Source: Agromyces luteolus (lineage in GTDB: Bacteria; Actinomycetota; Actinomycetes; Actinomycetales; Microbacteriaceae). Taken from it: DNA of 64,000 nt. Both the position numbers and the translations under genes were made by a program. Numbering within the stretch: position 1 is the first letter of the stretch; every line of letters starts with the position of its first letter. This document shows, piece after piece, positions 1 through 64,000 of this stretch. The notes under the pieces are model-generated. The model did no database searches. It had not been told where the DNA came from and worked only from the letters and a program-made list of their open reading frames with translations. The DNA lies in the NCBI RefSeq assembly GCF_009729855.1, contig NZ_WODA01000023.1:248001-312000 (forward strand), written 5' to 3'.

Positions 1-112
1 CGACGGAGGTCCAGATGACGTCGTCGGCGAGATGCTGCAACGCGAGATCGAATCGATGGCCCGAGAACGCCCGGGCGATCTGCTCGGTGGTGAGGTCGGT
101 CGTGGTCTCCAT
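1..112 (-). CDS. NTF2/SnoaL-like protein, N-terminal fragment
   Basis: Only the first 37 codons lie in the window; the gene runs off its left edge. The translation begins METTTDLTTEQIARAFSGHR and continues with a helix and an LADDVIW stretch. This is the usual opening of small SnoaL-like or nuclear-transport-factor-2 fold proteins, where an N-terminal helix is followed by a strand ending in a conserved Trp. Members of that fold bind or isomerise small molecules, and their substrates cannot be predicted from sequence. No strong ribosome-binding site is visible before the ATG at 112. The family call rests on a short fragment and could change once the rest is seen. Confidence 0.5.
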   Translation of the reverse strand, partial: METTTDLTTEQIARAFSGHRFDLALQHLADDVIWTSV

Positions 113-269
113 GCGGCTCGCTCCCCTCGCGCGGCATCCCGCGCCATTGCGGTCTGACGAGATCACCTTCGCCCCGTCGGGCGCGCGCGTCAAGGTGCCG
201 GAGGTGAGATGGCGCCGGTCACTTTCGAGACCCGCAGTCGTTGCGGCCTCGGTGCACGTCCTCGCGCGA

Positions 270-857
270 CTACTCCGATTCGGGGCGGAGGTCTGGCGGC
301 GGAGGCGACGACGGCGGCACGAGCGGTCCGCCGGCGAGGATGTTCTCGACCATCCCCCAGGCGCGATCGGTGAGCGAGTCGCCCGGGAAGAACTCACCGA
401 ACAGTTCGTCGGCCTCCTCGACCGACCCGATTGCGCACAGCGCCAGCAGGTGGCGGATGTCGTCGGTGTCGCGGCCGGGCCGGCTGGCCTTCAGCTTCAT
501 CGCGAGGAGCGCGTCAGCGGGTGCGACCTCGATCGTCACGAGCCCGTCGTGATGGATCGGCTCCCATCGGATCTCACGTCCCCACCACGGTGCGAGCTGT
601 GACGCCTTGAAGTTCAGCCAATCGAGTTGCCACCCTCGGCGCTCGGCGATGCGTTCAGCGGCAGCCACCACCTCGGCCTCGTCGCCCGGACTCACCTTGA
701 CCGCATCGACGTCGACCGTCGTACGCCGATCGAAATGCCGCAGAGCGAGCGCTCCACCTCCGACGATCCGCAGGCCGACTGGATTCCCCTCGGCGTGCAG
801 TTCTGCGACGAGCTCCCTGAGCCCGTCGATGAGGTCGTCACGATCGAGGAGGATCAC
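270..857 (-). CDS. Nucleotidyltransferase-fold protein (AbiEii/DUF6036-like)
   Basis: This 195-residue protein has a VGGGALALRHFDRRTTVDVD motif near residues 32-51. That is a nucleotidyltransferase signature: a glycine-rich turn, then R-T-x-D-x-D with two putative metal-binding aspartates. A second helical half contains LLAMKLKASRPGRDTDDIRHL, the usual lysine/aspartate-rich second motif of AbiEii/AbiGii-like and DUF6036 proteins. Such enzymes transfer nucleotides to tRNA or protein and act as toxins or accessory enzymes; the activity here is inferred. The gene overlaps the upstream helix-turn-helix gene by 4 bp (ATGA), so the two are translated together. The C-terminus is a disordered proline-rich tail. 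Whether it is toxic is unknown. Confidence 0.7.
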   Translation of the reverse strand: MILLDRDDLIDGLRELVAELHAEGNPVGLRIVGGGALALRHFDRRTTVDVDAVKVSPGDEAEVVAAAERIAERRGWQLDWLNFKASQLAPWWGREIRWEPIHHDGLVTIEVAPADALLAMKLKASRPGRDTDDIRHLLALCAIGSVEEADELFGEFFPGDSLTDRAWGMVENILAGGPLVPPSSPPPPDLRPESE

Positions 858-1432
858 ACGCTCTCCAGGGAATCACGCCACACGAGCACGCCATGCGCGA
901 GGAACTCCGCCGGCACGTCGTCGATGGGCGGCACCGGGTCCGCCGCGTCGACCAGGAGCGGTCGGAGCCGCGCGAGGTGACGAGAGGGTGCGCTCGTCCA
1001 ATCCGGCGCGGGCACGCCCTCCGCGTTCAGCCGGTACTCGACGAGTGCGGCGATCGCGGCATCCCACGTCTTCGACCCGGTCGACTCGGGCTCGGTGATC
1101 GCCAGCACGCCCCGGATCAGTCCGTGCTCTGCGACGAGGTGGTCATTCATCTGCACCAGGTAGCGGAACGCCAGTGACGGCTCATCACGTCGCAGCGCAT
1201 GCCGGACGGCGGCGGCGATCGTCGCGACGTCGTCGCGTGTGGTCGGTGCGGCGTAGAGGCGATGACCCGACCCGGCGAGAAGCCTCGTCGCCGTGTCGAA
1301 GCGCGGGTCCTCGTGCGCGTTCTCCGCGATCGCGACCCGACTCTGCGAGAGCCCGGCCCGTCGGGCGAGATCCCGCTGGGAGAAGCGGCGCGAGCGACGG
1401 GCGGAGCGCACCAACGTGGCGATGTCGGCCAT
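854..1432 (-). CDS. XRE-type helix-turn-helix regulator paired with nucleotidyltransferase
   Basis: This 192-residue protein starts at the ATG at 1432, which has a strong GGGGAGGTG ribosome-binding site 6 nt upstream; reading frames beginning further upstream would lack it. Residues about 5-60 form an XRE/Cro helix-turn-helix (FSQRDLARRAGLSQSRVAIAE). The rest is a helical domain I do not recognise. The pairing of an N-terminal DNA-binding domain with a co-translated nucleotidyltransferase matches AbiE-like type IV toxin-antitoxin operons, where the first gene represses the promoter and neutralises the second. The promoter upstream contains an inverted repeat over its -10 box, as autorepression would require. 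Antitoxin function is inference; it may be a plain regulator. Confidence 0.7.
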   Translation of the reverse strand: MADIATLVRSARRSRRFSQRDLARRAGLSQSRVAIAENAHEDPRFDTATRLLAGSGHRLYAAPTTRDDVATIAAAVRHALRRDEPSLAFRYLVQMNDHLVAEHGLIRGVLAITEPESTGSKTWDAAIAALVEYRLNAEGVPAPDWTSAPSRHLARLRPLLVDAADPVPPIDDVPAEFLAHGVLVWRDSLESV

Positions 1433-1455
1433 GAGCACACCTCCCCACATGATTC

Positions 1456-1473
1456 GGTATTCATGATCATACC
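1456..1473 (-). promoter_or_regulatory. Promoter with overlapping inverted repeat, HTH-nucleotidyltransferase operon
   Basis: On the minus strand TATGAT (1471-1466) is a near-consensus -10 box about 33 nt before the ATG at 1432. It lies inside GGTAT-N8-ATACC (1456-1473), whose centre also holds the palindrome ATGATCAT. A regulator bound there would block RNA polymerase, which suits autoregulation by the helix-turn-helix protein. Confidence 0.5.
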
Positions 1474-1543
1474 GCAGACACGCATGCCATTGCGAGGTTC
1501 GCCAGATGACCGTGTCTCCGCCCGGTACCACCGGCGCCCGGCA

Positions 1544-1966
1544 TCACGCCCGATCGAACACGATCGCCGCGGGGAATCGCCGGAGCACGGCGCTGAACGG
1601 CGCGCGAGCGAGTCGTGCCGCCTCCGCGCCATCCACGATCCGCGGGCGCGCCAGCCCGACCTCGCGCCCCCGCCACCGCAGCGACGCGCCGTCCGCTGCC
1701 ACGACGTTGCGCGCCCAGTTCGTCGCCGCGCCCCACGGCAGCCCGATGACCACGATCGACGCGTCCGTCGTCGGCACGACGGCGATGGGCGTCTCGTAGG
1801 CGGTGCCGCTGCGGCGCCCGACGTGGCGGATGAGCGCCCAGACGGGCATCCAGCGGCGACCCGCGAGGGCGCGCGCGACGGGCGCCGTCGCGATGACGAG
1901 CCGACGCGGCGGGCCGCTCGCGGCGCGCGGCTCGGCGGACCGGGACGGAAGGGAGGTCTCGTTCAT
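1544..1966 (-). CDS. Nitroreductase/deazaflavin-dependent oxidoreductase family protein
   Basis: This 140-residue protein belongs to the Ddn-like split-barrel family that uses coenzyme F420 or a flavin. Signature motifs are HVGRRSGTAYETPI at 48-61 and NWARNVVA at 83-90. Related actinobacterial enzymes reduce nitro or quinone compounds with F420H2, but cofactor and substrate are not shown here. The ATG at 1966 lies exactly 6 nt after the -10 element of a GTCACA-N16-CGTCTC promoter, so the mRNA is probably leaderless. In-frame ATGs further upstream would be untranscribed. It is divergent from a SigJ-like sigma gene whose own promoter has identical hexamers, so it is a likely direct target of that sigma factor. 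Confidence 0.8.
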   Translation of the reverse strand: MNETSLPSRSAEPRAASGPPRRLVIATAPVARALAGRRWMPVWALIRHVGRRSGTAYETPIAVVPTTDASIVVIGLPWGAATNWARNVVAADGASLRWRGREVGLARPRIVDGAEAARLARAPFSAVLRRFPAAIVFDRA

Positions 1967-1972
1967 GCAGGT

Positions 1973-2000
1973 GAGACGGATGACTCGGCGCCCGTGTGAC
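1973..2000 (-). promoter_or_regulatory. SigJ-type promoter for the reductase at 1966
   Basis: On the minus strand, -35 GTCACA (2000-1995), a spacer of exactly 16 nt, and -10 CGTCTC (1978-1973). The start codon follows after 6 nt. The hexamers are identical to those of the divergent promoter at 2037-2064. Confidence 0.75.
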
Positions 2001-2036
2001 ATCCGCCCGGACATCAGCCGCGGCATCCGCCCTTGC

Positions 2037-2064
2037 GTCACACCGACCACGGGTGGATCGTCTC
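2037..2064 (+). promoter_or_regulatory. SigJ-type autoregulatory promoter of the sigma gene at 2072
   Basis: -35 GTCACA (2037-2042), 16-nt spacer, -10 CGTCTC (2059-2064). The ATG at 2072 follows after 7 nt, so the predicted transcript is leaderless. As I recall it, the SigJ consensus in mycobacteria is GTCACA-N16-CGTCCT, which this matches almost completely. Confidence 0.75.
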
Positions 2065-2071
2065 CTGTGTC

Positions 2072-2947
2072 ATGACCGAGTTCGCCGACCTCTGGACCGC
2101 GCACCGGCACGTCGTGCGCGACGTCGCGTACCGGGTGCTCGGGTCCGTCGCCGAGGCCGAGGACGTCACCCAGGAGACCTACCTGCGCCTGCTCGCCCGA
2201 GAGGGCGACCCCGACGCGGCGCCGTTCGACGACCCGCGCGCGTGGCTCGTGACGGTCGCGTCGCGGCTCGCGATCGATCGGCTGCGCGCGCACGAGCACT
2301 CGCGGCGCGCGTACGTCGGGCCGTGGCTGCCCGAGCCGATCGTCACCGACGAGCGCACGCTGCCCGAAGACCGGGTGACGCTCGACGACTCGGTGCGGAT
2401 GGCGCTGCTCGTCGTGCTCGAGCAGCTCACGCCCGCCGAGCGCACCGCCTTCCTGCTGCACGACGTGTTCGACCTCTCGTTCGACCGCATCGCCGAGGTG
2501 CTCGGCTCGAGTCCCGCCGCGGCACGGCAGTCGGCGTCACGCGCGCGGAGGCGGATCGCCGCGCACGGCGAGGCCCGCTTCGCCGTTGACCCCGCCGCCG
2601 CCCGTCGCCTCTCCGAGCGGTTCGCCGCCGCGGCATCCGACGGCGACCTCGACGGGCTGGTCGCGGTGCTGGCGACGGATGCCACGGGCTGGTTCGATTC
2701 CGGCGGCGCCTACCCCGGCGCACCGACCGAGCCGGTGCGCGGCGCCGAGCAAGTCGCGCGGCAGTTCCTCGCCGGGGTCGGCGGGCTCGGCCTCGACTTC
2801 CGGGTCGCGGAGGTCAACGGCGAACCCGGCGTCGTGGTGCGCCGGCGCGACCGCGTCGTGTCGGTGCTCGCGCTCGAGTTCGCGGACGGCCGGATCACGG
2901 CGATCCACGGCGTCGGCAACCCGGCGAAGCTCGGGCACGTGCGGTGA
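2072..2947 (+). CDS. sigJ: SigJ-like ECF RNA polymerase sigma factor with C-terminal SnoaL domain
   Basis: A 291-residue sigma factor of the ECF41/SigJ type. Region sigma-2 is at about 5-75 (VAYRVLGSVAEAEDVTQETYL), the family linker WLPEP lies near 84, and sigma-4 (LTPAERTAFLLHDVFDLSFDRIAEVL) is at about 115-165. A SnoaL-like domain from about 175 ends in GVGNPAKLGHVR. In this family there is no separate anti-sigma gene and the C-terminal domain controls activity. The start at 2072 is chosen because it is conserved in form (MTEFADLWTAHR) and lies at the predicted transcription start. Two more SigJ-like genes occur at 21966 and 58713. The divergent reductase is a probable target. Confidence 0.9.
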   Translation: MTEFADLWTAHRHVVRDVAYRVLGSVAEAEDVTQETYLRLLAREGDPDAAPFDDPRAWLVTVASRLAIDRLRAHEHSRRAYVGPWLPEPIVTDERTLPEDRVTLDDSVRMALLVVLEQLTPAERTAFLLHDVFDLSFDRIAEVLGSSPAAARQSASRARRRIAAHGEARFAVDPAAARRLSERFAAAASDGDLDGLVAVLATDATGWFDSGGAYPGAPTEPVRGAEQVARQFLAGVGGLGLDFRVAEVNGEPGVVVRRRDRVVSVLALEFADGRITAIHGVGNPAKLGHVR

Positions 2948-2988
2948 GCCGCGCCAGGGCTGGGCAGGCCGACGTCCGACGTCGGCCG

Positions 2989-2994
2989 TACGCT
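2989..2994 (+). promoter_or_regulatory. -10 box for leaderless VOC gene
   Basis: TACGCT ends 7 nt before the ATG at 3002, and no ribosome-binding site lies between them. Confidence 0.5.
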
Positions 2995-3001
2995 CGGGAC
3001 C

Positions 3002-3442
3002 ATGACCATCCGACGCCTGGACAACGTCGCCATCGTCGTCGACGACCTGGATGCGGCGATCGCGTTCTTCGCCGAGCTCGGCATGGAGCTCGAGGGCCGC
3101 GCGGCGATCGAGGGCGACTTCGCCGACCTCGCCGTGGGCCTCGACGGCATCCGCAGCGAGATCGCGATGATGCGCGTGCCCGACGGCCACGGCCGACTCG
3201 AGCTCACGACCTACCTGCACCCCGAGGCATCCGCCCCGTCACCCGCGGTGCCGCCGCCGAACACGCTCGGGCTGCACCGCGTGATGTTCGACGTCGACGA
3301 CCTCGACGACACGCTCTCGCGTCTGCGCCCGCACGGTGCCGAGCTGCTGCGCGAGGTCGCGAACTACCAGGACGAGTACCGGCTCTGCTACCTGCGCGGG
3401 CCCGCGGGCATCATCGTCGCGCTGGCCGAAGAGGTCGGGTGA
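3002..3442 (+). CDS. VOC superfamily (glyoxalase-like) protein
   Basis: This 146-residue protein has the vicinal-oxygen-chelate fold: paired beta-alpha-beta-beta-beta modules beginning RRLDNVAIVVDDLDAAIAFF and, in the second half, LGLHRVMFDVDDLDDTLSRL. The C-terminal metal-ligand region reads YLRGPAGIIVALAEEVG. Family members include glyoxalases, dioxygenases and drug-binding proteins, so the reaction cannot be assigned. The gene has its own -10 box immediately before the ATG and is probably expressed as a leaderless mRNA, separately from the sigma gene 54 nt upstream. It converges on the SGNH hydrolase gene with a 13-nt gap. Confidence 0.85.
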   Translation: MTIRRLDNVAIVVDDLDAAIAFFAELGMELEGRAAIEGDFADLAVGLDGIRSEIAMMRVPDGHGRLELTTYLHPEASAPSPAVPPPNTLGLHRVMFDVDDLDDTLSRLRPHGAELLREVANYQDEYRLCYLRGPAGIIVALAEEVG

Positions 3443-3455
3443 GGCGCGGCATCCG

Positions 3456-4151
3456 TCACCCGGCGCGCAGCTCGGCGGCGATCGCGGCGGCGATCGCGGT
3501 GCCGAGCACGCGAGCGCCCTCCTCCGACGGGTGCAGGCCGTCGGAGCTCATGCCCTCGACGAACCGCCCGTCGAGGGTGCGCAGGCCCGCGGACGCATCC
3601 ACGAAGCGCCACCCACGATCGTCGGCCAGGTCGTCGAGGCGCTCGTTGTACTCCGTCACGCCGTCGGGATAGGCGTCCATGGGCGGGATCGAGACCACGA
3701 GCACGTCGCCGATCCCGACGGCGTCGACGATCCGGTCGAGGTTCGCAGCCGACTCCTCGAACGGCACGCCGAACGCGAGGTCGTTCGTGCCGGCGAGCAC
3801 GACGAGCGCGTCCGCCTCGACCGGCGCGACCGACTGCGCCATCCGCTCGGTCGTCGCGCCCCACTCCGCCCAACCGCCGGTGAAGACGAACCCGTCGTCG
3901 ACGACGTACGTCGCCCACGACGCGGGGCCGAGGTCGCCGGTCGCGAAGTCGCGGCTGTCGGCATCCGTGATCGAGTCGCCGACGGCGGCGAACGTGCCGA
4001 GGGCGCGGCCGACGGATGCCTCGGGCGCGCCGGTGCGGTCCGACGGCGCCGACGCGGCGCATCCGACCATGACGCTCGCCGCGGTCGCGACGGCGAGCGC
4101 GGCACCGAAACGGCCCGCGCGCAGGCCGAACCGACCCCCGCCCGTCGTCAC
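3456..4151 (-). CDS. SGNH/GDSL-family hydrolase, predicted lipoprotein
   Basis: A 231-residue esterase-type hydrolase. Block I GDSIT (58-62) carries the nucleophile serine, block III GTND (121-124) follows, and the C-terminal DGLHP (204-208) supplies the Asp-His pair. The N-terminus has basic residues, a hydrophobic run and a lipobox ending at Cys31 (SVMVGC), so the mature protein should be lipid-anchored outside the cell. The GTG start at 4151 overlaps the stop of the upstream reductase gene by 4 bp (GTGA), which supports that start and co-translation. Such enzymes deacylate carbohydrates or lipids; the substrate is unknown. Confidence 0.85.
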   Translation of the reverse strand: MTTGGGRFGLRAGRFGAALAVATAASVMVGCAASAPSDRTGAPEASVGRALGTFAAVGDSITDADSRDFATGDLGPASWATYVVDDGFVFTGGWAEWGATTERMAQSVAPVEADALVVLAGTNDLAFGVPFEESAANLDRIVDAVGIGDVLVVSIPPMDAYPDGVTEYNERLDDLADDRGWRFVDASAGLRTLDGRFVEGMSSDGLHPSEEGARVLGTAIAAAIAAELRAG

Positions 4152-4639
4152 GATCCGGGCGGCGCGGTCGGCGCTCCCTCGCCGGTGCTGAGCCGAAGCG
4201 CTTCGCGCAGGCCGAACACGCGGGCGGTGACGGCGCCGTCCTCCGCGAACCCCGTCGCCTCGATCGGCACGACCTCCGCGCCGACCACGTTGTAGCTGCG
4301 ACCGTCGTGCTCGAGCACCGCCGTCCCGGCGGCCAGCACGTTGCGCACCCAGTTCGCCTCGGAGCCGTACGGCAGCACGACCTCGAACCCGCCGCTGACC
4401 CGGACCGCCGAGATCGGCGTCGCGTAGTAGCGACCGCTCGAGCGACCGACGTGGCGGACCACCGAATGCGGGTCGCCCTCCCGCCCCGCGGTCTGCAGCA
4501 CCCGCGGATTGACGCGCTCGCGCTGCCAACGGACCAGCGGCCCGAGCACGCGCGGGTCGCGTCGCCGGAAGCCCACCACGATCGTGAGACCGGCGACCAG
4601 GACCAGGGCGCCGACGGCCGCGATCACCACCATCAGCAT
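4148..4639 (-). CDS. Membrane-anchored deazaflavin/nitroreductase-family protein
   Basis: A Ddn-like split-barrel protein of about 163 residues with one N-terminal membrane segment (residues 1-24, MLMVVIAAVGALVLVAGLTI). The catalytic-domain motifs HVGRSSGRYYATPI (about 63-76) and NWVRNVLAAG (about 97-106) match those of the reductase at 1544, so the two are paralogues and only this one is membrane-tethered. GTG codons at 4651 and 4660 are alternative starts. A repeated GCGGTGAGGGGTG block lies just upstream, and a TACGCT box near 4705 could be the promoter. It is translationally coupled to the downstream lipoprotein hydrolase. Confidence 0.75.
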   Translation of the reverse strand: MLMVVIAAVGALVLVAGLTIVVGFRRRDPRVLGPLVRWQRERVNPRVLQTAGREGDPHSVVRHVGRSSGRYYATPISAVRVSGGFEVVLPYGSEANWVRNVLAAGTAVLEHDGRSYNVVGAEVVPIEATGFAEDGAVTARVFGLREALRLSTGEGAPTAPPGS

Positions 4640-4820
4640 TCGTCCGAGCACTCGTCCCACACCCCTCACCGCGCGGCACCCCTCACCGCGCCGCCGATGC
4701 GGCCAGCGTAGCCCGGGGCGCGCCGCGCTGTCCCGCCCCGGCGGAGGGCGAGCCCGAGCGCGTCGCGCCGGCCGAGGCCTGAGCCGCCGCGCCCCCACGC
4801 GCCGCGACCCGCCCGCGCGA

Positions 4821-4826
4821 TAGGTT
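4821..4826 (+). promoter_or_regulatory. -10 box for leaderless membrane-protein gene
   Basis: TAGGTT ends 6 nt before the ATG at 4833, and there is no ribosome-binding site. Confidence 0.45.
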
Positions 4827-4832
4827 GACGGC

Positions 4833-5186
4833 ATGGAACTCCTCCGCCACCTCGTCGTGCTCGTCCACCTCGTCGGCTTCGCCGTGCTCTTCGGCGCCTG
4901 GGTCGTCGAACTGTTCAACGGCAAGCGGGGCATCACGCGCCTCATGCACTGGGGGCTCGCGATCGCCGGCGTGGCCGGACTCGCACTGGCCGCGCCGTGG
5001 GGCATCGAGTACGACCTGAACTACGCCAAGATCGGCACGAAGCTCGTGATCCTGATCGTCATCGGGGCGCTCCTCGGCATCGGGGCCGGCCGCCAGCGCA
5101 AGACCGGCTCGGTCCCATCGGCGATCTTCTGGCTGATCGGCATCCTCACGTTCGCGAACGCGGCGATCGCGGTGCTCTGGCGCTGA
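4833..5186 (+). CDS. Small integral membrane protein of unknown function
   Basis: A 117-residue protein with about four hydrophobic segments: near 5-25 (LVVLVHLVGFAVLFGAWVVE), 38-55, 69-86 and 96-115. They are joined by short charged loops, including RQRKTG on the presumed cytoplasmic side. The conserved His residues in the first segment and HWGLAIAG in the second recall heme- or metal-linked membrane proteins, but I do not recognise a family with confidence. A -10 box lies 6 nt upstream, so the transcript is probably leaderless and monocistronic. It ends in a bidirectional terminator shared with the metallopeptidase gene. Confidence 0.75.
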   Translation: MELLRHLVVLVHLVGFAVLFGAWVVELFNGKRGITRLMHWGLAIAGVAGLALAAPWGIEYDLNYAKIGTKLVILIVIGALLGIGAGRQRKTGSVPSAIFWLIGILTFANAAIAVLWR

Positions 5187-5195
5187 TCCCGCCCT

Positions 5196-5228
5196 GAGCT
5201 CGGCTGCGCGCTACGCCCAGCCGAGCTC
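5196..5228. terminator. Bidirectional hairpin terminator
   Basis: GAGCTCGGCTG (5196-5206) and CAGCCGAGCTC (5218-5228) form a perfect 11-bp stem with an 11-nt loop between convergent genes. It includes the last codons of the metallopeptidase and has no U-tract. Confidence 0.55.
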
Positions 5229-5561
5229 GCGCAGCTTCGCGTCGTCGAGCCCGAAGTAGTGCCCGATCTCGTGCACGAGCGTGATGCGCACCCGCGCGCG
5301 GAGCGCGTCGAGGTCGGCGCTGTGCTCCTCGAGGTTGTTCTTGTAGAGCGTGATGCGGTCGGGCAGCTCACCGAAACCGTAGACCCCGCGCGTGGTCAGC
5401 GGATGACCGCGGTACTGGCCGAACAGCCGTGGGCGCTGCGCGATCGGCTGGTCCTCGAACGAGATCGCGACGTTCTCGAGCCCGCGGACCATGTCGTCGG
5501 GCAGCGCCTCGAACACCTCGCCGAGCAGGCGCTCGAAGTCGTCATCCGTGAGGTGCACCAT
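5211..5561 (-). CDS. Metallopeptidase family protein (zincin-like, DUF1025 type)
   Basis: A 116-residue minimal zincin. The motif LVHEIGHYFGLDD near residues 94-106 is an HExxH zinc site with a downstream aspartate as third ligand. The rest (RLFGQYRGHPLTTRGVYGFGELPDRITLYKNNLE) is typical of the small actinobacterial DUF1025 peptidase family. There is no signal peptide, so it should be cytoplasmic. The physiological substrate of the family is not established. It lies 35 nt downstream of, and co-directional with, the acetolactate decarboxylase gene, so it may be co-transcribed with it, though no functional link is obvious. Confidence 0.85.
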   Translation of the reverse strand: MVHLTDDDFERLLGEVFEALPDDMVRGLENVAISFEDQPIAQRPRLFGQYRGHPLTTRGVYGFGELPDRITLYKNNLEEHSADLDALRARVRITLVHEIGHYFGLDDAKLRELGWA

Positions 5562-5596
5562 GCGCCGGCAGCCTCTCCCTCAGCGTGCCGCGGCGC

Positions 5597-6331
5597 TCAC
5601 CGCGTCGCCCCGCCCTGCTCGACCGCGACGATGCGGTGGTCGTCGTCGTGCGTGAGCTCCGTCCGGAGGAATCGCTCGTCGGTCGGCAGCCGCAGGTCGA
5701 AGCGCGCGAACGCCGCCACGCGCAGTTCGCCCGACTCGACGGCGAGGTCGAGCACGTGCCCGCCGAGGCTCCGATCCTCGCTCAGGAAGTGCAGGTGCAG
5801 CCCCGCCACGGCGATGCCCTGGTAGATCGCGGGCGTCCAGAACCCGACGAGCGTGCCGCGGATGCCACGCGCCACCGTTTCCACCTGGTGCTTCGTCACC
5901 TCGGCCAGCGGCGGGAGCGGATGCCGCTGCCTCGGCGTCACGCGCACTCGGACCTCCGACAGCAGCCCGTCGAAGCGCACGGCGTGGAACAGGTTCCGGC
6001 TCGTGAGCGCCTCGTCGACGGATGCCGCGAAGCCGGCCAGTCCGGCGGCCCCGACCTCGATCGCCGGAACCTCCGGGAACCGGCACACGATCGCGAACGG
6101 GAGCGTCTCGTCCATGCGCATGACGGCCGGCGGTCCGTCGAGCGTGCACTCGATCGCCGCCGCATCCAGGATGACGACCTCGCCGCCGAGCTGCTCGAGG
6201 CAGCCCAACCCGAAGTCGCCGAGCGCGCACGCCTCGCCGACCCGCAGCCCGGACTCGTAGGCGCCGGCGAGCAGCGCGTCGAGCACCGCGAACTGCGTCA
6301 CGGCCGCACCGGGCACGGGTGTCGGGGGCAC
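5597..6331 (-). CDS. budA: Alpha-acetolactate decarboxylase
   Basis: This 244-residue protein converts alpha-acetolactate to acetoin and CO2, the step that diverts pyruvate-derived acetolactate from valine synthesis or disposes of acid. It carries the family zinc site HLHFLSEDRSLGGHVLD at about 179-195, supplying three histidines, and the conserved GFWTPAIYQGIAVAGLHLHF strand before it. Length fits the family. The GTG start at 6331 is chosen because a TACGCT -10 box ends 6 nt before it, implying a leaderless mRNA; the two GTG codons inside the next ten residues are alternatives. No acetolactate synthase gene is adjacent, so the substrate presumably comes from branched-chain amino-acid synthesis. 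Confidence 0.9.
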   Translation of the reverse strand: MPPTPVPGAAVTQFAVLDALLAGAYESGLRVGEACALGDFGLGCLEQLGGEVVILDAAAIECTLDGPPAVMRMDETLPFAIVCRFPEVPAIEVGAAGLAGFAASVDEALTSRNLFHAVRFDGLLSEVRVRVTPRQRHPLPPLAEVTKHQVETVARGIRGTLVGFWTPAIYQGIAVAGLHLHFLSEDRSLGGHVLDLAVESGELRVAAFARFDLRLPTDERFLRTELTHDDDHRIVAVEQGGATR

Positions 6332-6337
6332 GCTTGG

Positions 6338-6343
6338 AGCGTA
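6338..6343 (-). promoter_or_regulatory. -10 box for leaderless budA
   Basis: On the minus strand TACGCT ends 6 nt before the GTG at 6331. Confidence 0.5.
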
Positions 6344-6389
6344 CCCCCGACGTGGCACGGATGCCTCGCGCCCGGTCAGCGCACGTCGC

Positions 6390-8258
6390 TCAGTCCAGGT
6401 CGAGCCCGTGGCCGAACCGGAACAGCGGGTCCGCGGTGTCGAACGGCACGTCGGGGCGGTTCGCCTCGACCGCGGCCATGCTGCGCGGCAGGTCGAACGG
6501 CAGGCGGCCCTTCGGCGTCGCCTCGCCGAACAGCACGTCGAGCACGGCGCGCGGGTTCGCACCGTAGTTCGCCACGAGCGCGGCGACGTCGCCGGCGAAC
6601 GGCGTGAGGATCGCCGGGCGGTCGAGGAACACGTCGACCACGGTCGGCACGGCGGCGGCGACCTCGCGCACGTGCGCGACGAACTCCTCCGGGAAGTCGA
6701 GCGAGCCGGCGTGGAAGAAGTTCTCGAACATCGTGGCGCGCTGCTCGAACGGCGCCTGGATGCGCAGGATCGCGACATCCGCCTCGGCCGGGGTCTCGAC
6801 GACGGTGCCGTACTCGGCCGCGACCGACGCGTCGACGCCCTCGACGTAGACGCGCAGGCCGCGCGCCAGCGGCAGCGTCCTCGCGCCATCCGCTCGCACC
6901 GTGTTCGTCAGCACCGTGACCGAGAGGCGCTGCGCCTGCTCGCCCGCTGCGACGAACTCGGGCGCTCCCACGACCTGCGTCGCGCGCACGACGTCGACGT
7001 AGCGACGGTCGTCGAAGAGGCCGAGCACGAACTTCTCGCGCAGGATGCGGCGGGCCGAGACATCCAGCCGCTCCTCGGTCACCTCGCCCGTGCGCACGAG
7101 GTCGACGAGCAGCTCGGGGTTCGCCTCGCCGCCGAACTGGTCGGCACCCGCCGCGATGACCTTGACCATGCGCTCGCGCGGGCTCAGGTGCTCGACGCCC
7201 CACGCACGCGCGGGGAACGGCTGGCCGAAGATCTCGCCGTCGGTGATGAGGCCCCAGTCGGTGCAGACGATGCCGTCGAAGCCGTACCGCTCGCGGAGGA
7301 GGCCCGTGATGACGGACTTGTTGAAGCCGAAGCCGACCTCCTCGTGCTCGGTGCCGACCGGCATGCCGTAGTACGGCATGATCTGCCGGGTGCCGGCCTC
7401 GAACGCCGCCTCGAACGGCGTCAGGTGCGTCTCGAAGGCCTCGCCCGGGTAGACCTGCTCGCGGCCGTAGGCGAAGTGCGGGTCCTCACCGTCCTGCTGC
7501 GGACCGCCGCCCGGGAAGTGCTTCGTCATCGTCGAGACCGAGTCCTCGCCGAACTCGGCGCCCTGGAAGCCGCGCACGTACGCGGCGCCGAGGCGCGAGG
7601 TCAGCTCGGGGTCCTCGCCGAACGTCGCGAGCTGCCGCGACCAGCGCGGCTCGGTCGCGAGGTCGACCTGCGGGTGCAGCGAGACGCGGATGCCGACCGC
7701 CGTGTACTCCCGACGCGCGATGTCGCCGAACTGCTCGACGAGCTCCTCGTCGCGGATGGCGGCGAGGCCGAGCGTCTCGGGCCAGGTCGAGAATGCGCCC
7801 GTGAGCATGCCGGCGAGCGGGTTGTCGCTGTACGAGTGCCTCGGGTCGGTCGAGATCGTCACGGGGATGCCGAGCCGCGTGCTCGCCGCGAGCTCCTGGA
7901 GCCGGTTGTGCCACTCGGCCATCGCCGCGGGCGTCGGTGCCGCCTGCAGGATGTTGAAGTGGTTCATGAGGCGACCCTCGACGTACTCGGCGTTCGAGGG
8001 CAGCCCGAACACGGGGTCGGCGTCGGCGAGCGAGCCGTCCTCCCCCATCGTGATCATCGTCTGGAAGAAGAGACCGGCCTTCTCCTCGAGCGTCATCTGC
8101 GCGAGCAGGAGCTCGACCCGCTCCTCGACCGGGAGGTCGCGGTCGAGGTAGCGGCGGTCGACGGCGTCGGCCGCGTCGTGGGCGGATGCCTCGGGGCCGG
8201 CGTCGCCCGCGGGGGCCGCGGCCGCGGCATCCGTCGTGGTGTCGACGAGGTCGGTCAT
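6390..8258 (-). CDS. Glycoside hydrolase family 3 beta-glucosidase-type enzyme
   Basis: A 622-residue GH3 enzyme with the N-terminal TIM barrel (about 45-370) and the C-terminal alpha/beta sandwich (about 400-615). The nucleophile is the Asp in GIVCTDWG (D334), and the conserved KHFPG block lies at 246-250. There is no signal peptide, so it acts inside the cell on glycosides delivered by a transporter. The gene begins 1 nt after the stop of the MFS transporter gene, so the two form an operon. Family members release glucose, xylose or N-acetylglucosamine; the sugar specificity is not evident. Regulation is probably by the divergent tandem TetR protein. Confidence 0.9.
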   Translation of the reverse strand: MTDLVDTTTDAAAAAPAGDAGPEASAHDAADAVDRRYLDRDLPVEERVELLLAQMTLEEKAGLFFQTMITMGEDGSLADADPVFGLPSNAEYVEGRLMNHFNILQAAPTPAAMAEWHNRLQELAASTRLGIPVTISTDPRHSYSDNPLAGMLTGAFSTWPETLGLAAIRDEELVEQFGDIARREYTAVGIRVSLHPQVDLATEPRWSRQLATFGEDPELTSRLGAAYVRGFQGAEFGEDSVSTMTKHFPGGGPQQDGEDPHFAYGREQVYPGEAFETHLTPFEAAFEAGTRQIMPYYGMPVGTEHEEVGFGFNKSVITGLLRERYGFDGIVCTDWGLITDGEIFGQPFPARAWGVEHLSPRERMVKVIAAGADQFGGEANPELLVDLVRTGEVTEERLDVSARRILREKFVLGLFDDRRYVDVVRATQVVGAPEFVAAGEQAQRLSVTVLTNTVRADGARTLPLARGLRVYVEGVDASVAAEYGTVVETPAEADVAILRIQAPFEQRATMFENFFHAGSLDFPEEFVAHVREVAAAVPTVVDVFLDRPAILTPFAGDVAALVANYGANPRAVLDVLFGEATPKGRLPFDLPRSMAAVEANRPDVPFDTADPLFRFGHGLDLD

Positions 8259-8259
8259 G

Positions 8260-9582
8260 TCACTTCACTCCCTTGATGCGGTAGACGAGGACGGCGCCGG
8301 CGAGGGCGACCGCGGCGCCCACGAGGTAGAACGTGGCGTAGCCGCCGATGGCCGTGCTCGCACCGGCCGCGATGATCGCGGGCGCGATCGCGGGGGCGAT
8401 CGACTGCGGCAGGGCGTTGGCGATGTTGAGCACGCCGAGGTCCTTGGCGGTGTCGTCGGGGTTCGGCAGCACCTGGGTCGCGAGCGCGAGGTCGACCGAG
8501 AAGAACGAGCCGGCGCCGAGGCCGATGATCGCCTGGCCGAGGATGAGGACCTCGATGCTGGGCGCGAACGCGAGCATCACGAGGCCGACGACCATGACGA
8601 CGCCGGCGATCGCCACGAACGGGCGGCGCTTGCCGATGCGGTCGGAGAGCATGCCGCCGACGGGGCCCGAGATCGCCATCGCGCCCATGGCCGCGAGGTT
8701 GCTGATGAGGATCGTGGTGATCGCCTCCTGCTCGGCGAGCTGGAAGCGCTCGGTGAGGTAGAGCGGGAGGAAGGTGGCGACGCCCGCGTAGCCGAACATG
8801 ACCATGAACTTGGTGAGCCAGGTCCAGCCGAAGTCGGGGTGCTTCTTGGGGTCGAACACGAACGAGCCGAGGAACTGGCGCATCGTGTAGCGCTCGGCGG
8901 GCTTCTCGGTGAGCACGCGGTCCTTGAGCACGAGCGCGAAGAGCACGGCGAGGAGGGTCGCGATCGCGGCGGGCACCACGAAGCGCGTGAAGTCGTCGGC
9001 AAGGAAGTTCACGAGCACGCTGCCGCCGAGGATGCCGAGCGGGGTGGTCAGGCCGATGATGCCCGAGACGCGGCCGCGACGGTCGGTCGGCACCTGGTCC
9101 GGCAGGGTCGCGTTCGCCGCCGCGAGCACGGCGTTCATCGAGACCTGCACGAGGCACCAGCCGAGGAAGACCATCCACACGTCGCTCGCGGCGCCGATGA
9201 GCGTGAAGGAGAGCAGGCCCACGAGCGAGCCGCCGACGATCCAGGGCCGGCGCATGCCGAAGCGCGAGGTGGTGCGGTCGGAGAGGCGGCCGACGAGCGG
9301 GTTGGCGATCATCGCGAAGAGCGCGCCGACGCCCATGATCAGCCCGAGCGAGGCGGTCGCCGCCTCGGCCGACGGGGAGATGTGCTGGATCTTGAACGCC
9401 ATCGACACGAGCACCGGGGTGAGCAGGGCCAGGTAGATGCCGAAGTTCGCACCGGCGAGCGCGGGCGTGTAGCCGCGGGGGGTGCGCTCGGGGGCCGGGG
9501 CACCGGGGGCGCCGGTGGGGGCGGATGCCGCGGGCGCGACGGTCGCGTCGAGCGACCGGGCGGCGGTGGACGACTCTGTCAT
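8260..9582 (-). CDS. MFS transporter, probable glycoside importer
   Basis: A 440-residue major-facilitator protein with twelve predicted membrane helices. The conserved inter-helix motif is visible at GRLSDRTTSRFGMRRPWI and repeated as GGMLSDRIGKRRPF in the second half, a signature of sugar and glycoside-type MFS carriers. The N-terminal 45 residues are Ala/Pro-rich and probably cytoplasmic. The start at 9582 has a GAAGGAG ribosome-binding site; an in-frame ATG at 9657 is inside the promoter region. Translation is directly followed by the GH3 gene, so the transporter probably imports intact glycosides that the intracellular beta-glucosidase then splits. Confidence 0.9.
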   Translation of the reverse strand: MTESSTAARSLDATVAPAASAPTGAPGAPAPERTPRGYTPALAGANFGIYLALLTPVLVSMAFKIQHISPSAEAATASLGLIMGVGALFAMIANPLVGRLSDRTTSRFGMRRPWIVGGSLVGLLSFTLIGAASDVWMVFLGWCLVQVSMNAVLAAANATLPDQVPTDRRGRVSGIIGLTTPLGILGGSVLVNFLADDFTRFVVPAAIATLLAVLFALVLKDRVLTEKPAERYTMRQFLGSFVFDPKKHPDFGWTWLTKFMVMFGYAGVATFLPLYLTERFQLAEQEAITTILISNLAAMGAMAISGPVGGMLSDRIGKRRPFVAIAGVVMVVGLVMLAFAPSIEVLILGQAIIGLGAGSFFSVDLALATQVLPNPDDTAKDLGVLNIANALPQSIAPAIAPAIIAAGASTAIGGYATFYLVGAAVALAGAVLVYRIKGVK

Positions 9583-9635
9583 GCGTACTCCTTCGTACCG
9601 AGCCGATCGGCTCTCGAGGAGACACGGTAACCCAA

Positions 9636-9677
9636 AATCAAACAGTTGGAAAGTCAATTTCGAACGACTGGTAGATT
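9636..9677. promoter_or_regulatory. Candidate wide operator between MFS operon and tandem-TetR gene
   Basis: In an AT-rich divergent region, AATCAAACAGT (9636-9646) and ACTGGTAGATT (9667-9677) form an inverted repeat (AATCNNNCAGT-N20-ACTGNNNGATT). A shorter repeat, AGTC-N10-GACT (9652-9669), is nested across its right arm. It lies where both divergent promoters must be. Confidence 0.45.
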
Positions 9678-9698
9678 GGCCGTCGGGAGGGGGACGCC

Positions 9699-11000
9699 GT
9701 GGTCATCGAATCTGCGACCCGTGCCGCGCGATCCGCGTCGACGCGCCACCGGGTACTGGCGTCGGCGCGCGACCTGTTCGCCGCGCGCGGGTTCGGTGCG
9801 GTGTCGATGCGGGACGTCGCCGCCGAGGCAGGGGTGAGCCACCCCACCGTCCGGAACCTGTTCGGCTCGATGGACGCCCTGCTCGACGCGGTCGTCGAGG
9901 GCTACGAGGCCGACCTCCAGGAGGCGCTCGAGGGTCGGACCCCCGACCTGGACCTGATCGACATGATCGCCCGCACCGGTCGCGACATCCCCGGTTACAT
10001 CGAATTGTTCACGGTGCTCGCGGGCGCGGCGACGCTTCCCGAGCATCCGGCGCACGAGCGCTTCCGCGCTCGCGACTCCGCGTTCCAGGCCATGGGCGCG
10101 GAGATGCTGCGGAACGCGCGCGACCGCGGCGAGCTGCCCGCCGACCTCGACGTCGCGGGCGAGGCGCGACGGCTCAACGCGGCGTGGGACGGACTGCAGG
10201 TCATCTCGCGCTACCTGCCCGACGAGGTCGACGTGCCCGAGGCGCTCGCCCGCCGCATCGCCCGGCTCCGCGGACGCGCGCCCGCGGTCGGCCCGGTCGA
10301 CGACGTCGAGCCGCTCGCGATCACGATGCTCCTCGTCGACGAACCGATCGATGACGCCGGCTACGCGGTGGGTCGCCGCCGCCGTGCCGACATCATCGAC
10401 CAGGCGACGGCGATCTTCGCGCGCGACGGTTATCACGGCGCGAGCCTGCGCGACATCGCGTCGTCGGTGGGCGTGAACGCCTCGACGCTGCTGCACCACT
10501 TCGGCAGCAAGGAGGCGCTGCTCGCCGCCGTGCTCGCGCACCGCGACGCGGCGATGGCCGCCCGCGAGGCCGACGCCGACGACGACCCGGTCCGGATCCT
10601 GCGCGATCTCGGCGCCGCCGCGAGCCATGACGCCCGCACCGAACCCGGCCTCATCAGCATCTACGCCGTGCTCTCGACCGAGGCGGTCGCGCCGACGCAT
10701 CCGGCCCACGAGTACTTCCGCGACCGGTTCGCGCGAGCCATCCGCATGTTCGAGAACGTGATCCAGCGCGCCGCGGCGCGCGGCGCGACCCGCCCCGACG
10801 TCGATCCGCACGCCGAGGCGATCCACCTCATCGCGCTCTGGGACGGCCTGCAGCTGCAGTGGGGCTACGACCCGGACGCGATCGACATCGGGCGCGAGCT
10901 CGATGCGCACCTCGCGGGGGTGCTGCGGGACGACGTCACCGGCGCGCCGGAACCCGCTCCAGCTCGTCCAGCAGCGGCGACTCCGCGACGTCCCGCATGA
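9699..11000 (+). CDS. Tandem double-TetR transcriptional regulator
   Basis: A 433-residue protein made of two complete TetR-family units. The first helix-turn-helix is at about 34-56 (SMRDVAAEAGVSHPTVRNLF), with its ligand domain to about 200. The second helix-turn-helix is at about 248-270 (SLRDIASSVGVNASTLLHHF), with its ligand domain to about 410. The halves are clearly duplicated: HPAHERF/AAWDGLQ in the first match HPAHEYF/ALWDGLQ in the second. Ordinary TetR proteins are near 200 residues. The GTG start has a GGGAGGGGG ribosome-binding site. Divergent from the MFS-GH3 operon, it is the probable glycoside-responsive repressor. Its last 65 bp overlap the convergent glycosyltransferase gene. 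Confidence 0.9.
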   Translation: MVIESATRAARSASTRHRVLASARDLFAARGFGAVSMRDVAAEAGVSHPTVRNLFGSMDALLDAVVEGYEADLQEALEGRTPDLDLIDMIARTGRDIPGYIELFTVLAGAATLPEHPAHERFRARDSAFQAMGAEMLRNARDRGELPADLDVAGEARRLNAAWDGLQVISRYLPDEVDVPEALARRIARLRGRAPAVGPVDDVEPLAITMLLVDEPIDDAGYAVGRRRRADIIDQATAIFARDGYHGASLRDIASSVGVNASTLLHHFGSKEALLAAVLAHRDAAMAAREADADDDPVRILRDLGAAASHDARTEPGLISIYAVLSTEAVAPTHPAHEYFRDRFARAIRMFENVIQRAAARGATRPDVDPHAEAIHLIALWDGLQLQWGYDPDAIDIGRELDAHLAGVLRDDVTGAPEPAPARPAAATPRRPA

Positions 11001-12186
11001 TCGCGCGCCCGAGCCCCTCGGCCGATTCCCGATAGCTCGCATCGCCCAGCACCTCGGCGACGGCCCGCGCGATGCGCGCGCTCGGAGCGGTGCGCGGCAC
11101 GGCGACCCCGGCGTGGCGCTCGGTCACGCGCACGGCGTTGTCGGCCTGGTCCCGGCCGTGGTGCAGGATCACGAGCGGCACCCCGGCGGCGAGCGCCTTG
11201 ATCACCGTGCCGTGACCGCCGTGCGTCACCACGAGGTCGGCGTGCGGCAGCACCTCGCGGTGCGGGGCGGATGCCACCACGGTGACGTTCGCGGGCGCCG
11301 CGATCGCACCGGGCTCGACGGCCGGGCCGGTCGTCACGAGTCCGCGGACGGGCAGCTCGCCGAGCCCGTCGGCGATCCGCTGCAGGCAGCCGACGTGGTC
11401 CTGGAAGGTCGACGACATGGCGACGAGCACGAGCGGCCCGTCGCCGTCGGGCGGGGTCCAGCTCGCGGCATCCGCCCAGTCGGGGTCGTCGAGGATCGGG
11501 CCGACGTATCGGGCGTTCGCGGGCAGGGTCGCCGGGAAGTCGAACGCGGCCGAGGTCAGCACGAGCTGCATCCGGGCGTGCCCCATCTGCCCCCACAGGG
11601 TCGGGATCGGATCGAGGCCGTGCAGCTCGCGGAGCTCGTTGAGCTCGCGCAGCGTGTAGCGGTCGATGAGGCGGGCGCCTGCCGCGCGCATCGCGCGGTC
11701 GCGGGCGCGTCCGAGCGGCCCGTGCGCCGGCGCGAGCCCCGCGCCGAACGGCGGCATGCCGTCGGCGGGCAGCACGTAGACGTTCGGCATGATCAGGTCG
11801 AACGGCACGCCGCGCGACTCGGCCGCGATCATGGCGCCGAGCGCGAACCCCGAGGTCACCACGAGGTCGGGCGCGATCTCGTCGATCAGCGCCCCGGTGT
11901 CATCCGCCTGGTCGCCGGCCGGGCCGACGAGCATGTGCTCGGCCATGCCGCGCGCCTGCGCGAGCGGCGTCCGGAGCTCCCAGTCGCGGAACTCGGCGAA
12001 GGGCCGCCGCCAGATCCGCACCGCCGCGCCGGCGCGCTCGACGTCGGCCGCCATCGTCTCGTCGGCGAGCACCGTCACGCGATGCCCACGATCGACGACC
12101 CTCCGCACGACTCCGACCTCGGGCGGCACGGTGCCGCCCGCGTCGGTCAGCGCGAAGAGGTAAGTGCGTACGTTCGGATGCGTCAT
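10936..12186 (-). CDS. Macrolide-type glycosyltransferase (GT1/UGT-like)
   Basis: A 416-residue GT-B enzyme. The N-terminal acceptor domain begins THPNVRTYLFALTDAGGTVPP. The C-terminal donor domain carries VVTHGGHGTVIKALAAGVPLVI (about 340-362), the nucleotide-sugar signature of MGT/UGT enzymes, followed by HHGRDQADNAVR. Such enzymes glycosylate small hydrophobic molecules, including antibiotics, or build glycolipids; the acceptor is unknown. There is no signal peptide. A TACGCT box at 12247-12242 on the minus strand and a GGTGAG ribosome-binding site precede it. Its 3' end overlaps the tandem-TetR gene tail to tail. A second, fused glycosyltransferase lies at 49721. Confidence 0.85.
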   Translation of the reverse strand: MTHPNVRTYLFALTDAGGTVPPEVGVVRRVVDRGHRVTVLADETMAADVERAGAAVRIWRRPFAEFRDWELRTPLAQARGMAEHMLVGPAGDQADDTGALIDEIAPDLVVTSGFALGAMIAAESRGVPFDLIMPNVYVLPADGMPPFGAGLAPAHGPLGRARDRAMRAAGARLIDRYTLRELNELRELHGLDPIPTLWGQMGHARMQLVLTSAAFDFPATLPANARYVGPILDDPDWADAASWTPPDGDGPLVLVAMSSTFQDHVGCLQRIADGLGELPVRGLVTTGPAVEPGAIAAPANVTVVASAPHREVLPHADLVVTHGGHGTVIKALAAGVPLVILHHGRDQADNAVRVTERHAGVAVPRTAPSARIARAVAEVLGDASYRESAEGLGRAIMRDVAESPLLDELERVPARR

Positions 12187-12500
12187 CGGTGCTCACCGTC
12201 CCGGCGGCCCGGATCCGGGCGGACCCGGGCTCGATGCGGTGAGCGTAGCGCCGCGCGGCGAGCGGATGCCTCGGTGCTGGCCCTGTCATCGACGGGCCGC
12301 GACGGCGCCGCCGATCTGCACACCCAAACCCCCCGATCGAGGGCCACGGCTGGAGCGCGCCGCCACTATCGTGACGCTTGCTCACGTACCTGGGGGGCCG
12401 CCCACCGCCTCCCATCCCAGTTCGACCCGGACGCAGCGCCTCCCTGCCCGGATTCGCCTGGGATGAATTCTCGTCGCATGAATTCACGGAGGTGTTCGCA
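12187..12500. other. Intergenic region between glycosyltransferase and peroxidase genes
   Basis: 314 nt with no convincing gene. On its left it holds the minus-strand TACGCT promoter box of the glycosyltransferase (12242-12247). Near the right end are two direct copies of ATGAATTC (12463-12470 and 12478-12485), 15 bp apart, immediately before the peroxidase ribosome-binding site. This is an unusually AT-rich word pair for this genome, possibly a regulator site. Confidence 0.5.
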
Positions 12501-14048
12501 ATGTCAGCCTACGAAGGCGCACCGGACGGCACGTCGCAGGGCGCCGCACCGCGCACGACGGAACAACTGGTCGCCGGCGCGACATCCGCACACGAGATCG
12601 GCTACGGCCGTCGGCCGGCCCGCGGTCACGGCTACGAGCAGCGCGGCCTGGCGTACCTGCCGGGGTCGCAGCTGTTCGAGGGGAAGTTCGGGCGGATGTT
12701 CCGACTCCCGCCGTTCGTCCCATCCGACGACCGGATCGCGGAGATCGCGGCCGTCATGGAGGAACAGGTCACCGGGCCGTCCCCCGAACTCGACAATCCG
12801 AAGATCCCGTCGGGCTACACGTACCTCGGCCAGTTCGTCGACCACGACGTCACGTTCGACACGGCGTCGAGCCTGGAGCGCCAGAACGACCCCGACGCGC
12901 TGACGAACTTCCGCAGCCCGCGGTTCGACCTGGACTGCATCTACGGGCGCGGGCCGGTCGACGATCCGTTCCTCTACGACCGTGACTCGGGTCGCGAGAA
13001 GCTCCTCGTCGGGCGGCACGACGACGAGGACGACCTCCCGCGCAACAGCCAGGACACGGCCCTCATCGGCGACCCGCGGAACGACGAGAACACCTTCGTC
13101 AGCCAGTGGCAGCTGACGATGCTGAAGTTCCACAACGCGGTCGTCGACCTGGTCGCCGCCGACGAGACCCTCAAGCGCGGCAGCGAGAACACGTTCGAGG
13201 CGGCCCAGCGGATCGTGCGCTGGCACTACCAGTGGCTCGTCATCCACGACTACCTGAAGCGCATCGTCGGCGACGAGATGCTCGCCGAGGTGTTCGACGA
13301 GTCCGGGCCGATCCCGACGGTGGATCGCCGGTTCTACAAGTGGCACAACACCCCGTACATGCCGGTCGAGTTCTCGGTCGCCGCGTATCGGTTCGGCCAT
13401 TCGATGATCCGCGGGCGCTACCGGCTCAACACGCTCGTCGGCCCCCTGCCGACGTTCAGCCCCGGCCCGGTCGCGGACGACCCGCTCGGTCACTTCGGCG
13501 GGTTCCGGATCCTCCCGCCGTTCTGGACGATCGAGTGGGCGCGATTCTTCGAGGTGAACGGTGCCGGCGCGGACGCACTGCAGCCGTCCCGCCTGATCGA
13601 CACGAAGCTCGCGAGCGTGCTCACCGCGCTCCCGCCCGAGATCGGCGGCAACCGTCCCTCGCTCATCGCGCGCAACCTGACCCGTGGTGCGCGGCTCCTG
13701 CTCCCGTCGGGGCAGGACGTCGCCCGGCACATGGGATTCGACGTGCTCACCGACGCCGAGCTCGAGCTGCCCGGCGGCGGCCCGGCACCGCTCTGGTACT
13801 ACATCCTCAAGGAGGCGAGCATCCAGGCGAACGGCGAGCATCTCGGGCAGACGGGCGGTCGGATCGTCGCCGAGGTCTTCCTCGGCCTGCTCGAGAAGGA
13901 CGCCTCGTCGTACCTGCGGAACGAGCCGGGGTGGAGGCCCTTCCTCGATTCGGCGGTCGACGGCGACTTCACGGCGCCCGACCTCATCGCGGTCGCGGGC
14001 CACGGGCTGGGGGTGACCGACCTGCCGGGGCCGGGGCCGACGCCGTAG
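12501..14048 (+). CDS. Animal-type heme peroxidase family protein
   Basis: A 515-residue member of the peroxidase-cyclooxygenase superfamily. The distal histidine block GQFVDHDVTFD places His115; RNSQDTALIGDPRNDEN (181-197) contains the likely catalytic arginine; the proximal histidine block AAYRFGHSMIRGRY places His300. No signal peptide is seen, unlike animal relatives, so it would be cytoplasmic unless exported another way. Bacterial members oxidise halides, phenols or fatty acids with H2O2; the substrate here is not indicated. The ATG at 12501 has a GGAGGTG ribosome-binding site at ideal spacing. It stands alone, 62 nt before the next co-directional gene. Confidence 0.85.
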   Translation: MSAYEGAPDGTSQGAAPRTTEQLVAGATSAHEIGYGRRPARGHGYEQRGLAYLPGSQLFEGKFGRMFRLPPFVPSDDRIAEIAAVMEEQVTGPSPELDNPKIPSGYTYLGQFVDHDVTFDTASSLERQNDPDALTNFRSPRFDLDCIYGRGPVDDPFLYDRDSGREKLLVGRHDDEDDLPRNSQDTALIGDPRNDENTFVSQWQLTMLKFHNAVVDLVAADETLKRGSENTFEAAQRIVRWHYQWLVIHDYLKRIVGDEMLAEVFDESGPIPTVDRRFYKWHNTPYMPVEFSVAAYRFGHSMIRGRYRLNTLVGPLPTFSPGPVADDPLGHFGGFRILPPFWTIEWARFFEVNGAGADALQPSRLIDTKLASVLTALPPEIGGNRPSLIARNLTRGARLLLPSGQDVARHMGFDVLTDAELELPGGGPAPLWYYILKEASIQANGEHLGQTGGRIVAEVFLGLLEKDASSYLRNEPGWRPFLDSAVDGDFTAPDLIAVAGHGLGVTDLPGPGPTP

Positions 14049-14050
14049 GG

Positions 14051-14092
14051 GCTCGGGAGCGGAGGAACCGAGCGGAAGAACCACCGGCTCGG
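14051..14092 (+). promoter_or_regulatory. Two mutually exclusive short stems downstream of the peroxidase
   Basis: GCTCGG (14051-14056), CCGAGC (14068-14073) and GCTCGG (14087-14092) allow either a first or a second stem but not both. This resembles an attenuator layout. It may also be a weak terminator or chance. Confidence 0.3.
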
Positions 14093-14109
14093 GCGCGTTG
14101 CCCCTTTGC

Positions 14110-15138
14110 ATGAGAGCGATCGCGTACTCCGAGACCGGCCCGTCCTCCGTCCTGCAGCTCGTCGAGCGCGACATCCCGCAACCCGCGCCCGGCGAGGTGC
14201 GCGTGCGGATCGTCGTGTCGGGCGTGAACCCGACCGATTGGAAGGCGCGCGCGGGCGGGGCGCCGGGCCGGGCCACGCCGTTCCCCGAGGTCGTGCCGAA
14301 CCAGGACGGCGCTGGGGTCGTCGACGCGATCGGCGACGGCGTGACCGGGTTCGCGGTCGGCGACCGGGTCTGGGTCTTCCTCGCCGCGCACGAACGCCCG
14401 ACGGGCACCGCCCAGGAGTTCGCGGTCCTGCCCGCGAGCCGGGTCGTGCACCTCCCGGATGCCGCGGGCTTCGACCTCGGCGCCTCACTCGGCGTGCCCG
14501 CCATGACCGCCCACCGCGCCCTCACCGTCCACGAGGGCGGCCCGACGCGACTCGGACCGGGCGCACTCGAGGGTCGGACCGTCCTCGTCGCCGGCGGCGC
14601 CGGCGCGGTCGGGCACGCCGCGATCCAGCTCGCCCGCTGGGCGGGCGCCCGCGTCGTGACGACCGTCAGCTCACCCGAGAAGGCCGCCCTCGCGACCGCG
14701 GCCGGCGCGCACCACGTGGTCGACTACCGGGCGGATGACGCGGCTCGCGCCATCCGTGCCGTCGCGCCCGACGGCGTCGACCAGGTCGTCGAGGTCTCCC
14801 CTGCGCGCAACGCGGCGCTGAACGCGGCGATCATCGCGAACCACGGCTCGATCTCGGTCTACGCGACGGACGGCGGGACCGAGATGACGCTCGACGTGCG
14901 CCACCACTTCTCGCTCAACGCGCGGTACCAGTTCCTCCTGCTCTACACCGTCGGCGACGCCGCCCTCGCGGCCGCCGCCGACGACCTCACGCGCGCGCTC
15001 GAGAGCGGCGCGCTGCCCGTCGGCGAGGAGGCGGGCCTGCCGCTCACGCGGTTCCCGCTCGATCGTGCCGCCGACGCGCACGACGCCGTCGAGGCGGGGA
15101 CGGTCGGGAAGGTGCTGATCGACGTCGCGGCGGGCTGA
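14110..15138 (+). CDS. NADPH:quinone reductase-type zinc-independent alcohol dehydrogenase (MDR)
   Basis: A 342-residue medium-chain dehydrogenase/reductase of the quinone-oxidoreductase branch. The N-terminal GroES-like domain reads PAPGEVRVRIVVSGVNPTDWKARAG. The Rossmann nucleotide site is VLVAGGAGAVGHAAIQLARWAGA near 158-180. The structural-zinc cysteine cluster of alcohol dehydrogenases is absent. Such enzymes reduce quinones or enones with NADPH, often in detoxification. The ATG at 14110 is preferred because MRAIAYSETGP is the conserved opening; no clear ribosome-binding site precedes it. Two other MDR enzymes of this class, at 20145 and 55920, are each paired with a TetR regulator; this one is not. 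Confidence 0.85.
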   Translation: MRAIAYSETGPSSVLQLVERDIPQPAPGEVRVRIVVSGVNPTDWKARAGGAPGRATPFPEVVPNQDGAGVVDAIGDGVTGFAVGDRVWVFLAAHERPTGTAQEFAVLPASRVVHLPDAAGFDLGASLGVPAMTAHRALTVHEGGPTRLGPGALEGRTVLVAGGAGAVGHAAIQLARWAGARVVTTVSSPEKAALATAAGAHHVVDYRADDAARAIRAVAPDGVDQVVEVSPARNAALNAAIIANHGSISVYATDGGTEMTLDVRHHFSLNARYQFLLLYTVGDAALAAAADDLTRALESGALPVGEEAGLPLTRFPLDRAADAHDAVEAGTVGKVLIDVAAG

Positions 15139-15164
15139 CCGAGGCGCCGTGAGCCGACCGATCG

Positions 15165-15806
15165 TCACGCCTCCCTGACGGGCTGCCGCAGCACCGTCCG
15201 CAGCCTCTCGGGGGCCGTGCGCCGCGGGTCGCTCAGGTAGATCTCGTGGTGCGGGCCGTTGAACGTGAGGCCGTGCTGCGGCATCCACTCGTGATGCAAC
15301 CGAGCGAGCGTCGGGGCCTCGTCGGCGAACGGCCCGAGGTGGAGGATCTGCGCCGAGCTGCCCTCGGCCAGGCGCGTGAGGCGGAGCGCGTCGAGCGACG
15401 GCGACCCCCGGCCCTTCGCCCGGGTTGCCTCGGCGCCCGCCTCGACGGCCGCCTCGTCGATCCAGTCGGGCTGCGCGATGAGCATCGTCCAGTTCCAGGC
15501 GGACCGGTCGTTCGCGGCGAACGCGCCGGGGTCGTCCGCCCACCAGAGGCCCTCGAGCGGGGCGACCGTGAAGTCGCGCCCGAGCGCCTTCCTGCTCGCG
15601 GACTTCACCGCGTACGCGACCCCGAACAGCGCCTGGACCGCCTCGGCATAGGCCGGCGTCGTGTTCGGGTCGCCGTGCCCGTCGACCGCGAGGTACTGCA
15701 TGGGCGGCACGTCGACGAGCGCGAAGTCCCTCGCCGACGGCGCGTACAGGTCGCGGTGCGCGCGCTTGACGTCGTACTTCTCGGGCTGGCCGCCTTCCGG
15801 TGCCAT
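15165..15806 (-). CDS. GyrI-like small-molecule-binding domain protein
   Basis: A 213-residue protein with the GyrI/SHS2-type effector-binding fold. FALVDVPPMQYLAVDGHGDPN at about 28-48 is the opening strand typical of this family, and the closing section HEWMPQHGLTFNGPHHEIYLSD is also characteristic. Related domains bind amphipathic or aromatic ligands, sequester toxins, or act as cyclopropanoid hydrolases. No DNA-binding domain is present. The ATG at 15806 lies 6 nt after a TAGCCT box, implying a leaderless mRNA whose promoter sits inside the last codons of the upstream gene at 15816. Confidence 0.8.
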   Translation of the reverse strand: MAPEGGQPEKYDVKRAHRDLYAPSARDFALVDVPPMQYLAVDGHGDPNTTPAYAEAVQALFGVAYAVKSASRKALGRDFTVAPLEGLWWADDPGAFAANDRSAWNWTMLIAQPDWIDEAAVEAGAEATRAKGRGSPSLDALRLTRLAEGSSAQILHLGPFADEAPTLARLHHEWMPQHGLTFNGPHHEIYLSDPRRTAPERLRTVLRQPVREA

Positions 15807-15812
15807 GCGCGA

Positions 15813-15818
15813 AGGCTA
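15813..15818 (-). promoter_or_regulatory. -10 box for leaderless GyrI-like gene
   Basis: On the minus strand TAGCCT ends 6 nt before the ATG at 15806. It overlaps the stop codon of the upstream gene. Confidence 0.45.
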
Positions 15819-16268
15819 CGCCCGGCCCCCGACGCTGCCGGATCCTCGCGCCGCCGCGTGGCACAGCCGGTCGCGGACCCACCCCGCGGCATCCGCCTGC
15901 GTCAGCTCACCCGACCGCACCAGCCGGGCGAACTCGATCGCCTCGTCGCTGAGCCGCCCGTCGGGCGTCGTGGGCGGATCGCGCAGCACGACGGTCGTGA
16001 GCCACCGCGTGAGGGGGCCGCCGATGCGTGCCGCGACGGCCACCGTGCCCGCGAAGTGCCTCGCCTGCCCGTCGGTGCGGTCGTCGACGTGCCGCCGGAA
16101 CCCGCGCCCGCGCAGCCGATTCCGGCCGCCGGATGCCGCGTCGAGCATCCAGCGCGGACCCCGCCCCACCCCGGCGGCGCGTCCGAGCTCCTTCAGGAAG
16201 CGCCGGTCGGCGTAGCCGCGACGGGCGAGCTGCTCGATCGAGTCGGCGAGGGCGGCGCAGGCATCCAC
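15816..16268 (-). CDS. Conserved hypothetical protein
   Basis: A protein of about 150 residues with no family I recognise. It has helical N- and C-terminal thirds around a basic middle (GGRNRLRGRGFRRHVDDRTDG). The C-terminal stretch DGRLSDEAIEFARLVRSGELTQADAAGWVRDRL resembles small actinobacterial regulatory or stress proteins. The start is uncertain. GTG at 16268 lies exactly 6 nt after a TACCCT -10 box, fitting the leaderless pattern seen elsewhere. ATG at 16292 has an upstream GGAGGG and would share bases with the divergent SDR start codon. It is followed 9 nt later by the GyrI-like gene. Confidence 0.55.
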   Translation of the reverse strand: MDACAALADSIEQLARRGYADRRFLKELGRAAGVGRGPRWMLDAASGGRNRLRGRGFRRHVDDRTDGQARHFAGTVAVAARIGGPLTRWLTTVVLRDPPTTPDGRLSDEAIEFARLVRSGELTQADAAGWVRDRLCHAAARGSGSVGGRA

Positions 16269-16293
16269 CCGGATAGGGTATGGCTCACCCATG
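16266..16293. promoter_or_regulatory. Overlapping divergent start/promoter region
   Basis: Within 28 bp lie the minus-strand GTG start (16268-16266) with its TACCCT box (16280-16275), and the plus-strand ATG (16291) with TATGGC ending 6 nt before it (16279-16284). The two -10 boxes overlap, so the promoters probably exclude each other. The plus ATG also overlaps a minus-strand ATG at 16292-16290 through the shared CATG. Confidence 0.5.
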
Positions 16294-17169
16294 CACGCAT
16301 CCCTCCCCCTCGCCGGACGCACCGCGCTCGTCACCGGCGTCTCCCGCCGACGCGGGATCGGCTTCGCCGTCGCGACGAGGCTCGCCGAGCTCGGCGCGAA
16401 CCTCGTCGTCCACCACCACCGCCCGCACGACCTCGACCAGCCGTGGGGCGGCGACGACCTCGACGAGGTGCGCCGCGGCATCCGCTCGGCACTGGCACCG
16501 GGGGCGGTGATGCGCGACCTCGGCGCCGACCTCGCGGACCCGGGGCAGGTCGAGCCGCTGATCGACGCCGCGCGCGGGCTCACGGGCGACCTCGACCTCC
16601 TCGTCTGCAACCACGCGAAGAGCGGCGACGACGGCGGCATCCTCGACATGACCCCCGAGCGCCTCGACGCGTTCTGGAGCGTCAACGCCCGGTCCACGCT
16701 GCTCCTCACGGCCGCGTTCGCACGATCGAAGCGACCACGAACCCGGGCGGATGCCGCGCCGCTCCGGCCCGGCGAGCGGCTCCGCCGCGACGCGCCCTTC
16801 ACCGAGCCGCAGGGCCGCGTGATCTGGATGACCTCCGGCCAGGTGCACGGCCCCATGCGGGGCGAGGTCGCCTACGCGACGAGCAAGGCCGCGCTCGCGG
16901 GCGTCACCGCGACCGTCGCCGCCGAGCTGCTCGAGCTCGGGATCCTGCTGAACACGATCGACCCCGGCCCCGTGAACACCGGCTACCTGGACCCCGAGAC
17001 CGCCGACCGCCCGCTCGACGAACTCGAGGCGTACCTCGCGACGACGCCGTTCGGACGCGTCGGCCGCCCCGAGGACGTCGCGAACCTCATCGGATGGCTC
17101 GTCACGCCCGGCGGCGCGTGGGTCACCGGGCAGGTGCTCACGAGCGACGGCGGCTTCAGCCTCGGGTGA
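16291..17169 (+). CDS. SDR family oxidoreductase
   Basis: A 292-residue short-chain dehydrogenase. The cofactor site is TALVTGVSRRRGIGFAVA at about 10-28. The catalytic Tyr-Lys pair is in EVAYATSKAAL (about 193-203), and the C-terminus VTGQVLTSDGGFSLG is typical of classical SDRs. There is an unusual charged insertion near 145-170 (SKRPRTRADAAPLRPGERLR) between the NNAG-equivalent CNHAKSG segment and the active site. The cofactor motif is of the GxxxxxGIG type, as in enoyl-reductase-like members. The substrate is unknown. The start has no ribosome-binding site and is probably leaderless. Confidence 0.85.
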   Translation: MHASLPLAGRTALVTGVSRRRGIGFAVATRLAELGANLVVHHHRPHDLDQPWGGDDLDEVRRGIRSALAPGAVMRDLGADLADPGQVEPLIDAARGLTGDLDLLVCNHAKSGDDGGILDMTPERLDAFWSVNARSTLLLTAAFARSKRPRTRADAAPLRPGERLRRDAPFTEPQGRVIWMTSGQVHGPMRGEVAYATSKAALAGVTATVAAELLELGILLNTIDPGPVNTGYLDPETADRPLDELEAYLATTPFGRVGRPEDVANLIGWLVTPGGAWVTGQVLTSDGGFSLG

Positions 17170-17204
17170 GCCGGGTCGCGTGGGCGGCCTCGCCTACCCG
17201 CGCA

Positions 17205-17843
17205 CTACCCGACCAGGTGCGCGACCTGCTCCACGACGAGGACCCCCGCGAGCACGATCATCGCCGCGCCCGACACGCGCGACACGATCCGCATCGCCGT
17301 CGGCCGCAGGCGCAGCACCGTGCGCGCGCCGAAGCCCACGACCGAGTACACCGCCGCGCACGCCGCCACGAAGATGAGGCCGAGCACCGCGAGCTGCACC
17401 GGGATCGGCCAGCTGCCCGCGGCATCCGTGAACTGGGGCAGCAGCACGACGAGCACCAGCAGGCCCTTCGGGTTGAGCCCCGAGACCCCGGCGCCCTGCA
17501 GCAGGCGAAGCCACGGGCGAGCGGATGTCGCGGCCGCCCCGCCCGAGACCGTCGCGGCCACCACCGGCGGTTGGCGCAGGACGCGGACGCCGAGGTACGT
17601 CAGGTACGCCGCCGCAGCCAGGGTCAGCGCCACGATGAACCACGGCAGGGCCGCGACCACCGCGCCGACGCCGATCGCGACCGCGGCGACGACCGCGAGG
17701 TAGCCGAGCAGGATGCCCGCGAGCGACGGCAGGATGGTGCGCTCGCGCGTGCCCGCGGCGATGAGGTACGCCCAGTCGGGTCCGGGCAGGATCACCATCA
17801 GGGTCATCATCACCGAGCACGCGATGAGCAGTTGCACGTCCAT
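17205..17843 (-). CDS. LysE-family amino-acid exporter
   Basis: A 212-residue inner-membrane protein with six predicted helices and the family opening MMTLMVILPGPDWAYLIAAG, in which the PGPD motif is diagnostic for LysE/RhtB exporters. A second conserved motif, GVSGLNPKGLLVLVVLLPQF, lies at about 120-140. These proteins export amino acids or derivatives. The gene is divergent from an Lrp/AsnC regulator, the common arrangement in which the regulator senses an excess amino acid and induces its exporter. The ATG at 17843 lies 6 nt after a TACGTT box, so the mRNA is probably leaderless. Confidence 0.9.
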   Translation of the reverse strand: MDVQLLIACSVMMTLMVILPGPDWAYLIAAGTRERTILPSLAGILLGYLAVVAAVAIGVGAVVAALPWFIVALTLAAAAYLTYLGVRVLRQPPVVAATVSGGAAATSARPWLRLLQGAGVSGLNPKGLLVLVVLLPQFTDAAGSWPIPVQLAVLGLIFVAACAAVYSVVGFGARTVLRLRPTAMRIVSRVSGAAMIVLAGVLVVEQVAHLVG

Positions 17844-17849
17844 GGAACG

Positions 17850-17855
17850 AACGTA
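17850..17855 (-). promoter_or_regulatory. -10 box for leaderless LysE gene
   Basis: On the minus strand TACGTT ends 6 nt before the ATG at 17843. Confidence 0.5.
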
Positions 17856-17908
17856 GGCAGGATCGCGTGGAAGCCGCTGCCCAGTTCCACCACGCCGCGC
17901 CGCGCTCA

Positions 17909-17923
17909 TGGAAGAATCCTCCA
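17909..17923. promoter_or_regulatory. Candidate Lrp/AsnC operator
   Basis: TGGAAGAATCCTCCA is an imperfect 15-bp palindrome (TGGA arms around AGAATCC). It ends 1 nt before the Lrp gene start and lies about 55 bp upstream of the LysE -10 box. Lrp-type sites are typically 15-bp palindromes. Confidence 0.5.
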
Positions 17924-17924
17924 C

Positions 17925-18377
17925 ATGGATGCCATAGATCGGAGAATCCTTGCCGAGCTGCAACGCGACGGCCGCCTGAGCCTCACCGAGCTCGCCGAGC
18001 GCGTGCAGCTCAGCATGTCGCCGACCCACCGCCGGCTGCGCGCGCTCGAGGCATCCGGCGCCATCACCGGCTACCGCGCGGTCATCGACCCCGACGCGGT
18101 CGGCATGGGCTTCGGCGCCCTCGTGTTCGTCACGATGGAGCAGGCGAACCGAGCGACCGTGCCGGCGTTCGATGCGGCCGTCGCCGAGATCCCCGAGGTG
18201 ATCCAGGCGCTGCGCCTCTTCGGCGACCCCGACTACCTGCTGCGCGTCGCCGTGCCCGACCTGCCCGCGTACCAGCGCCTGTGGGACGAGCGCCTGTCGG
18301 CGCTGCCCGGCGTTCGCCGCGTCGAATCGACGCTCGTGATGAAGACGATCGTCGACGACCGGCCGCTGGCGCTGTGA
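17925..18377 (+). CDS. Lrp/AsnC family transcriptional regulator
   Basis: A 150-residue feast/famine regulator. The N-terminal helix-turn-helix at about 1-60 contains MDAIDRRILAELQRDGRLSLTELAERVQLS. The C-terminal ligand-binding RAM domain (about 65-145) includes GFGALVFVTMEQANRATVP and ends VRRVESTLVMKTIVDDRPLAL. Family members bind an amino acid and regulate a linked transporter. The divergent LysE exporter is the obvious target, and a palindrome touches the start of this gene. The ATG at 17925 has no spaced ribosome-binding site. Autorepression is likely, given where the palindrome sits. Confidence 0.9.
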   Translation: MDAIDRRILAELQRDGRLSLTELAERVQLSMSPTHRRLRALEASGAITGYRAVIDPDAVGMGFGALVFVTMEQANRATVPAFDAAVAEIPEVIQALRLFGDPDYLLRVAVPDLPAYQRLWDERLSALPGVRRVESTLVMKTIVDDRPLAL

Positions 18378-18482
18378 GGCTCGCCAGCGGGCGCCCTGAT
18401 TGGGGATGGACCGCGTGCGCCCGGTGTGGAAGCATCCGCTACGGAGAGCCGGCACGACGGCGTGACCGGCGGGAAGGTCGGC

Positions 18483-20090
18483 ATGCAGCACAGGAACAGG
18501 CGGATCTGGGGCGTCGCCACCATCGCGGCACTCGCAGCGGCGACGATCGCGGCCGCACCCGCGTACGCGGCACCGAACACCAACTCGGTCAAGAAGCTCA
18601 CGAAGGCCGTGACGGCCGAGGCGGTGCTCGAGCACCTCGACGCACTGCAGGACATCGCCGATGCGAACGGCGGCGACCGCGCGGCAGGGCGCGACGGCTA
18701 CGCGGCATCCGTCGACTACGTCGTCGGCGAGCTCCAGGCCGCCGGCTACACCCCGGAGGTGCAGGAGTTCGACTTCCAGTACACGGAGGAGAACAGCGAG
18801 CTCGCCCGCATCACACCGCTGCCGACGAACTACGTGCAGGGCGATGACTTCCTGCGGAACGCCTTCGACTCCGGCACGCCGAAGGGCACCGCGACCGGCG
18901 CGCTCGTGCCCGTCGACGTGAACATCCCCGCCGGTGCGCTCCCGCCGAACAGCAACTCGAGCGGCTGCGACCCCGCGGACTTCATCGGCTTCCCGGTCGG
19001 CGCGATCGCGTTCATGCAGCGCGGCACGTGCGGCTTCGCCGTCAAGGCGCTCAACGCGCAGGCTGCAGGGGCATCCGGCGCGGTCATCATGAACGAGGGA
19101 CAGCCGGGCCGCACCGGACTGCTCAACATGATCGGCGACGCCACGGGCCTCACGATCCCGGTGGTCTTCACGACCTCCGCGGTCGGCGAGGACCTGTACT
19201 CGACGACGCCGGGCACGATCGTGACCGTCACGGTCGACTTCGAAGCCGAGGTGCGGAGCGCCTACAACGTCATCGCCCAGACGGCGATCGGCGACGACGG
19301 CAACGTCGTCATGGCCGGTGCGCATCTCGACAGCGTGCAGGACGGCGCGGGCATCAACGACAACGGTTCCGGCAGCGCCGCGCTGCTCGAGACCGCCATC
19401 CAGATGCAGAAGACGAAGCCGAACAGCGCGGTGCGCTTCGCCTGGTGGGGCGCCGAGGAGGAGGGCCTGCTCGGGTCCGAGTACTACGTCGACCAGCTCA
19501 CCGAGGAGGAGATCGCGGACATCGCGCTCTACCTCAACTTCGACATGATCGGCTCGCCGAACTTCATGTTCGGCGTGTACGACGGCGACAACTCGGGCGG
19601 CACCGCGCCCGACGGGTTCATCCCGGAGGGTTCCGCGGAGATCGAGGACGTGTTCGAGTCGTTCTACGACAGCCGCGGGCTCCCCTACCAGGACAGCGAG
19701 TTCTCGGGGCGCAGCGACTACGGCCCGTTCATCGCGGTCGGCATCCCGGCGGGCGGCCTGTTCACGGGCGCCGAGGGCGTGAAGACCGTGGATGAGGCGG
19801 CGCTCTACGGCGGCGTCGCCGGCGCCTCGTACGACCCGTGCTACCACGAGCCGTGCGACAACCTGCGTGGCGACGGCCAGGACGTGGCGCTCTACGACGC
19901 GCTGCGTGCGGACTACGAGCTCGTCGGCAACGTCAACGTGTTCGCGCTCGACGTGAACGCCGACGCGGTCGCGGCCGCCGTCGCGACGTTCGCGTTCGAC
20001 ACGTCGACGGTCAATGGCGTCCGGGTTCCCGGCAAGTCGCACGGAGCCGGCAAGAGCGGCGACGCGTTCGCCGACCGGTTCCCGAGCTGA
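18483..20090 (+). CDS. Secreted M28 family zinc aminopeptidase with PA domain
   Basis: A 535-residue exported peptidase. The signal peptide is residues 1-29, ending APAYA. A protease-associated domain spans about 135-245. The M28 catalytic domain follows, with expected double-zinc ligands His281, Asp293, Glu326, Asp354 and His455 in the motifs AHLDSVQDGAGINDNGSG, AEEEGLLGS, FDMIGSPN and CYHEPCDN; Glu325 is the likely base. Architecture and motifs resemble Streptomyces aminopeptidase S, which releases N-terminal hydrophobic residues outside the cell. The ATG at 18483 follows a GGGAAGG ribosome-binding site. It is monocistronic and ends at a strong hairpin. Confidence 0.92.
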   Translation: MQHRNRRIWGVATIAALAAATIAAAPAYAAPNTNSVKKLTKAVTAEAVLEHLDALQDIADANGGDRAAGRDGYAASVDYVVGELQAAGYTPEVQEFDFQYTEENSELARITPLPTNYVQGDDFLRNAFDSGTPKGTATGALVPVDVNIPAGALPPNSNSSGCDPADFIGFPVGAIAFMQRGTCGFAVKALNAQAAGASGAVIMNEGQPGRTGLLNMIGDATGLTIPVVFTTSAVGEDLYSTTPGTIVTVTVDFEAEVRSAYNVIAQTAIGDDGNVVMAGAHLDSVQDGAGINDNGSGSAALLETAIQMQKTKPNSAVRFAWWGAEEEGLLGSEYYVDQLTEEEIADIALYLNFDMIGSPNFMFGVYDGDNSGGTAPDGFIPEGSAEIEDVFESFYDSRGLPYQDSEFSGRSDYGPFIAVGIPAGGLFTGAEGVKTVDEAALYGGVAGASYDPCYHEPCDNLRGDGQDVALYDALRADYELVGNVNVFALDVNADAVAAAVATFAFDTSTVNGVRVPGKSHGAGKSGDAFADRFPS

Positions 20091-20095
20091 TCCAC

Positions 20096-20138
20096 CGACG
20101 TCGCGGCGGGTGCCCCACGGGCATCCGCCGCGACGTCG
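20096..20138. terminator. Strong hairpin terminator between convergent genes
   Basis: A 20-bp stem (20096-20115 with 20119-20138) is perfect except for one G-U pair. The loop is 3 nt and there is no U-tract. It lies between the M28 peptidase and the convergent MDR gene, so it can serve both. Confidence 0.65.
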
Positions 20139-20144
20139 CTGCCC

Positions 20145-21152
20145 TCACGCGACCCGCAGCACGACGCTCCCGCGCTTGCGCCCCGTGTCGACGTACCGGT
20201 GCGCGTCGACGATGTCGTCGAGGTCGTAGGTCCGGTCGATGACGGCGCGGAGGTCGCCCGCCTCGGCGAGTGCGGCGAGGCGGGCCATCCCGTCGGCGCC
20301 CATCGGCCCGCCCGCCTGGTTCACGCGGATGCCGCGGCGACGGGGCCGCAGCGCGGCGCCGATCATGCCGGCCAGGTCGGCGATCACGAGCAGCAGCGCG
20401 CCGCCCGGGCGGATGAGGTGCGCGACGCGGCCGAACGGCGCGTTGCCGACGCACTCGACGACCACGTCGTAGCGGGGCGCATCGCCCGGCGCGGCGGCCG
20501 CGAAGTCCTCGCGGGTGTAGTCGATGACGTGCGCGGCACCGAGCGAGCGGACGAGCTCGGCGTTCCCGCCGCTGGTGACGGCGGTGACGCGCGCACCGCG
20601 GCGCGCGGCGAGCTGCACGACCGCCGTGCCGACGGCGCCCGACGCACCGTTCACGAGCACCTCGCTCCCGGGGCCGAGGTCGACGACGTCGAGATAGCGC
20701 AATGCGGTGTGCCCGCCGAAGAGCACGGCGGCGGCCTCGTCGAACGAGAGGTTCGCCGGCTTGCGTACGACCTCGCCACCCTCGGGCACGGTCACGTACT
20801 CGGCGTGGCACCCGAAGCGCGCGCCGCGCATGAGCATCACCTCGTCGCCCGGGGCGAAGCGCGTGACGCCCGCCCCGACCGCCTCGACGACGCCGGCCGC
20901 CTCCATGCCGAGCACCGCGTGCTTCGGGCGTCGGAAGCCGATCGCGGGGCCGACGAACAGGCCGAGGCCCCGCGGCACCTCGCGCGCGCGGAGGCGGTGG
21001 TCGGCGATGCTCACCGTCGAGGCGTGCACGCGGACGAGCAGCTCGCCGGCCGAGGGCTCCGGTCGCGGTCGGTCCGCGACGGCGACGGTCTCGGGGCCGC
21101 CGAACCGATCGACGACGGCCGCTCGCATCGTGCGGGTGTCGGTGGTGGTCAT
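20145..21152 (-). CDS. NAD(P)-dependent MDR oxidoreductase, TetR-linked (module 1)
   Basis: A 335-residue quinone-oxidoreductase-type MDR enzyme. The GroES-like domain has PSAGELLVRVHASTVSIADHRLRARE. The nucleotide site is VLVNGASGAVGTAVVQLAARRGARV near 155-180, and there is no structural-zinc cysteine cluster. Proteins of this class reduce quinones, enones or nitro compounds. It is divergent from the TetR gene at 21254, and three related operator copies lie between them, one reaching within 10 nt of this start. Induction by a reactive small molecule that binds the TetR protein is likely. It resembles the MDR enzyme at 55920 in sequence and arrangement. Confidence 0.85.
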   Translation of the reverse strand: MTTTDTRTMRAAVVDRFGGPETVAVADRPRPEPSAGELLVRVHASTVSIADHRLRAREVPRGLGLFVGPAIGFRRPKHAVLGMEAAGVVEAVGAGVTRFAPGDEVMLMRGARFGCHAEYVTVPEGGEVVRKPANLSFDEAAAVLFGGHTALRYLDVVDLGPGSEVLVNGASGAVGTAVVQLAARRGARVTAVTSGGNAELVRSLGAAHVIDYTREDFAAAAPGDAPRYDVVVECVGNAPFGRVAHLIRPGGALLLVIADLAGMIGAALRPRRRGIRVNQAGGPMGADGMARLAALAEAGDLRAVIDRTYDLDDIVDAHRYVDTGRKRGSVVLRVA

Positions 21153-21161
21153 GATCGCTCC

Positions 21162-21245
21162 CTTACCTTGTAAGTCTTACGTCGTAAGATACGCCTTCGA
21201 CCTCGCCGTGTCCATACCCCGGCGAAAGAAACCTCACGTTGTAAG
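21162..21245. promoter_or_regulatory. Triple TetR operator CTTAC-N3-GTAAG
   Basis: Three copies of a 13-bp palindrome lie in the divergent promoter region: CTTACCTTGTAAG (21162-21174), CTTACGTCGTAAG (21176-21188) and CTCACGTTGTAAG (21233-21245, one mismatch). The first two are 14 bp apart. The third ends 8 nt before the TetR start codon. Confidence 0.75.
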
Positions 21246-21253
21246 GTGAACAG

Positions 21254-21958
21254 ATGGGGCCGAAGGCAGCAGAAGCGCGCACGCGCACCCCGCTCACCCG
21301 CGAGCGCGTGCTGCAGGCCGCCTCCGACCTCGCCGACCGAGACGGCCTCGAGGCCCTCACCATGCGCGCCCTCGCCGATGCGCTCGGCGTCGAGGCGATG
21401 TCGATCTACTACCACCTGCCCAACAAGGACGCGATCCTCGACGGCGTCGTCGAGCTCACGTTCACCGAGGTCGGGACCGAGGCGCACGGCCGGGGCACGG
21501 GCCGGTCGCAGGCGGATGCCGCGGGCTGGGCCCCCGCCGTCCGGGAACGCATCCTCGGCGCGCGCCGCGTGCTGCTGCGGCATCCGTGGGCCCCCGTCGT
21601 CATCGACCAGCGCAAGTCGTTCTCGCCCGCGATGGTGCGGCACGTCGACGGCATCGTCGGCATCATGCGCGAGGCCGGGATGTCGCACGACCTCATCCAC
21701 CACTCGCTGCACGCGATCGGCAACCGCATCTACGGGTACGTGCAGGAGCTCTCCGACGACGGGCAGGCCCCGCCGCCCGGGCAGCTCGACGAGATGCAGT
21801 CCTTCGCGCCGAACCTCGCCGCCATGCTCGCCGACGTGGCGCACGTCGACCCCGAGTCGACGCTCGGCTGGTGCGACGACCAGACCGAGTTCGAGTTCGG
21901 GCTCGACCTGCTGCTCGAGGGCATCGAGCGGCGCCGGCTCGCCGAGGCCGCCGCGTAG
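21254..21958 (+). CDS. TetR/AcrR family repressor (module 1)
   Basis: A 234-residue regulator with an N-terminal helix-turn-helix (RVLQAASDLADRDGLEALTMRALADALGVEAMSIYYHLPNKDAIL, about 18-62) and a C-terminal TetR_C-type ligand domain, marked by the LRHPWAPVVIDQRKS segment and FEFGLDLLLEGIERR at the end. The conserved YYHLPNK turn places it with class-C TetR proteins. It is divergent from an MDR oxidoreductase with three operator palindromes between them, so autorepression and control of the oxidoreductase are expected. It is homologous to the TetR at 57071, but the operator sequences differ, so cross-regulation is unlikely. Confidence 0.9.
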   Translation: MGPKAAEARTRTPLTRERVLQAASDLADRDGLEALTMRALADALGVEAMSIYYHLPNKDAILDGVVELTFTEVGTEAHGRGTGRSQADAAGWAPAVRERILGARRVLLRHPWAPVVIDQRKSFSPAMVRHVDGIVGIMREAGMSHDLIHHSLHAIGNRIYGYVQELSDDGQAPPPGQLDEMQSFAPNLAAMLADVAHVDPESTLGWCDDQTEFEFGLDLLLEGIERRRLAEAAA

Positions 21959-21965
21959 GCGGTGC

Positions 21966-22865
21966 TCACCGCGCCAGCCGCGCCTCCGCGTCGAGCCGAG
22001 CGAGCTTGTCGGGGTTCGCGACCGAGTAGAGGTGCGTCACGAGGCCGTCGTCGATGGTCACGCTGATCACGCCGGCGAGCACCCCGTCGACCTCGACCCG
22101 CAGTGCGGGCGCGCCGTTGATCCAGATCACCGAGGCGACCGGGTGGAACCCCCACTTCGCGGTCGCGCCCATGAGGTACGACACGAGCTTGCGCGCGCCG
22201 CGGATCGGGTGACGGGCCGCACCCTTGACCTTGCCGCCGCCGTCGCCGATCGAGACGACGTCGGGCGCCAGGACATCCATGAGCCCCTGCACGTCACCCG
22301 TGTTGAAGGCGACCATGAGCCGCTCGACGACCCGCTCCTGCTCGGTCGGCTCGACCTGCATCCGCGGGCGCCTCGCCGCGACGTGCTCCTTCGCCCGGTG
22401 CGCGATCTGCCGCACCGCCGCCGGGGTCTTGCCCACGGCATCCGCGATCTCGTCGTACGGCAGGTCGAACACCTCGCGCAGGACGAACACCGCCCGCTCC
22501 GCTGGGCCCAGCGTCTCGAGCACCGTGAGCGTCGCGATCGAGAGCGACTCGGCGAGCTCGACGTCGTCGGCGATGTCGCGGCTCGTGAGCAGCGGCTCGG
22601 GCAGCCACTCCCCCACGTACTCCTCGCGCCGGCGCGACAGCGTGCGCAGGTGGTTGAGCGATTGCCGGGTCACGACGCGCACGAGGTAGGCGCGCGCATC
22701 GCGCACCTCGGCCCGGTCGACGTCGGACCATCGCAGCCACGACTCCTGCAGCACGTCCTCCGCGTCGGCGGCCGAGCCGAGCAGCTCGTAGGCGACGGTG
22801 AAGAGCAGGTTCCGGTGCTCGACGAACGGGTCGACGTCGGCGCCGGCTCCGGCGTGCTGGCTCAT
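21966..22865 (-). CDS. SigJ-like ECF sigma factor with SnoaL domain (second copy)
   Basis: A 299-residue sigma factor of the ECF41/SigJ type. Sigma-2 contains FTVAYELLGSAADAEDVLQESWLRW, the linker has the family WLPEPLL, sigma-4 contains LGPAERAVFVLREVFDLPYDEIADAV, and the SnoaL-like domain covers about 180-295, ending YSVANPDKLARLDAEARLAR. The start is taken as ATG 22865 because a TAGGGT box ends 7 nt before it; the in-frame GTG at 22874 would overlap that box. It lies 10 nt after the carboxymuconolactone-decarboxylase gene, whose promoter has GTCACA-N16-TGTCTG, so the pair is probably an autoregulated operon with a second internal promoter. Confidence 0.9.
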   Translation of the reverse strand: MSQHAGAGADVDPFVEHRNLLFTVAYELLGSAADAEDVLQESWLRWSDVDRAEVRDARAYLVRVVTRQSLNHLRTLSRRREEYVGEWLPEPLLTSRDIADDVELAESLSIATLTVLETLGPAERAVFVLREVFDLPYDEIADAVGKTPAAVRQIAHRAKEHVAARRPRMQVEPTEQERVVERLMVAFNTGDVQGLMDVLAPDVVSIGDGGGKVKGAARHPIRGARKLVSYLMGATAKWGFHPVASVIWINGAPALRVEVDGVLAGVISVTIDDGLVTHLYSVANPDKLARLDAEARLAR

Positions 22866-22872
22866 GCGCGCC

Positions 22873-22878
22873 ACCCTA
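22873..22878 (-). promoter_or_regulatory. Internal -10 box for leaderless sigma gene
   Basis: On the minus strand TAGGGT ends 7 nt before the ATG at 22865. It overlaps the stop codon of the CMD gene. Confidence 0.45.
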
Positions 22879-23517
22879 CGCCGCCCCGCCGACCGCCGAG
22901 CGGGTCGCGTCAGGCGTGCGGGTCGCGTCGCGCGAGCGGGTCGCGAGCGGCGGGAGGCCGCAGGCGTCCGCGAAGTGCTCAGAACGGATGCCGAGCGCGA
23001 TGTTCCCGCGCGCGGTCGCGTTCATGAGGCCGACCTTCGCGCTCAGCTCGACCATCGCGGCCGGCCCGAGCTCGGCGAGGAGGGCCGCCGACAGCTCGTC
23101 GGTCACCGCGACCGGCGTCGCGCACATCGCCTCGGCGTACTCCATCACGCGCCGCTCGAGCGGCGTGAAGACGGATGACTCGCGCCACTGCGGCACCTCG
23201 CGCGCCTTCTCCTCGTCGAGGCCGTGGTCGTGCGCGAGGAAGTAGTGGAAGTCGAGGCAGAAGCTGCACCCGATCGCGGCGGCGGCGGCCATCGCGGCGT
23301 ACGAGCCGAGGTTCGCGTCGAGCGCGCTCCACCGCTCGGCCTTCCGCCCGATGCCCATGAGGTCGAACAGCACCCGGCGGTTGTGCCACATGACGCCGAC
23401 GGAGTCGGGCACGCGGCCGATCATGCGGCGGGCGCCGAGCTTCGCGAGCGCGCCGATCGGGCCGGTCAGCTCGGCGGCGGGGATGCGGGTCGTCGTGGTT
23501 GCGCTGGTGGCGGTCAT
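22876..23517 (-). CDS. Carboxymuconolactone decarboxylase/AhpD-like protein, SigJ-linked
   Basis: A 213-residue all-helical CMD-family protein. The redox motif IGCSFCLDFHYF (about 82-93) has the CxxC-like pair with a downstream histidine typical of AhpD-like peroxidase partners. CMD genes paired with SigJ/ECF41 sigma genes are a known arrangement, and the neighbouring sigma gene begins 10 nt downstream. The promoter at 23557-23584 carries the SigJ-type hexamers, so the gene is probably induced by the sigma factor it precedes. The C-terminal tail (RDATRTPDATRS) is encoded by an 18-bp tandem repeat and looks dispensable. The start has a GGAGAG ribosome-binding site. Confidence 0.88.
   Translation of the reverse strand: MTATSATTTTRIPAAELTGPIGALAKLGARRMIGRVPDSVGVMWHNRRVLFDLMGIGRKAERWSALDANLGSYAAMAAAAAIGCSFCLDFHYFLAHDHGLDEEKAREVPQWRESSVFTPLERRVMEYAEAMCATPVAVTDELSAALLAELGPAAMVELSAKVGLMNATARGNIALGIRSEHFADACGLPPLATRSRDATRTPDATRSAVGGAA
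22900..22953. repeat. 18-bp tandem repeat, three units
   Basis: GCGGGTCGCG recurs at 22900, 22918 and 22936, exactly 18 bp apart, with partly conserved sequence between. It encodes the six-residue repetitive tail of the CMD protein without breaking the frame. Confidence 0.6.
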
Positions 23518-23556
23518 GGTGGTCTCTCCAACGTCTCGGAACGGGTCGATGACATG

Positions 23557-23584
23557 CAGACACCGCGCAGGCGAGGGCTGTGAC
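23557..23584 (-). promoter_or_regulatory. SigJ-type promoter of the CMD-sigma operon
   Basis: On the minus strand, GTCACA (23584-23579), 16-nt spacer, TGTCTG (23562-23557). It is preceded by GGAT, as at 58633. The predicted start near 23550 gives a leader of about 33 nt. Confidence 0.65.
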
Positions 23585-23689
23585 ATCCGCTGTGCGCCGC
23601 CGAACGGGGTGACACCGCGACCGACCCGCGCAAGGGCTGGCCCGGCCCTCAGCCCGGGCGTACGTTGGGGACAGAACGAGGAGGTTCGC

Positions 23690-25651
23690 GTGAGCAGCAC
23701 CCGAGAGTCCGCCGCATCCCCCGTCACCCAGGTCGACGAGCAGGAATCCCGAGCGGTCGCCGAGGCCGCGCGGGAGCAGGAGTGGCGCAAGCCGAGCTTC
23801 GCCAAGGGCCTGTACCTGGGGCAGTTCGACCTGTCGCTCATCCATCCGCACCCGAGGCCCGACGCCGAGCGGGTCGAGCGCGGCGAGGCGTTCCTCGCCG
23901 ACCTCGAGGCGTTCCTCCGCACGGTCGACGTCGCCGAGATCGAGCGCGAGGCCCGCATCCCCGACGCCGTCTTCCAGGGCCTCGCCGACCTCGGCGCCTT
24001 CGGCATGAAGATCCCCGTCGACTACGGCGGGCTCGGCCTCGGCCAGATCTACTACAACCACGCGCTGACCATGATCGGGTCGGTGAACGCGAGCATCGGC
24101 GCGCTGCTGTCGGCGCACCAGTCCGTCGGCGTGCCCGAGCCGCTCATGCTCGCCGGCACCGAGGAGCAGAAGCGGCGTTGGCTGCCTCGGTGCGCGGCCG
24201 GCGCGGTCAGCGCGTTCCTGCTCACCGAGCCCGAGGTCGGCTCCGACCCGGCGCGCCTGCAGGCGACCGCGGTGCCGAGCGAGGACGGCGCCGAGTACGT
24301 GCTCGACGGCACGAAGCTCTGGACGACCAACGGCGTCGTGGCCGAACTGCTCGTCGTGATGGCGCGCGTCCCGAAGTCCGATGGCCATCGCGGCGGCATC
24401 AGCGCCTTCATCGTCGAAGCGGATGCCCCGGGCATCACGGTGCACAGGCGGAACGCGTTCATGGGCCTCCGCGGGCTCGAGAACGGGCTCACGTCGCTGA
24501 CAGGCGTCCGAGTTCCCGCCGAGAACCTCGTCGGGCAGGAGGGGCAGGGGCTGAAGATCGCGCTCACGACCCTGAACGCCGGGCGGCTCGCCATCCCGGC
24601 GATCTGCGCCGGCGCCGGCAAGTGGAGCCTGAAGATCGCGCGCGAGTGGTCGGCGGCGCGCGTGCAGTGGGGGCGGCCGGTCGGCGAGCACGCCGCGGTC
24701 GCGCACAAGATCGCGTTCATCGCGGCGACGACGTTCGCACTCGAGGCGGTCGTCGACCTCTCGGGCATGCTGGCCGACGAGGACCGCAAGGACATCCGCA
24801 TCGAGGCGGCACTCGCGAAGCTCTGGGCCTCCGAGATGGGATGGCGCATCGCCGACGAGCTCGTGCAGATCCGAGGCGGGCGCGGCTTCGAGACGGCCGA
24901 ATCGCTCCGAGCCCGCGGCGAGCGCGCCGTCGGCGCCGAGCAGCTGCTGCGCGACCTCCGGATCAACCGCATCTTCGAGGGCTCGACCGAGATCATGCAC
25001 CTGCTCATCGCGCGCGAGGCCGTCGACGCGCACCTGACCGCGGCCGGCGACCTGATCGATCCGAAGCTCGAGGTCGCCGATCGGCTGAAGGCCGCCGTCT
25101 CGGCGGGCGGCTTCTACGCGCGCTGGCTGCCGCAGCTCGTCGCCGGCAAGGGCGACCTGCCGACGGCCTACGACGAGTTCGGCCCGCTGGCGACGCACCT
25201 GCGCTACGTCGAACGCACGAGCCGCAAGCTCGCCCGCGCCACCTTCTACGGCATGGCGCGCTGGCAGGGCGGACTCGAACGCCGGCAGGGGTTCCTCGCC
25301 CGCGTCGTCGACATCGGCGCCGAGCTGTTCGCCGTCGCCGCCTCGTGCGTGCGCGCCGAGATGATCGGCGCCGACACCCCCGACCAGCGCAGGTCGGCGT
25401 TCCAGCTCGCCCACACGTTCGCCGAGCAGTCCCGCCACCGCACCGAGCGGCTGCTCCACGAGCTCTGGGACAACACGGACGCCACCGACGAGCGACTCGC
25501 GTCGCGCGTGCTCGACGGCGACTACGCGTGGCTGGAGGACGGGATCCTCGACCCGAGCGAGGGCACCGGCCCCTGGATCACCGAGGCGATCCCGGCGGAC
25601 GCGACGGAGGACGTCCACCGGCGGGTGATCGCGCCAACCCAGGAGGCCTGA
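23690..25651 (+). CDS. Acyl-CoA dehydrogenase family protein
   Basis: A 653-residue FAD-dependent acyl-CoA dehydrogenase, much longer than the usual 380-400 residues. The N-terminal helical domain starts near 40. The FAD/substrate blocks include FLLTEPEVGSDPARLQATA and YVLDGTKLWTTNGVVAEL, and QIRGGRGFETAESL with ILRDLRINRIFEGSTEIMHL (about 395-440) forms the C-terminal catalytic helical domain. An extra helical extension follows to the end. Large members act on long-chain acyl-CoA in beta-oxidation; chain length cannot be read here. The GTG start has a GAGGAGG ribosome-binding site, with TACGTT as -10 box about 24 nt upstream. Confidence 0.9.
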   Translation: MSSTRESAASPVTQVDEQESRAVAEAAREQEWRKPSFAKGLYLGQFDLSLIHPHPRPDAERVERGEAFLADLEAFLRTVDVAEIEREARIPDAVFQGLADLGAFGMKIPVDYGGLGLGQIYYNHALTMIGSVNASIGALLSAHQSVGVPEPLMLAGTEEQKRRWLPRCAAGAVSAFLLTEPEVGSDPARLQATAVPSEDGAEYVLDGTKLWTTNGVVAELLVVMARVPKSDGHRGGISAFIVEADAPGITVHRRNAFMGLRGLENGLTSLTGVRVPAENLVGQEGQGLKIALTTLNAGRLAIPAICAGAGKWSLKIAREWSAARVQWGRPVGEHAAVAHKIAFIAATTFALEAVVDLSGMLADEDRKDIRIEAALAKLWASEMGWRIADELVQIRGGRGFETAESLRARGERAVGAEQLLRDLRINRIFEGSTEIMHLLIAREAVDAHLTAAGDLIDPKLEVADRLKAAVSAGGFYARWLPQLVAGKGDLPTAYDEFGPLATHLRYVERTSRKLARATFYGMARWQGGLERRQGFLARVVDIGAELFAVAASCVRAEMIGADTPDQRRSAFQLAHTFAEQSRHRTERLLHELWDNTDATDERLASRVLDGDYAWLEDGILDPSEGTGPWITEAIPADATEDVHRRVIAPTQEA

Positions 25652-25736
25652 CCGCGGGTGCCGACCACAGCGCTTTCCGAGCGGACGCCGCTACGCTCGG
25701 ATGAGTCCACCGAGTCCTGGAGGAGTCGAGCACCCC

Positions 25737-25799
25737 GTGCCCAACCCCGTCGATGGTCCCCGACGCGTCCCGGCGCGTCCTGCTGAGGCACGGTCGTGA
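25737..25799 (+). CDS. Proline-rich 20-residue leader peptide upstream of the CNNM pair
   Basis: A short reading frame starts at GTG 25737 after AGGAG (25721-25725) and encodes MPNPVDGPRRVPARPAEARS, with five prolines in twenty residues. Its TGA stop overlaps the GTG start of the transporter gene at 25796 by 4 bp, so translation is coupled. An in-frame ATG at 25701 would extend it to 32 residues with nine prolines, but that ATG lies only 3 nt after the TACGCT -10 box (25692-25697) and is probably untranscribed. Leader peptides whose proline codons stall ribosomes at low magnesium control Mg2+ transport genes in enterobacteria. A similar role here is only an analogy. Confidence 0.45.
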   Translation: MPNPVDGPRRVPARPAEARS

Positions 25800-27160
25800 C
25801 CACGGCCCTGCTGCTCCTCCTGATCGGCCTCGTGCTGACCGCCGCGATCATCGCCGCGAACGGCTACTTCGTCGCGCAGGAGTTCGCGTACATGTCCGTC
25901 GACCGCGCACGGCTGCGCGCTCGCGCCGAACAGGGCGACGCGGCCGCGGAACGCGCGCTCGCGGTCACCCGGCGCACGTCGTTCATGCTCTCGGGCGCCC
26001 AGCTCGGGATCACGGTCACCGGCCTGCTCGCCGGGTACGTCGCCGAGCCGTTCATCGGCGAGTCGCTCGGAGCGCTCCTCGGCGGCGTCGGCGTGCCGCC
26101 GGCCGTCGGCATCTCGATCGGCACCGTGCTCGCGCTCGCGCTCGCGACGGTCGCGCAGATGATCTTCGGCGAGCTGTTCCCGAAGAACCTCGCCATCGCG
26201 AACCCGGAACCGCTGGCGCGCGGGCTCGCCCGATCGACGCAGGTCTACCTCGGCGTGTTCGGATGGCTCATCAGCCTGTTCGACGCGGCATCCAACGCCG
26301 TGCTCCGCCTCATCCGCGTCGAGCCCGTGCACGACGTCGACTCGAGCGCCACCGCGGAGGACCTCGAGCACATCATCGACGACTCCCGGGCGAGCGGCGA
26401 CCTCCCCGACGAGCTGTCGATCCTGCTCGATCGCATCCTCGACTTCCCCCGTCGCGACGTGGAGCACGCCATGGTCCCGCGGGTGCGCGTCGACGTCGTC
26501 GCACCCGACACGCCGATCGCCGACCTGCGGACGATCATGGCGAGCGGGCACACGCGCTACCCGGTGATCGGCGACCGCGAGGAGCCCATCGGCGTGGTGC
26601 ACCTCGCCGACGTGATGCGCGCCGACCCGGACGACCGTCGCGCGGTGCGCGAGATCATGCGCGACCCGCTCGTCGTGTCGACGCTGATGCCGCTGCCCGA
26701 CGCGCTCGACGCGCTGACGGGAACCCGGAACGAGCTCGCGTGCGTCATCGACGAGTACGGCGGCTTCAGCGGCGTCGTCACGATCGAGGACCTCGCGGAG
26801 GAACTCGTCGGCGAGATCGCCGACGAGCACGACGTCGACACGACGGCCGGCGCCGAACGCGATGCGGACGGCGTCTGGGTCATGGACGGCGACGTGCACC
26901 TCGACGAGGTCGCGCGCATCATCGGCCGCGGGCTGCCGCGCGGCGACTACGAGACGATCGCGGGCCTCATGATCGCGGAGCTCCGCGGCCTGCCGGGGCC
27001 GGGCGAGGTGGTGGAGGTCGAGCTTCCCGTGACCGGCGCGGACCTCGCCGAGCAGGACGAGCCGGAGGCGGCCCGCCTGCGCATCGAGGCCGCCGAGATC
27101 GACCGTCACGTGCCGTCCGTCGTGAGGGTCGCCCTCATCGAACCGGAGGTCGAGCGATGA
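25796..27160 (+). CDS. CNNM/CorC-type hemolysin family transporter (DUF21-CBS-CorC_HlyC)
   Basis: A 454-residue membrane protein. The N-terminal DUF21 domain (about 1-190) has several membrane helices and the motif LSGAQLGITVTGLLAGYVAEP. A CBS-domain pair spans about 215-335 (MVPRVRVDVVAPDTPIADLR...IDEYGGFSGVVTIEDLAEELVGEI), and a CorC_HlyC domain lies at the C-terminus. This is the architecture of CNNM/CorC Mg2+-linked (probably Na+/Mg2+ exchange) transporters; older names call it hemolysin. It overlaps the second DUF21 gene by 4 bp (ATGA), so the two probably form a heteromeric complex. The upstream proline-rich mini-ORF may control it. Confidence 0.9.
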   Translation: MTTALLLLLIGLVLTAAIIAANGYFVAQEFAYMSVDRARLRARAEQGDAAAERALAVTRRTSFMLSGAQLGITVTGLLAGYVAEPFIGESLGALLGGVGVPPAVGISIGTVLALALATVAQMIFGELFPKNLAIANPEPLARGLARSTQVYLGVFGWLISLFDAASNAVLRLIRVEPVHDVDSSATAEDLEHIIDDSRASGDLPDELSILLDRILDFPRRDVEHAMVPRVRVDVVAPDTPIADLRTIMASGHTRYPVIGDREEPIGVVHLADVMRADPDDRRAVREIMRDPLVVSTLMPLPDALDALTGTRNELACVIDEYGGFSGVVTIEDLAEELVGEIADEHDVDTTAGAERDADGVWVMDGDVHLDEVARIIGRGLPRGDYETIAGLMIAELRGLPGPGEVVEVELPVTGADLAEQDEPEAARLRIEAAEIDRHVPSVVRVALIEPEVER

Positions 27161-28182
27161 ACCCGTGGATCGTGATCCCGGTGACCGTCGGGCTCATCGT
27201 GCTCAGCGCCTTCTTCGTGATCATCGAGTTCGCGCTCATCGGGGCGCGACGCCACCGGCTCGAGCAGGACGCCGCCGGCAGCGCATCCGCGCGCGCGGCG
27301 CTGCGCGGCATGAACGAGCTGACCATCATGCTGGCGGGGGCGCAGCTCGGCATCACCGCCTCGACCTTCGCGCTCGGCGCCGTCACGAAACCGGCGGTGG
27401 ACGAGTGGCTCGGTCCGGTGTTCCTCGGTTGGGGGCTGCCCGAATGGCTGGCCGGCGGCGCCGCGTTCGCGCTGGCATTGCTCATCGTCACGTTCCTGCA
27501 CCTGGTCGTCGGCGAGATGGCGCCGAAGTCCTGGGCGATCGCACATCCGGAGCGGGCCGCGAAGCTCATCGGCCTGCCCTCCCGCGGCTTCATCCGCGTC
27601 TTCCGGCCGTTCCTGCTGTGGGTGAACCGGATCGCCAACGCGCTCGTGGCGAGGACCGGGGTCGAGCCCGTCGATCGCGCCGCCGTCGGCGGGCGCGACG
27701 CCGACACCATCCGCAACCTCGTCGAATACTCTTCGCAGGTCGGCGTGCTCGAGCCCGAGCTGCGCTCGCAGATCACCGAGGTGATCGCACTGCAGGAGCT
27801 CACCGTCGACGACATCACCAGGCCCGACGGCGCTCCGACGGCCGCCCCAGCGGATGCCACGGTCGCCGACCTCCGCGAGGCGGCACTGGCATCCGGGCAC
27901 CTGCGCATCCTGCTCGACGACGGCACCGGTCGGATGACGGACGTCGTTCACGTCCGCGACACCCTGCTCGCCGCCGACGGCGAGCGCGCTGCCGAATTCG
28001 CGCGTCCCGCCTTCCGGGTCGACGCGGCGATCCCCGCCTACGAGCTCCTCCGCCGCATGCGCGAGGAGCAGGTGCAGCTCGCCGTCGTCGAGCGCGACGG
28101 CGAGCTGCTCGGCATCGTCACGCTGACCGACGTGATCCAGCGCGTGCTGCCGGTCGCCGGGGAGCTGCCCGAGAACCGGTGA
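27157..28182 (+). CDS. Second CNNM/DUF21-CBS protein
   Basis: A 341-residue partner of the preceding protein. The DUF21 membrane domain (about 1-180) has NELTIMLAGAQLGITASTFALGAV and the intracellular motif VVGEMAPKSWAIAHPERAAKL. A CBS pair spans about 205-330, ending LGIVTLTDVIQRVLP. It lacks the C-terminal CorC_HlyC domain present in its neighbour, so the pair is asymmetric. Such tandem genes are common in actinobacteria and are thought to act together in divalent-cation homeostasis. The start codon overlaps the previous stop, showing co-translation. The gene converges on the mutarotase operon with only 6 nt between. Confidence 0.88.
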   Translation: MNPWIVIPVTVGLIVLSAFFVIIEFALIGARRHRLEQDAAGSASARAALRGMNELTIMLAGAQLGITASTFALGAVTKPAVDEWLGPVFLGWGLPEWLAGGAAFALALLIVTFLHLVVGEMAPKSWAIAHPERAAKLIGLPSRGFIRVFRPFLLWVNRIANALVARTGVEPVDRAAVGGRDADTIRNLVEYSSQVGVLEPELRSQITEVIALQELTVDDITRPDGAPTAAPADATVADLREAALASGHLRILLDDGTGRMTDVVHVRDTLLAADGERAAEFARPAFRVDAAIPAYELLRRMREEQVQLAVVERDGELLGIVTLTDVIQRVLPVAGELPENR

Positions 28183-28188
28183 CCGCGG

Positions 28189-28566
28189 TCAATCCAGGTG
28201 GAAGATCTCCGGGAGCTCCATCCACCACTCGCCCTCCGCGCGCTCGGCGAACGGCCGCTGCAGCGGCTCGCACACCGACCACCACTCCTGGGTCGTCGGG
28301 TCGGCGGCGATCGCGGCCATGTCGGCATCGAGGTCGTCGCCGACGTACTCCATGTAGGCGAAGAGCACGTCGCCGTGGCGGTAGATCGAGTAGTTGCGGA
28401 TGTTGCTGAGCGTGAGGCGCTCGAGCACCTTCGGCCACACGTCGGCGTGGAGTCGCTCGTACTCCTCGCGGTGCTCGGCAGGCAGGCCGATCACCGAGGC
28501 GAGGCGGCGCACGCGGGTGACGCCGGTGCCGCGAGTCGGCCCGGTGATCGGCGTCTCGCCGCTCAC
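28189..28566 (-). CDS. L-rhamnose/L-fucose mutarotase-type protein
   Basis: A 125-residue ferredoxin-like protein of the RhaM/COG3254 family. It has HREEYERLHADVWPKVLERLTLSNIRNYSIYRHGDVLFAYMEY at about 40-82, with the family His and Tyr residues, and ends WWMELPEIFHLD. These enzymes interconvert alpha and beta anomers of 6-deoxy sugars, speeding their entry into oxidation. The GTG start at 28566 overlaps the upstream SDR stop (GTGA). That makes this the last gene of a four-gene operon with a 2-keto-3-deoxy-sugar-acid dehydrogenase, a diketo-acid hydrolase and a lactonase. The operon context favours L-fucose or its homologues over L-rhamnose. Confidence 0.85.
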   Translation of the reverse strand: MSGETPITGPTRGTGVTRVRRLASVIGLPAEHREEYERLHADVWPKVLERLTLSNIRNYSIYRHGDVLFAYMEYVGDDLDADMAAIAADPTTQEWWSVCEPLQRPFAERAEGEWWMELPEIFHLD

Positions 28567-29330
28567 GCGCGGGCTCCCGCTGCGCGCGCACGGACGTGCG
28601 TGACGCCGCCGTCGACCTCGAGCGCGGTACCCGTGGTCGAGCCCGAGCGGGGGCTCGCGAGGTAGGCGATCGCGCCGGCGACCTCCTCCGGGGTGACCAT
28701 GCGCCCGGTCGCCTGGCGCGCATCGAGCGCGGCACGTTCGGCGACGGGGTCGGCGAAGCCCTGCAGCATCCGCTCGACGAACGGCGTCGACACGGTGCCG
28801 GGGCTGACGCAGTTCACGCGGATGCCGTCGCCGACGTGGTCGGTCGCCATGGCGTAGGTCAGCCCGAGCACGGCGCCCTTCGACGCCGAGTACAGGGCGC
28901 GCTGCGGCAGTCCGTTGAGCGCTGCGATCGAGCAGAGGTTGACGACGGATGCCGCCTCCGAGCGCCGCAACCATGGCAGCGCCGCCGCGGTGACGCGGGC
29001 CATCCCGGTGACGTTGACGTCGAGCACGCGCGCCCATTCGGCGTCGTCATTGTCCTCGACCGTGCCGACCGCGCTGATGCCCGCATTGTTCACGACCACA
29101 TCGATGCCGCCGAGGCGCTCGGCGATCACCGCGACGGCGTCCGCGATCGAGGCACGGTCGGTGACGTCGGCGGCGAAGCCGACGAGCGGTTCGGGCAGGC
29201 CGTCGACGCTGCGGTCGAGGACGGCGACGCGCGCGCCGCGCGCGGCGAGCTCCTGCGCGGCGGCGAGGCCGATGCCCGATGCACCGCCGGTGACGACGGC
29301 GACGAGGCCGTCGAACTCCGCGGCGGTCAT
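28563..29330 (-). CDS. SDR, probable 2-keto-3-deoxy-L-fuconate 4-dehydrogenase
   Basis: A 255-residue classical SDR. The cofactor site is VVTGGASGIGLAAA (about 12-25), Asp39 in VAVLDRS favours NAD+, the NNAG block is at 81-84, and the Tyr-Lys pair is in LYSASKGAVLG (about 147-157). In the non-phosphorylative L-fucose and L-rhamnose routes an SDR of this type oxidises the C4 hydroxyl of the 2-keto-3-deoxy acid to the 2,4-diketo acid. The diketo-acid hydrolase that would follow is encoded directly upstream, with a 4-bp ATGA overlap. Specific substrate is inferred from the operon, not from residues. Confidence 0.8.
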   Translation of the reverse strand: MTAAEFDGLVAVVTGGASGIGLAAAQELAARGARVAVLDRSVDGLPEPLVGFAADVTDRASIADAVAVIAERLGGIDVVVNNAGISAVGTVEDNDDAEWARVLDVNVTGMARVTAAALPWLRRSEAASVVNLCSIAALNGLPQRALYSASKGAVLGLTYAMATDHVGDGIRVNCVSPGTVSTPFVERMLQGFADPVAERAALDARQATGRMVTPEEVAGAIAYLASPRSGSTTGTALEVDGGVTHVRARAAGARA

Positions 29331-30181
29331 GCCTGCACCAGTTTCTGGCCGGCGCGGCCCAGGCCGTCGATCTCGAGCTCGACGGTGTCGCCGTCGCGCA
29401 GGTACGGCGTGCCCGGGAGGCCGAGCGCGACCCCGGCGGGGGTGCCCGTGTTGATGACGTCGCCCGGCTGGAGCACCATGTACTGGCTCAGGTACCAGAT
29501 GACGTGCGCGACGGAGAAGAGCATGTTCGCGGTCGAGCCGTCCTGACGGAGCTCGCCGTTGACCCAGAGGCGCAGGCCGAGCTGCTGCGGGTCGCCGACC
29601 TGCTCGGCGGGCACGAGGTCGGGGCCGAACGGGTTGAACGTCTCGCAGCTCTTGCCCTTGTCCCACTGGCCGCCGCGCTCGAGCTGGAACTCGCGCTCGG
29701 AGACGTCGTGCGAGACGGCGTAGCCGGCGACGTGGGCGAGGGCGTCGTCGGGCGAGTCGAGGTACCGAGCGGGCGTGCCGATCACGACGCCGAGCTCGAC
29801 CTCCCAGTCGGTCTTCGTCGAGTTCCTCGGGATCAGCACGTCGTCGTTCGGGCCGACGATCGTGTACGGGTCCTTCATGAAGATCACGGGCTCCGCAGGC
29901 AGGGCCGCGCCGGTCTCCTCGGCATGGTCGCGATAGTTCAGGCCGATGCAGACGATCTTGCCGGGGCGTGCGATGGGCGCGCCGACGCGCGACGCGTCGC
30001 CGGCGAACTCGGGGAGCGTGTCCAGCGCCTCGCGGATGCGCGCGACGCCGTCGGCGGCGAAGAACGCGCCGTCGTAGTCGGCCGTGACGCCGCGGGCGTC
30101 GAGCACGCGGTCGCCGACGCGCACGACGGGCACCTCCTTGCCGGGGGCGCCCAGGCGGGCGAGGGTGAAGCTGTCGGTCAT
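29327..30181 (-). CDS. FAH-family hydrolase, probable 2,4-diketo-3-deoxy-L-fuconate hydrolase
   Basis: A 284-residue fumarylacetoacetate-hydrolase-family enzyme. KIVCIGLNYRDHAEETGA (about 83-100) opens the catalytic domain. Metal ligands are expected in the glutamate-rich strand TDWEVELGVVIG (about 130-141) and in the AVSHDVSEREFQ segment. In the LRA6-type diketo-hydrolase route this enzyme splits 2,4-diketo-3-deoxy-L-fuconate to pyruvate and L-lactate. Its coupling by 4-bp overlaps to a lactonase upstream and an SDR downstream fits that route precisely. A second, longer FAH-family protein at 37931 probably performs a different reaction. Confidence 0.82.
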   Translation of the reverse strand: MTDSFTLARLGAPGKEVPVVRVGDRVLDARGVTADYDGAFFAADGVARIREALDTLPEFAGDASRVGAPIARPGKIVCIGLNYRDHAEETGAALPAEPVIFMKDPYTIVGPNDDVLIPRNSTKTDWEVELGVVIGTPARYLDSPDDALAHVAGYAVSHDVSEREFQLERGGQWDKGKSCETFNPFGPDLVPAEQVGDPQQLGLRLWVNGELRQDGSTANMLFSVAHVIWYLSQYMVLQPGDVINTGTPAGVALGLPGTPYLRDGDTVELEIDGLGRAGQKLVQA

Positions 30182-31041
30182 CGTGTGCCTTCCGTGTCGG
30201 GGAGCGAGTAGAACCGGCGGGCGGTGCCGGAGAGGATGAGGTCGCGGTCGTGCGCGTCGAGTCCGTCGACGAGCGCGGCGATGCCCGAGAACACGCGCTC
30301 GTAGCCGCCCGCGATGAGCGAGACCGGCCAGTCGCCGCCGTACATCAGCCGGCCGGGGCTGAACACGTCGAGCGCGTGGTCGAACACCGGGCGGACGGTC
30401 TCGACGGTCCAGTCGCCCGGGTCGCCGATGGCCGAGTAGAGGCCGGAGACCTTCGCGTGCACGCGGGGGTTCTCGGCGACCTTCGCGATGAGCGAGGCCC
30501 ACGGTTCGTGATCGGCCGCACCGATCGGCGGCTTGTTCAGGTGGTCGAGCACGAGGTCGAGGTCGGGGTGCTTCTCCGAGATCTCGAGCACCGCTTCGAG
30601 GTGCTCGGGCAGCACGCCGACGACGTCGAACGGCACGCCCGCGGCCTCGAGCACGCCGAGGCCGGCGTCGACGTCGTCGCGCAGCAGCCAGTGGGGGTCA
30701 GGCCGGTCGTGGATGAGGTTGCGGATGCCGCAGAGCAACGGACGCCGTCGCAGCTCCTCGAGCCGCTCCGCGGCGCGCTCCGGCTCGTGCAGCGGCACGT
30801 ATCCGACGATGCCGACGACGACGGGTTCGCTCGCTGCGACCTCGAACATGAGGTCGGTGTCCTCGTCGTCGTCGGCCGACTGCACGAGCACGGTTCCGGT
30901 CACCCCGGTCGCGGCGAACGACGGGAGCACCTCGCCCATGCCGATCGACCGGTACAGCACGCCGGCCTCCGGCGTCAGCCAGGAGTAGGTCGCCCGCTCG
31001 AGGTCCCAGACGTGCTGGTGGGAGTCGATGATGCCGCTCAT
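30178..31041 (-). CDS. Amidohydrolase family sugar lactonase, probable L-fucono-lactonase
   Basis: A 287-residue member of the amidohydrolase_2/COG3618 family. The metal motif is DSHQHVWDLERATYSWL (about 6-22). Later histidines in VLDHLNKPPIG (about 165-175) and the aspartate in YGGDWPVSL (about 246-254) complete the site. Family members with this opening hydrolyse L-fucono-, L-galactono- or L-rhamnono-lactones and 2-pyrone-dicarboxylate. Its place as first gene of the operon, after a likely shared regulator site, fits ring opening of the lactone made by the aldo/keto reductase at 31828. Translation is coupled to the FAH-family gene. Confidence 0.82.
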   Translation of the reverse strand: MSGIIDSHQHVWDLERATYSWLTPEAGVLYRSIGMGEVLPSFAATGVTGTVLVQSADDDEDTDLMFEVAASEPVVVGIVGYVPLHEPERAAERLEELRRRPLLCGIRNLIHDRPDPHWLLRDDVDAGLGVLEAAGVPFDVVGVLPEHLEAVLEISEKHPDLDLVLDHLNKPPIGAADHEPWASLIAKVAENPRVHAKVSGLYSAIGDPGDWTVETVRPVFDHALDVFSPGRLMYGGDWPVSLIAGGYERVFSGIAALVDGLDAHDRDLILSGTARRFYSLPDTEGTR

Positions 31042-31065
31042 GCCGCCTCCTTGCGGTTGGTGCTG

Positions 31066-31081
31066 AAAGGTCTGATGACTT
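31066..31081. promoter_or_regulatory. Candidate FadR-type operator, copy A
   Basis: AAAGGTCTGATGACTT lies between the divergent lactonase operon and the GntR gene, over the expected -35 region of the latter. It matches AAAGGTTAGATGATTT at 32832 in 13 of 16 positions. Confidence 0.55.
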
Positions 31082-31094
31082 CGCGCAGACCACC

Positions 31095-31100
31095 TATGCT
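31095..31100 (+). promoter_or_regulatory. -10 box for leaderless GntR gene
   Basis: TATGCT ends 6 nt before the ATG at 31107. The in-frame GTG at 31101 would not be transcribed. Confidence 0.5.
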
Positions 31101-31106
31101 GTGCGC

Positions 31107-31823
31107 ATGGGATCGCGTTCGAACGTCGTCATCGACGGAATCCGCCAGATGATCACCAGCGGCGAACTCGTCGCGGGCTCGCGGCTGCCCGTCGAGCGCG
31201 AGCTCGGGGCGCGGCTCGGCGTCTCTCGCGGACCGCTCCGCGAGGGCGTCCGTGCGCTCGTCGTGCTCGGGGTGCTCGAGACCCGCCAGGGCGACGGCAC
31301 CTACGTGACCTCGCTCGAGCCGGGCCAGCTCCTCGAGCCGCTCGGCATGCTCGCCGAGCTGCAGAGCCCCGAGAACAGCGTCCACCTGCTCGGCGTGCGG
31401 CGCGTGCTCGAACCCGAGGCCGCCGCGCACGCGGCGCTCCGCATCTCCGACGACGAGCTCGCCGAGGCGCGTCGCATCCTCGACCGCGGCGAGGCGATCC
31501 TCGCGGCCGGCGGCGACATCGACCTCGAGGGGACGATCGACGTCGACACCGAGTTCCACCGCCTCATCGCCAACGCGAGCGGCAATCCCGCCTTCGCCGC
31601 GATCATCGACGCGCTCGTGGGACGCACCGCGCGCGCCCGGCTCTGGCGCGCCATCCACCAGCACGGGGCGGTGCACGACACCCAGCGAGAGCACCGCGCC
31701 ATCCTCGACGCGCTCGAGGCGCACGACCCCGACCGGGCCCGCATCCGCATGAGCGTGCACGTGCTCGGCGTCGAGGACTACACCGAGCGGCACGTCGACG
31801 AGCAGCCCGTCGACGAGATCTGA
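31107..31823 (+). CDS. GntR/FadR-subfamily regulator of the sugar-acid island
   Basis: A 238-residue regulator. The N-terminal winged helix (about 5-70) contains VARELGARLGVSRGPLREGVRAL-type features, seen here as LPVERELGARLGVSRGPLREG. The C-terminal FCD helical domain (about 90-225) has metal-binding residues in VDTEFHRLIANASGN and EHRAILDALEAHD. FCD regulators usually sense sugar acids or their breakdown products. It is divergent from the lactonase operon and followed by the convergent aldose dehydrogenase. Matching candidate sites in both divergent promoter regions suggest it controls the lactonase operon, the dehydrogenase and the operon starting at 32948. The start choice follows the leaderless promoter. 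Confidence 0.88.
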   Translation: MGSRSNVVIDGIRQMITSGELVAGSRLPVERELGARLGVSRGPLREGVRALVVLGVLETRQGDGTYVTSLEPGQLLEPLGMLAELQSPENSVHLLGVRRVLEPEAAAHAALRISDDELAEARRILDRGEAILAAGGDIDLEGTIDVDTEFHRLIANASGNPAFAAIIDALVGRTARARLWRAIHQHGAVHDTQREHRAILDALEAHDPDRARIRMSVHVLGVEDYTERHVDEQPVDEI

Positions 31824-31827
31824 CGTC

Positions 31828-32799
31828 TCAGGCATCGCGCACGAGCCTCCGCTCGGAGAGCGCCTGCCAGAACGCCTCGGGGATCTCGGCGCCGTACCGG
31901 GCGACGGTGCCCGCGACCTGGTCGGCCGTGCGCATGCCGACCACGACCGAGACCACGGCCGGATGCCGCAGCGGGAAGGCCACGGCGGCCTCGGGCAGCG
32001 TCAGGCCGAACTCCTCGCACACGTCGGCGATCGCGTTCGCGCGCGCCATCACCTCGGCCGGGGCGGGGCCGTAATCGTACGTGGCGTCGGCAGCCGGGCG
32101 GGGCTTGGACAGCAGGCCCGAGTTGTAGACGGCCGCCGCGACGATGCCGACGCCGCGCTCAGCGGCGAGCGGCATCAGGTCGTCGAGCGCACCCTGCTCG
32201 AGGAGGGTGTAGCGGCCAGCGAGCATGATCACGTCGACGTCGTGGCGATCGACGAACTCGGCTGGCATCGCCGACTGGTTCATACCTGCGCCGACGGCGC
32301 CCACGACGCCCTCCTCGCGCAGCTCGATGAGCGCGGGGATCGCCTCGGCGTGCGCCTGCTCGCCGTGGTCGTCGGGATCGTGCAGGTAGGCGATGTCGAT
32401 GCGGTCGAGCCCGAGCCGCTCGAGGCTCTCCTCGACCGAGCGCCGGACGCCGTCGCGGCTGAGGTCCCACTCGCGCCGGAGCGTCGCCGGCACCGCGAAG
32501 CCGCCGTCGTCCATCGTGCCCTCGGGGTAGCCGCTCGCCACGAGGAGTCGTCCGACCTTCGTCGAGAGCACGAACTCATCGCGAGGGCGGTCGCGGAGCG
32601 CCTCGCCCAGGCGTCGCTCCGAGAGGCCGAGGCCGTAGTGCGGTGCCGTGTCGAAGTAGCGGATGCCGGCATCCCACGCCGCATCGACGGCTTCGCGAGC
32701 CTCGGCGTCGCCCGTCGGCCGGTACAGGTTGCCGAGCTGCGCGGCGCCGAATCCGAGTTCGGTGAGGGCAGGACCGGACCGCAGGGTGCGACTCAGCAT
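31828..32799 (-). CDS. Aldo/keto reductase, probable L-fucose (D-threo-aldose) 1-dehydrogenase
   Basis: A 323-residue AKR. The catalytic tyrosine lies in FDTAPHYGLGLSERRLGEAL (about 48-67) after the conserved Asp, with the lysine in STKVGRLL (about 79-86). The C-terminal NADP site follows VVVGMRTADQV. This subgroup, with GFGAAQLGNLYRP at the N-terminus, includes D-threo-aldose 1-dehydrogenase, which oxidises L-fucose, L-galactose and D-arabinose to their lactones. The lactonase encoded at 30178 would act next. The ATG at 32799 has a GGAGG ribosome-binding site. The in-frame ATGs at 32823 and 32889 lie in the divergent regulatory region. Confidence 0.82.
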   Translation of the reverse strand: MLSRTLRSGPALTELGFGAAQLGNLYRPTGDAEAREAVDAAWDAGIRYFDTAPHYGLGLSERRLGEALRDRPRDEFVLSTKVGRLLVASGYPEGTMDDGGFAVPATLRREWDLSRDGVRRSVEESLERLGLDRIDIAYLHDPDDHGEQAHAEAIPALIELREEGVVGAVGAGMNQSAMPAEFVDRHDVDVIMLAGRYTLLEQGALDDLMPLAAERGVGIVAAAVYNSGLLSKPRPAADATYDYGPAPAEVMARANAIADVCEEFGLTLPEAAVAFPLRHPAVVSVVVGMRTADQVAGTVARYGAEIPEAFWQALSERRLVRDA

Positions 32800-32831
32800 C
32801 GAGGGACCTCCATGGGACGACATGACTGGGT

Positions 32832-32847
32832 AAAGGTTAGATGATTT
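32832..32847. promoter_or_regulatory. Candidate FadR-type operator, copy B
   Basis: AAAGGTTAGATGATTT lies between the divergent aldose dehydrogenase and zinc-alcohol-dehydrogenase operon, in a locally AT-rich stretch. It matches copy A at 31066. Confidence 0.55.
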
Positions 32848-32947
32848 GATGCCGAGATTCCATTTCTCTGTCAGAATGGACGGCAGCACGGCGCAAAGGT
32901 CTTCTCAATTCGGCGCGTCGAACCACGGACATCCGCTTGGAGGATCA

Positions 32948-33997
32948 ATGCTGACCGCCGCGTACACGGGCGACTCGACCATCACCGTCTCGGAGGCGGA
33001 GCCGCGCCCCCCGGCACCCGGAGAGGTGCAGATCCGCGTCGCCTACGTCGGCCTCTGCGGCACCGACCTGCACATCCTGCACGGCAGCATGGACGCGCGG
33101 GTGCAGACCCCGCTGGTCTTCGGCCACGAGATGAGCGGCGAGATCGCCGCGCTCGGCGACGGCGTCACCGGCTGGAGCGTCGGCGACGCCGTGACCGTCA
33201 TGCCGCTCGCGTGGGACGGCACGTGCCCCGCGTGCCTCGCGGGCAACGAGCACATCTGCCAGAACCTCGACTTCATCGGCATCGACTCGCCCGGCGCCCT
33301 GCAGGCGTACTGGAACGTGCCCGCCGAGGTGCTCGTCGCGCTGCCTGAGGGCATCGCCCTGGATGCCGCCGCGCTCGTCGAGCCCGTGGCCGTCGCCGTG
33401 CACGACGTCCGCCGCTCCGAGATCGCGCCCGGCGAGAAGGCCGTGGTCATCGGCGGCGGACCGATCGGCGTGCTCATCGCGACCGTCGCGCGCGCCTTCG
33501 GCGCCGAGGTCGCCGTGATCGAACTCGACGCCAACCGCCGCGCGCAGATCGCCGGCCTCGGCTTCGACACGCTCGACCCGCGCGAGGTCGACCAGGTCGC
33601 CTGGGTCGAGGAGTGGACCGGCGGCGCCGGGGCGGACGTCGTGTTCGAGGTCTCGGGGGCCGCCGCAGCGGTACTCGGCGCCACCTCGCTCGCGAAGGTC
33701 CGCGGCACGCTCGTCGTCGTCGCGATCCACCCGACGCCGCGCGAGATCGACCTGCAGCGCGTGTTCTGGCGCGAGCTCCGCATCCTCGGCGCACGCGTCT
33801 ACCAGCGCACCGACTTCGAGACGGCCGTCGAACTCGTCGCCGACGGCACCATCCCGAGCGACCTGCTCATCACCAAGATCGTGCCGCTCGCCGAGACGCG
33901 GGCTGCATTCGACGACCTCGAAGGCGGCCGCGCCATGAAGGTGCTCGTCGACGTGAGGGCCGGACAGCCTGCGATCGGCGAGGAGGCCGCGGCATGA
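32948..33997 (+). CDS. Zinc-dependent alcohol dehydrogenase, possible 2-keto-3-deoxy-L-galactonate 5-dehydrogenase
   Basis: A 349-residue zinc MDR. Catalytic-zinc ligands are in YVGLCGTDLHI (Cys near 37) and FGHEMSGEI (His-Glu near 60). The structural-zinc loop CPACLAGNEHIC has only three cysteines, with Asp where the first is expected. The Rossmann site is AVVIGGGPIGVLIATVAR (about 160-177). It heads a four-gene operon with a KduD-like SDR, KDPG aldolase and KDG kinase, each overlapping the next by 4 bp. A polyol-type dehydrogenase next to a KduD reductase would oxidise C5 of a 2-keto-3-deoxy acid so that it can be re-reduced with opposite configuration. This assignment is inference. Confidence 0.85.
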   Translation: MLTAAYTGDSTITVSEAEPRPPAPGEVQIRVAYVGLCGTDLHILHGSMDARVQTPLVFGHEMSGEIAALGDGVTGWSVGDAVTVMPLAWDGTCPACLAGNEHICQNLDFIGIDSPGALQAYWNVPAEVLVALPEGIALDAAALVEPVAVAVHDVRRSEIAPGEKAVVIGGGPIGVLIATVARAFGAEVAVIELDANRRAQIAGLGFDTLDPREVDQVAWVEEWTGGAGADVVFEVSGAAAAVLGATSLAKVRGTLVVVAIHPTPREIDLQRVFWRELRILGARVYQRTDFETAVELVADGTIPSDLLITKIVPLAETRAAFDDLEGGRAMKVLVDVRAGQPAIGEEAAA

Positions 33998-34752
33998 GCA
34001 TCAGCTTCGACCTCACCGGTACGACGGCGCTGGTCACGGGCGCCAAGCGCGGCATCGGCTTCGCGATGGCCGACGCGCTCGCCGCCGCCGGCGCCGACAT
34101 CATCGGCGTGAGCGCGACCCTCGAACCCGAGGGCAGCGCGATCGCGGCCGCCGTCGCGGCGCACGGCCGCGGCTTCGAGGCGCACGCGGTCGACTTCGCC
34201 GACCGCGACGCCGTGCTCGAGTTCGCCGAGTCGCTCCGCGGCCGCCGCATCGACGTCCTCGTGAACAACGCCGGCACCATCGAGCGGGCGCCCGCGGCGG
34301 AGCATCCGCTCGAACTGTGGGACCGCGTGGTCGAGGTGAACCTGTCGAGCCAGTTCGTGCTCACCCAGGCCGTCGCGCAGGGCATGCTCGAGCGCGGGCG
34401 CGGCAGGGTGATCTTCACGGCCAGCCTGCTGAGCTTCCAGGGCGGCATCAACGTCCCCGGGTACACGGCCGCGAAGTCGGGCATCGCCGGGCTCATCAAG
34501 GCCCTCGCGAACGAGTGGACCGCGAAGGGCGTCACCGTCAACGGCGTCGCTCCCGGCTACATCGCGACCGACAACACGCAGGCGCTCCGCGACGACCCCG
34601 ACCGCTCGAAGGCGATCCTCGACCGGATCCCGGCGGGGCGGTGGGGGCGCGCCGACGACATCGCCGGTGCGACCATCTTCCTCGCCTCGCCCGCGGCCGA
34701 CTACGTGTCAGGTGTCATCCTCCCGGTCGACGGCGGATGGCTCGGCCGATGA
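33994..34752 (+). CDS. kduD: SDR, KduD-like 2,5-diketo-3-deoxygluconate 5-reductase/dehydrogenase
   Basis: A 252-residue classical SDR close in form to KduD. It begins MSISFDLTGTTALVTGAKRGIGFAMA, has NNAGTIERAPAAEHPLELWD with the KduD-typical NAGTI.R.P block, the Tyr-Lys pair in GYTAAKSGIAGL (about 151-162), and IPAGRWGRADDIAGATIFLAS near the end. KduD interconverts 2,5-diketo-3-deoxygluconate and 2-keto-3-deoxygluconate (KDG). The kinase and aldolase that consume KDG are the next two genes. The start overlaps the preceding stop. KduD is usual in pectin degradation, but no pectinolytic gene is in this window. Confidence 0.82.
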   Translation: MSISFDLTGTTALVTGAKRGIGFAMADALAAAGADIIGVSATLEPEGSAIAAAVAAHGRGFEAHAVDFADRDAVLEFAESLRGRRIDVLVNNAGTIERAPAAEHPLELWDRVVEVNLSSQFVLTQAVAQGMLERGRGRVIFTASLLSFQGGINVPGYTAAKSGIAGLIKALANEWTAKGVTVNGVAPGYIATDNTQALRDDPDRSKAILDRIPAGRWGRADDIAGATIFLASPAADYVSGVILPVDGGWLGR

Positions 34753-35360
34753 TCCTCGACGGCCAGCCGTTCGTCCCGGTCATCGTCCTCGACGACGCCG
34801 AGCGGGCGGTTCCGGTCGCCGAGGCCCTGCGGCGCGGCGGCATCCGATGCGCCGAGATCACGCTGCGCACTCCTGCCGGCGTCGAGGCGATCGCGGCGCT
34901 CCGCGACCTGCCCGACTTCATCGTCGGCGCCGGCACGGTGCTCACGCCGGAGGACGTGGACCGAGTGGTCGACGCGGGCGCCCGCTTCGTCGTGAGCCCC
35001 GGCCTCGCCGACGACGTCGTCGAGCGCGCGCTCGCCCTCGGCGTCGGCGTCGTACCCGGTGTGGCCACGGCGACCGAGGTCCAGCGCGCGGTGCGCCTCG
35101 GGCTCGATCGCCTGAAGCTCTTCCCCGCGGGCCCGCTCGGTGGACTCGGGCTGATCCGCGCGCTCGCCGGGCCGTTCCCCGACGTGCGGTTCCTGCCGAG
35201 CGGCGGCGTGAGCGCGGCCAACGCGGCCGGGTACCTCGCCGACCCGAACGTGTTCGCGGTGAGCGGCAGCTGGATGGCGACGCGCGAGCTGATCGCCACG
35301 GGCGACGTCGATGCGATCGAGCGGCTGAGCCGCGAGGCGGTCGCGGCGGTGTCGCCGTGA
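34749..35360 (+). CDS. eda: KDPG/2-keto-3-deoxy-6-phosphogluconate aldolase
   Basis: A 203-residue class I aldolase that splits 2-keto-3-deoxy-6-phosphogluconate to pyruvate and glyceraldehyde 3-phosphate. CAEITLRTPAG (about 35-45) carries the catalytic glutamate, DFIVGAGTVLT (about 56-66) binds substrate, RFVVSPGLADD follows, and RLKLFPAGPLGG (about 122-133) contains the Schiff-base lysine. The phosphate-binding GGVSAANAAGYL is near 155. Length is typical. It sits between KduD-like and KDG-kinase genes, joined to both by 4-bp overlaps, so this operon ends in central metabolism through KDPG. Confidence 0.92.
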   Translation: MILDGQPFVPVIVLDDAERAVPVAEALRRGGIRCAEITLRTPAGVEAIAALRDLPDFIVGAGTVLTPEDVDRVVDAGARFVVSPGLADDVVERALALGVGVVPGVATATEVQRAVRLGLDRLKLFPAGPLGGLGLIRALAGPFPDVRFLPSGGVSAANAAGYLADPNVFAVSGSWMATRELIATGDVDAIERLSREAVAAVSP

Positions 35361-36340
35361 GCTCGGCAGGCGGCGGCGCGGGCGGCGCCCGCGGCGTGCT
35401 GACCCTCGGCGAGGGCCTCGGGGTGCTCCGCACGCGCGGCCTCGGGTCGCTCGCGCACGAGTCCGACCTCGTGGTCGGCACGGGCGGCGCCGAGGGCAAC
35501 GTCGCGATCGGCCTCGCGCGCCTCGGCGCGCCGGTGACCTGGCTCGGCCGCGTCGGCGACGACGGGCTCGGCACGCGCGTCGTGCGCGAGCTGCGTGCCG
35601 AGGGCGTGCACGTCGTCGCACCCGTGGATGCCGCGGCGACCGGCCTCCTCATCAAGGAGACCCCGACGCCGGGTCGCACGGCCGTGACCTACCACCGGGC
35701 CGGCAGCGCCGGGAGCCGCCTCTCCCCCGGCGACCTCGACCTGGTCGATGTGGGCGCGTTCGACCTGCTCCACGTGACCGGCATCACGCCCGCCCTCTCG
35801 TCGACCGCGCGCGACGCGATCGACACGGCCGTCGACCTCGCCCGGGCGGCGGGCGTGCCGGTCTCGTTCGACGTGAACCACCGCAGCTCGCTGTGGCCCG
35901 ACACGGCCGCGGCATCCGCTGCGTACCGCTCGATTGCGACCCGGGCCGGCCTCGTGTTCGCCGGCGTCGACGAGGCCGAGCTCGTGATCGGGCAGGTCGG
36001 TGCGGATGCCTCCCCCGCCGACCTCGCGCGCGCGATCGCCGAGCTCGGACCCGCCGAGGTCGTCGTGAAGCTCGGCGAGCAGGGCGCGATCGCCCTCGTC
36101 GACGGCGAGGCGCACGAACGCACGGCCGTGCCGGTCACGGTCGTCGACACCGTCGGAGCCGGCGACGCGTTCGTCGCGGGCTACCTCGCGGCGCGGCTCG
36201 CGGGCGAGGGCGTCGATGGGCGGCTCGACCTCGCCGTGCGCACGGGCGCCGCGGCGTGCACGCATCCCGGCGACTGGGAGGGCTTCCCGACCCGACGCGA
36301 CCTCGAGCGGCGGCTCGGCGACGACCCGGTCTCGCGCTGA
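35357..36340 (+). CDS. kdgK: PfkB-family sugar kinase, probable 2-keto-3-deoxygluconate kinase
   Basis: A 327-residue ribokinase-fold enzyme. The N-terminal motif GTGGAEGNVAIGLARLG (about 41-57) binds substrate, and the C-terminal signature VDTVGAGDAFVAGYLAARL (about 257-275) holds the catalytic aspartate and anion hole. SFDVNHRSSLWPD is the KdgK-like substrate segment. Its place after a KDPG aldolase gene, with a GTGA overlap, identifies 2-keto-3-deoxygluconate as the likely substrate, producing KDPG. The first 13 residues are a Gly/Ala-rich extension. The operon ends here, 19 nt before the convergent 11-gene operon. Confidence 0.88.
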   Translation: MSSAGGGAGGARGVLTLGEGLGVLRTRGLGSLAHESDLVVGTGGAEGNVAIGLARLGAPVTWLGRVGDDGLGTRVVRELRAEGVHVVAPVDAAATGLLIKETPTPGRTAVTYHRAGSAGSRLSPGDLDLVDVGAFDLLHVTGITPALSSTARDAIDTAVDLARAAGVPVSFDVNHRSSLWPDTAAASAAYRSIATRAGLVFAGVDEAELVIGQVGADASPADLARAIAELGPAEVVVKLGEQGAIALVDGEAHERTAVPVTVVDTVGAGDAFVAGYLAARLAGEGVDGRLDLAVRTGAAACTHPGDWEGFPTRRDLERRLGDDPVSR

Positions 36341-36359
36341 CCGCGATCCGGCAGACCCC

Positions 36360-37865
36360 TCAGCCCAGCTGCAGCACGCCGTCGACGCGACGCGGGATGC
36401 CCGTGTAGTCGTCGCGGAGCTCGGCGGGCAGCAGCGCCTCCGGCGCGTCCTGCCAGGCGAGCGGCCGGAGGAACCGGCGGATGGCGCTCACGCCGACCGA
36501 GGTGTGCTGCGAGTTCGTCGCGGGCCACGGCCCGCCGTGGTGCTGCGCCCACGAGACGCGCACGCCTGTCGGGTAGCCGTCGAACACCAGGCGCCCGACG
36601 CGGGGAGCGAGCTCGCGCACGAGCGCGGCGACCGCGTCGGCGTCGGATGCCTCGCTGTGCACGGTCGCGGTCAGCGAGTCGGGCACGGCATCGAGCGCCG
36701 ACACGATCTCGGCGGCGTCGTCGTAGCGGGCGATCAGGATGAGCGGGCCGAACACCTCTTCGGTGGCCTCCGGGGTGAGCGCGGCCGCGGTCGTCGCGAG
36801 CACGGTCGGCGCGGCCGTGAAGCCCGCGCCCGCATCGACGACGCCCTGCGCGAGCACCTCGACCGAGCCGTCCGCGACCACGCGGTCGCGGATCTCGTCG
36901 AACGAGGTCGCGATGCGCTCGTTGAGGAGCACGGATGCCGCGGCATCCGTCGCCTTCGACGCGATGCGCGCCACGAGCGCGTCGCCCGCCTCGCCCGCGG
37001 GCACGAAGGCGACGCCCGGCTTGGTGCAGAACTGGCCGCTGCCGAGCGTGAACGAGCCGTAGAGCCCCTCGGCGATCGCCTCGCCGCGCGTCGCGGCCGC
37101 GGCGGGCGTGATGATGAGCGGGTTGAGGCTCGACAGCTCGCCGTAGAACGGGATCGGGCGCGGGCGCTCGTCGATGATCTCCATGAGCGCCCGGCCGCCG
37201 CCGAGCGAACCGGTGAATCCGACCGCCTGCACGAGCGGGTGCGAGACGAGCACCCGACCGGCGTCGGTGCCGTAGACGATGCCGATGAGCCCCGCCGGCG
37301 CGCCGTGCGCCGCCGCGGCATCGCGCAGCACGGCATGCGTGGCGCGCGAGGTCTCGAGGTGCGACGAGTGCGCCTTCAGCACGACGGCGTTGCCCGCGGC
37401 GAGTGCCGACGACGTGTCGCCGCCCGCGACCGAGAACGCGAACGGGAAGTTGCTCGACCCGAACACCGCGACGACGCCGAGCGGAACGAGCATCCGCCGG
37501 ATCTCGGGCTGCGGGCCGAGCGCGGTCGCGCCGGCGTGGTCGATGGTCGCCTCGAGATGACCGCCGTCGCGGAGGGCCTCGGCGAACATCCGGAACTGGA
37601 AGCTCGATCGGCCGACCTCGCCCGTGAGTCGGGGCAGGCCGAGCCCGGTCTCCCGGTCGGCGATCGCGGCGAGCTCGTCGCGGTTCGCGTCGAGGGCGTC
37701 GGCGAGCGCGTCCAGCAGGCCGGCCCGCCAGAGGCGGTCGTGGGCGGATGCCGCGGCGAACGCGGCATCCGCTGCCGTGATCACGGCGTCGGCCTCGTCG
37801 GGCGTGCACGCGGCGATGCCGGTCGGGCGGCTCTCGCCGGTACGGGGGTCGGTGCTGGTGAGCAT
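36360..37865 (-). CDS. Aldehyde dehydrogenase, probable alpha-ketoglutaric semialdehyde dehydrogenase
   Basis: A 501-residue NAD(P)+-dependent aldehyde dehydrogenase. The catalytic asparagine lies in VFGSSNFPFAFSVAGGD (about 146-162), VGFTGSLGGGRAL is near 225-237, and the nucleophile cysteine is in GSGQFCTKPGVAF (about 277-289). Members of this NADP+-type subfamily oxidise alpha-ketoglutaric semialdehyde to 2-oxoglutarate in non-phosphorylative pentose or glucarate routes. It is the last gene of the operon, 65 nt after a FAH-superfamily protein that could produce that semialdehyde. The gene contains a perfect 20-bp palindrome of the genome-wide CGGATGCC word (36931-36950). Confidence 0.87.
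   Translation of the reverse strand: MLTSTDPRTGESRPTGIAACTPDEADAVITAADAAFAAASAHDRLWRAGLLDALADALDANRDELAAIADRETGLGLPRLTGEVGRSSFQFRMFAEALRDGGHLEATIDHAGATALGPQPEIRRMLVPLGVVAVFGSSNFPFAFSVAGGDTSSALAAGNAVVLKAHSSHLETSRATHAVLRDAAAAHGAPAGLIGIVYGTDAGRVLVSHPLVQAVGFTGSLGGGRALMEIIDERPRPIPFYGELSSLNPLIITPAAAATRGEAIAEGLYGSFTLGSGQFCTKPGVAFVPAGEAGDALVARIASKATDAAASVLLNERIATSFDEIRDRVVADGSVEVLAQGVVDAGAGFTAAPTVLATTAAALTPEATEEVFGPLILIARYDDAAEIVSALDAVPDSLTATVHSEASDADAVAALVRELAPRVGRLVFDGYPTGVRVSWAQHHGGPWPATNSQHTSVGVSAIRRFLRPLAWQDAPEALLPAELRDDYTGIPRRVDGVLQLG
36931..36950. repeat. 20-bp perfect palindrome of the CGGATGCC word
   Basis: ACGGATGCCGCGGCATCCGT is two head-to-head copies of a word that recurs throughout the window on both strands. 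Here it lies in coding sequence of the aldehyde dehydrogenase. Another inverted pair is at 37744-37772 in the same gene. Confidence 0.7.
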
Positions 37866-37930
37866 TTCGTCTCCGGGGTCGGTACGGGAGGTCGGGCGGG
37901 CGGACGGACAGGCGTCGCCGGCGCAGCGGG

Positions 37931-39115
37931 TCAGCCGAGCAGGCCGCGCGCGGTGAGCGATCGGTAGAGGGCGTCGATGCCGAACGTCCACGGTTCGGCG
38001 TCGGCGGTCGAGCGCACCCGGTTCACGAGCGCGCCGAGGCGAGGCTCGGCGATGCGCACGACGTCGCCGTCGCGGTGCGTGAAGCCGCGGCCGGGCACGT
38101 CGCGGTCGTCGACGGGGGCGAACATCGTGCCGAGGTAGAGCACGAAGCCGTCGGGGTACTGGTGGTGCGCGCCGACGACCTGGCCGACGAGGTCGACGGG
38201 GTCGCGGCTGATGCGGGCGAGCTCGCTCGTGCCGTCGAGGCGATAGCCCTCCTCGCCGTCGATCGAGAGGCGCACGACCGACGCGCGCAGGTCGTCGATG
38301 CCGTAGCCGTCGTCGAAGAGGCGGATGAACGGGCCGAGCGAGGCCGACGCGTTGTTGTCCTTCGCCTTGCCGAGGAGCAGCGCGCTGCGGCCCTCGACGT
38401 CGCGGAGGTTCACGTCGTTGCCGAGGCTCGCGCCGATGATGCGCCCGGTCGAGCTCACGACGAGCACGACCTCGGGCTCGGGGTTGTTCCACTGCGACGC
38501 GGGGTGCACGCCGACGTCGACGCACGGGCCGACGGTCGCGAGCACGGGCGCCTTGGTGAAGACCTCGGCGTCCGGGCCGATCCCGACCTCGAGGTACTGG
38601 CTCCACCAGCCGCGCTCGATGAGCAGCGCCTTGAGGGCGGCCGCCTCCTCCGAGCCCGGCTTCAGGGAGTCGAGCGAGCCGCCGATGGTGGCGAGGATCT
38701 CGGCGCGGATCGACGCCGCAGCGTCCTGGTCGCCCCGAGCCCGCTCCTCGATGACGCGTTCGAGCATCGACACCGGGAAGGTCACGCCCGCCGCCTTCAC
38801 GACGTGCAGGTCGATGGGCGAGAGCAGCCACGGGCGCGACGGGTCGCGCGTCTCGGGCGGGGTGTTCGCGACGAGGTCGTCGAGGCTGCCGAGCACCTTG
38901 CCGTCGGCCGCGGCGAGCGCCGCCACCGGGTCGGCGTGCTCGGTGAGCGCGCGCATCGTCGGGAAGGTGCGCGAGACGTCCACGACGCCCTCCGGGCGGA
39001 GCGCGACGACGCTCGGGCCGTCGGCGGTCCAGGCGCGCCCGACGAGGGTCGCGGTCCCGGCGTCGTCGGGCAGGATGCCGCGGGCGTCGGGCCAGGTCGT
39101 GGTGGTGCTCGTCAT
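37931..39115 (-). CDS. FAH-superfamily protein, probable 2-keto-3-deoxy-pentonate dehydratase
   Basis: A 394-residue fumarylacetoacetate-hydrolase-superfamily protein, about 110 residues longer than the hydrolase at 29327. Metal-site segments are WNNPEPEVVLVVSSTGRIIGASLGND (about 208-233) and VNLRDVEGRSALLLGKAKDNNASASLGP. Long members with this LGKAKDNNAS block include 2-keto-3-deoxy-D-arabinonate dehydratase, which gives alpha-ketoglutaric semialdehyde. The gene is followed by an aldehyde dehydrogenase suited to that product, which supports the assignment. It lies 48 nt after the enoyl-CoA-hydratase gene, near the end of the 11-gene operon. A direct hydrolase role cannot be excluded. Confidence 0.78.
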   Translation of the reverse strand: MTSTTTTWPDARGILPDDAGTATLVGRAWTADGPSVVALRPEGVVDVSRTFPTMRALTEHADPVAALAAADGKVLGSLDDLVANTPPETRDPSRPWLLSPIDLHVVKAAGVTFPVSMLERVIEERARGDQDAAASIRAEILATIGGSLDSLKPGSEEAAALKALLIERGWWSQYLEVGIGPDAEVFTKAPVLATVGPCVDVGVHPASQWNNPEPEVVLVVSSTGRIIGASLGNDVNLRDVEGRSALLLGKAKDNNASASLGPFIRLFDDGYGIDDLRASVVRLSIDGEEGYRLDGTSELARISRDPVDLVGQVVGAHHQYPDGFVLYLGTMFAPVDDRDVPGRGFTHRDGDVVRIAEPRLGALVNRVRSTADAEPWTFGIDALYRSLTARGLLG

Positions 39116-39163
39116 GGTTCCGGTGGGTCCCTGTCTCGTCGGTCCGGTTCGGTCTGGTGCGCG

Positions 39164-39943
39164 TCAGCGCCGGTGGAAGACGCCCGCGCGCTTCTCCGCG
39201 AAGGCCGCGCGGCCCTCGTGCGCATCCTCGGTGGCGAACGTCACGGTCTGCAGGTCGCGCTCGTAGCGCATGGCCTCGTCCTGGGTCATGTTGAACGCCG
39301 CGCGCAGGTTCGCCTTCGCGGTCTCGGCGGCGATGGGCGGGCGCGAGGCGATGACGCGAGCGAGTTCGACCGCGCGCTCGAGCAGCCGCTCGGGCTCGAC
39401 GAGTTCGCTCACGAGCCCCCACCGGAGTGCGGTCTCGGCATCGATCGGGTCGCCGGTCATGAGCATGACGGCCGCGTTCGAGGGGCCGATCGAGTGCGCG
39501 AGGAACGTCGACATGCCGCCGCCGCCGATCCAGCCGAGCTTGATCTCGGGCGCCGCGAAGCTCGCGGTCGTCGAGGCGAGGCGGATGTCGCAGATGAGCG
39601 AGGTCTCGAGCCCCCCGCCGAACGCGTACCCGTTGATCGCCGCGATGACCGGCTTCCGCGCATCCCGGATCGCATCGCAGTAGTCGGTGCGGTTCCGGAA
39701 CTCCCACGGCGTCGCATACGTGTCGAGCGTGCGGATGTCGGAGCCGGCGCAGAAGGCCCGCTCCCCCGCACCGGTGAGGACGATCGCGCGGACCTCGTCC
39801 GCGGCATCCGCCCACTCGACGACCTCGACGAGCGCGTACGACATCTCGGGCGTGACCGAGTTGAGCTTCTCGGGCCGATCGATCGTGACGATCGCGACGT
39901 GGCCGTCGACCTCGAGGCGGATGTTCGGGCTGGACGGCTCCAT
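39164..39943 (-). CDS. Enoyl-CoA hydratase/isomerase family protein
   Basis: A 259-residue crotonase-fold enzyme. The first oxyanion-hole segment is GERAFCAGSDIRTLD (about 61-75) and the second AINGYAFGGGLETSLICDIRLA (about 99-120). The second catalytic region APEIKLGWIGGGG lies at about 128-140. It acts on a CoA thioester as hydratase, isomerase or hydrolase. The only other CoA gene in the operon is a CaiB-type CoA-transferase, so the substrate is probably a CoA ester of an imported acid. The start shares one base with the stop of the upstream gene (TGATG). Why a sugar-acid operon needs CoA chemistry is unclear. Confidence 0.87.
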   Translation of the reverse strand: MEPSSPNIRLEVDGHVAIVTIDRPEKLNSVTPEMSYALVEVVEWADAADEVRAIVLTGAGERAFCAGSDIRTLDTYATPWEFRNRTDYCDAIRDARKPVIAAINGYAFGGGLETSLICDIRLASTTASFAAPEIKLGWIGGGGMSTFLAHSIGPSNAAVMLMTGDPIDAETALRWGLVSELVEPERLLERAVELARVIASRPPIAAETAKANLRAAFNMTQDEAMRYERDLQTVTFATEDAHEGRAAFAEKRAGVFHRR

Positions 39944-41094
39944 CAGAGCACGCTCCTCTCGCGGGCGAGCGCGTCGAACGCGCGGTCGAGTTCGGCGAGT
40001 GCGGCATCGGCCGATCCGCCCTCGAGCAGGGCCCGCCGCAGGACGGCCGAGCCCTCGGACTGGAACGGGATGTAGCCGGGCACGCGCGGGCGCACCCACG
40101 CGTCCTCGACGGTCGCGAGCGTGCCGCGGTAGAAGTCGCCGGATGCCGCGTTGACGGCGTCGTCGGTCCAGGCGCTCCGCAGGCCGGGCTGGCCGGCGTG
40201 GTCGGGGATGAAGGTGCCCTGCGCGATGGGGTCCAGCAGCCCCGCGAGGTGCACGACGAGGGCGGCGTCGGGGCGGCAGCGGGTGGAGATCGCGATGCCG
40301 GTGCCGCCGATCGTCGAGCCGCGGCGTCCGCCGGCGGTGGCCGCGGGTGCGTCGTCGAACCGGAGCGCGCTCGGTCCGGAGGCGTAGTTGACGTAGCCGT
40401 ACACGAGCGGGATGTACGCGATGTCGCGGTCGCGGCGCATCCGCTCGAGCAGGCCGATCGGGTTGAGGTCGGCGGAACCCTCGGGTATGCGGGACGCGAG
40501 CTCGGCCATGATGCCGAACGCCTGCGCGCCGAGCTCCGGGGCGACGAAGCCCGAGCCAGGCTTGGTCGCGGGGGCGACGCCGTCGGCCGCGCCGAGCGCG
40601 ACGCAGATCGACGCGAACGACAGGAACGCGTGCGGTCCCGCGAGGCTCAGCGCAACCTGGGCGGTCTTCGAGAGCTCCACGACCTCGTCCCAGGTCCGCG
40701 GCGGGGCGGCGACGAGCTCGGGCACCCGCACCGCGACCTGCGTCGCCGCGTCGAGCGGCAGCGCCCAGAGGCGGCCGTCGAGCGTGTACGACGCGGCGCT
40801 CGGGCCGACCGCACCGGCGCGCACCTCGTCGAGGAACGCGGGCGGGAACACCTCGTCGAGCGGCCGGATCGCATCGCCCGCGAGGGCGTCGCCCAGGTGC
40901 GGGTGATCGAGCACGATCACGTCGTAGCGCTCCGCGCTCTCCTCGATCGGGCTCGACTCGAAGCCCTCGAGGGGGTGCACGTCCCACTCGATGAGCGGCG
41001 CGCCCGCGGCATCCGTCGCCGTCTCGGCCGCCCGCTCGAGCGCGAGACGCCCGCGCGGGTGGTCCCAGGTGAGTCCGCGGTAGCGAGCGGTCAT
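39943..41094 (-). CDS. Solute-binding-protein fold without signal peptide
   Basis: A 383-residue protein resembling extracellular ABC solute-binding proteins: YDVIVLDHPHLGDALAGDAIRPLDEVFPPAF, DGRLWALPLDAATQVAVRVPEL, PRTWDEVVELSKTA, and EDAWVRPRVPGYIPFQ near the C-terminus. It has no signal peptide or lipobox. MTARYRGLTWDHPRG is directly followed by the first strand, and its translation is coupled on both sides to cytoplasmic CoA enzymes (4-bp and 1-bp overlaps). The operon already has a proper lipoprotein binding protein at 47430. A cytoplasmic solute-binding fold could act as a sensor, a substrate carrier or an enzyme subunit. Its function is unknown. Confidence 0.75.
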   Translation of the reverse strand: MTARYRGLTWDHPRGRLALERAAETATDAAGAPLIEWDVHPLEGFESSPIEESAERYDVIVLDHPHLGDALAGDAIRPLDEVFPPAFLDEVRAGAVGPSAASYTLDGRLWALPLDAATQVAVRVPELVAAPPRTWDEVVELSKTAQVALSLAGPHAFLSFASICVALGAADGVAPATKPGSGFVAPELGAQAFGIMAELASRIPEGSADLNPIGLLERMRRDRDIAYIPLVYGYVNYASGPSALRFDDAPAATAGGRRGSTIGGTGIAISTRCRPDAALVVHLAGLLDPIAQGTFIPDHAGQPGLRSAWTDDAVNAASGDFYRGTLATVEDAWVRPRVPGYIPFQSEGSAVLRRALLEGGSADAALAELDRAFDALARERSVL

Positions 41095-42350
41095 CGGGCG
41101 CTCGCGGCGACCGGCGCCGTCTCGGTCGCCCGGGCCGCGCCCGACGCGAGCAGCGTATCGACCGCATCGTCGTCGAAGCCCGCCTCGACGAGGATCTCGC
41201 GCGTGTGCTCGCCGACGAGCGGCGCACCGCGGTACACCTGCGGCGGCGTCGCCGAGAACTGGTACGGGAACCCGGGGGTCTTCACGAGCCCCTCACTGGG
41301 GTGCTCGTACTCGATGAAGGTGCCGTTGTGCACGATCTGCGGGTCGTCGACGAGTCCCGCGTAGTCGTTCACGGGGCCGATCCACATGCCGGCCGCGCCG
41401 AGCAGGTCGATCCAGTGGGCGGCCGTGTCCTGCCGGAGCTTCGCGGCGGTCTTGGCGTGGATCTCGTCGCGACGGGTCCACCCCTCGACCTCGCTCGACC
41501 AGCCCTCGAACGACGGCTCGTCGATGAGGCGGCCGAGTTCGTGCAGGTCGGCGAAGGCGAGCGCGACGTAGCCGTCGCTGGTCTCGAAAACGCCGTAGGG
41601 CGCCCGGATGTAGACGTGAGCGTGCGGCTCGGCCGAGCGCTGCTGTGCCTTGCGGCCGACCGTGAAGACCGAGAGCTCCTGCATCTGGAGGGTCGTGAGC
41701 GCGTCGAGCATGTTCACGGTGACGAGCTGGCCCTCGCCCGTGCGCTCGCGGTGCAGCAGCGCGGCGAGCACGCCCTCGAACGCCGTCGACGCCGTGATCG
41801 CGTCGGCGAGGTACTGCCCGGCGGGCGAGGGCTCGTCGCCGTCGCGGCCCGCCGAGTACATGGCCCCCGACATCGCCTGGAGCAGGAGGTCCTGGCCGGG
41901 GCGATCGCGGTACGGCCCGTCCTCGCCGTAGCCCGAGATCGACACGTAGACGATCGACGGGTTGATCGCGCGCAGCGACTCGTAGTCGACCCCGAGGCGC
42001 GCAGCGACGCCCGGGCGGTAGTTCTGGAGGAACACGTCGGCTCCGGCGACGAGCTCGCGGAGCGCGGCCTTGCCCTCGGCGGCCTTCAGGTCGAGCGCGA
42101 CCGAGCGCTTGTTGCGGTTGAGCGAGAGGAACGAGACGTTGATCTCGTTGCCCACCGCGCCGCCCGCGGCGGCGTGACGCTGCCACTCGCCCGTCGTCGG
42201 CTCGACCTTGATGACGTCGGCCCCGAGGTCGCCGAGGCGCTGTGCCGCGAACGGCCCCGCCATGGCGATGGAGCAGTCGAGCACGCGGTAGCCCGCGAGC
42301 ACGCCGGGCTTGTGGGATTCGGGGTTCTGGGCCTCGGTGGTCTGGGTCAT
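41091..42350 (-). CDS. CaiB/BaiF-family (type III) CoA-transferase
   Basis: A 419-residue formyl-CoA-transferase-type enzyme. YRVLDCSIAMAGPFAAQRLGDLGADVIKVE opens the fold (about 22-51). NRNKRSVALDLK and FLQNYRPGVAARLG follow. RPGQDLLLQAMSG (about 151-163) contains the conserved catalytic aspartate that carries the CoA acyl intermediate. It moves CoA between carboxylic acids, so one operon substrate or intermediate is handled as a CoA thioester, as the enoyl-CoA-hydratase gene also suggests. Both ends overlap neighbouring genes by 4 bp. The acid cannot be identified from sequence. Confidence 0.88.
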   Translation of the reverse strand: MTQTTEAQNPESHKPGVLAGYRVLDCSIAMAGPFAAQRLGDLGADVIKVEPTTGEWQRHAAAGGAVGNEINVSFLSLNRNKRSVALDLKAAEGKAALRELVAGADVFLQNYRPGVAARLGVDYESLRAINPSIVYVSISGYGEDGPYRDRPGQDLLLQAMSGAMYSAGRDGDEPSPAGQYLADAITASTAFEGVLAALLHRERTGEGQLVTVNMLDALTTLQMQELSVFTVGRKAQQRSAEPHAHVYIRAPYGVFETSDGYVALAFADLHELGRLIDEPSFEGWSSEVEGWTRRDEIHAKTAAKLRQDTAAHWIDLLGAAGMWIGPVNDYAGLVDDPQIVHNGTFIEYEHPSEGLVKTPGFPYQFSATPPQVYRGAPLVGEHTREILVEAGFDDDAVDTLLASGAARATETAPVAASAR

Positions 42351-43447
42351 GCTGATTCCTCGTGCGGGTCGGCGGCGCCGGCATCGGCCGGGCCGTGGAC
42401 GGAGACCTCGGCGCCGCCGACGGCGGCGCTCCGCAGCATCGCGTCGATGAGCTCGACGGAGCGCGCGGCCACGTCGGCGTCCGAGTTGTTCTCGGTGCTC
42501 GCGCCCGTGATGAGGTCGATGAAGCGGTTGGGGGGCACGATGCACTCGTAGGCGCCCGCGCCGGGCTCGATGTCGAGGTCCCACTGCTGCCCGTCGTGGC
42601 GGTGCAGCGAGACGCGCTCGCGCTCGGTGTCGAGGAGCAGCACGCCCTCGGTGCCGAAGATGCGGAGGTCGACCTGGTACGGGTTGCCATCGGGCAGCGT
42701 CGCCGCACCCGAGAGCGAGCCGAGCGCCCCGCCGTCGAAGGTGATCACGGCGGCGTCGAACAGGTCGACCGCGGCGCCGACGTTCGAGACCTTTGCCATG
42801 ACGGATGCCGCGCGCAGCTCGCTCAGCCAGAACAGCAGGGCGCTCGAGTGCGTGACCTGCCCGTGCGCGTAGCCGCCGCCGCGGGACGGCGACTGCCAGG
42901 TGCGGGGGTCGGGCCCGCTCGTCTTGGAGTCCCAGAGCGAGCGGATGTGATTCGTATCGCCGGCAAACAGGCCGCGCGTCGGCGAGGCCATGTGGCAGAG
43001 CACGTGCTGGATCTCGCCGAGGCGCCCGGCCTCGACGAGGCGCTTGGCCTCGATCGTGAAGGCCTTGTAGTTCCAGCCGTACGGCGCGAGGAAGTGCACG
43101 CCGGCCTCGCGTACGCGGTCGGCGAGGTCCCAGCCCTGTTCGGCCGTGAGCGTCACGGGCTTCTCGACGAGCACGTGGAGCCCGCGCTCGATCGCGGCCA
43201 CGGCCTGCGGGTGGTGCAGGTCGTGCGGGGTCGTGATGACGACGGCGTCGAGGTCCTGGTCGAGGAGCTCGTCGTAGTCGTTCGTGGCCATGCCGAAGCC
43301 GAACTGCGCGCGCACGTCCTCGAGCTCGGGCCCGATGCCGCACACGCCGACGAGGTCGACGTCCTCGCGGCCGGCGAAGATCGGGAAGTGGTTGCTCGTC
43401 GCCCACCAGCCGGCGCCCACGGCGCCGAGCCGCACCCGCCCGCTCAT
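42347..43447 (-). CDS. Gfo/Idh/MocA family oxidoreductase
   Basis: A 366-residue NAD(P)-dependent dehydrogenase. The N-terminal Rossmann domain begins VRLGAVGAGWWATSNHFPIF (about 4-23). The signature lysine is in HVLVEKPVTLTAEQG (about 89-103), and the C-terminal alpha/beta substrate domain includes GGGYAHGQVTHSSALLFWL with the usual histidine. Enzymes of this family oxidise sugars, sugar acids or inositols. It is joined by ATGA overlaps to the MBL-hydrolase gene upstream and the CoA-transferase downstream. It may act on the imported compound before or beside the enolase-superfamily protein; specificity is not evident. Confidence 0.88.
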   Translation of the reverse strand: MSGRVRLGAVGAGWWATSNHFPIFAGREDVDLVGVCGIGPELEDVRAQFGFGMATNDYDELLDQDLDAVVITTPHDLHHPQAVAAIERGLHVLVEKPVTLTAEQGWDLADRVREAGVHFLAPYGWNYKAFTIEAKRLVEAGRLGEIQHVLCHMASPTRGLFAGDTNHIRSLWDSKTSGPDPRTWQSPSRGGGYAHGQVTHSSALLFWLSELRAASVMAKVSNVGAAVDLFDAAVITFDGGALGSLSGAATLPDGNPYQVDLRIFGTEGVLLLDTERERVSLHRHDGQQWDLDIEPGAGAYECIVPPNRFIDLITGASTENNSDADVAARSVELIDAMLRSAAVGGAEVSVHGPADAGAADPHEESA

Positions 43448-44406
43448 CGGACGAGGCTCCAGCGACGGCGGCCCGCGGCATCCGTCTGCTCGGTCACGAC
43501 GCCGCGTGCGGCGAGCCGCTCGAGGTTGCCCGTCACCGGGAACACCGCGTAGTCGAGCGCGTCGGCCGGCCACGGGCCGAGTTCGGCGCCCGCCGCGCGG
43601 ACCAGCTCGAGCGTCGTGCGCGGGGCGTCGTCGGCCGCGAGCACCGCGGCGAGCACGTCGTCGATGCGCTCGGTGTACGCCTCGCTCTCATCCAGGAACT
43701 CCCGCACGCCCCGGCCCTCGTAGACCGGGTAGTGCGCCGTGAGGAGCAGGTCGGCATCGAGGTCGCGGAATGCGGAGAGGCTCGCGACGTACGGGTCGAC
43801 GTCGCGGTACGTGGGCGGGAACGCCGCACGGCCGTCGGCATAGGGCACGGTCGTGCCGAGCGTCGCGTCGCCGATCATCAGCGCGCGGTTCTCGGGGTCG
43901 TGCACCGCGACGTGGCCTGGGCTGTGGCCCGGCACGTGCAGCACGCGCACGGACCGGCCGCCGAGGTCGAACTCCTCGCCGCCCGAGACCCGGCGATCGA
44001 CGGGGACGAGGTCCGAGACGCTCCGCAGGTACGCGGTCGTCTCCGGCGGGTCGTCGAACCCGTCGGTCTCGCGGAACTCGCCGTAGCGCACGTCGATGAG
44101 CCGCTGGACGTCCTCCACGAGGTCGGTGTCGAGGTCGTGCGCGACGATCTCGACCGACGGGATCGCCGCCTTGAGCGCACCGTTGCCGCCCGTGTGGTCG
44201 AAGTCGCAGTGCGTGTTGACCGCCCAGCGCAGCTTCTCGCGCGGGATGCCCGCCTCGTCGAGGTACGGCAGCAGCGTCTCGGTGATGCTCTCGCGGATGC
44301 CCGTGTCGACGAGCAGCGCGGCGTCGTCGCCGACGAGCAGGTAGAGCGCCACGAAGCGCTCGCCGAGCGGCGCCTGCACGCGGTGCAGGCCCTTCCTGAT
44401 CTCCAT
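43444..44406 (-). CDS. MBL-fold metallo-hydrolase with HxDxDH variant motif
   Basis: A 320-residue metallo-beta-lactamase-fold hydrolase. The metal motif reads THCDFDHTGGN (about 67-77): the second histidine of HxHxDH is Asp. Later ligands are in VPGHSPGHVAVHD (about 150-162) and GDATLG, and a helical C-terminal tail resembles that of lactonase- and glyoxalase-II-like members. In this operon a lactonase role, opening a sugar lactone, is plausible but unproven. The altered motif suggests a changed metal site. It overlaps the Gfo/Idh gene by 4 bp and starts 19 nt after the enolase-superfamily gene. Confidence 0.85.
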   Translation of the reverse strand: MEIRKGLHRVQAPLGERFVALYLLVGDDAALLVDTGIRESITETLLPYLDEAGIPREKLRWAVNTHCDFDHTGGNGALKAAIPSVEIVAHDLDTDLVEDVQRLIDVRYGEFRETDGFDDPPETTAYLRSVSDLVPVDRRVSGGEEFDLGGRSVRVLHVPGHSPGHVAVHDPENRALMIGDATLGTTVPYADGRAAFPPTYRDVDPYVASLSAFRDLDADLLLTAHYPVYEGRGVREFLDESEAYTERIDDVLAAVLAADDAPRTTLELVRAAGAELGPWPADALDYAVFPVTGNLERLAARGVVTEQTDAAGRRRWSLVR

Positions 44407-44425
44407 CGGAACCTTCCCGTCCGTC

Positions 44426-45577
44426 TCAGCGCTCGACGCCGTCGAGCACGACGCGCAGCCCCGCGCGCACCGGTCGCATGTGCGGGCCGGCGGGGTTCGC
44501 CCAGCCGTTGCCGCGGCGGGCGCCCTCGATCGCGGCCTCGTCGACGCGGATGCCGGCACCGGGCTCGTCGCTCAGGACGATGCCGCCGTCGGCGAACTCG
44601 TGGTCGACGTGCACGCCGTCGGCGAACTCGGTCGCCTGCACCTCGGTGGTGAGGTGGTTCGGCACGGCCGTCATGACGTGCGCGACGGCCGGGTTGGCGT
44701 TGTAGCCGACCGGGCTGATCGGCAGGTCGCGGGCGGCCGCTGCGAGTGCGAGGCGATGCATGTGGCTGACGCCCCAGATCGCGCCGGCCTGCACGACGTC
44801 GGGCGCGCCGGCCTCGAAGAACGGCTTGAACTGGTCGACGCCGGTGAGGTTCTCCCCCGTGGCGACGGCCGCGCGGATGGCGGTGCTCAGGCGCGCGTGT
44901 CCCACGGCGTCCCACCGGCGCAGCGGCTCCTCGACCCAGAGCAGGTCGACCTGCTCCTCGAGGGCGCTGACGTACCGGACCGCCTGCTTGACCTGCCACG
45001 ACTCGTTCGCGTCGAGCATGAGCCCGGGGCGCGAGGTGTTCGCGGCGAGCGCGTCGGCGAGGATGCCGAGGCGGCGGAGGTCGGCGTCGAAGTCGAGGCC
45101 GCCCTTGAGCTTGCCCGCGACGAAGCCGCGGTCGGCGAATTCGGCGTAGAACGCCGCGAGGTCGTCGTCGCCGAGCGCGATGTCGAGGCCCGAGGCATAG
45201 CCCGGCACGAACCGGTCGCGGCCGCCGAGCAGGCGCCAGAGCGGCTCGCCCGCGGCCTTCGCCTTGAGATCCCACAGTGCGGCGTCGAGCGTGGCCACGC
45301 CGCCGTAGGTGGCCCCGGCGTGGCCCGACTTGAACACCTGCGCGAGCATGCGGTCGAACAGCGCGGCGACGCCGCGCGGGTCCTCGCCGTCGAGGGCCGG
45401 GAAGAGGCGCGCGAGGTCGGCGTGCGATCCGATGCCGACGCCCTCGATGCCGGCATCGGTCTCGATGATGACGATCGGCACCTCGGTGACGGCCTCGACG
45501 ATGTGGCCGTTGACGTCGCCGATGGCGCGCCGCCAGTGCTGCTGGGCGGTGAGGGTGCGGTACCCGGTGATCTTCAT
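44426..45577 (-). CDS. Mandelate racemase/muconate lactonizing (enolase) superfamily protein
   Basis: A 383-residue enolase-superfamily protein with the capping domain (about 1-120) and barrel. The KxK pair is in GFVAGKLKGGLDF (about 157-169). Metal ligands are LMLDANESW (about 195-203), LLWVEEPLRRW (about 219-229) and ATGENLTG (about 246-253). The usual Asp and His of the catalytic dyad are not obvious: the expected qpD segment reads VVQAGAIWGVS, and the expected PH segment reads SPVGYNANPA. In context it would dehydrate a sugar acid such as L-fuconate, L-galactonate or D-arabinonate, or act as a cycloisomerase. It follows the importer permease genes by 8 nt. Confidence 0.85.
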   Translation of the reverse strand: MKITGYRTLTAQQHWRRAIGDVNGHIVEAVTEVPIVIIETDAGIEGVGIGSHADLARLFPALDGEDPRGVAALFDRMLAQVFKSGHAGATYGGVATLDAALWDLKAKAAGEPLWRLLGGRDRFVPGYASGLDIALGDDDLAAFYAEFADRGFVAGKLKGGLDFDADLRRLGILADALAANTSRPGLMLDANESWQVKQAVRYVSALEEQVDLLWVEEPLRRWDAVGHARLSTAIRAAVATGENLTGVDQFKPFFEAGAPDVVQAGAIWGVSHMHRLALAAAARDLPISPVGYNANPAVAHVMTAVPNHLTTEVQATEFADGVHVDHEFADGGIVLSDEPGAGIRVDEAAIEGARRGNGWANPAGPHMRPVRAGLRVVLDGVER

Positions 45578-45585
45578 GGGGTCCC

Positions 45586-46491
45586 CTACTCCTTGGTTCC
45601 GCCGGCGGTCATGCCCTCGACGAGGAAGCGCTGCGCGAACAGGAAGATGAGCAGGATCGGTGCCACCGAGAGGAGCGTTGCGAGGGCGAGCGTCGGCAGT
45701 TGGATGACGATGCTCGACGCCGTCGTCGGGTTGAACGCGGGAACGTTCGAGAGCAGGTTCGCAAGCCCGACCTGCACCGGGATCTTCTGCCCGCCGACCA
45801 CGAGGAACGGCAGGAAGTAGTTGTTCCAGTTGGCGACGAAGCTGAAGAACCCCACGAGCGCGATGACGGGCGTCGCGAGCGGCATGGCGACCTGGGCGAA
45901 CACGCGGAACTCCCCCGCGCCGTCGATGCGAGCGGCGTTCAGCAGGTCGTGCGAGACCGCGGTCGAGAAGTAGATGTACGTGAGGTACACGCCGAACGGG
46001 AAGAACGAGAACGGCAGGATCACCGCGAGCGGGCTGCCGATGAGGCGCGCCGCCGAGAGCTCGAGGAAGATCGGCAGCACGAGCGCCGTGTTCGGGATCA
46101 GCATGACGATGAGCGTCGTCACGAGCAGGATGCGGCGGCCCTTGAACTCGATGAGCGCGAGGGCGTAGCCGGCGGGGATGCTCACGATGAGCGTGATCGC
46201 GAGCGCCGAGAAGGAGTAGAACGCCGAGTTGCCGAGCCACACGGCGAAGACGCCGCTGCCGAACGCGAACAGCTCGTTCCAGTTGGCGGCCAGCTGCTCG
46301 AACGATCCGAAGGCGAAGGGACCGGAGAGCAGCAGCTCGGAGTTGGTCTTCGTCGGTGCGAGCAGCAGCCAGATGATCGGCAGGATGAAGAAGGCGGCGA
46401 AGGCGAGCAGCACGACGGCCACGAGCGCACGGCCGATCCACTGCGCCGGGGTGAGTGCGCGCCGCCTGCGGCGCACGGCGAGGTCAGTCAC
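45586..46491 (-). CDS. Carbohydrate ABC transporter permease (MalG-like)
   Basis: A 301-residue inner-membrane permease with six predicted helices. The cytoplasmic EAA loop reads LLNAARIDGAGEFRVFAQVAMPLATPV (about 183-209), where the ATPase docks. The N-terminal RRRRRALTP stretch is cytoplasmic and the C-terminus ends AQRFLVEGMTAGGTKE, typical of MalG-type CUT1 permeases. The GTG start at 46491 overlaps the preceding permease stop by 8 bp, which supports it. It forms the heterodimeric channel with the protein at 46484. No ATPase gene is present in the operon. Confidence 0.9.
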   Translation of the reverse strand: MTDLAVRRRRRALTPAQWIGRALVAVVLLAFAAFFILPIIWLLLAPTKTNSELLLSGPFAFGSFEQLAANWNELFAFGSGVFAVWLGNSAFYSFSALAITLIVSIPAGYALALIEFKGRRILLVTTLIVMLIPNTALVLPIFLELSAARLIGSPLAVILPFSFFPFGVYLTYIYFSTAVSHDLLNAARIDGAGEFRVFAQVAMPLATPVIALVGFFSFVANWNNYFLPFLVVGGQKIPVQVGLANLLSNVPAFNPTTASSIVIQLPTLALATLLSVAPILLIFLFAQRFLVEGMTAGGTKE

Positions 46492-47428
46492 GTTCGAACA
46501 GCTTTCCGCGGAAGATGAAGATGGTGGACAGGCCGAGCGCCACGACCAGGAGCATGACCGAGATCGCGGCGGATCCCGAGAAGTCGCCCTGGCGGAAGGC
46601 GTAGAGGTAGGCCAGCTGGTTGAGGGAGTAGTCCTCGGGCACGACGTTCTTGGTCGCCTGTGCGAGGACCTTCGGCTCGACGAAGAGCTGGGTGCCCGCA
46701 GCGAGCGACATGATGCCCATGTAGCTGATCCACTTCGTGAGCATCGGCAGCTGGATGTACCACGCCACCTGGAGGGCGCCCGCACCGTCGATGCGCGCGG
46801 CCTCCATGATGTCGGCGCTGATGTTGTTGAGCGCGCCGTACATGATGACGATCCATCCGCCCGCGCCGGCCCAGAAGGCGATGACCGTGAAGACCACGGG
46901 GAGGTTGCCGACGGCGACCACGTTGACGAGCGACTCGTAGCCCATGGCGCGCAGCAGCGCCGAGACGGGGCTCACCGAGGGGTCGAGCACGAACAGCCAG
47001 AGCAGCACGCTCGACGCGCCCGCGATGGCGCCCGGGATGTAGAAGAGGAACCGCGCGGTGTCCCCGAGCCAGCGCACGCGGATGCCGTGCACGACGATGG
47101 CGAGGACCACCACCAGGACGATGAGGCTGATGAGCCAGAAGACGACGTAGAGCGCGACGTGGCCGACGGCCGGGAGGAACCGGTAGTCGTTGAAGACCTT
47201 GACGAAGTTGTCGAACCCGACGAAGACCCCGTTGCGGGTGAATGAGAGGAAGAGCGCGTAGAGCGTGGGCAGCAGGCCGAACGCCACCAGGAGCAGCGTG
47301 TAGCCGCTGACGAAGACGTAGCCGAATCGCGACTGCCCGGCGCTCATGCGGCTGGCGCGCCGGCGCTCCGGCCGGCGCCGCCCCGAGGGGACGACGCCGG
47401 CAGGAGCCGGAGGTGCGGTGACGGTCAC
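46484..47428 (-). CDS. Carbohydrate ABC transporter permease (MalF-like)
   Basis: A 314-residue CUT1-type permease with about six helices. The EAA loop is IMEAARIDGAGALQVAWYIQLPMLTKW (about 212-238). The N-terminal 38 residues are basic and Pro-rich, as in many actinobacterial MalF-like proteins. The first helix is FGYVFVSGYTLLLVAFGLLPTLYAL. The GTG start at 47428 lies just after the TAA of the binding-protein gene. It pairs with the protein at 45586. The importer presumably borrows a shared ATPase encoded elsewhere, as actinobacterial CUT1 systems commonly do. Confidence 0.9.
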   Translation of the reverse strand: MTVTAPPAPAGVVPSGRRRPERRRASRMSAGQSRFGYVFVSGYTLLLVAFGLLPTLYALFLSFTRNGVFVGFDNFVKVFNDYRFLPAVGHVALYVVFWLISLIVLVVVLAIVVHGIRVRWLGDTARFLFYIPGAIAGASSVLLWLFVLDPSVSPVSALLRAMGYESLVNVVAVGNLPVVFTVIAFWAGAGGWIVIMYGALNNISADIMEAARIDGAGALQVAWYIQLPMLTKWISYMGIMSLAAGTQLFVEPKVLAQATKNVVPEDYSLNQLAYLYAFRQGDFSGSAAISVMLLVVALGLSTIFIFRGKLFERD

Positions 47429-47429
47429 G

Positions 47430-48800
47430 TTACTCGACCGTGTATCCGTTGACGGTGGCCTCGTTCTCGAGCTCCGTCTGCCAGGCGGGAAGGAGGGAGA
47501 CGACCGACTCGCCCTCGGCCATGCCGGGGATGACGACCTTGGCCCAGGCGGTCTCGGGGCTCCACGGGGTCACGTTCCATCCGCCCCAGATCTGGCCCGC
47601 GGCATCCGACATGACGGTCTTGAAGTCGTCGTTGACGAAGTAGCCGGCCTCGGCCTGCTTGTCGAGCCACTTCTCGGCGGCCGACGTGTAGGCCGGGTAG
47701 CCGGAGGAGGCCTCGACCTGGAACTCGTCGGCGCTCGTCACGAACTCGAGGAAGGTCTTCACGGCCTCGAGGTTCTCGGAGTGGCGCGAGGCGTACCAGA
47801 TGCCGCCGCCGACGTTCCCGGCTGCGACGTCGCCGCCCTCCCAGCTCAGCGGAGGCGCGACGCCGATCTCACCGGCGGGCGTCGCGAGACCGCCCTGGAA
47901 GATCGCACCCGTGTACCAGACCGGGCCGGGGACGCCGACGAGCTTGTCGGCGTAGTTCGCGGCGAACTCGGCGCTGAAGAAGCTGTCCTGCACGAGCGTG
48001 CCGTTCTCGAGCATGCCGTCGATGATCTCGGAGATCTTCTGGGCGTTCTCGTCGGACGTGTCGGAGTGGAACACCCCGGCTTCGGGCGACTGGAACACGG
48101 GCGACTCGGAACCGCCGTAGTAGATGTAGGTCATGAAGCTGTCGCCCATGCTGCCGAGGATGTAGCCCGGGTGCTCGGCGGCGAGCTGGTCGCCGAGTTC
48201 CGCGTACTCCTCCCACGTCGTGGGCACCTCGTAGCCGAACTCGTCGAGCAGCTTCTGGTTGTAGTAGAAGACCGTCTGGGCGAGGTCGTTGCGGAGGCCG
48301 TAGACCGTGCCGTCGATCGTGGCGTAGTCGAGCGAGCCGTCGGCGAAGCCGTCGAGGAACTCCTGGTCGATGAACCCCTCGTTGAGCGGCGCCGCGAAGC
48401 CGGCCTCGCCGTTCGGGGTGTCCTTCGACGCCCAGATGGCATCGTTCTGCTGCGTCGAGAAGACGACGTCGGGCCAGCCGTCGCCGGCCTGGTCCATGAG
48501 CGAGATCTTGCTCTGGAACGAGCCGCTGCCGCCGGCGTTGCCGTCGTAGGTCTCGAGCACCACGTCGATGTCGGGGTACGCCTCCTGGAAGGCGGTCACC
48601 GCGGGCTCGCGCGAGGCGTCGACCCAGACGGTGATGGGGCTGTCTGCGACCTGCTCCGCCGCGGCGAAGCCGTATTCGCTGTCACCCCCCTCTTCGGCGC
48701 CCGTCGAGCATGCGCTCAGGACGAGGAGTCCGGTGGCCACGACGGCCCCGGTGGTGATCAGCCGAGTGGCTCGGCGTCGGAAGGACGAGTGCTGTGACAT
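47430..48800 (-). CDS. ABC transporter substrate-binding lipoprotein (sugar-type)
   Basis: A 456-residue solute-binding protein with a lipoprotein signal: basic FRRRATR, a hydrophobic run, and lipobox LSAC near residue 30. The mature lobe starts EQVADSPITVWVDASREPAVTAF. VYGLRNDLAQTVFYYNQKLLDEFGYEVPTTWEEYAELG is the hinge segment typical of cluster-B carbohydrate-binding proteins. The start at 48800 is chosen because AGGA lies about 9 nt upstream; ATG 48809 is possible. It is the first gene of the 11-gene operon, with two FadR-type operator repeats just upstream. Ligand identity is unknown. Confidence 0.9.
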   Translation of the reverse strand: MSQHSSFRRRATRLITTGAVVATGLLVLSACSTGAEEGGDSEYGFAAAEQVADSPITVWVDASREPAVTAFQEAYPDIDVVLETYDGNAGGSGSFQSKISLMDQAGDGWPDVVFSTQQNDAIWASKDTPNGEAGFAAPLNEGFIDQEFLDGFADGSLDYATIDGTVYGLRNDLAQTVFYYNQKLLDEFGYEVPTTWEEYAELGDQLAAEHPGYILGSMGDSFMTYIYYGGSESPVFQSPEAGVFHSDTSDENAQKISEIIDGMLENGTLVQDSFFSAEFAANYADKLVGVPGPVWYTGAIFQGGLATPAGEIGVAPPLSWEGGDVAAGNVGGGIWYASRHSENLEAVKTFLEFVTSADEFQVEASSGYPAYTSAAEKWLDKQAEAGYFVNDDFKTVMSDAAGQIWGGWNVTPWSPETAWAKVVIPGMAEGESVVSLLPAWQTELENEATVNGYTVE

Positions 48801-48870
48801 GTCGCGCATTCCTGTTCTGGTCGGCGTCTCTGACGACTGGGCACGCCCGGGGTGGGCTTGAAGCGAGTAC

Positions 48871-48914
48871 ATCATACGTCTTACAAAGATGCAAGAGAAG
48901 ATCATAGGTATTAC
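48871..48914. promoter_or_regulatory. Paired direct-repeat operator for the importer operon and its regulator
   Basis: ATCATACGTCTTAC (48871-48884) and ATCATAGGTATTAC (48901-48914) match in 12 of 14 positions and start exactly 30 bp apart, about three helical turns. They lie between the divergent importer operon and the FadR-type gene, in an AT-rich stretch just upstream of its -10 box. Confidence 0.65.
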
Positions 48915-48927
48915 CACTTTCGACGGC

Positions 48928-48933
48928 TATGCT
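48928..48933 (+). promoter_or_regulatory. -10 box for leaderless FadR-type gene
   Basis: TATGCT ends 6 nt before the ATG at 48940. Confidence 0.5.
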
Positions 48934-48939
48934 TTCCGC

Positions 48940-49695
48940 ATGTCCATCGAGACCCGCGCCGGTGCGGAGCGATCCGCCGCCTACCCGACGATCGCCGCGC
49001 GCGCCCGCACGCCTCGCCTGGGCGTCACCGTCGTCGCCGACCTCGTCGACGCCATCGTGCGCGGCGACCTCGCTCCCGGCACGTCGCTGCCGCCCGAGGC
49101 CGTGCTCTGCGAGCAGTTCGGCGTGAGCCGCACGGTCATCCGCGAGTCGGTCAAGCGGCTCGAGGAGAAGGGGCTCGTCACCGTCGCCCAGGGCCGCGGC
49201 ACGCAGGTCCTCGGCGCGGAGTCGTGGAACATGGTCGACGCGACCGTGCTCTCGGCGCTCGTCGCCAACGACGCGACCCTCGGCATCCTCGACGACCTCA
49301 GCGTCGTGCGCGCCTCGCTCGAAGGCGTCATCGCCCGCGACGCGGCGGCGCGCCGATCCGACGAGGAGCTCGAGCGGCTCCGCGAGGCGCTCCAGCTCAT
49401 GCGCGACACCATCGAGGACGAGCCGGCGTTCAATGCGGCGGATGTCGTCTTCCACGCGACCGTCGGCGAGATGAGCACGAACCGGCTCGCCGTCAACCTC
49501 GTGAACATCCTGTTCGGGCAGGCGCGCGAGAGTGCGCGCTTCCACCTGCACAGCCGCCTCGAGACGACGCTCGACGAGCACGAACGCGTGTTCGCCGCGA
49601 TCGAGGCGGGCGACCCGGATGCCGCGGAGCAGGCCATGCGCTCGCACATCGCCGACGCGTGGGAGCGCCGCCGTCCGCCGAGCCCCAAGCGCTGA
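48940..49695 (+). CDS. FadR-subfamily GntR regulator of the importer operon
   Basis: A 251-residue regulator. The winged helix (about 25-95) contains SLPPEAVLCEQFGVSRTVIRESVKRLEEKGLV, and the FCD ligand domain spans about 105-240 with VVFHATVGEMSTNRLAVNLVNILFG and LDEHERVFAAIEAGDPDAAEQAM. FCD domains bind sugar acids through a metal site. It is divergent from the solute-binding-protein gene, with two matching direct repeats between them. It therefore probably represses both transcripts until the imported acid or a product binds. It is distinct from the FadR-type regulator at 31107 and has a different candidate operator. Confidence 0.9.
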   Translation: MSIETRAGAERSAAYPTIAARARTPRLGVTVVADLVDAIVRGDLAPGTSLPPEAVLCEQFGVSRTVIRESVKRLEEKGLVTVAQGRGTQVLGAESWNMVDATVLSALVANDATLGILDDLSVVRASLEGVIARDAAARRSDEELERLREALQLMRDTIEDEPAFNAADVVFHATVGEMSTNRLAVNLVNILFGQARESARFHLHSRLETTLDEHERVFAAIEAGDPDAAEQAMRSHIADAWERRRPPSPKR

Positions 49696-49720
49696 GCATT
49701 CGCCGGCACCCGACCGAGCG

Positions 49721-51838
49721 TCAGAGCAGCCGCCCGATCAGGCGCGCCGCGCGCGCCGCGCCATCCGTCTCGACATCGCGGTAGTCGACCTTGCGCCCGA
49801 GCTCCTCGGCCATCGCCGCGGCGAGCGCCTCGGGCTCGAGGTCGTCGTACTCCATGAAGCGGCCGGCGCGGTAGCGGTCGAGGCGCGCGCGCACGTGGAA
49901 CCGCTGCTCGAAGTGCTGCTGCAGGGGCACGTAGATGAAGGGCACCTTGGCGGCCGTGAGTTCCATCGTCGTCGTGAGACCGCCCTGCACGATCGCGAGG
50001 TCGCACGCGGTGAGGTGGTGGTGCAGGTCGGGCACGTACGCGCGGTACTCGACGCCGGGCACCTGCGGGAGGCTCGCGGGATCGATGCGCGGACCGGTCA
50101 CCACGATCATCCGCATGCCCGGGATGGCGCGGTGCGCGGCCTCGGCGGCCGCCACGATCCGGCGCAGCAGCGAGACGCCCACGCCCGAACCGCCGACCGC
50201 CGCGATGACGACGCGCTCGTCGGGGCGGTACCCGAGTCGCTCCCGCAGTTCGGCCTTCTCGCCGAGCGCCGCGGGGTCGAACCCGGTGATGTACCCGGAG
50301 AAGTCGAAGTGCTCCTCGGTCCAGTCCCGGATGCGCGGCATCCCGGGCCCGAAGGCGTCGGGCACGATGTCGTCGGGCGACCCGACGAACACGGCGGCGT
50401 CGCGCACCCGGCCGAACCGGTCGACGTGCTCGATCATCTCGAGGTTGTAGTCCGCGGCGACCGCGGCCTCGCGCGGGCCGCGTGACGGCATCGGCAGGTA
50501 GCCGACGAAGTCGGTCATCCACGCGAACGCCCCGCGCTTGAGGTTCGGGTTCTCGAAGAGGTAGTGGTCGACGTCCCACGCCTCGTCGGCGATCACCAGG
50601 TCGTACTCCCCCGACGCGACGACCTCCTCGAACACCATGAAGTTGTGCAGGAGGATCTCGTCCATGTCGCGGATCGACTGGAACACCGCGAGGTCGTGGT
50701 CGCCGCTGTCGTGCTCGATGTGCGACGACTCGCTGGCGAGGGCTGCGGATGCCGGGTGCAGGCGCTCGTTCGCGACCGCGAGCACTCGCGTCACCGGGTC
50801 CTGGGCGAGCCAGTCGATGCGGGCGTTCGGATGCAGCGCCCGCAGCTCCTGGGCGATCGCGAGGTCGCGGCGGGCATGGCCGAGCCCGATGGGCGAGGAG
50901 AGGTAGAGCACCGTCTGCTCGCGCCCCGGACCGATCCACCACGTGCCGTCCAGGCGGGTGGTGCCGAGGACGCGGTCGGCGAAGGCGCGGATGGCGTGGT
51001 TCACGCGCACCGGGAACCGGACCTGCGGCGCGTGGCCGGCGTGCTCGATCTCGAGGAGCTCCGCGTCGGGCAGGATCCGCTGCATCACCCGGGACGACTC
51101 GATCGAGGTGATCCGGTCCTCGCTTCCGTGGATGAGCAGCGTCGGGGTCTGGAGCATCTCGAGGCGACGGCGGACCTCGTCGACCGTGAGCTCGTCGTAG
51201 TCGTCGGCGATCGACCAGGCCAGCACGTCGGGCCGCTGGTCGAGGCCCCACTCCACGAGGTCGTCCCACGCCTTCGTCGAGTGCGGGTCGGAGGCGACCT
51301 GCGACATGAAGAACTCGACGAAGTCGGTCCAGTCGCGCTGCCAGTAGCGGGTGTCGAACTTCGCCCAGCCCTCGGGCTCGGGGTTCGCCACGGGGTCGTA
51401 GGGGACGTCCGGCGTGCGCTCGGAGAGCGGGACGACCCACGGGTGATGGCCCCCGATCGAGACGATGCCGAGGACCCGGTCCGGATGCATCACGGCGAGG
51501 TTGATCGCGATCTCGCCGCCCATCGAGAATCCGACCGCGACCGCGGCATCCGTTCCGGTGGCGTCGAGCACGGCGATCGCGTCGGCGACGCGGTGCCCGA
51601 AGCTGTACCGGGCGGGGTCGAGCGGGCGCGACGAGCGCCCGGCGCCGACGGCGTCGTAGATCACGACGCGGAAGTGGCGCGCGAGGTACGACAGCTGCAT
51701 CTTCCACACGCGCTCGTGGACGAGCTCCCAGGTCGGCAGGAGGAGGATCGTCGGCCCGGCCTCGCCGTACGCCTCGTAGTGGACGGTCGCCCCGGCGCGC
51801 TCGAGGTCACCCTCGAGGGTCGGCGTCGCGACCTCCAT
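49721..51838 (-). CDS. Alpha/beta-hydrolase-glycosyltransferase fusion protein
   Basis: A 705-residue two-domain protein. Residues about 15-290 are an alpha/beta hydrolase with nucleophile elbow VGFSMGGE (about 103-110), acid residue in IHGSEDRITS (about 237-246) and histidine in EHAGHAPQVR (about 268-277). From about 310 to the end is a GT-B glycosyltransferase: VLYLSSPIGLGHARRDLAIAQEL is the MurG/UGT-like acceptor-domain opening, and AIVQGGLTTTMELTAAKVPFIYVPLQQHFEQ (about 613-643) the donor site. It is co-translated with a TetR gene (TGATG). The fusion could couple glycosylation with ester hydrolysis of one molecule, as in toxin inactivation; this is inference. Confidence 0.88.
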   Translation of the reverse strand: MEVATPTLEGDLERAGATVHYEAYGEAGPTILLLPTWELVHERVWKMQLSYLARHFRVVIYDAVGAGRSSRPLDPARYSFGHRVADAIAVLDATGTDAAVAVGFSMGGEIAINLAVMHPDRVLGIVSIGGHHPWVVPLSERTPDVPYDPVANPEPEGWAKFDTRYWQRDWTDFVEFFMSQVASDPHSTKAWDDLVEWGLDQRPDVLAWSIADDYDELTVDEVRRRLEMLQTPTLLIHGSEDRITSIESSRVMQRILPDAELLEIEHAGHAPQVRFPVRVNHAIRAFADRVLGTTRLDGTWWIGPGREQTVLYLSSPIGLGHARRDLAIAQELRALHPNARIDWLAQDPVTRVLAVANERLHPASAALASESSHIEHDSGDHDLAVFQSIRDMDEILLHNFMVFEEVVASGEYDLVIADEAWDVDHYLFENPNLKRGAFAWMTDFVGYLPMPSRGPREAAVAADYNLEMIEHVDRFGRVRDAAVFVGSPDDIVPDAFGPGMPRIRDWTEEHFDFSGYITGFDPAALGEKAELRERLGYRPDERVVIAAVGGSGVGVSLLRRIVAAAEAAHRAIPGMRMIVVTGPRIDPASLPQVPGVEYRAYVPDLHHHLTACDLAIVQGGLTTTMELTAAKVPFIYVPLQQHFEQRFHVRARLDRYRAGRFMEYDDLEPEALAAAMAEELGRKVDYRDVETDGAARAARLIGRLL

Positions 51839-52437
51839 CAGGCGACCTCCCGCTCCATCGCCCGCTCGCCGGACTCGATCAGCGTGCCGATCGCGCGGAG
51901 CGACTCGCGCAGCGGCAACTGGTCCTCATGGCCCGAGAGGATCAGCAGCTCGGCGCCGACGAACGCCGCCGACGTGAGCGCGACGACCTGGTCGATGCTG
52001 AGCGGGCCGAAGGAGAAGCCCCGGTCGGCGTGCCGGCGCGCCGCGGTGGTGAGCACCTCGGACCACCCGTGGATGATGTCGTGCACGCGCTCGCCGATGA
52101 GCTCGTTCGACAGTCCCGCGGCCATCATCTCGAGCAGCACCCGCACGTAGCCCGACGCGAGGTCGTCGTCGAGGTAGTCGCACGCGGTCGCCCACTGCTG
52201 CGACAGCGGCTCGTCCTCGGCGTACATCGCGCCCTGCCGCTCGAGCAGCTGCGCGTTCTCGGCGTCGAGCATGCACAGCACGAGGAGTTCCTTCGACCCG
52301 AAGTGGTAGTGGATCTGCGAGAGCGGGACGCCCGCGAGGTCGGCGACCTTGCGCGTGGACAGGGCCGCGTAGCCCTGCTCGACGACCAGGCGACGCGTGG
52401 CGTCGAGGATGCGGGGGACGGTGGTGTTCGTCGGCAT
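51838..52437 (-). CDS. TetR family regulator of the fusion gene
   Basis: A 199-residue TetR protein. The helix-turn-helix is at about 8-52 (RILDATRRLVVEQGYAALSTRKVADLAGVPLSQIHYHFGSKE), followed by a helical ligand domain. The ATG at 52437 has GGGAAGG upstream; in-frame starts up to 52500 lie over the operator. A perfect 16-bp palindrome 19 nt upstream is its probable operator, near TACCTT that could be the -10 box, so autorepression is expected. Its stop shares a base with the start of the hydrolase-glycosyltransferase gene, so regulator and enzyme are made together and probably respond to the enzyme substrate. Confidence 0.88.
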   Translation of the reverse strand: MPTNTTVPRILDATRRLVVEQGYAALSTRKVADLAGVPLSQIHYHFGSKELLVLCMLDAENAQLLERQGAMYAEDEPLSQQWATACDYLDDDLASGYVRVLLEMMAAGLSNELIGERVHDIIHGWSEVLTTAARRHADRGFSFGPLSIDQVVALTSAAFVGAELLILSGHEDQLPLRESLRAIGTLIESGERAMEREVA

Positions 52438-52455
52438 GACGCCTTCCCGATTCGT

Positions 52456-52471
52456 TCGGTCGATCGACCGA
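52456..52471. promoter_or_regulatory. Perfect palindromic TetR operator
   Basis: TCGGTCGATCGACCGA is a perfect 16-bp palindrome 19 bp upstream of the TetR start at 52437 and just downstream of a possible minus-strand -10 box near 52484. Confidence 0.65.
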
Positions 52472-52525
52472 TTTCGCGACCAAGGTACTCCGCCGCTCAC
52501 ATCGCGTCAAGACCCGGCCGCCGCC

Positions 52526-52577
52526 GTCAGCCCCGGCAGCCCTGTCAGCCCCGGCAGCCCAGGCAGCCTGTCAGCCC
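52526..52577. repeat. Tandem repeat GTCAGCCCCGGCAGCCC, about 2.5 units
   Basis: Two full 17-bp units start at 52526 and 52544 (period 18). A partial unit reaches into the stop codon of the winged-helix gene at 52571. It fills most of the space before that gene's end. Confidence 0.65.
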
Positions 52578-53653
52578 GCGCGGAGCTCGACCCGCGCGTC
52601 GAGGTCGAGGTACCGGCCGTAGGCGGTCGCCTCCGCTTCGAGGGCCGCGACCTCGTCCGCGCGCAGTGCACGGTACGGCCTGAGTTCGAACGCGACCTCC
52701 CGGGTGCCGATCCGCCGCCGCATCGCGGCGACGAACTGCGCGTCGACGAGCGCCATGCCGATCGCCGTCTCGCGGCCGCGCCCGACCAGTCCGTCGGCGT
52801 CGATCACCCAGCGCGAGTCCTGGTAGCCGCGGTACATCTCGTCGAGCACCTGCAGCAGGTGCGCGTCGGGCGCTCCACCCGAGGGGGCGACGGATGCCGG
52901 CGACTCGCCTGGCGCGTGCCAGAACGTCCGGCCGTCGTGCTCGAAGGAATCCAGCCGACCGGCCGCACCCGCGATGCCGCGCCGCGCGTCGGTCAGCGTG
53001 AGCGTCGCCCAGTACGAGAGGTCGCGCTCGGTCGCGGGGCCGTGCGACGAGAGGTACCGCGCGGCGAGCTCGGCGAGCGCCTCGTCCCGATCGCGCGGCG
53101 CGGCCGCGGGCACGCGGTCGTCGAGGAGCGCGTAGGTGTGCTCGCCGTCGCGGGGCACGCCGCCGCAGACGATGCCGTGCAGTTCGAGGTGGGCGAGGAA
53201 CAGCATGAGCTCGAAGCTGCTGAGCGACTCGTCGCGTTCCGCGAGCCCGGAGGCGACCTCGGAGCGCGTTCGGTCCGGTGTCGTGGCGAGCATCGACGTG
53301 ACGACATCGGTGAGCCGCGTCATCCGCTCGACCAGCGGCCGCAACTGCTGGACGGCGACCGGGATCACGCGCGGCGCGGTGACCTGGAGCAGCCAACGGA
53401 GGTCGTCGGCGTGCACGTAGTGCCAGGTCGGACGCAGCACGTGGGTGCGGATCACCCGGCCCTCGGCGAGCGCCGCGTCGAGGTCCTCCCGGCTCGGCGA
53501 GGCGGTCCGGGTCGCGACCGCCCACGCCGACTGCGACGGGTTCTCGGCCTGCACGCCGAGGAGCGTCCGGACGACCGTCTCGGCGTCCGCGACCGGCGCG
53601 GCGAGCAGCTGCGAGCGCAGTCGCCAGCGCGCGAGGTCGCGGTCGGTGGTCAC
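52571..53653 (-). CDS. Winged-helix DNA-binding domain-containing protein (HTH_42 type)
   Basis: A 360-residue protein of the winged-helix HTH_42/YcaQ-like family. It opens LARWRLRSQLLAAPVADAETVVRTLLGVQAENPSQSAWAVATRT, carries VIRTHVLRPTWHYVHADDLRWLLQ (about 67-90), which is diagnostic for this family, and later LSSHGPATERDLSYWATLTLTDARRGI. Relatives include YcaQ/AlkX-type DNA glycosylases and uncharacterised DNA-binding proteins. Repair activity here is only possible. The GTG start at 53653 has GGTGGAG upstream and lies 20 nt after the recombinase-like gene, so the two are probably co-transcribed. A tandem repeat overlaps its stop. Confidence 0.85.
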   Translation of the reverse strand: MTTDRDLARWRLRSQLLAAPVADAETVVRTLLGVQAENPSQSAWAVATRTASPSREDLDAALAEGRVIRTHVLRPTWHYVHADDLRWLLQVTAPRVIPVAVQQLRPLVERMTRLTDVVTSMLATTPDRTRSEVASGLAERDESLSSFELMLFLAHLELHGIVCGGVPRDGEHTYALLDDRVPAAAPRDRDEALAELAARYLSSHGPATERDLSYWATLTLTDARRGIAGAAGRLDSFEHDGRTFWHAPGESPASVAPSGGAPDAHLLQVLDEMYRGYQDSRWVIDADGLVGRGRETAIGMALVDAQFVAAMRRRIGTREVAFELRPYRALRADEVAALEAEATAYGRYLDLDARVELRAG

Positions 53654-53673
53654 GCCGGCTCCACCCGCGCGGT

Positions 53674-54153
53674 TCACCCGCGCGCGTCCTCCAGGTGCGG
53701 CGCGCCGCGGCCCAGCACCTTCACGACGAGGTTGTGGCGCCGCAGCGTGCGAATGGTGCGCGCGACCTCCTCGGGCGAGCGGCCGAGCGCGAGCTCGTTG
53801 ACGACGACCAGCACGTCGCCCGCCTGGAGCGTCGCGAACAGGCGGCCGAGGCGCTGCTCCCACGTCTCCGGCATGTCGGGCGTCGGGTAGCGGAAGTCGA
53901 GGATCTGCACGCCGAACCGCGTCAGCGCGGTTCGCTGCTCGAGGATCGGCGGCATGTCGTCGCGCGGCACGACGAGCCCGACGAGCCGCGAGCCCTCGGG
54001 CCGCGCCTTCCACCAGTCGTGGTTCTGCTGCAGCTCGACGAAGCACTCGGGGCACCCGATCGCGTGGTGTCCGGGCGTATGCATGCCGCCGGCGGCATGG
54101 GTCGCGTCATCCGTCGCGGCATCCGTCGTCGCATCCGCCTGCTGCTCGCCCAT
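53674..54153 (-). CDS. Serine-recombinase-like domain protein lacking the catalytic serine
   Basis: A 159-residue protein whose residues about 55-155 follow the fold of a resolvase N-terminal domain: RLVGLVVPRDDMPPILEQRTALTRFGVQI, then LFATLQAGDVLVVVNELALGRSPEEVARTIRTL, matching the resolvase GDVLVV...LGRS block. At the position of the catalytic serine (usually YARVS) it reads VVPRD, so strand exchange is not expected. The N-terminus is Asp/Ala/Thr-rich, followed by HTPGHHAIGCPECFVEL, a possible small zinc site. There is no C-terminal DNA-binding domain and no sign of a mobile element. It is probably a domesticated regulatory or structural protein. Confidence 0.7.
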   Translation of the reverse strand: MGEQQADATTDAATDDATHAAGGMHTPGHHAIGCPECFVELQQNHDWWKARPEGSRLVGLVVPRDDMPPILEQRTALTRFGVQILDFRYPTPDMPETWEQRLGRLFATLQAGDVLVVVNELALGRSPEEVARTIRTLRRHNLVVKVLGRGAPHLEDARG

Positions 54154-54269
54154 GTCGATCACCTTCGTCGTCACCGTCCGCGTCACGTTCCATTGTCGCC
54201 GACCGCACGCCATCGGCGTACGCTGACCCCGATCGCGCGCCCGCGCGAGACCCGGACGAGGGGGTTCCG

Positions 54270-54737
54270 ATGGCCGAACTCGCACCCATCCAGCCGTGCC
54301 TGTGGTTCGACGACCAGGCCCGCGAGGCGATGGCATACTACGTCGAGGTGTTCCCGGACTCCTCGATCGACCGCGTCGACGAGTACCCCGACGAGTCGCT
54401 CGACGAGCACTTCCGCGGCATGTCGGGCAAGGTGCTGAACGGGCAGTTCACGCTGAGCGGCGTGCCGTTCACGTGCCTCGACGGCGGCCCGCTGTTCACC
54501 TTCAACGAGGCGATCTCGTTCATCGTCGCGTGCGCCGACCAGGCCGAGATCGACCACTACTGGGAGCGGCTCTCGCACGTTCCCGACGCCGAGGCGTGCG
54601 GGTGGTGCAAGGACCGGTTCGGGGTCAGCTGGCAGGTCATCCCGGCGAACATGGGCGAGCTCACGCGGCGCCCGGAGCAGATCCAGGTGATGATGCGGCA
54701 GAAGAAGATCGTGATCGCCGAGCTCGAGAACGCCTGA
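54270..54737 (+). CDS. VOC family protein (PhnB-like)
   Basis: A 155-residue VOC protein of the PhnB/3-demethylubiquinone-methyltransferase-like group. Its opening PIQPCLWFDDQAREAMAYYVEVFPDSSI and NGQFTLSGVPFTCLDGGPLFTFNEAISFIVACADQAEIDHYWERL, with GWCKDRFGVSWQVIP, are characteristic. Despite the database name, these are small binding or isomerase-type proteins. A TACGCT box near 54217 and a GAGGGGG ribosome-binding site precede the ATG. It is 7 nt upstream of the YciI-like gene, so the two are an operon. Confidence 0.87.
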   Translation: MAELAPIQPCLWFDDQAREAMAYYVEVFPDSSIDRVDEYPDESLDEHFRGMSGKVLNGQFTLSGVPFTCLDGGPLFTFNEAISFIVACADQAEIDHYWERLSHVPDAEACGWCKDRFGVSWQVIPANMGELTRRPEQIQVMMRQKKIVIAELENA

Positions 54738-54744
54738 GCGACGG

Positions 54745-55125
54745 ATGCCGCGGAGCCCCGACATCCCGGACGCGTTCGACGTCGTCACGCTCGTCGTGCT
54801 GCGTCGCCCCGACGATGCACCCGAGCTCCCGGAGGCAGAGCTCGACGCGCTGCAGGCGCGTCACCTCGCGTACCGGGCCGAGCTGCGCCGCAGCGGCGTG
54901 ATCGTCGCGAACGGCCCCTTCGGCGAGCAGAGCGACCCGTCGTACCGGGGCATGTCGATCTTCGCGTGCAACCGGGCCGAGGCGGCCCGGCTCTCGGCGG
55001 CCGACCCCTCGGTCGTGGCCGGACGGCTCGCGTTCGACGTCATGGAATGGTGGGTCGCCGCGGGCTCGCTCGCGTTCCCGCAGGCGACCGGCCCGGTCGG
55101 CGAGCGCCGGGCCATGCCGGACTGA
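54745..55125 (+). CDS. YciI-like protein
   Basis: A 126-residue ferredoxin-like protein of the YCII-related family: FDVVTLVVLRRPDDAPELPEAELDALQARHLAYRAELRRSGVIVANGPF shows the strand-helix order and the conserved His of the family. Later, GMSIFACNRAEAARLSAADPSVVAGRLAFDVMEWW completes the domain. YciI proteins have a conserved His-Asp pair and an unclear enzymatic role. It begins 7 nt after the VOC gene and is probably co-translated with it. A role in small-molecule detoxification with the VOC protein is possible but unproven. Confidence 0.82.
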   Translation: MPRSPDIPDAFDVVTLVVLRRPDDAPELPEAELDALQARHLAYRAELRRSGVIVANGPFGEQSDPSYRGMSIFACNRAEAARLSAADPSVVAGRLAFDVMEWWVAAGSLAFPQATGPVGERRAMPD

Positions 55126-55146
55126 GCCGACGCGAGCCGCTCCCGG

Positions 55147-55893
55147 CTACGCGACCTCGGCCGCGACGCGCGGCCGGCGCCATCCGGTCACGAGCAGCCA
55201 CACGGTGAACGAGAGCTCGGCGACGATCGACGGGATCGCCACGACGAGCAGCATGACGTCGGCGATCGCCGCGTAGTCGGGAAGCAGGGTGACGGCCAGC
55301 GTGTCGACCCCGTAGGCGACGCCGGCGACGATGAGCGTCCAGCCGAGCCAGACGGGCGCGATGCGCGAGGCGACGATCATGCGGCCGAGGAGCACGAGGT
55401 GCACGCCGAACGCGAAGAGGCCGACGAGCCACGCGTAGTCGAAGGCCTCGAACATGAGCAGGCCCGCCTCGGGGCCCATCGTGCCGGTGCCCGGGCCGCC
55501 GGTGACGAGCTGGAGGCCGAGGAACATGAAGACCGCGGCGACGCCGAGCATGACGGTGTACACGAGGCGGAACCACGCGGCGAGCAGCGAGCGGTCGCGC
55601 CCCGCCGGCCGGAACAGCACGTACAGCGCCCACGCGATCGGCACGTCGATGAGGAACACGACGACGAACGCGGCGAGGCCGCCGCGGAAGAGCGACTCGG
55701 ATGCCGCGACATCCGCCGCCGTTGCCGCCGCGTCGCCGGGGTGCACGAGCGATTCGCGGACGACGAAGTTGGCGAAGATCGCGAGTACGAAGATCGCGAC
55801 GTAGCCGAGGCCCGCGATGCGGGCGGCGCGCCGACGCGTCTGCGCGTCGTCGACGTCGGCGTGATCGGGCCGGGTGAGTTCGGTGGTGGGCAT
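55147..55893 (-). CDS. DUF4386 family integral membrane protein
   Basis: A 248-residue membrane protein with six predicted helices and the DUF4386 pattern. RRAARIAGLGYVAIFVLAIFANFVVRESLVHPGDAAATAADVAASESLFRGG includes the periplasmic loop after the first helix. FLIDVPIAWALYVLFRPAGRDRSLLAAWFRLVYT and FGVHLVLLGRMIVASRIAPVWLGWTLIVAGVAYGVDT follow. The family has no established function. It is encoded 26 nt downstream of, and co-directional with, the MDR enzyme of module 2, so it may belong to that TetR-controlled transcript. Confidence 0.82.
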   Translation of the reverse strand: MPTTELTRPDHADVDDAQTRRRAARIAGLGYVAIFVLAIFANFVVRESLVHPGDAAATAADVAASESLFRGGLAAFVVVFLIDVPIAWALYVLFRPAGRDRSLLAAWFRLVYTVMLGVAAVFMFLGLQLVTGGPGTGTMGPEAGLLMFEAFDYAWLVGLFAFGVHLVLLGRMIVASRIAPVWLGWTLIVAGVAYGVDTLAVTLLPDYAAIADVMLLVVAIPSIVAELSFTVWLLVTGWRRPRVAAEVA

Positions 55894-55919
55894 GGGGTCC
55901 TCCAGGTGGGGTCGGGTGG

Positions 55920-56978
55920 TCAGCGGCCGACCATGATGACGGCCTTGCCGGCGATGCGGCCGGCCACGAGGTCGCTCATGGCGCGGCGCACCTCGGTGAG
56001 CGGATGGGTGCGGCCGACGGTCGCGGTGAGCTCGCCGGCCGCGAGCAGGTCGGCGAGTTCCTCGATGGCGTCCTGCTCGTGGCTCGAGATGAAGAACGTG
56101 AGGCGCTTGCGGGTGAACAGCGAGCGCAGCGGGGCGCTGAGCTGACGCTGCAGGCCGCCCGTGAGCCGGCCGCCGCCCTCGCCGCCGACGATCACGAGGG
56201 TGCCCCGCGGGGTGAGGATCCGCTGCAGGCGACGGACGGGCAGCCGGCCGTTGATGTCGATGATGAGGTCGTAGCGCTCCGAGCCCCTCGAGACGTCGGT
56301 CGCGCGGTAGTCGATCACGCGCACGGCGCCGAGCGAGCGGACGTGCTCGGCCTTGGCCGCGCTCGCGACGCCGGTGACCTCTGCGCCCGCGCGCACCGCG
56401 AGCTGCACGGCGTACCCGCCCACGCCGCCGGAGGCGCCGATGACGAGCACGCGCTGGCCGGCGGCGACGCGGCCGCTGCCGTGGACGGCCTGGTGGGCGG
56501 TGAGCCCCGAGACCGGCACGACAGCGGCCTCGTCAAACGAGACCGACCGCGGCTTGCGGGCGAGGGTGGACGCCTCAGCGACCGCGTACTCGGCGAAGCT
56601 GCCGTCGGCGATTCCGAACACCTCGTCGCCGATGTCGAACCGGTCGACGCCCTCGCCGACGGCGACGACGACGCCCGCGACGTCGAACCCGGGCACGGGC
56701 TGGGTCGGACGACGGAAGCCGAACATGAGGCGGGTGAGGTACGGCAGCCCGGTCATGAGGTGCCAGGTGCCGCGATCGAGGCCCGCCGCCCGGACTTCGA
56801 GGAGCACCTGGCCGGCCGCGGGGCGCGGCACGTCGATGCGGTCGACGTCGAGCACGTCGACGTCGCCGTAGGCGCGCTGCACGACGGCGGTCATCGTCGC
56901 GGGTGCGACACGGCCGACCGCGGTGGCGGCGGTGCGCGTCGTCGTGGTCGTGGTCGTGGTTCCGGTCTGGGACTGCAT
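55920..56978 (-). CDS. NAD(P)-dependent MDR oxidoreductase, TetR-linked (module 2)
   Basis: A 352-residue quinone-oxidoreductase-type MDR enzyme similar to that at 20145. The nucleotide site is VLVIGASGGVGGYAVQLAVRAGAEV near 165-190, and RKPRSVSFDEAAVVPVSGLTAHQAV is the family segment before it; no zinc cluster is seen. The N-terminus carries a run of eight threonines encoded by a hexanucleotide repeat (56940-56962), a region that could change length by slippage. The start has a GAGGAGAAGGA ribosome-binding site. It is divergent from a TetR gene with two perfect operators between them. It probably reduces a quinone-like or electrophilic inducer. Confidence 0.85.
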   Translation of the reverse strand: MQSQTGTTTTTTTTRTAATAVGRVAPATMTAVVQRAYGDVDVLDVDRIDVPRPAAGQVLLEVRAAGLDRGTWHLMTGLPYLTRLMFGFRRPTQPVPGFDVAGVVVAVGEGVDRFDIGDEVFGIADGSFAEYAVAEASTLARKPRSVSFDEAAVVPVSGLTAHQAVHGSGRVAAGQRVLVIGASGGVGGYAVQLAVRAGAEVTGVASAAKAEHVRSLGAVRVIDYRATDVSRGSERYDLIIDINGRLPVRRLQRILTPRGTLVIVGGEGGGRLTGGLQRQLSAPLRSLFTRKRLTFFISSHEQDAIEELADLLAAGELTATVGRTHPLTEVRRAMSDLVAGRIAGKAVIMVGR

Positions 56979-57000
56979 GTCCTTCTCCTCGGGAGTTGAT

Positions 57001-57048
57001 TCGTACTTAGTACGACTTGGTGTGAGACACTACTCGTACTAAGTACGA
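57001..57048. promoter_or_regulatory. Two perfect TetR operators TCGTACT-N-AGTACGA
   Basis: TCGTACTTAGTACGA (57001-57015) and TCGTACTAAGTACGA (57034-57048) are 15-bp palindromes 33 bp apart, between the divergent MDR and TetR genes. The second contains TACGAT, a possible -10 box for the TetR gene. Confidence 0.8.
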
Positions 57049-57070
57049 TGAGTCAAGACCGAATGATGGA

Positions 57071-57778
57071 ATGGATGCCATGACCGACACGACGATGGCC
57101 GAGCGACCCCACGTCCGCGGCTCGTTGAACCGCGACCGGGTGCTGCACGGCGCGATCGAGTTCGCCGACCGCGAGGGCATCGAGCCCCTCACCATCCGTC
57201 GGCTCGCCGACCACCTCGGCGTCAAGCCGATGACGATCTACCACTACGTCGCGAACAAGGAGGCGATCATCGACGGCATGATCGACCTCGTCTTCGACGA
57301 GATCGAGCGCCCGCCGGCCGACGACGCATGGCGGACGGGGATCCGGGCCCGCGCCGTCTCGCTCCGGGAGGTGCTGCGACGGCATCCATGGGCGACGCCG
57401 CTCATGGAATCGCGCACGAACCCGGGCGCCGGCACGCTCGGCCACCACGACGCGCTGGTCGCCTGCTGGTACCGCTCCGGGCTCCCGCTCGAGTTCATCG
57501 CGCACGGCCTCGCGGTCGTCGACGCCTTCGTGTACGGGTTCGCCATGCAGGAGGCCGCGCTGCCGTTCGGCGACCACCAGGGCGACCTCACCGAGGCGGC
57601 CGAGGAGATCATCCTCCCGCTCCCGACGGGCGACCACCCGCACCTCGTCCGCTTCACGCAGGAGTACGTGCTGCAGCCGGGGTACGACTTCGGGCGGTCC
57701 TTCGACTTCGGGCTCGACCTCATCCTCGACGGGCTGGAGGCGGCGGCGGCGCGCGAGCGAGCCGCGGGCGACGCCTGA
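57071..57778 (+). CDS. TetR/AcrR family repressor (module 2)
   Basis: A regulator of about 235 residues. The helix-turn-helix contains RVLHGAIEFADREGIEPLTIRRLADHLGVKPMTIYHYVANKEAII (about 23-67). The TetR_C-type ligand domain has LRRHPWATPLMESRTNPG and FDFGLDLILDGLEAA near the end, paralleling the TetR at 21254. ATG 57080 is an alternative start, with neither ribosome-binding site strong. Two perfect palindromes upstream are its likely operators, controlling itself and the divergent oxidoreductase. Module 1 and module 2 share protein architecture but not operator sequence, so they respond separately. Confidence 0.88.
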   Translation: MDAMTDTTMAERPHVRGSLNRDRVLHGAIEFADREGIEPLTIRRLADHLGVKPMTIYHYVANKEAIIDGMIDLVFDEIERPPADDAWRTGIRARAVSLREVLRRHPWATPLMESRTNPGAGTLGHHDALVACWYRSGLPLEFIAHGLAVVDAFVYGFAMQEAALPFGDHQGDLTEAAEEIILPLPTGDHPHLVRFTQEYVLQPGYDFGRSFDFGLDLILDGLEAAAARERAAGDA

Positions 57779-57781
57779 TCG

Positions 57782-57809
57782 GTCACATCACGGCGGGCCT
57801 TCCGGTCCA
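57782..57809 (+). promoter_or_regulatory. SigJ-type promoter for the hydrolase at 57846
   Basis: GTCACA (57782-57787), 16-nt spacer, GGTCCA (57804-57809). The predicted leader is about 30 nt and includes a GGAAGGA ribosome-binding site. It begins 3 nt after the TetR stop codon. Confidence 0.6.
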
Positions 57810-57845
57810 AGCTCTCGACACCCGCCACACCGGAAGGAACCCACC

Positions 57846-58583
57846 ATGTCGAACCGGAAGCCGACCGTCGTGCTCGTGCACGGCGCCTTCGCAGAATCCG
57901 CCAGCTGGAACGGCGTCATCGAACGCCTGCATGCCGAGGGCGTCACCTCGGTCGCCGCCGCCGATCCGCTCCGCAGCCTCGCGGGCGACGCCGCCGCCGT
58001 GCGCGACGTCGTCGCCTCGATCGACGGACCCGTCGTGCTCGTCGGCCACTCCTACGGCGGGCTCGTGATCAGCGAGGCCTCCGCGGCCAACGATCAGGTC
58101 GCCGCGCTCGTGTACGTGTGCGCGTTCGTGCCCGAGACCGGCGACAGCGCGTTCGCGCTCTCCACGAGCGAGCCGGGCAGCACGCTCGGCGAGGCGCTCG
58201 ACGCCCACCCGATCTCCACGGGCGGCGTCGAGTTCACGATCCGCCGCGAGGTGTTCCGCGAGCAGTTCGCCGCCGACGTCGACCCGAAGACCGCCGGACT
58301 CATGGGCGCGACGCAGCGCCCGGTCACCGAGGCCGCGCTGCAGGAGCCCGTCCGGGCGGCCAGGCCCGGATGGATGGACACGCCCTCGTGGCACGTGTTC
58401 GCGAGCGAGGACCGCAACATCCCCGTCGCCGTGCACCGTGCCGGCGCCGAGCGTGCCCGCTCGCGCGGCACCCGCGAGATCGAGGGCGCGTCGCACGCGC
58501 TGAGCGTCTCGCAGCCCGATGCGGTCGCGGAGGTCGTGCTCGAGGCCGTGCGTGCCGTGAGCGAGACGAGGGCGGCCGCGTAA
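57846..58583 (+). CDS. Alpha/beta hydrolase
   Basis: A 245-residue hydrolase of the salicylate-esterase/haloperoxidase-like branch. PTVVLVHGAFAESASWNGVIERL (about 6-28) holds the oxyanion His-Gly, VLVGHSYGGLVISEA (about 65-79) the nucleophile serine, the acid residue is in WHVFASEDRNIP (about 184-195), and the histidine is in EGASHALSVSQPD (about 219-231). There is no signal peptide. The substrate could be an ester or a halide-dependent oxidation; sequence does not decide. A SigJ-type promoter precedes it, and the third SigJ-like sigma gene begins 129 nt downstream, so it is a probable member of that regulon. Confidence 0.88.
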   Translation: MSNRKPTVVLVHGAFAESASWNGVIERLHAEGVTSVAAADPLRSLAGDAAAVRDVVASIDGPVVLVGHSYGGLVISEASAANDQVAALVYVCAFVPETGDSAFALSTSEPGSTLGEALDAHPISTGGVEFTIRREVFREQFAADVDPKTAGLMGATQRPVTEAALQEPVRAARPGWMDTPSWHVFASEDRNIPVAVHRAGAERARSRGTREIEGASHALSVSQPDAVAEVVLEAVRAVSETRAAA

Positions 58584-58636
58584 CACGCGGCGAGTCATCC
58601 GTTCTCCTCACCGCCCGATCGGATCGGCCACCGGAT

Positions 58637-58664
58637 GTCACATTCCGGCGGCCGATCCGGTCGG
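58637..58664 (+). promoter_or_regulatory. SigJ-type promoter for the sigma gene at 58713
   Basis: GTCACA (58637-58642), 16-nt spacer, GGTCGG (58659-58664). It is flanked by a 9-bp inverted repeat, GGATCGGCC (58621-58629) and GGCCGATCC (58650-58658), which places a possible operator around the -35 element. Confidence 0.6.
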
Positions 58665-58712
58665 AGCTTGCGGGGGCTGGTGGCGCTCCCACCGGAGCGA
58701 GAGGATCACCGC

Positions 58713-59627
58713 ATGGACGACGCCGACGGACTCGACGCCGACGGACTCGACGCCGACGACCTCGACGACGCGCTCGCCGTGTTCTCCGCCGTGCGCGGAC
58801 GCCTCTTCGGCATCGCGTACCGCATGCTCGGCAGCGCGACCGACGCCGAGGACATCGTGCAGGAGGCGTGGCTGCGCTGGCAGCGCACGGACCGCAGCGT
58901 GGTGGAGGATCCGCCCGCGTTCCTCGCGACCGCGACCACGCGGCTCGCGATCAACGCCCTGCAGTCGGCGCGCGTGCGCCGCGAGACCTACATCGGTCCG
59001 TGGCTGCCCGAGCCGGTCGACACCGGCGCCGACCCGACGCTCGGCGCCGAACGGGCCGAGGCGCTCGGGTTCGCGGTGCTCGTCATGCTCGAGCGGCTCA
59101 CAGCGACCGAGCGCGCCGCGTACGTGCTGCGCGAGGCGTTCGCCTACTCGTACGCCCAGATCTGCGGGATCATCCAGGTCTCCGAGGCCGCCGCCCGACA
59201 GCTCGTGAGCCGCGCGCGCAAGCACCTCGCCGGCGAGCGCCGCCGCGACGTGACGAGCGCCGAGCAGCGCCGACTGCTCACCGCGTTCGTCGGCGCCGCC
59301 CGCACCGGCGACCTCGATGCGCTCGAGCGGCTGTTCGCGGAGGACGTCGTGTCGTACTCCGACGGCGGCGGCGTGGTACGGGCGTCGAAGTTCCCCGTCC
59401 GCGGGCGCGTGACGGTCGCGAAGTTCGTGCGCGCGTTCCACGAGCGCTTCTGGGCGGGCGTCGAGACGATCGAGGCCGACCTGAACGGCGAACCCTCGGT
59501 GCTCCTCGCGAAGGACGGCACGACGTTCGCGGTGCTCACGGTCGTCGCCTCGGCCGGCGCGATCGACCAGGTGCTCTGGATGATGAACCCGCACAAGCTC
59601 GCCGCCGTGGCGTCCCGTGCGGCGTGA
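58713..59627 (+). CDS. SigJ-like ECF sigma factor with SnoaL domain (third copy)
   Basis: A 304-residue sigma factor of the same type. Sigma-2 has LFGIAYRMLGSATDAEDIVQEAWLRW, the linker WLPEPVDTG, sigma-4 LTATERAAYVLREAFAYSYAQICGII, and the SnoaL-like domain from about 190 ends WMMNPHKLAAVASRAA. The N-terminus carries a short DGLDADGLDADDLDD repeat encoded by a 15-bp tandem repeat at about 58726-58765. The ATG at 58713 has GAGAGGA upstream. It overlaps the downstream NTF2-like gene. The SigJ-type promoter implies autoregulation, or regulation by another of the three copies. Confidence 0.9.
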   Translation: MDDADGLDADGLDADDLDDALAVFSAVRGRLFGIAYRMLGSATDAEDIVQEAWLRWQRTDRSVVEDPPAFLATATTRLAINALQSARVRRETYIGPWLPEPVDTGADPTLGAERAEALGFAVLVMLERLTATERAAYVLREAFAYSYAQICGIIQVSEAAARQLVSRARKHLAGERRRDVTSAEQRRLLTAFVGAARTGDLDALERLFAEDVVSYSDGGGVVRASKFPVRGRVTVAKFVRAFHERFWAGVETIEADLNGEPSVLLAKDGTTFAVLTVVASAGAIDQVLWMMNPHKLAAVASRAA

Positions 59628-60054
59628 CGGGGCGGCGGCGGCCCTGCTCGTCGCACTCCGCGCCGGCGACGACGTCGCGCTCGCACGCCTCATCGACGTC
59701 GAGGCGCGGTTGACGATCGACACCGGAGATTCGGGCGGCGGTTCCGTGCGCGGGCGCGCCCGCGTCATCCGCACGCTCGCCCGCCTGCTCGTCGGTCGTG
59801 CCGATGCCGGACTCGAACCGGCAGAGGTGAACGGATGCCCCGGCCTCGCGCTGCGCCGGGACGACGGCACGGTGACCGGGGTGCTGGCGCTCGAGATCGA
59901 GGGCGGCGCAGGAACCGTCAGCGGCGATGGCGGCGGGGCCGCGATCGTGGAACTCTGGCTGCAGGCGTCGCCCGCGAAGCTCGAGCGCTGGAACCGTCGC
60001 CGCCCGGTGCCGGGGCGTCCGGTCACAGATCGCGGGCCCGCACGGTCGGAGTAG
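59617..60054 (+). CDS. Small NTF2/SnoaL-like protein downstream of SigJ-like gene
   Basis: A 145-residue protein whose GTG start lies inside the last codons of the sigma gene (11-bp overlap), so it is translationally coupled. Its pattern DGAAAALLVALRAGDDVALARLIDVEARLTIDTGD, RGRARVIRTLARLLVGRADAGLEPAEVNGCPGLALRRDDG resembles the SnoaL-like C-terminal domain of SigJ proteins. It is missing the sigma regions and the NPxKL ending, though it closes ASPAKLERWNRR. It may be a separated control domain that binds the same ligand or the sigma factor. The promoter of the next gene begins inside its last codons. Confidence 0.65.
   Translation: MRRDGAAAALLVALRAGDDVALARLIDVEARLTIDTGDSGGGSVRGRARVIRTLARLLVGRADAGLEPAEVNGCPGLALRRDDGTVTGVLALEIEGGAGTVSGDGGGAAIVELWLQASPAKLERWNRRRPVPGRPVTDRGPARSE
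60022..60049 (+). promoter_or_regulatory. SigJ-type promoter for the gene at 60099
   Basis: GTCACA (60022-60027), 16-nt spacer, GGTCGG (60044-60049). The -10 element is identical to that of the sigma promoter at 58659. It lies within the 3' end of the preceding gene. Confidence 0.6.
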
Positions 60055-60098
60055 GTGACGGCCGCGGCACGCGCGGCCCCGACGGAAGGACCCCGCTC

Positions 60099-60848
60099 AT
60101 GAAGATCGTCGTCATCGGAGGCACCGGCCTCATCGGCTCGAAGGTCGTCTCACTGCTCGCCGAGCACGGCCACGAGGCGGTCGCCGCCTCGCCGAACTCG
60201 GGCGTGGACACGCTCACCGGGGAGGGCGTCGCCGAGGCGCTCGCCGGCGCCGACGTCGTCGTCGACGTCTCGAACTCGCCGTCGTTCGCCGACGACGACG
60301 TCATGGCGTTCTTCACAACCTCGACGCGCACGCTCCTCGACGCCGAGCGTGCAGCCGGCGTCGGCCACCACGTCGCGCTCTCGATCGTCGGCGCCGACCT
60401 GCTTCCCGACAGCGGCTACCTCCGCGCCAAGGTCGCCCAGGAGCGACTGATCGCCGAGTCGGGGCAGCCGTACACCGTCGTGCGCTCGACGCAGTTCTTC
60501 GAGTTCGCCGGGCGCATCGCCGACGGGGCGACCGTCGACGGCGTCGTGCACGTGTCGACGGGCTCAATGCAGCCGATCGCGGCAGCGGATGCCTCGGCCG
60601 CCGTCGCGCGTGCGGCCGCGTCCGTACCGCGGAACGGCATCCTCGAGATCGGCGGACCCGAGAAGCTGCCGATGGCCGAGTTCATCCGTCGTGGGCTCGC
60701 GGCCCACGGCGACGAGCGCGAGGTCGTCGCGTCGCCGGACTCGCCGTACTTCGGCACGCTGCTCGCCGGCGACGAGCTGACGCCCGGGCCCGACGCCGAG
60801 CTGTCGACCACGTCGTTCGAGGACTGGGCGGCGGTGCAGGCGGGGTGA
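60099..60848 (+). CDS. NAD(P)-binding (NmrA/atypical SDR) family protein
   Basis: A 249-residue atypical SDR. MKIVVIGGTGLIGSKVVSLLAEHGHEAVAASP is the NAD(P) site (GGTGLIG at 7-13). ALSIVGADLLPDSGYLRAKVAQERLIAESGQPYTVVRSTQFFEF (about 89-132) carries the Y-x3-K pair, and EIGGPEKLPMAEFIRR is typical of NAD(P)H-binding proteins annotated as sugar epimerase- or NmrA-like. A protein of this type next to SigJ-like genes occurs in other actinobacteria. It may sense redox state or reduce a small electrophile. A GGAAGGA ribosome-binding site and a SigJ-type promoter precede it. Confidence 0.85.
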   Translation: MKIVVIGGTGLIGSKVVSLLAEHGHEAVAASPNSGVDTLTGEGVAEALAGADVVVDVSNSPSFADDDVMAFFTTSTRTLLDAERAAGVGHHVALSIVGADLLPDSGYLRAKVAQERLIAESGQPYTVVRSTQFFEFAGRIADGATVDGVVHVSTGSMQPIAAADASAAVARAAASVPRNGILEIGGPEKLPMAEFIRRGLAAHGDEREVVASPDSPYFGTLLAGDELTPGPDAELSTTSFEDWAAVQAG

Positions 60849-60877
60849 CGCGCGGACGTACGGGGTGACGCGCCGGC

Positions 60878-61195
60878 CTACAGCCCCTCCGCGATCTCCT
60901 TGATCGCGGCCAGGCGGCGGTCCCACTCGGCGCCGATGGCCTCGAGCCGGCGCGCGGTCTCGCCGAGCCGCGAGCCGAGCACGCGGTAGCGCACCTCGCG
61001 ACCGACGCGGATCGGCTCGACGAGGCCGACCTCCTGCAGCACGGCGAGGTGCTTGGCGATCGCCTGCCGGGTGACGGGCAGGCGCCCGGCGAGGGCGGAC
61101 GCGGATGCGTCGCCCTCGCCGAGTGCGGCCAGGATGCTCCACCGGGTCTCGTCCCCGAGGGCGGCGAACACCGGGACCAGCGTCCCCGTGGTCAT
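60878..61195 (-). CDS. ArsR-family winged-helix regulator
   Basis: A 105-residue ArsR-type repressor: GDETRWSILAALGEGDASASALAGRLPVTRQAIAKHLAVLQEVGLVEPIRVGREVRYRV (about 14-72) is the winged helix. No metal-binding ELCVC motif is present, so it is of the non-metal group usually paired with SRPBCC proteins. The ATG overlaps the stop of the AHSA1-like gene by 4 bp (ATGA), unusual only in that the regulator is second. Two near-identical palindromes upstream of the pair are its probable operators, giving autorepression. Confidence 0.88.
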   Translation of the reverse strand: MTTGTLVPVFAALGDETRWSILAALGEGDASASALAGRLPVTRQAIAKHLAVLQEVGLVEPIRVGREVRYRVLGSRLGETARRLEAIGAEWDRRLAAIKEIAEGL

Positions 61196-61779
61196 GCGGC
61201 GCCCTCGCGGGCGCGGCCGAGCGCGTCGCCGCCGAGCGCGTCGCCGTCCTCGGCGAACAGGGCGACGAGCTTGTCGAGCTCGGACACCCAGCCCTCGCCG
61301 TGCGCGCGCATGTTCGCTGCCGGGTCGGACGTCAGGTCGAACCCGGTCTCGACGACGGTGAGCTCGGTGGCGCCATCCGCCCGGCCGTCGATCGGGCCGT
61401 CGGAGACCGGGCCGTCGGCGACCGGGCCGCCCGGCACGGGCTCGAGGGTGAACGTGAAGACCGTCGAGGTGGCCTCGTCGACCCGGTCGGGCAGGTGCCC
61501 GAGGGCGTCGTCGTTCCCCCAGCGGTAGGTGATCGAGCGGGGCGGATCGACCGCCTCGACGCGGATCGGCACGTCGCCGTAGCCCTCGAACGTCATCGTG
61601 CCCTCGGCGCCGACGCCGGTGCCCTCGAGCACGGTCCGCCCGAACCAGCGCGAGATGTGCTCGGGCTCGGTGACGGCGGACCACACCTTCTCGACGGGTG
61701 CGTCGATGCGGATGGTGCGTCGAACGGTGAAGGTGCCCTCGTCGATGACGGAGGGCTCGTTGTCGGTCATGCTCACCAT
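61192..61779 (-). CDS. SRPBCC/AHSA1 domain protein
   Basis: A 195-residue protein of the activator-of-Hsp90 C-terminal-like (SRPBCC) group. TFTVRRTIRIDAPVEKVWSAVTEPEHISRWFG opens the domain (about 16-47), and ITYRWGNDDALG plus GFDLTSDPAANMRAHGEGWVSELDKLVALF close it. In the middle is a repetitive VADGPVSDGPIDG insertion. Such proteins bind hydrophobic ligands; paired with ArsR regulators they are of unknown role. The start at 61779 is chosen for AAAGGA 7 nt upstream; ATGs at 61806 and 61770 are alternatives. Confidence 0.85.
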   Translation of the reverse strand: MVSMTDNEPSVIDEGTFTVRRTIRIDAPVEKVWSAVTEPEHISRWFGRTVLEGTGVGAEGTMTFEGYGDVPIRVEAVDPPRSITYRWGNDDALGHLPDRVDEATSTVFTFTLEPVPGGPVADGPVSDGPIDGRADGATELTVVETGFDLTSDPAANMRAHGEGWVSELDKLVALFAEDGDALGGDALGRAREGAA

Positions 61780-61801
61780 GATGGTTCCTTTCGAATCGAG
61801 C

Positions 61802-61853
61802 TGCAACCCTAGAGTTGCATGAATCCCTCACCTTAAGCAACCCTGTGGTTGCA
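61802..61853. promoter_or_regulatory. Duplicated ArsR-type operator xGCAAC-N6-GTTGCA
   Basis: TGCAAC-CCTAGA-GTTGCA (61802-61819) and AGCAAC-CCTGTG-GTTGCA (61836-61853) are near-identical 18-bp palindromes 34 bp apart, immediately upstream of the AHSA1-ArsR operon. Confidence 0.75.
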
Positions 61854-61916
61854 CATTCCTGCAGAATTGCCCGACTTCCGTGTCGGGCACGGATGCCGCG
61901 ACCCTCCGAGCGGGCC

Positions 61917-61922
61917 TACCGT
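61917..61922 (+). promoter_or_regulatory. -10 box for leaderless gene at 61929
   Basis: TACCGT ends 6 nt before the ATG at 61929. Confidence 0.45.
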
Positions 61923-61928
61923 CGCGCC

Positions 61929-62366
61929 ATGAACGAAGAGACACCGCCCACAGCAGCAGCAACAACGACCACGACGTCGGCATCAGCAGCACCAGCGGCT
62001 CCGGAACCGGCCGATCCGCAGACCGGATGGTTCCGCCGGATCCCGCTATGGGTCCGGATCACGGTGCCCGCCGTCGTGGTCGGCGCGGTGATCGTCGCCG
62101 GCGGCGTCGCCGGGACGTCGTCACCGGCCGCCGACGCCGATGCGCTCTGCCGGGACGCGGCGACGGCCCGGCTCGAGGGCCGCGGGCACACCGACGTCCA
62201 GCTCGCCACGTCGCTCGATCAGGCCGAAGCGGATGGCGCGCAGCGCGTCTCGGGCACCCTCACGTTCGTCGACGAGGCGGGCGCGACCCATCATGCGCTC
62301 GTCCGATGCGTGGTCCGCTCCGACGGCGACCGCCTGCGCGTCGCGAGCGTCCGGTTCTTCGACTGA
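61929..62366 (+). CDS. Single-pass membrane protein of unknown function
   Basis: A 145-residue protein with a disordered Ala/Thr/Pro-rich N-terminus (about 1-33), a basic WFRR stretch, and one membrane helix (about 40-63, VRITVPAVVVGAVIVAGGVAGT). The extracytoplasmic domain of about 80 residues (DALCRDAATARLEGRGHTDVQLATSLDQ...ALVRCVVRSDGDRLRVASVRFFD) has two cysteines that could form a disulphide. This small external domain is common in actinobacterial membrane proteins of no known role. The ATG lies 6 nt after a -10 box, so the mRNA is probably leaderless; an in-frame ATG at 61815 would start inside the ArsR operators. Confidence 0.75.
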   Translation: MNEETPPTAAATTTTTSASAAPAAPEPADPQTGWFRRIPLWVRITVPAVVVGAVIVAGGVAGTSSPAADADALCRDAATARLEGRGHTDVQLATSLDQAEADGAQRVSGTLTFVDEAGATHHALVRCVVRSDGDRLRVASVRFFD

Positions 62367-62465
62367 CGCGACTCCCCACCCGCCACGACCCATCCGGAGC
62401 AGCCTCGGCTCCGAATCCCCTGCACGGGCGCGGACCCGACGCCCGATCGCACGAGGGAGTACGAC

Positions 62466-63137
62466 ATGAGGAACGCACCACGCATCATCGCCGCCACGGC
62501 GGCGAGCTTCGCCCTGGCGCTCGGCGGAGCCACCGCCGCCTACGCCGGGCACGACTCCAACCCCTCCGGCAAGGTCGCGAGCTACAGCTACGACCTGAAC
62601 GCGGTACAGCCGGCCGACGTGCCGGAGAGCCGCGCGAGCGGCACGACGCGGGTGAAGGCGCTGCCGAACGGCAAGCTGCAGGTCACCGTCGAGGCATGGG
62701 GGCTCTCGCCGAACCTCCCGCACGCGATGCACCTGCACGGCGTGCCCGGCGAGGCGACCGACCAGGCCTGCCCCGGTCCCGCTGCGGCCGGCGCCGACGG
62801 AGTCGTCACCGTGCTCGACGGTGCGCCGTTCTACGGCGGCATCCTGACCTCGCTGACCTCGACGGGCGACGTCTCGCCCGCGAGCGCGCTCGCACTCGAC
62901 CGGTTCGCGATGTCCGACGCCGACGGCTACCTGTACTACCAGCGCACGTTCACCGACGTGCCGGGCTACACCGACGCCGGAACCGTCCAGGTCGTCGTCC
63001 ACGGCATCGACTTCGACCGCAACGGCATGTACGCATTCAACCCGGCCGACCCGTTCTCGAGCCGCTCGTCGTCGCTCGGCGCGGGCATCCCGCTCGAGGC
63101 GACGGTGCCGGTGCTCTGCGGCGGCATCGCGAACTGA
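62466..63137 (+). CDS. Secreted protein, CHRD/superoxide-dismutase-like
   Basis: A 223-residue exported protein. The signal peptide is residues 1-27, ending AAYA. The mature domain contains YDLNAVQPADVPESRASGTTRVKALPNGKLQVTVEAWGLSPNLPHAMHLHGVPG, where HAMHLHG resembles the metal-binding strand of CHRD and Cu/Zn-superoxide-dismutase-like beta-sandwich proteins. One cysteine pair (near 101 and 219) may form a disulphide. No full set of copper ligands is visible, so enzymatic activity is doubtful. The start follows GAGGGAG and the gene ends before a long hairpin. Confidence 0.75.
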   Translation: MRNAPRIIAATAASFALALGGATAAYAGHDSNPSGKVASYSYDLNAVQPADVPESRASGTTRVKALPNGKLQVTVEAWGLSPNLPHAMHLHGVPGEATDQACPGPAAAGADGVVTVLDGAPFYGGILTSLTSTGDVSPASALALDRFAMSDADGYLYYQRTFTDVPGYTDAGTVQVVVHGIDFDRNGMYAFNPADPFSSRSSSLGAGIPLEATVPVLCGGIAN

Positions 63138-63163
63138 GTCGCGCGTCGCGCTGATCGCAGGCC

Positions 63164-63201
63164 ACGGATGCCGCGGGGAGGGGGATCCCCGCGGCATCCG
63201 T
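63164..63201. terminator. Long perfect hairpin terminator
   Basis: A perfect 16-bp stem (63164-63179 with 63186-63201) with a 6-nt loop, 26 nt after the stop of the secreted-protein gene. There is no U-tract. The stem is built from the CGGATGCCG word. Confidence 0.65.
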
Positions 63202-63320
63202 CTGCGCGCGACCCGACCCGCCCGGCATCGGTCGCACCGTCGACACGGACCGCAAGGCCTATCGATCGCGCGCCGTTCTTGCCAGACTGCACGCGAGCCC
63301 ACCAGGCAGGGAGGCCGCCG

Positions 63321-64000
63321 ATGCCGCGACGTGTCACCGACCGGAACTTCACCCGTGCGCAGTCGGCGCACTTCTTCGCGGTGCAGGCGAGGCGGTCGCC
63401 CGTGAACCGCTTCCACCACGAGCGCGAGCCGCTCGTGGAGTCCGCGATCCGCCCCGACCCCGACGTGCTCCATTCACATGCGGTCGTCGACGTGAGCGAA
63501 CGCGCGACGGTGTCGCTCGCGCCATCCGACGAGTACCAGGCCGACGTGCTCGTCGACGAGGCGCACCACGTGCTCGCCGTCGTCGGTCCGGGCGAGTCGG
63601 TGACCGTGGCCGCTGCGGACCTCACGCGCGGCACGCACCTGTACGTGCTCGGGCGCACGAGCGTCGAGGGCGGACTCCCGCGTGCCAACGAGCTGCAGGA
63701 CCTCCGGCGGATCGAGGCCGCCACGTCGTACCCGTATCGCGCGCGAGCGTACGACGCCGCGTCCCGCCGTGCCGTGGCCGCGAGCCTCGCGCGCCGCGCC
63801 GCGGAGGTCGACCTGACTCGGGCCTTCGGCTCGAAGCGCGACACGGATCGCGACGCCCACCTCGTCGGCACGGCGATCGGCTGGGGCAGCCTGCCGGCCG
63901 AGCACGGCGTGTACTTCGAGGCGGTGGCGACGAGCAGCGGATGCGAGATCTGGACGTTCGAGCCTCCGCCCGTCGATCCCGCCCGCGGCTCCTATTCGGT
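63321..64000 (+). CDS. DUF1254-domain protein, C-terminally incomplete
   Basis: The frame from ATG 63321 (GGGAGG upstream) stays open for 226 codons to the window edge. PDPDVLHSHAVVDVSERATVSLAPSDEYQADVLVDEAHHVLAVVGPGESVTVAAADL (about 49-105) matches the DUF1254 core, where an N-x-DTLYS-x-AV-x-DL motif is followed by a glycine-rich GPG turn. LYVLGRTSVEGGLPRANELQDLRRIE (about 110-135) continues it. The usual partner DUF1214 domain would lie beyond the window. Such proteins are of unknown function. No signal peptide is seen. Confidence 0.7.
   Translation, partial: MPRRVTDRNFTRAQSAHFFAVQARRSPVNRFHHEREPLVESAIRPDPDVLHSHAVVDVSERATVSLAPSDEYQADVLVDEAHHVLAVVGPGESVTVAAADLTRGTHLYVLGRTSVEGGLPRANELQDLRRIEAATSYPYRARAYDAASRRAVAASLARRAAEVDLTRAFGSKRDTDRDAHLVGTAIGWGSLPAEHGVYFEAVATSSGCEIWTFEPPPVDPARGSYS

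Follow-up and report, generated by a model that had tools for sequence, protein, structure and literature searches.

A short intergenic region of Agromyces luteolus very probably harbours a two-promoter module of the ECF41 type, in which a sigma factor activates its own gene and a divergent reductase gene, both of them from leaderless mRNAs, whose translation would therefore have to do without a Shine-Dalgarno (SD) site. Control of itself and its neighbour through two divergent promoters is known for this group of sigma factors, because promoters have been reported on both sides of divergent ECF41 loci (PMC3426412). What seems to be new, within a known sigma-factor group, is the conserved, predicted leaderless layout together with its partner gene.

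The module would work as follows. A SnoaL-like domain fused to the sigma factor probably inhibits it until a signal brings release, by analogy with other ECF41 members, whose fused C-terminal domain is described as limiting their activity in the accessible text of PMC8999054. RNA polymerase carrying the released sigma factor would then bind both divergent promoters, one of which would amplify the sigma factor and the other would yield the reductase-family protein. The first nucleotide of either transcript is expected to coincide with the beginning of the start codon or to lie no more than about one nucleotide from it.

Two Divergent Promoters in One Intergenic Region

The window (that is, the whole stretch of DNA analysed, 64,000 bases) contains exactly two matches to GTCACA-N16-CGTCTC, one on each strand (Table 1), and the same pattern gave no match in 100 dinucleotide-preserving shuffles of the window. 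A preliminary description of the locus had reported the same hexamers with a 16-nt spacer on both strands and had considered two 12-base matches improbable by chance; the first statement is exact and the shuffles bear out the second. The start codons that it placed 6 and 7 nt past the -10 elements are also found there, with 6 nt (1967-1972) between the minus-strand element and the ATG at 1966, and 7 nt (2065-2071) between the plus-strand element and the ATG at 2072. Its wording that the promoters stand face to face has to be amended: they are divergent (back to back), because transcription runs outward, and it is the -35 boxes alone that face each other, 36 nt apart.

The consensus of ECF41 promoters is given as TGTCACA-N16-CGTC in the accessible text of Wecke et al. 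(2012; PMC3426412). Such a promoter, looked for before the ECF gene and/or its neighbour, was found here at both genes. On the reductase side a T precedes GTCACA, which yields the full TGTCACA, and on the sigma side a C does (CGTCACA), which amounts to one mismatch to the seven-base consensus. The GTCACA box is also identical to the -35 consensus cited for the mycobacterial sigma J in the available part of PMC4906023, so that the SigJ consensus given in the preliminary description holds for its -35 part.

Table 1. Features of the locus and of the paralogous genes (positions are those of the window unless a contig is given).
Feature	Position	Strand	Basis
Divergent target gene, 140-aa nitroreductase-family deazaflavin-type oxidoreductase (TIGR00026)	1544-1966	-	TIGR00026 match
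Predicted transcription start of the reductase gene (A of ATG)	1966	-	predicted; 8 nt after CGTC
ECF41-type promoter of the reductase gene	1973-2000	-	motif search; -35 GTCACA 1995-2000, -10 CGTC 1975-1978 (CGTCTC 1973-1978), spacer 16
ECF41-type promoter of the sigma gene	2037-2064	+	motif search; -35 GTCACA 2037-2042, -10 CGTC 2059-2062 (CGTCTC 2059-2064), spacer 16
Predicted transcription start of the sigma gene (A of ATG)	2072	+	predicted; 9 nt after CGTC
ECF41/SigJ-type sigma factor, 291 aa: sigma2, WLPEP linker, sigma4, SnoaL-like C-terminal domain	2072-2947	+	profile, motif and structure matches
Paralogous ECF41 sigma factor, 41% identical	21966-22874	-	behind a gene resembling carboxymuconolactone decarboxylases
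Promoter of the paralogous ECF41 operon, TGTCACA-N16-TGTC	23559-23585	-	motif search and open reading frames
ECF41-type sigma genes	2072-2947, 21966-22874, about 58785-59606, G000:C16:171635-172486		

The Sigma Factor and Its Partner

Judged by its sequence, the product of the 2072-2947 gene is a sigma factor of the ECF41/SigJ type. It scores 281.3 bits against the SigJ family NF007214, above the curated cut-off of 271, and the structure of Mycobacterium tuberculosis SigJ (5xe7) aligns to its residues 10-287 with an E-value of 1.6e-49, in agreement with the SigJ-like gene announced earlier. The sigma2 and sigma4 domains are recognised by Pfam (Sigma70_r2, PF04542, 1.4e-14; Sigma70_r4_2, PF08281, 5.9e-14), and SnoaL_2 matches residues 182-256 with 21.9 bits, below the Pfam gathering score of 27. 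Two motifs named for ECF41 sigma factors are also present. WLPEP (PMC3426412 and PMC7730460, in the parts accessible) is found in the linker between sigma2 and sigma4 as YVGPWLPEP, residues 81-89, and NPDKL (accessible part of PMC7730460) near the C-terminus as the variant NPAKL, residues 283-287; the N, P, K and L of this N-P-x-K-L motif are invariant in 15 of 15 aligned sigma factors. Sigma factors 80-95% identical to this one occur in Agromyces, one uncultured member among them, and in Microbacterium mangrovi. No anti-sigma gene was recognised by Pfam among the neighbour genes scanned.

The partner scores 55.5 bits against TIGR00026 (cut-off 46.35), and searches at 0.001 gave no match to Pfam or to a solved structure. 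The genome search returned a match to cofD, a gene of F420 synthesis, and did not find cofG or cofH, so that F420 dependence of the reductase is not to be assumed. The gene is the partner in 19 of 20 orthologous loci; in the remaining one (L014) its place is taken by an alpha/beta-hydrolase-fold protein (PF12697), with the promoter kept. In 18 of 60 same-genus genomes, all of them within the 19 that carry the sigma factor, orthologues of the reductase with 65% identity or more were found. More distant reductases (51-61% identity) account for nine further matches in eight genomes, two of which are carriers, and in G009 and G027 such reductases lie near other ECF41 genes.

A Fixed Distance from Promoter to Start Codon

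The layout was compared across 20 orthologous loci, namely those of the 19 genomes, out of 60 of the same genus, that carry the sigma factor (the genome under study included) and that of M. mangrovi (L037); these are close relatives, so that the counts are not independent events. On the sigma side, GTCACA-N16-CGTC is exact in all 20. The reductase-side promoter is likewise present in every locus, exact in 12 and with one mismatch in eight (GTCACG in four, CGTT in four). The sigma gene starts 8 nt past CGTC in 15 loci and 9 nt past it in five, and the divergent gene 8 nt past its -10 box in 18 and 9 nt in two, with ATG in 19 cases and GTG in one; L005, L009 and L191 have an additional in-frame ATG 2 nt past CGTC on the reductase side. 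At a random position of the window, an ATG that lies 8 or 9 nt away and opens at least 120 aa has a frequency of 0.007. The alignment of the intergenic region across relatives, which the preliminary description had proposed as a check, therefore finds hexamers, spacer and start distance kept on both sides in 20 of 20 loci.

In 18 of these loci 13-82 nt separate the -35 boxes; the interval is 2011 nt in L191 and 2307 nt in L188. In the last two (703-2715 in L191 and 632-2940 in L188), the promoters are separated by about 2 kb of extra DNA, and each keeps its distance to its start codon. That the start distance is fixed in the same intergenic regions in which the inter-promoter distance varies is the best evidence that the constraint falls on the former and not on the whole region. 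This is as expected if transcription begins at the start codon, and the comparison thereby supports a conserved leaderless layout in the orthologues. The earlier proposal of leaderless mRNAs thus gains support from the start codons, which are the predicted start points and lie 8-9 nt past the -10 box at both promoters of all 20 loci.

The variation between the elements also bears on whether they are promoters at all, since two 12-base matches inverted around a short centre might instead serve a repressor or an activator as an inverted-repeat operator. Such an operator is extremely improbable, for the copies lie at unconstrained distances from each other and each of them retains its own 16-nt spacer and start distance; it was rejected on account of this variation, from 13 to 2307 nt.

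A different objection accepts the ECF41-type promoters and supposes that the main mRNAs begin at other sites, be it only a short way to either side, and are hence not leaderless in the strict sense. It draws on the two ECF41 starts mapped in other bacteria, which according to the accessible text of PMC3426412 produce 22/23-nt leaders with a ribosome-binding site, and on the SD-led starts seen at most ECF41 promoters outside the orthologous set. At the Agromyces locus, in contrast, the 8-9 nt between -10 box and start codon leave no space for an SD site, and they are held constant on both sides of 20 loci in spite of the shifting inter-promoter distance. Moreover, a consensus scan of 1900-2140, which covered sigma-70-type promoters and no other types, found none of them, and sigma region 2 starts as early as residue 7 of the open reading frame read from ATG 2072. 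Considering these points, displaced starts were judged quite improbable, and the leaderless reading was retained.

The two promoters are not alike in every position. The base before GTCACA is a T in 14 of 16 loci at the reductase promoter and a C in 17 of 18 at the sigma promoter. On the sigma side (2033-2062 in the window), TTGC lies within 6 nt 5' of GTCACA in 20 of 20 loci, and the spacer ends in GAT before CGTC in 19 of 20 and in GGAT in 18 of 20, while the reductase side (16 loci) conserves neither TTGC nor GGAT. These differences may reflect another promoter strength on the sigma side or an additional basal input. Read in the latter sense, the extra motifs would mark a housekeeping promoter that overlaps the ECF41 element, with TTGC 5' of GTCACA and GGAT at CGTC, and provides basal expression, and their one-sided conservation favours it. 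However, the consensus scan detected no sigma-70-type site, and GGAT could be part of the ECF41 element itself, because ECF41 promoters in general have a conserved 3' spacer end (CTGnCT, 41 sites). An overlap of this kind is consequently regarded as unlikely.

Distribution of the Promoter Pattern and the Paralogous Sigma Factors

The link between the promoters and this particular sigma factor was approached through their distribution. With an orthologue threshold of E <=1e-90, the sigma factor is found in 19 of the 60 same-genus genomes, and GTCACA-N16-CGTC-N8/9-ATG precedes its gene in 19 of 19 carriers; stray matches to the pattern occur in 2 of 41 non-carriers (G028 and G034, one each), and G253, a carrier, matches the pattern at two additional places. 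This co-occurrence, together with the ECF41 literature (PMC3426412, as far as accessible), supports the earlier suggestion that the sigma factor drives itself and its neighbour, by way of its presumed recognition of both promoters.

The entire genome (3.9 Mb) contains GTCACA-N15..17-CGTC six times. Two of the four sites outside the locus are inside genes with Pfam domains (a carbamoyl-phosphate synthase and an FAD-linked lactone oxidase), and the other two are in open frames with no Pfam match, although mechanically derived frames are an uninformative test of genic status in G+C-rich DNA and here span both promoters as well. The exact pattern with an ATG 8-9 nt past CGTC is confined, genome-wide, to the two promoters described here. 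When one mismatch was allowed and RTG was required at 8 nt, which excludes the sigma side of the locus (9 nt), seven matches were obtained (two in the control), one of them the reductase side and six elsewhere. A larger regulon was set aside as having little support, given the uniqueness of the exact pattern with its ATG.

The genome encodes four ECF41-type sigma factors within about 136 kb, three of them inside the window, and another of them could therefore act on the locus. The promoters would then be served, wholly or partly, by a paralogue whose target the locus would be. The shared TGTCACA -35 box is compatible with this, as is the fact that, in one sequence comparison, 20 of 23 same-genus non-carriers hold another ECF41-like gene. 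The paralogous operon at 21966-23585 indeed resembles the 2072 locus in its ECF41-type protein, its TGTCACA -35 box and its 16-nt spacer, but it differs in the remainder: its -10 box is TGTC, its decarboxylase-like and sigma genes are codirectional, and its likely ATG stands 41 nt past TGTC behind GGAGAG, a nearer ATG being present 3 nt past TGTC. Instead of the CGTC of the 2072 locus, the paralogous -10 boxes read TGTC (at 23585) and, with one mismatch, GGTC (at 58636); no upstream promoter element was found for the fourth gene (G000:C16:171635-172486). TGTC also serves as the -10 box in 12 of 14 further loci (L015-L027 and L029), the other two having no listed site. In contrast, CGTC with an ATG at 8-9 nt tracks the orthologue, being present in all carriers and in hardly any non-carrier. 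Control by a paralogue is thus held to be improbable, and the sigma factor encoded at the locus remains the preferred activator. It is possible that the differing -10 boxes insulate the paralogues from one another.

Comparison with Other ECF41 Loci

According to the accessible text of PMC3426412, 55 of 373 ECF41 loci are divergent, with a promoter on the ECF side in 36 and on the COE side in 41. The divergent ECF41/COE loci described there share with the Agromyces locus the sigma group, TGTCACA-N16-CGTC and a promoter on each divergent gene. They differ in the leaders of their mapped examples, already mentioned, and the family of the Agromyces partner, TIGR00026, is absent from the list of oxidoreductase Pfam families in the accessible part of that paper. 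No published description of a leaderless ECF41 layout was found in the openly accessible literature, nor any match there for a SigJ sigma factor together with a nitroreductase. A 2008 paper by Homerova is reportedly devoted to the sigI promoter.

In the sequences sampled, the leaderless layout is a minority variant, because most ECF41 promoters of the wider samples have SD-like leaders. Among 68 other ECF41 loci (L042-L109), 41 exact promoter sites have an open start downstream, which is preceded by an SD-like string in 32 cases by a lenient test, for which any one of several 4-nt strings suffices; 1 of the 41 has a start at 7-9 nt. In a further sample (L161-L187), made of the best-scoring match of each of 27 Actinomycetes genomes and hence non-random, with some places repeated from earlier samples, an SD-led start follows 9 of 9 exact sites, one of which also has a start at 7-9 nt. 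The notion that ECF41 promoters of Actinomycetes are leaderless as a rule was discarded on the basis of these nine sites.

A class-wide histogram of ATG distances in 197 genomes (144 reports from 129 sites) has peaks at 8 nt (20) and at 2 nt (18), against roughly 3.7 at each remaining distance. The second of these peaks (18 of 144) is only partly explained by sites that have a second start at 8 nt and by others with a later, SD-led start. The layout recurs in three divergent ECF41 loci of other Actinomycetes (L127, L138 and L139), which resemble the Agromyces locus in having two back-to-back ECF41 promoters, each followed by a start codon at 7-8 nt. They differ in that they belong to another ECF41 branch, and an MMPL-family protein takes the partner's place in L127 and L139, the two loci tested for it.

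A more general proposal can be put forward tentatively, and we hold it to be somewhat less probable than its converse: that the locus represents a recurrent actinobacterial ECF41 variant in which selection fixes a promoter-to-start distance of 8-9 nt on both arms, so that a small regulon is wholly leaderless and paralogous circuits are separated both by promoter and by mode of translation. If this were true, translation of the leaderless regulon could be separated from that of SD-led mRNAs, with the paralogous ECF41 circuit of the same cell using another -10 box and an SD-led start. The locus would then offer a small, testable model of how paralogous sigma factors avoid cross-talk and of why some regulons are leaderless, and a fixed start distance combined with a free inter-promoter distance would be a signature of leaderless transcription readable from genomes. 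The reductase and its uncertain cofactor also raise a concrete question, namely which signal is sensed by the fused SnoaL-like domain.

Two minor observations may be added. The 3' end of the spacer reads CTGnCT before CGTC in the 41 exact ECF41 promoters of L042-L109 (C 0.88, T 0.68, G 0.78, C 0.68, T 0.80), a feature absent from the consensus as worded in the accessible text of Wecke et al. (2012; PMC3426412). Elsewhere in the window, on the minus strand, a gene for a DUF6036 nucleotidyltransferase-like protein lies beside one for an HTH protein similar to HipB/Y4mF, below the family cut-off (270-857 and 854-1432); their ends overlap by 4 bases, and from its sequence the pair resembles a toxin-antitoxin pair.
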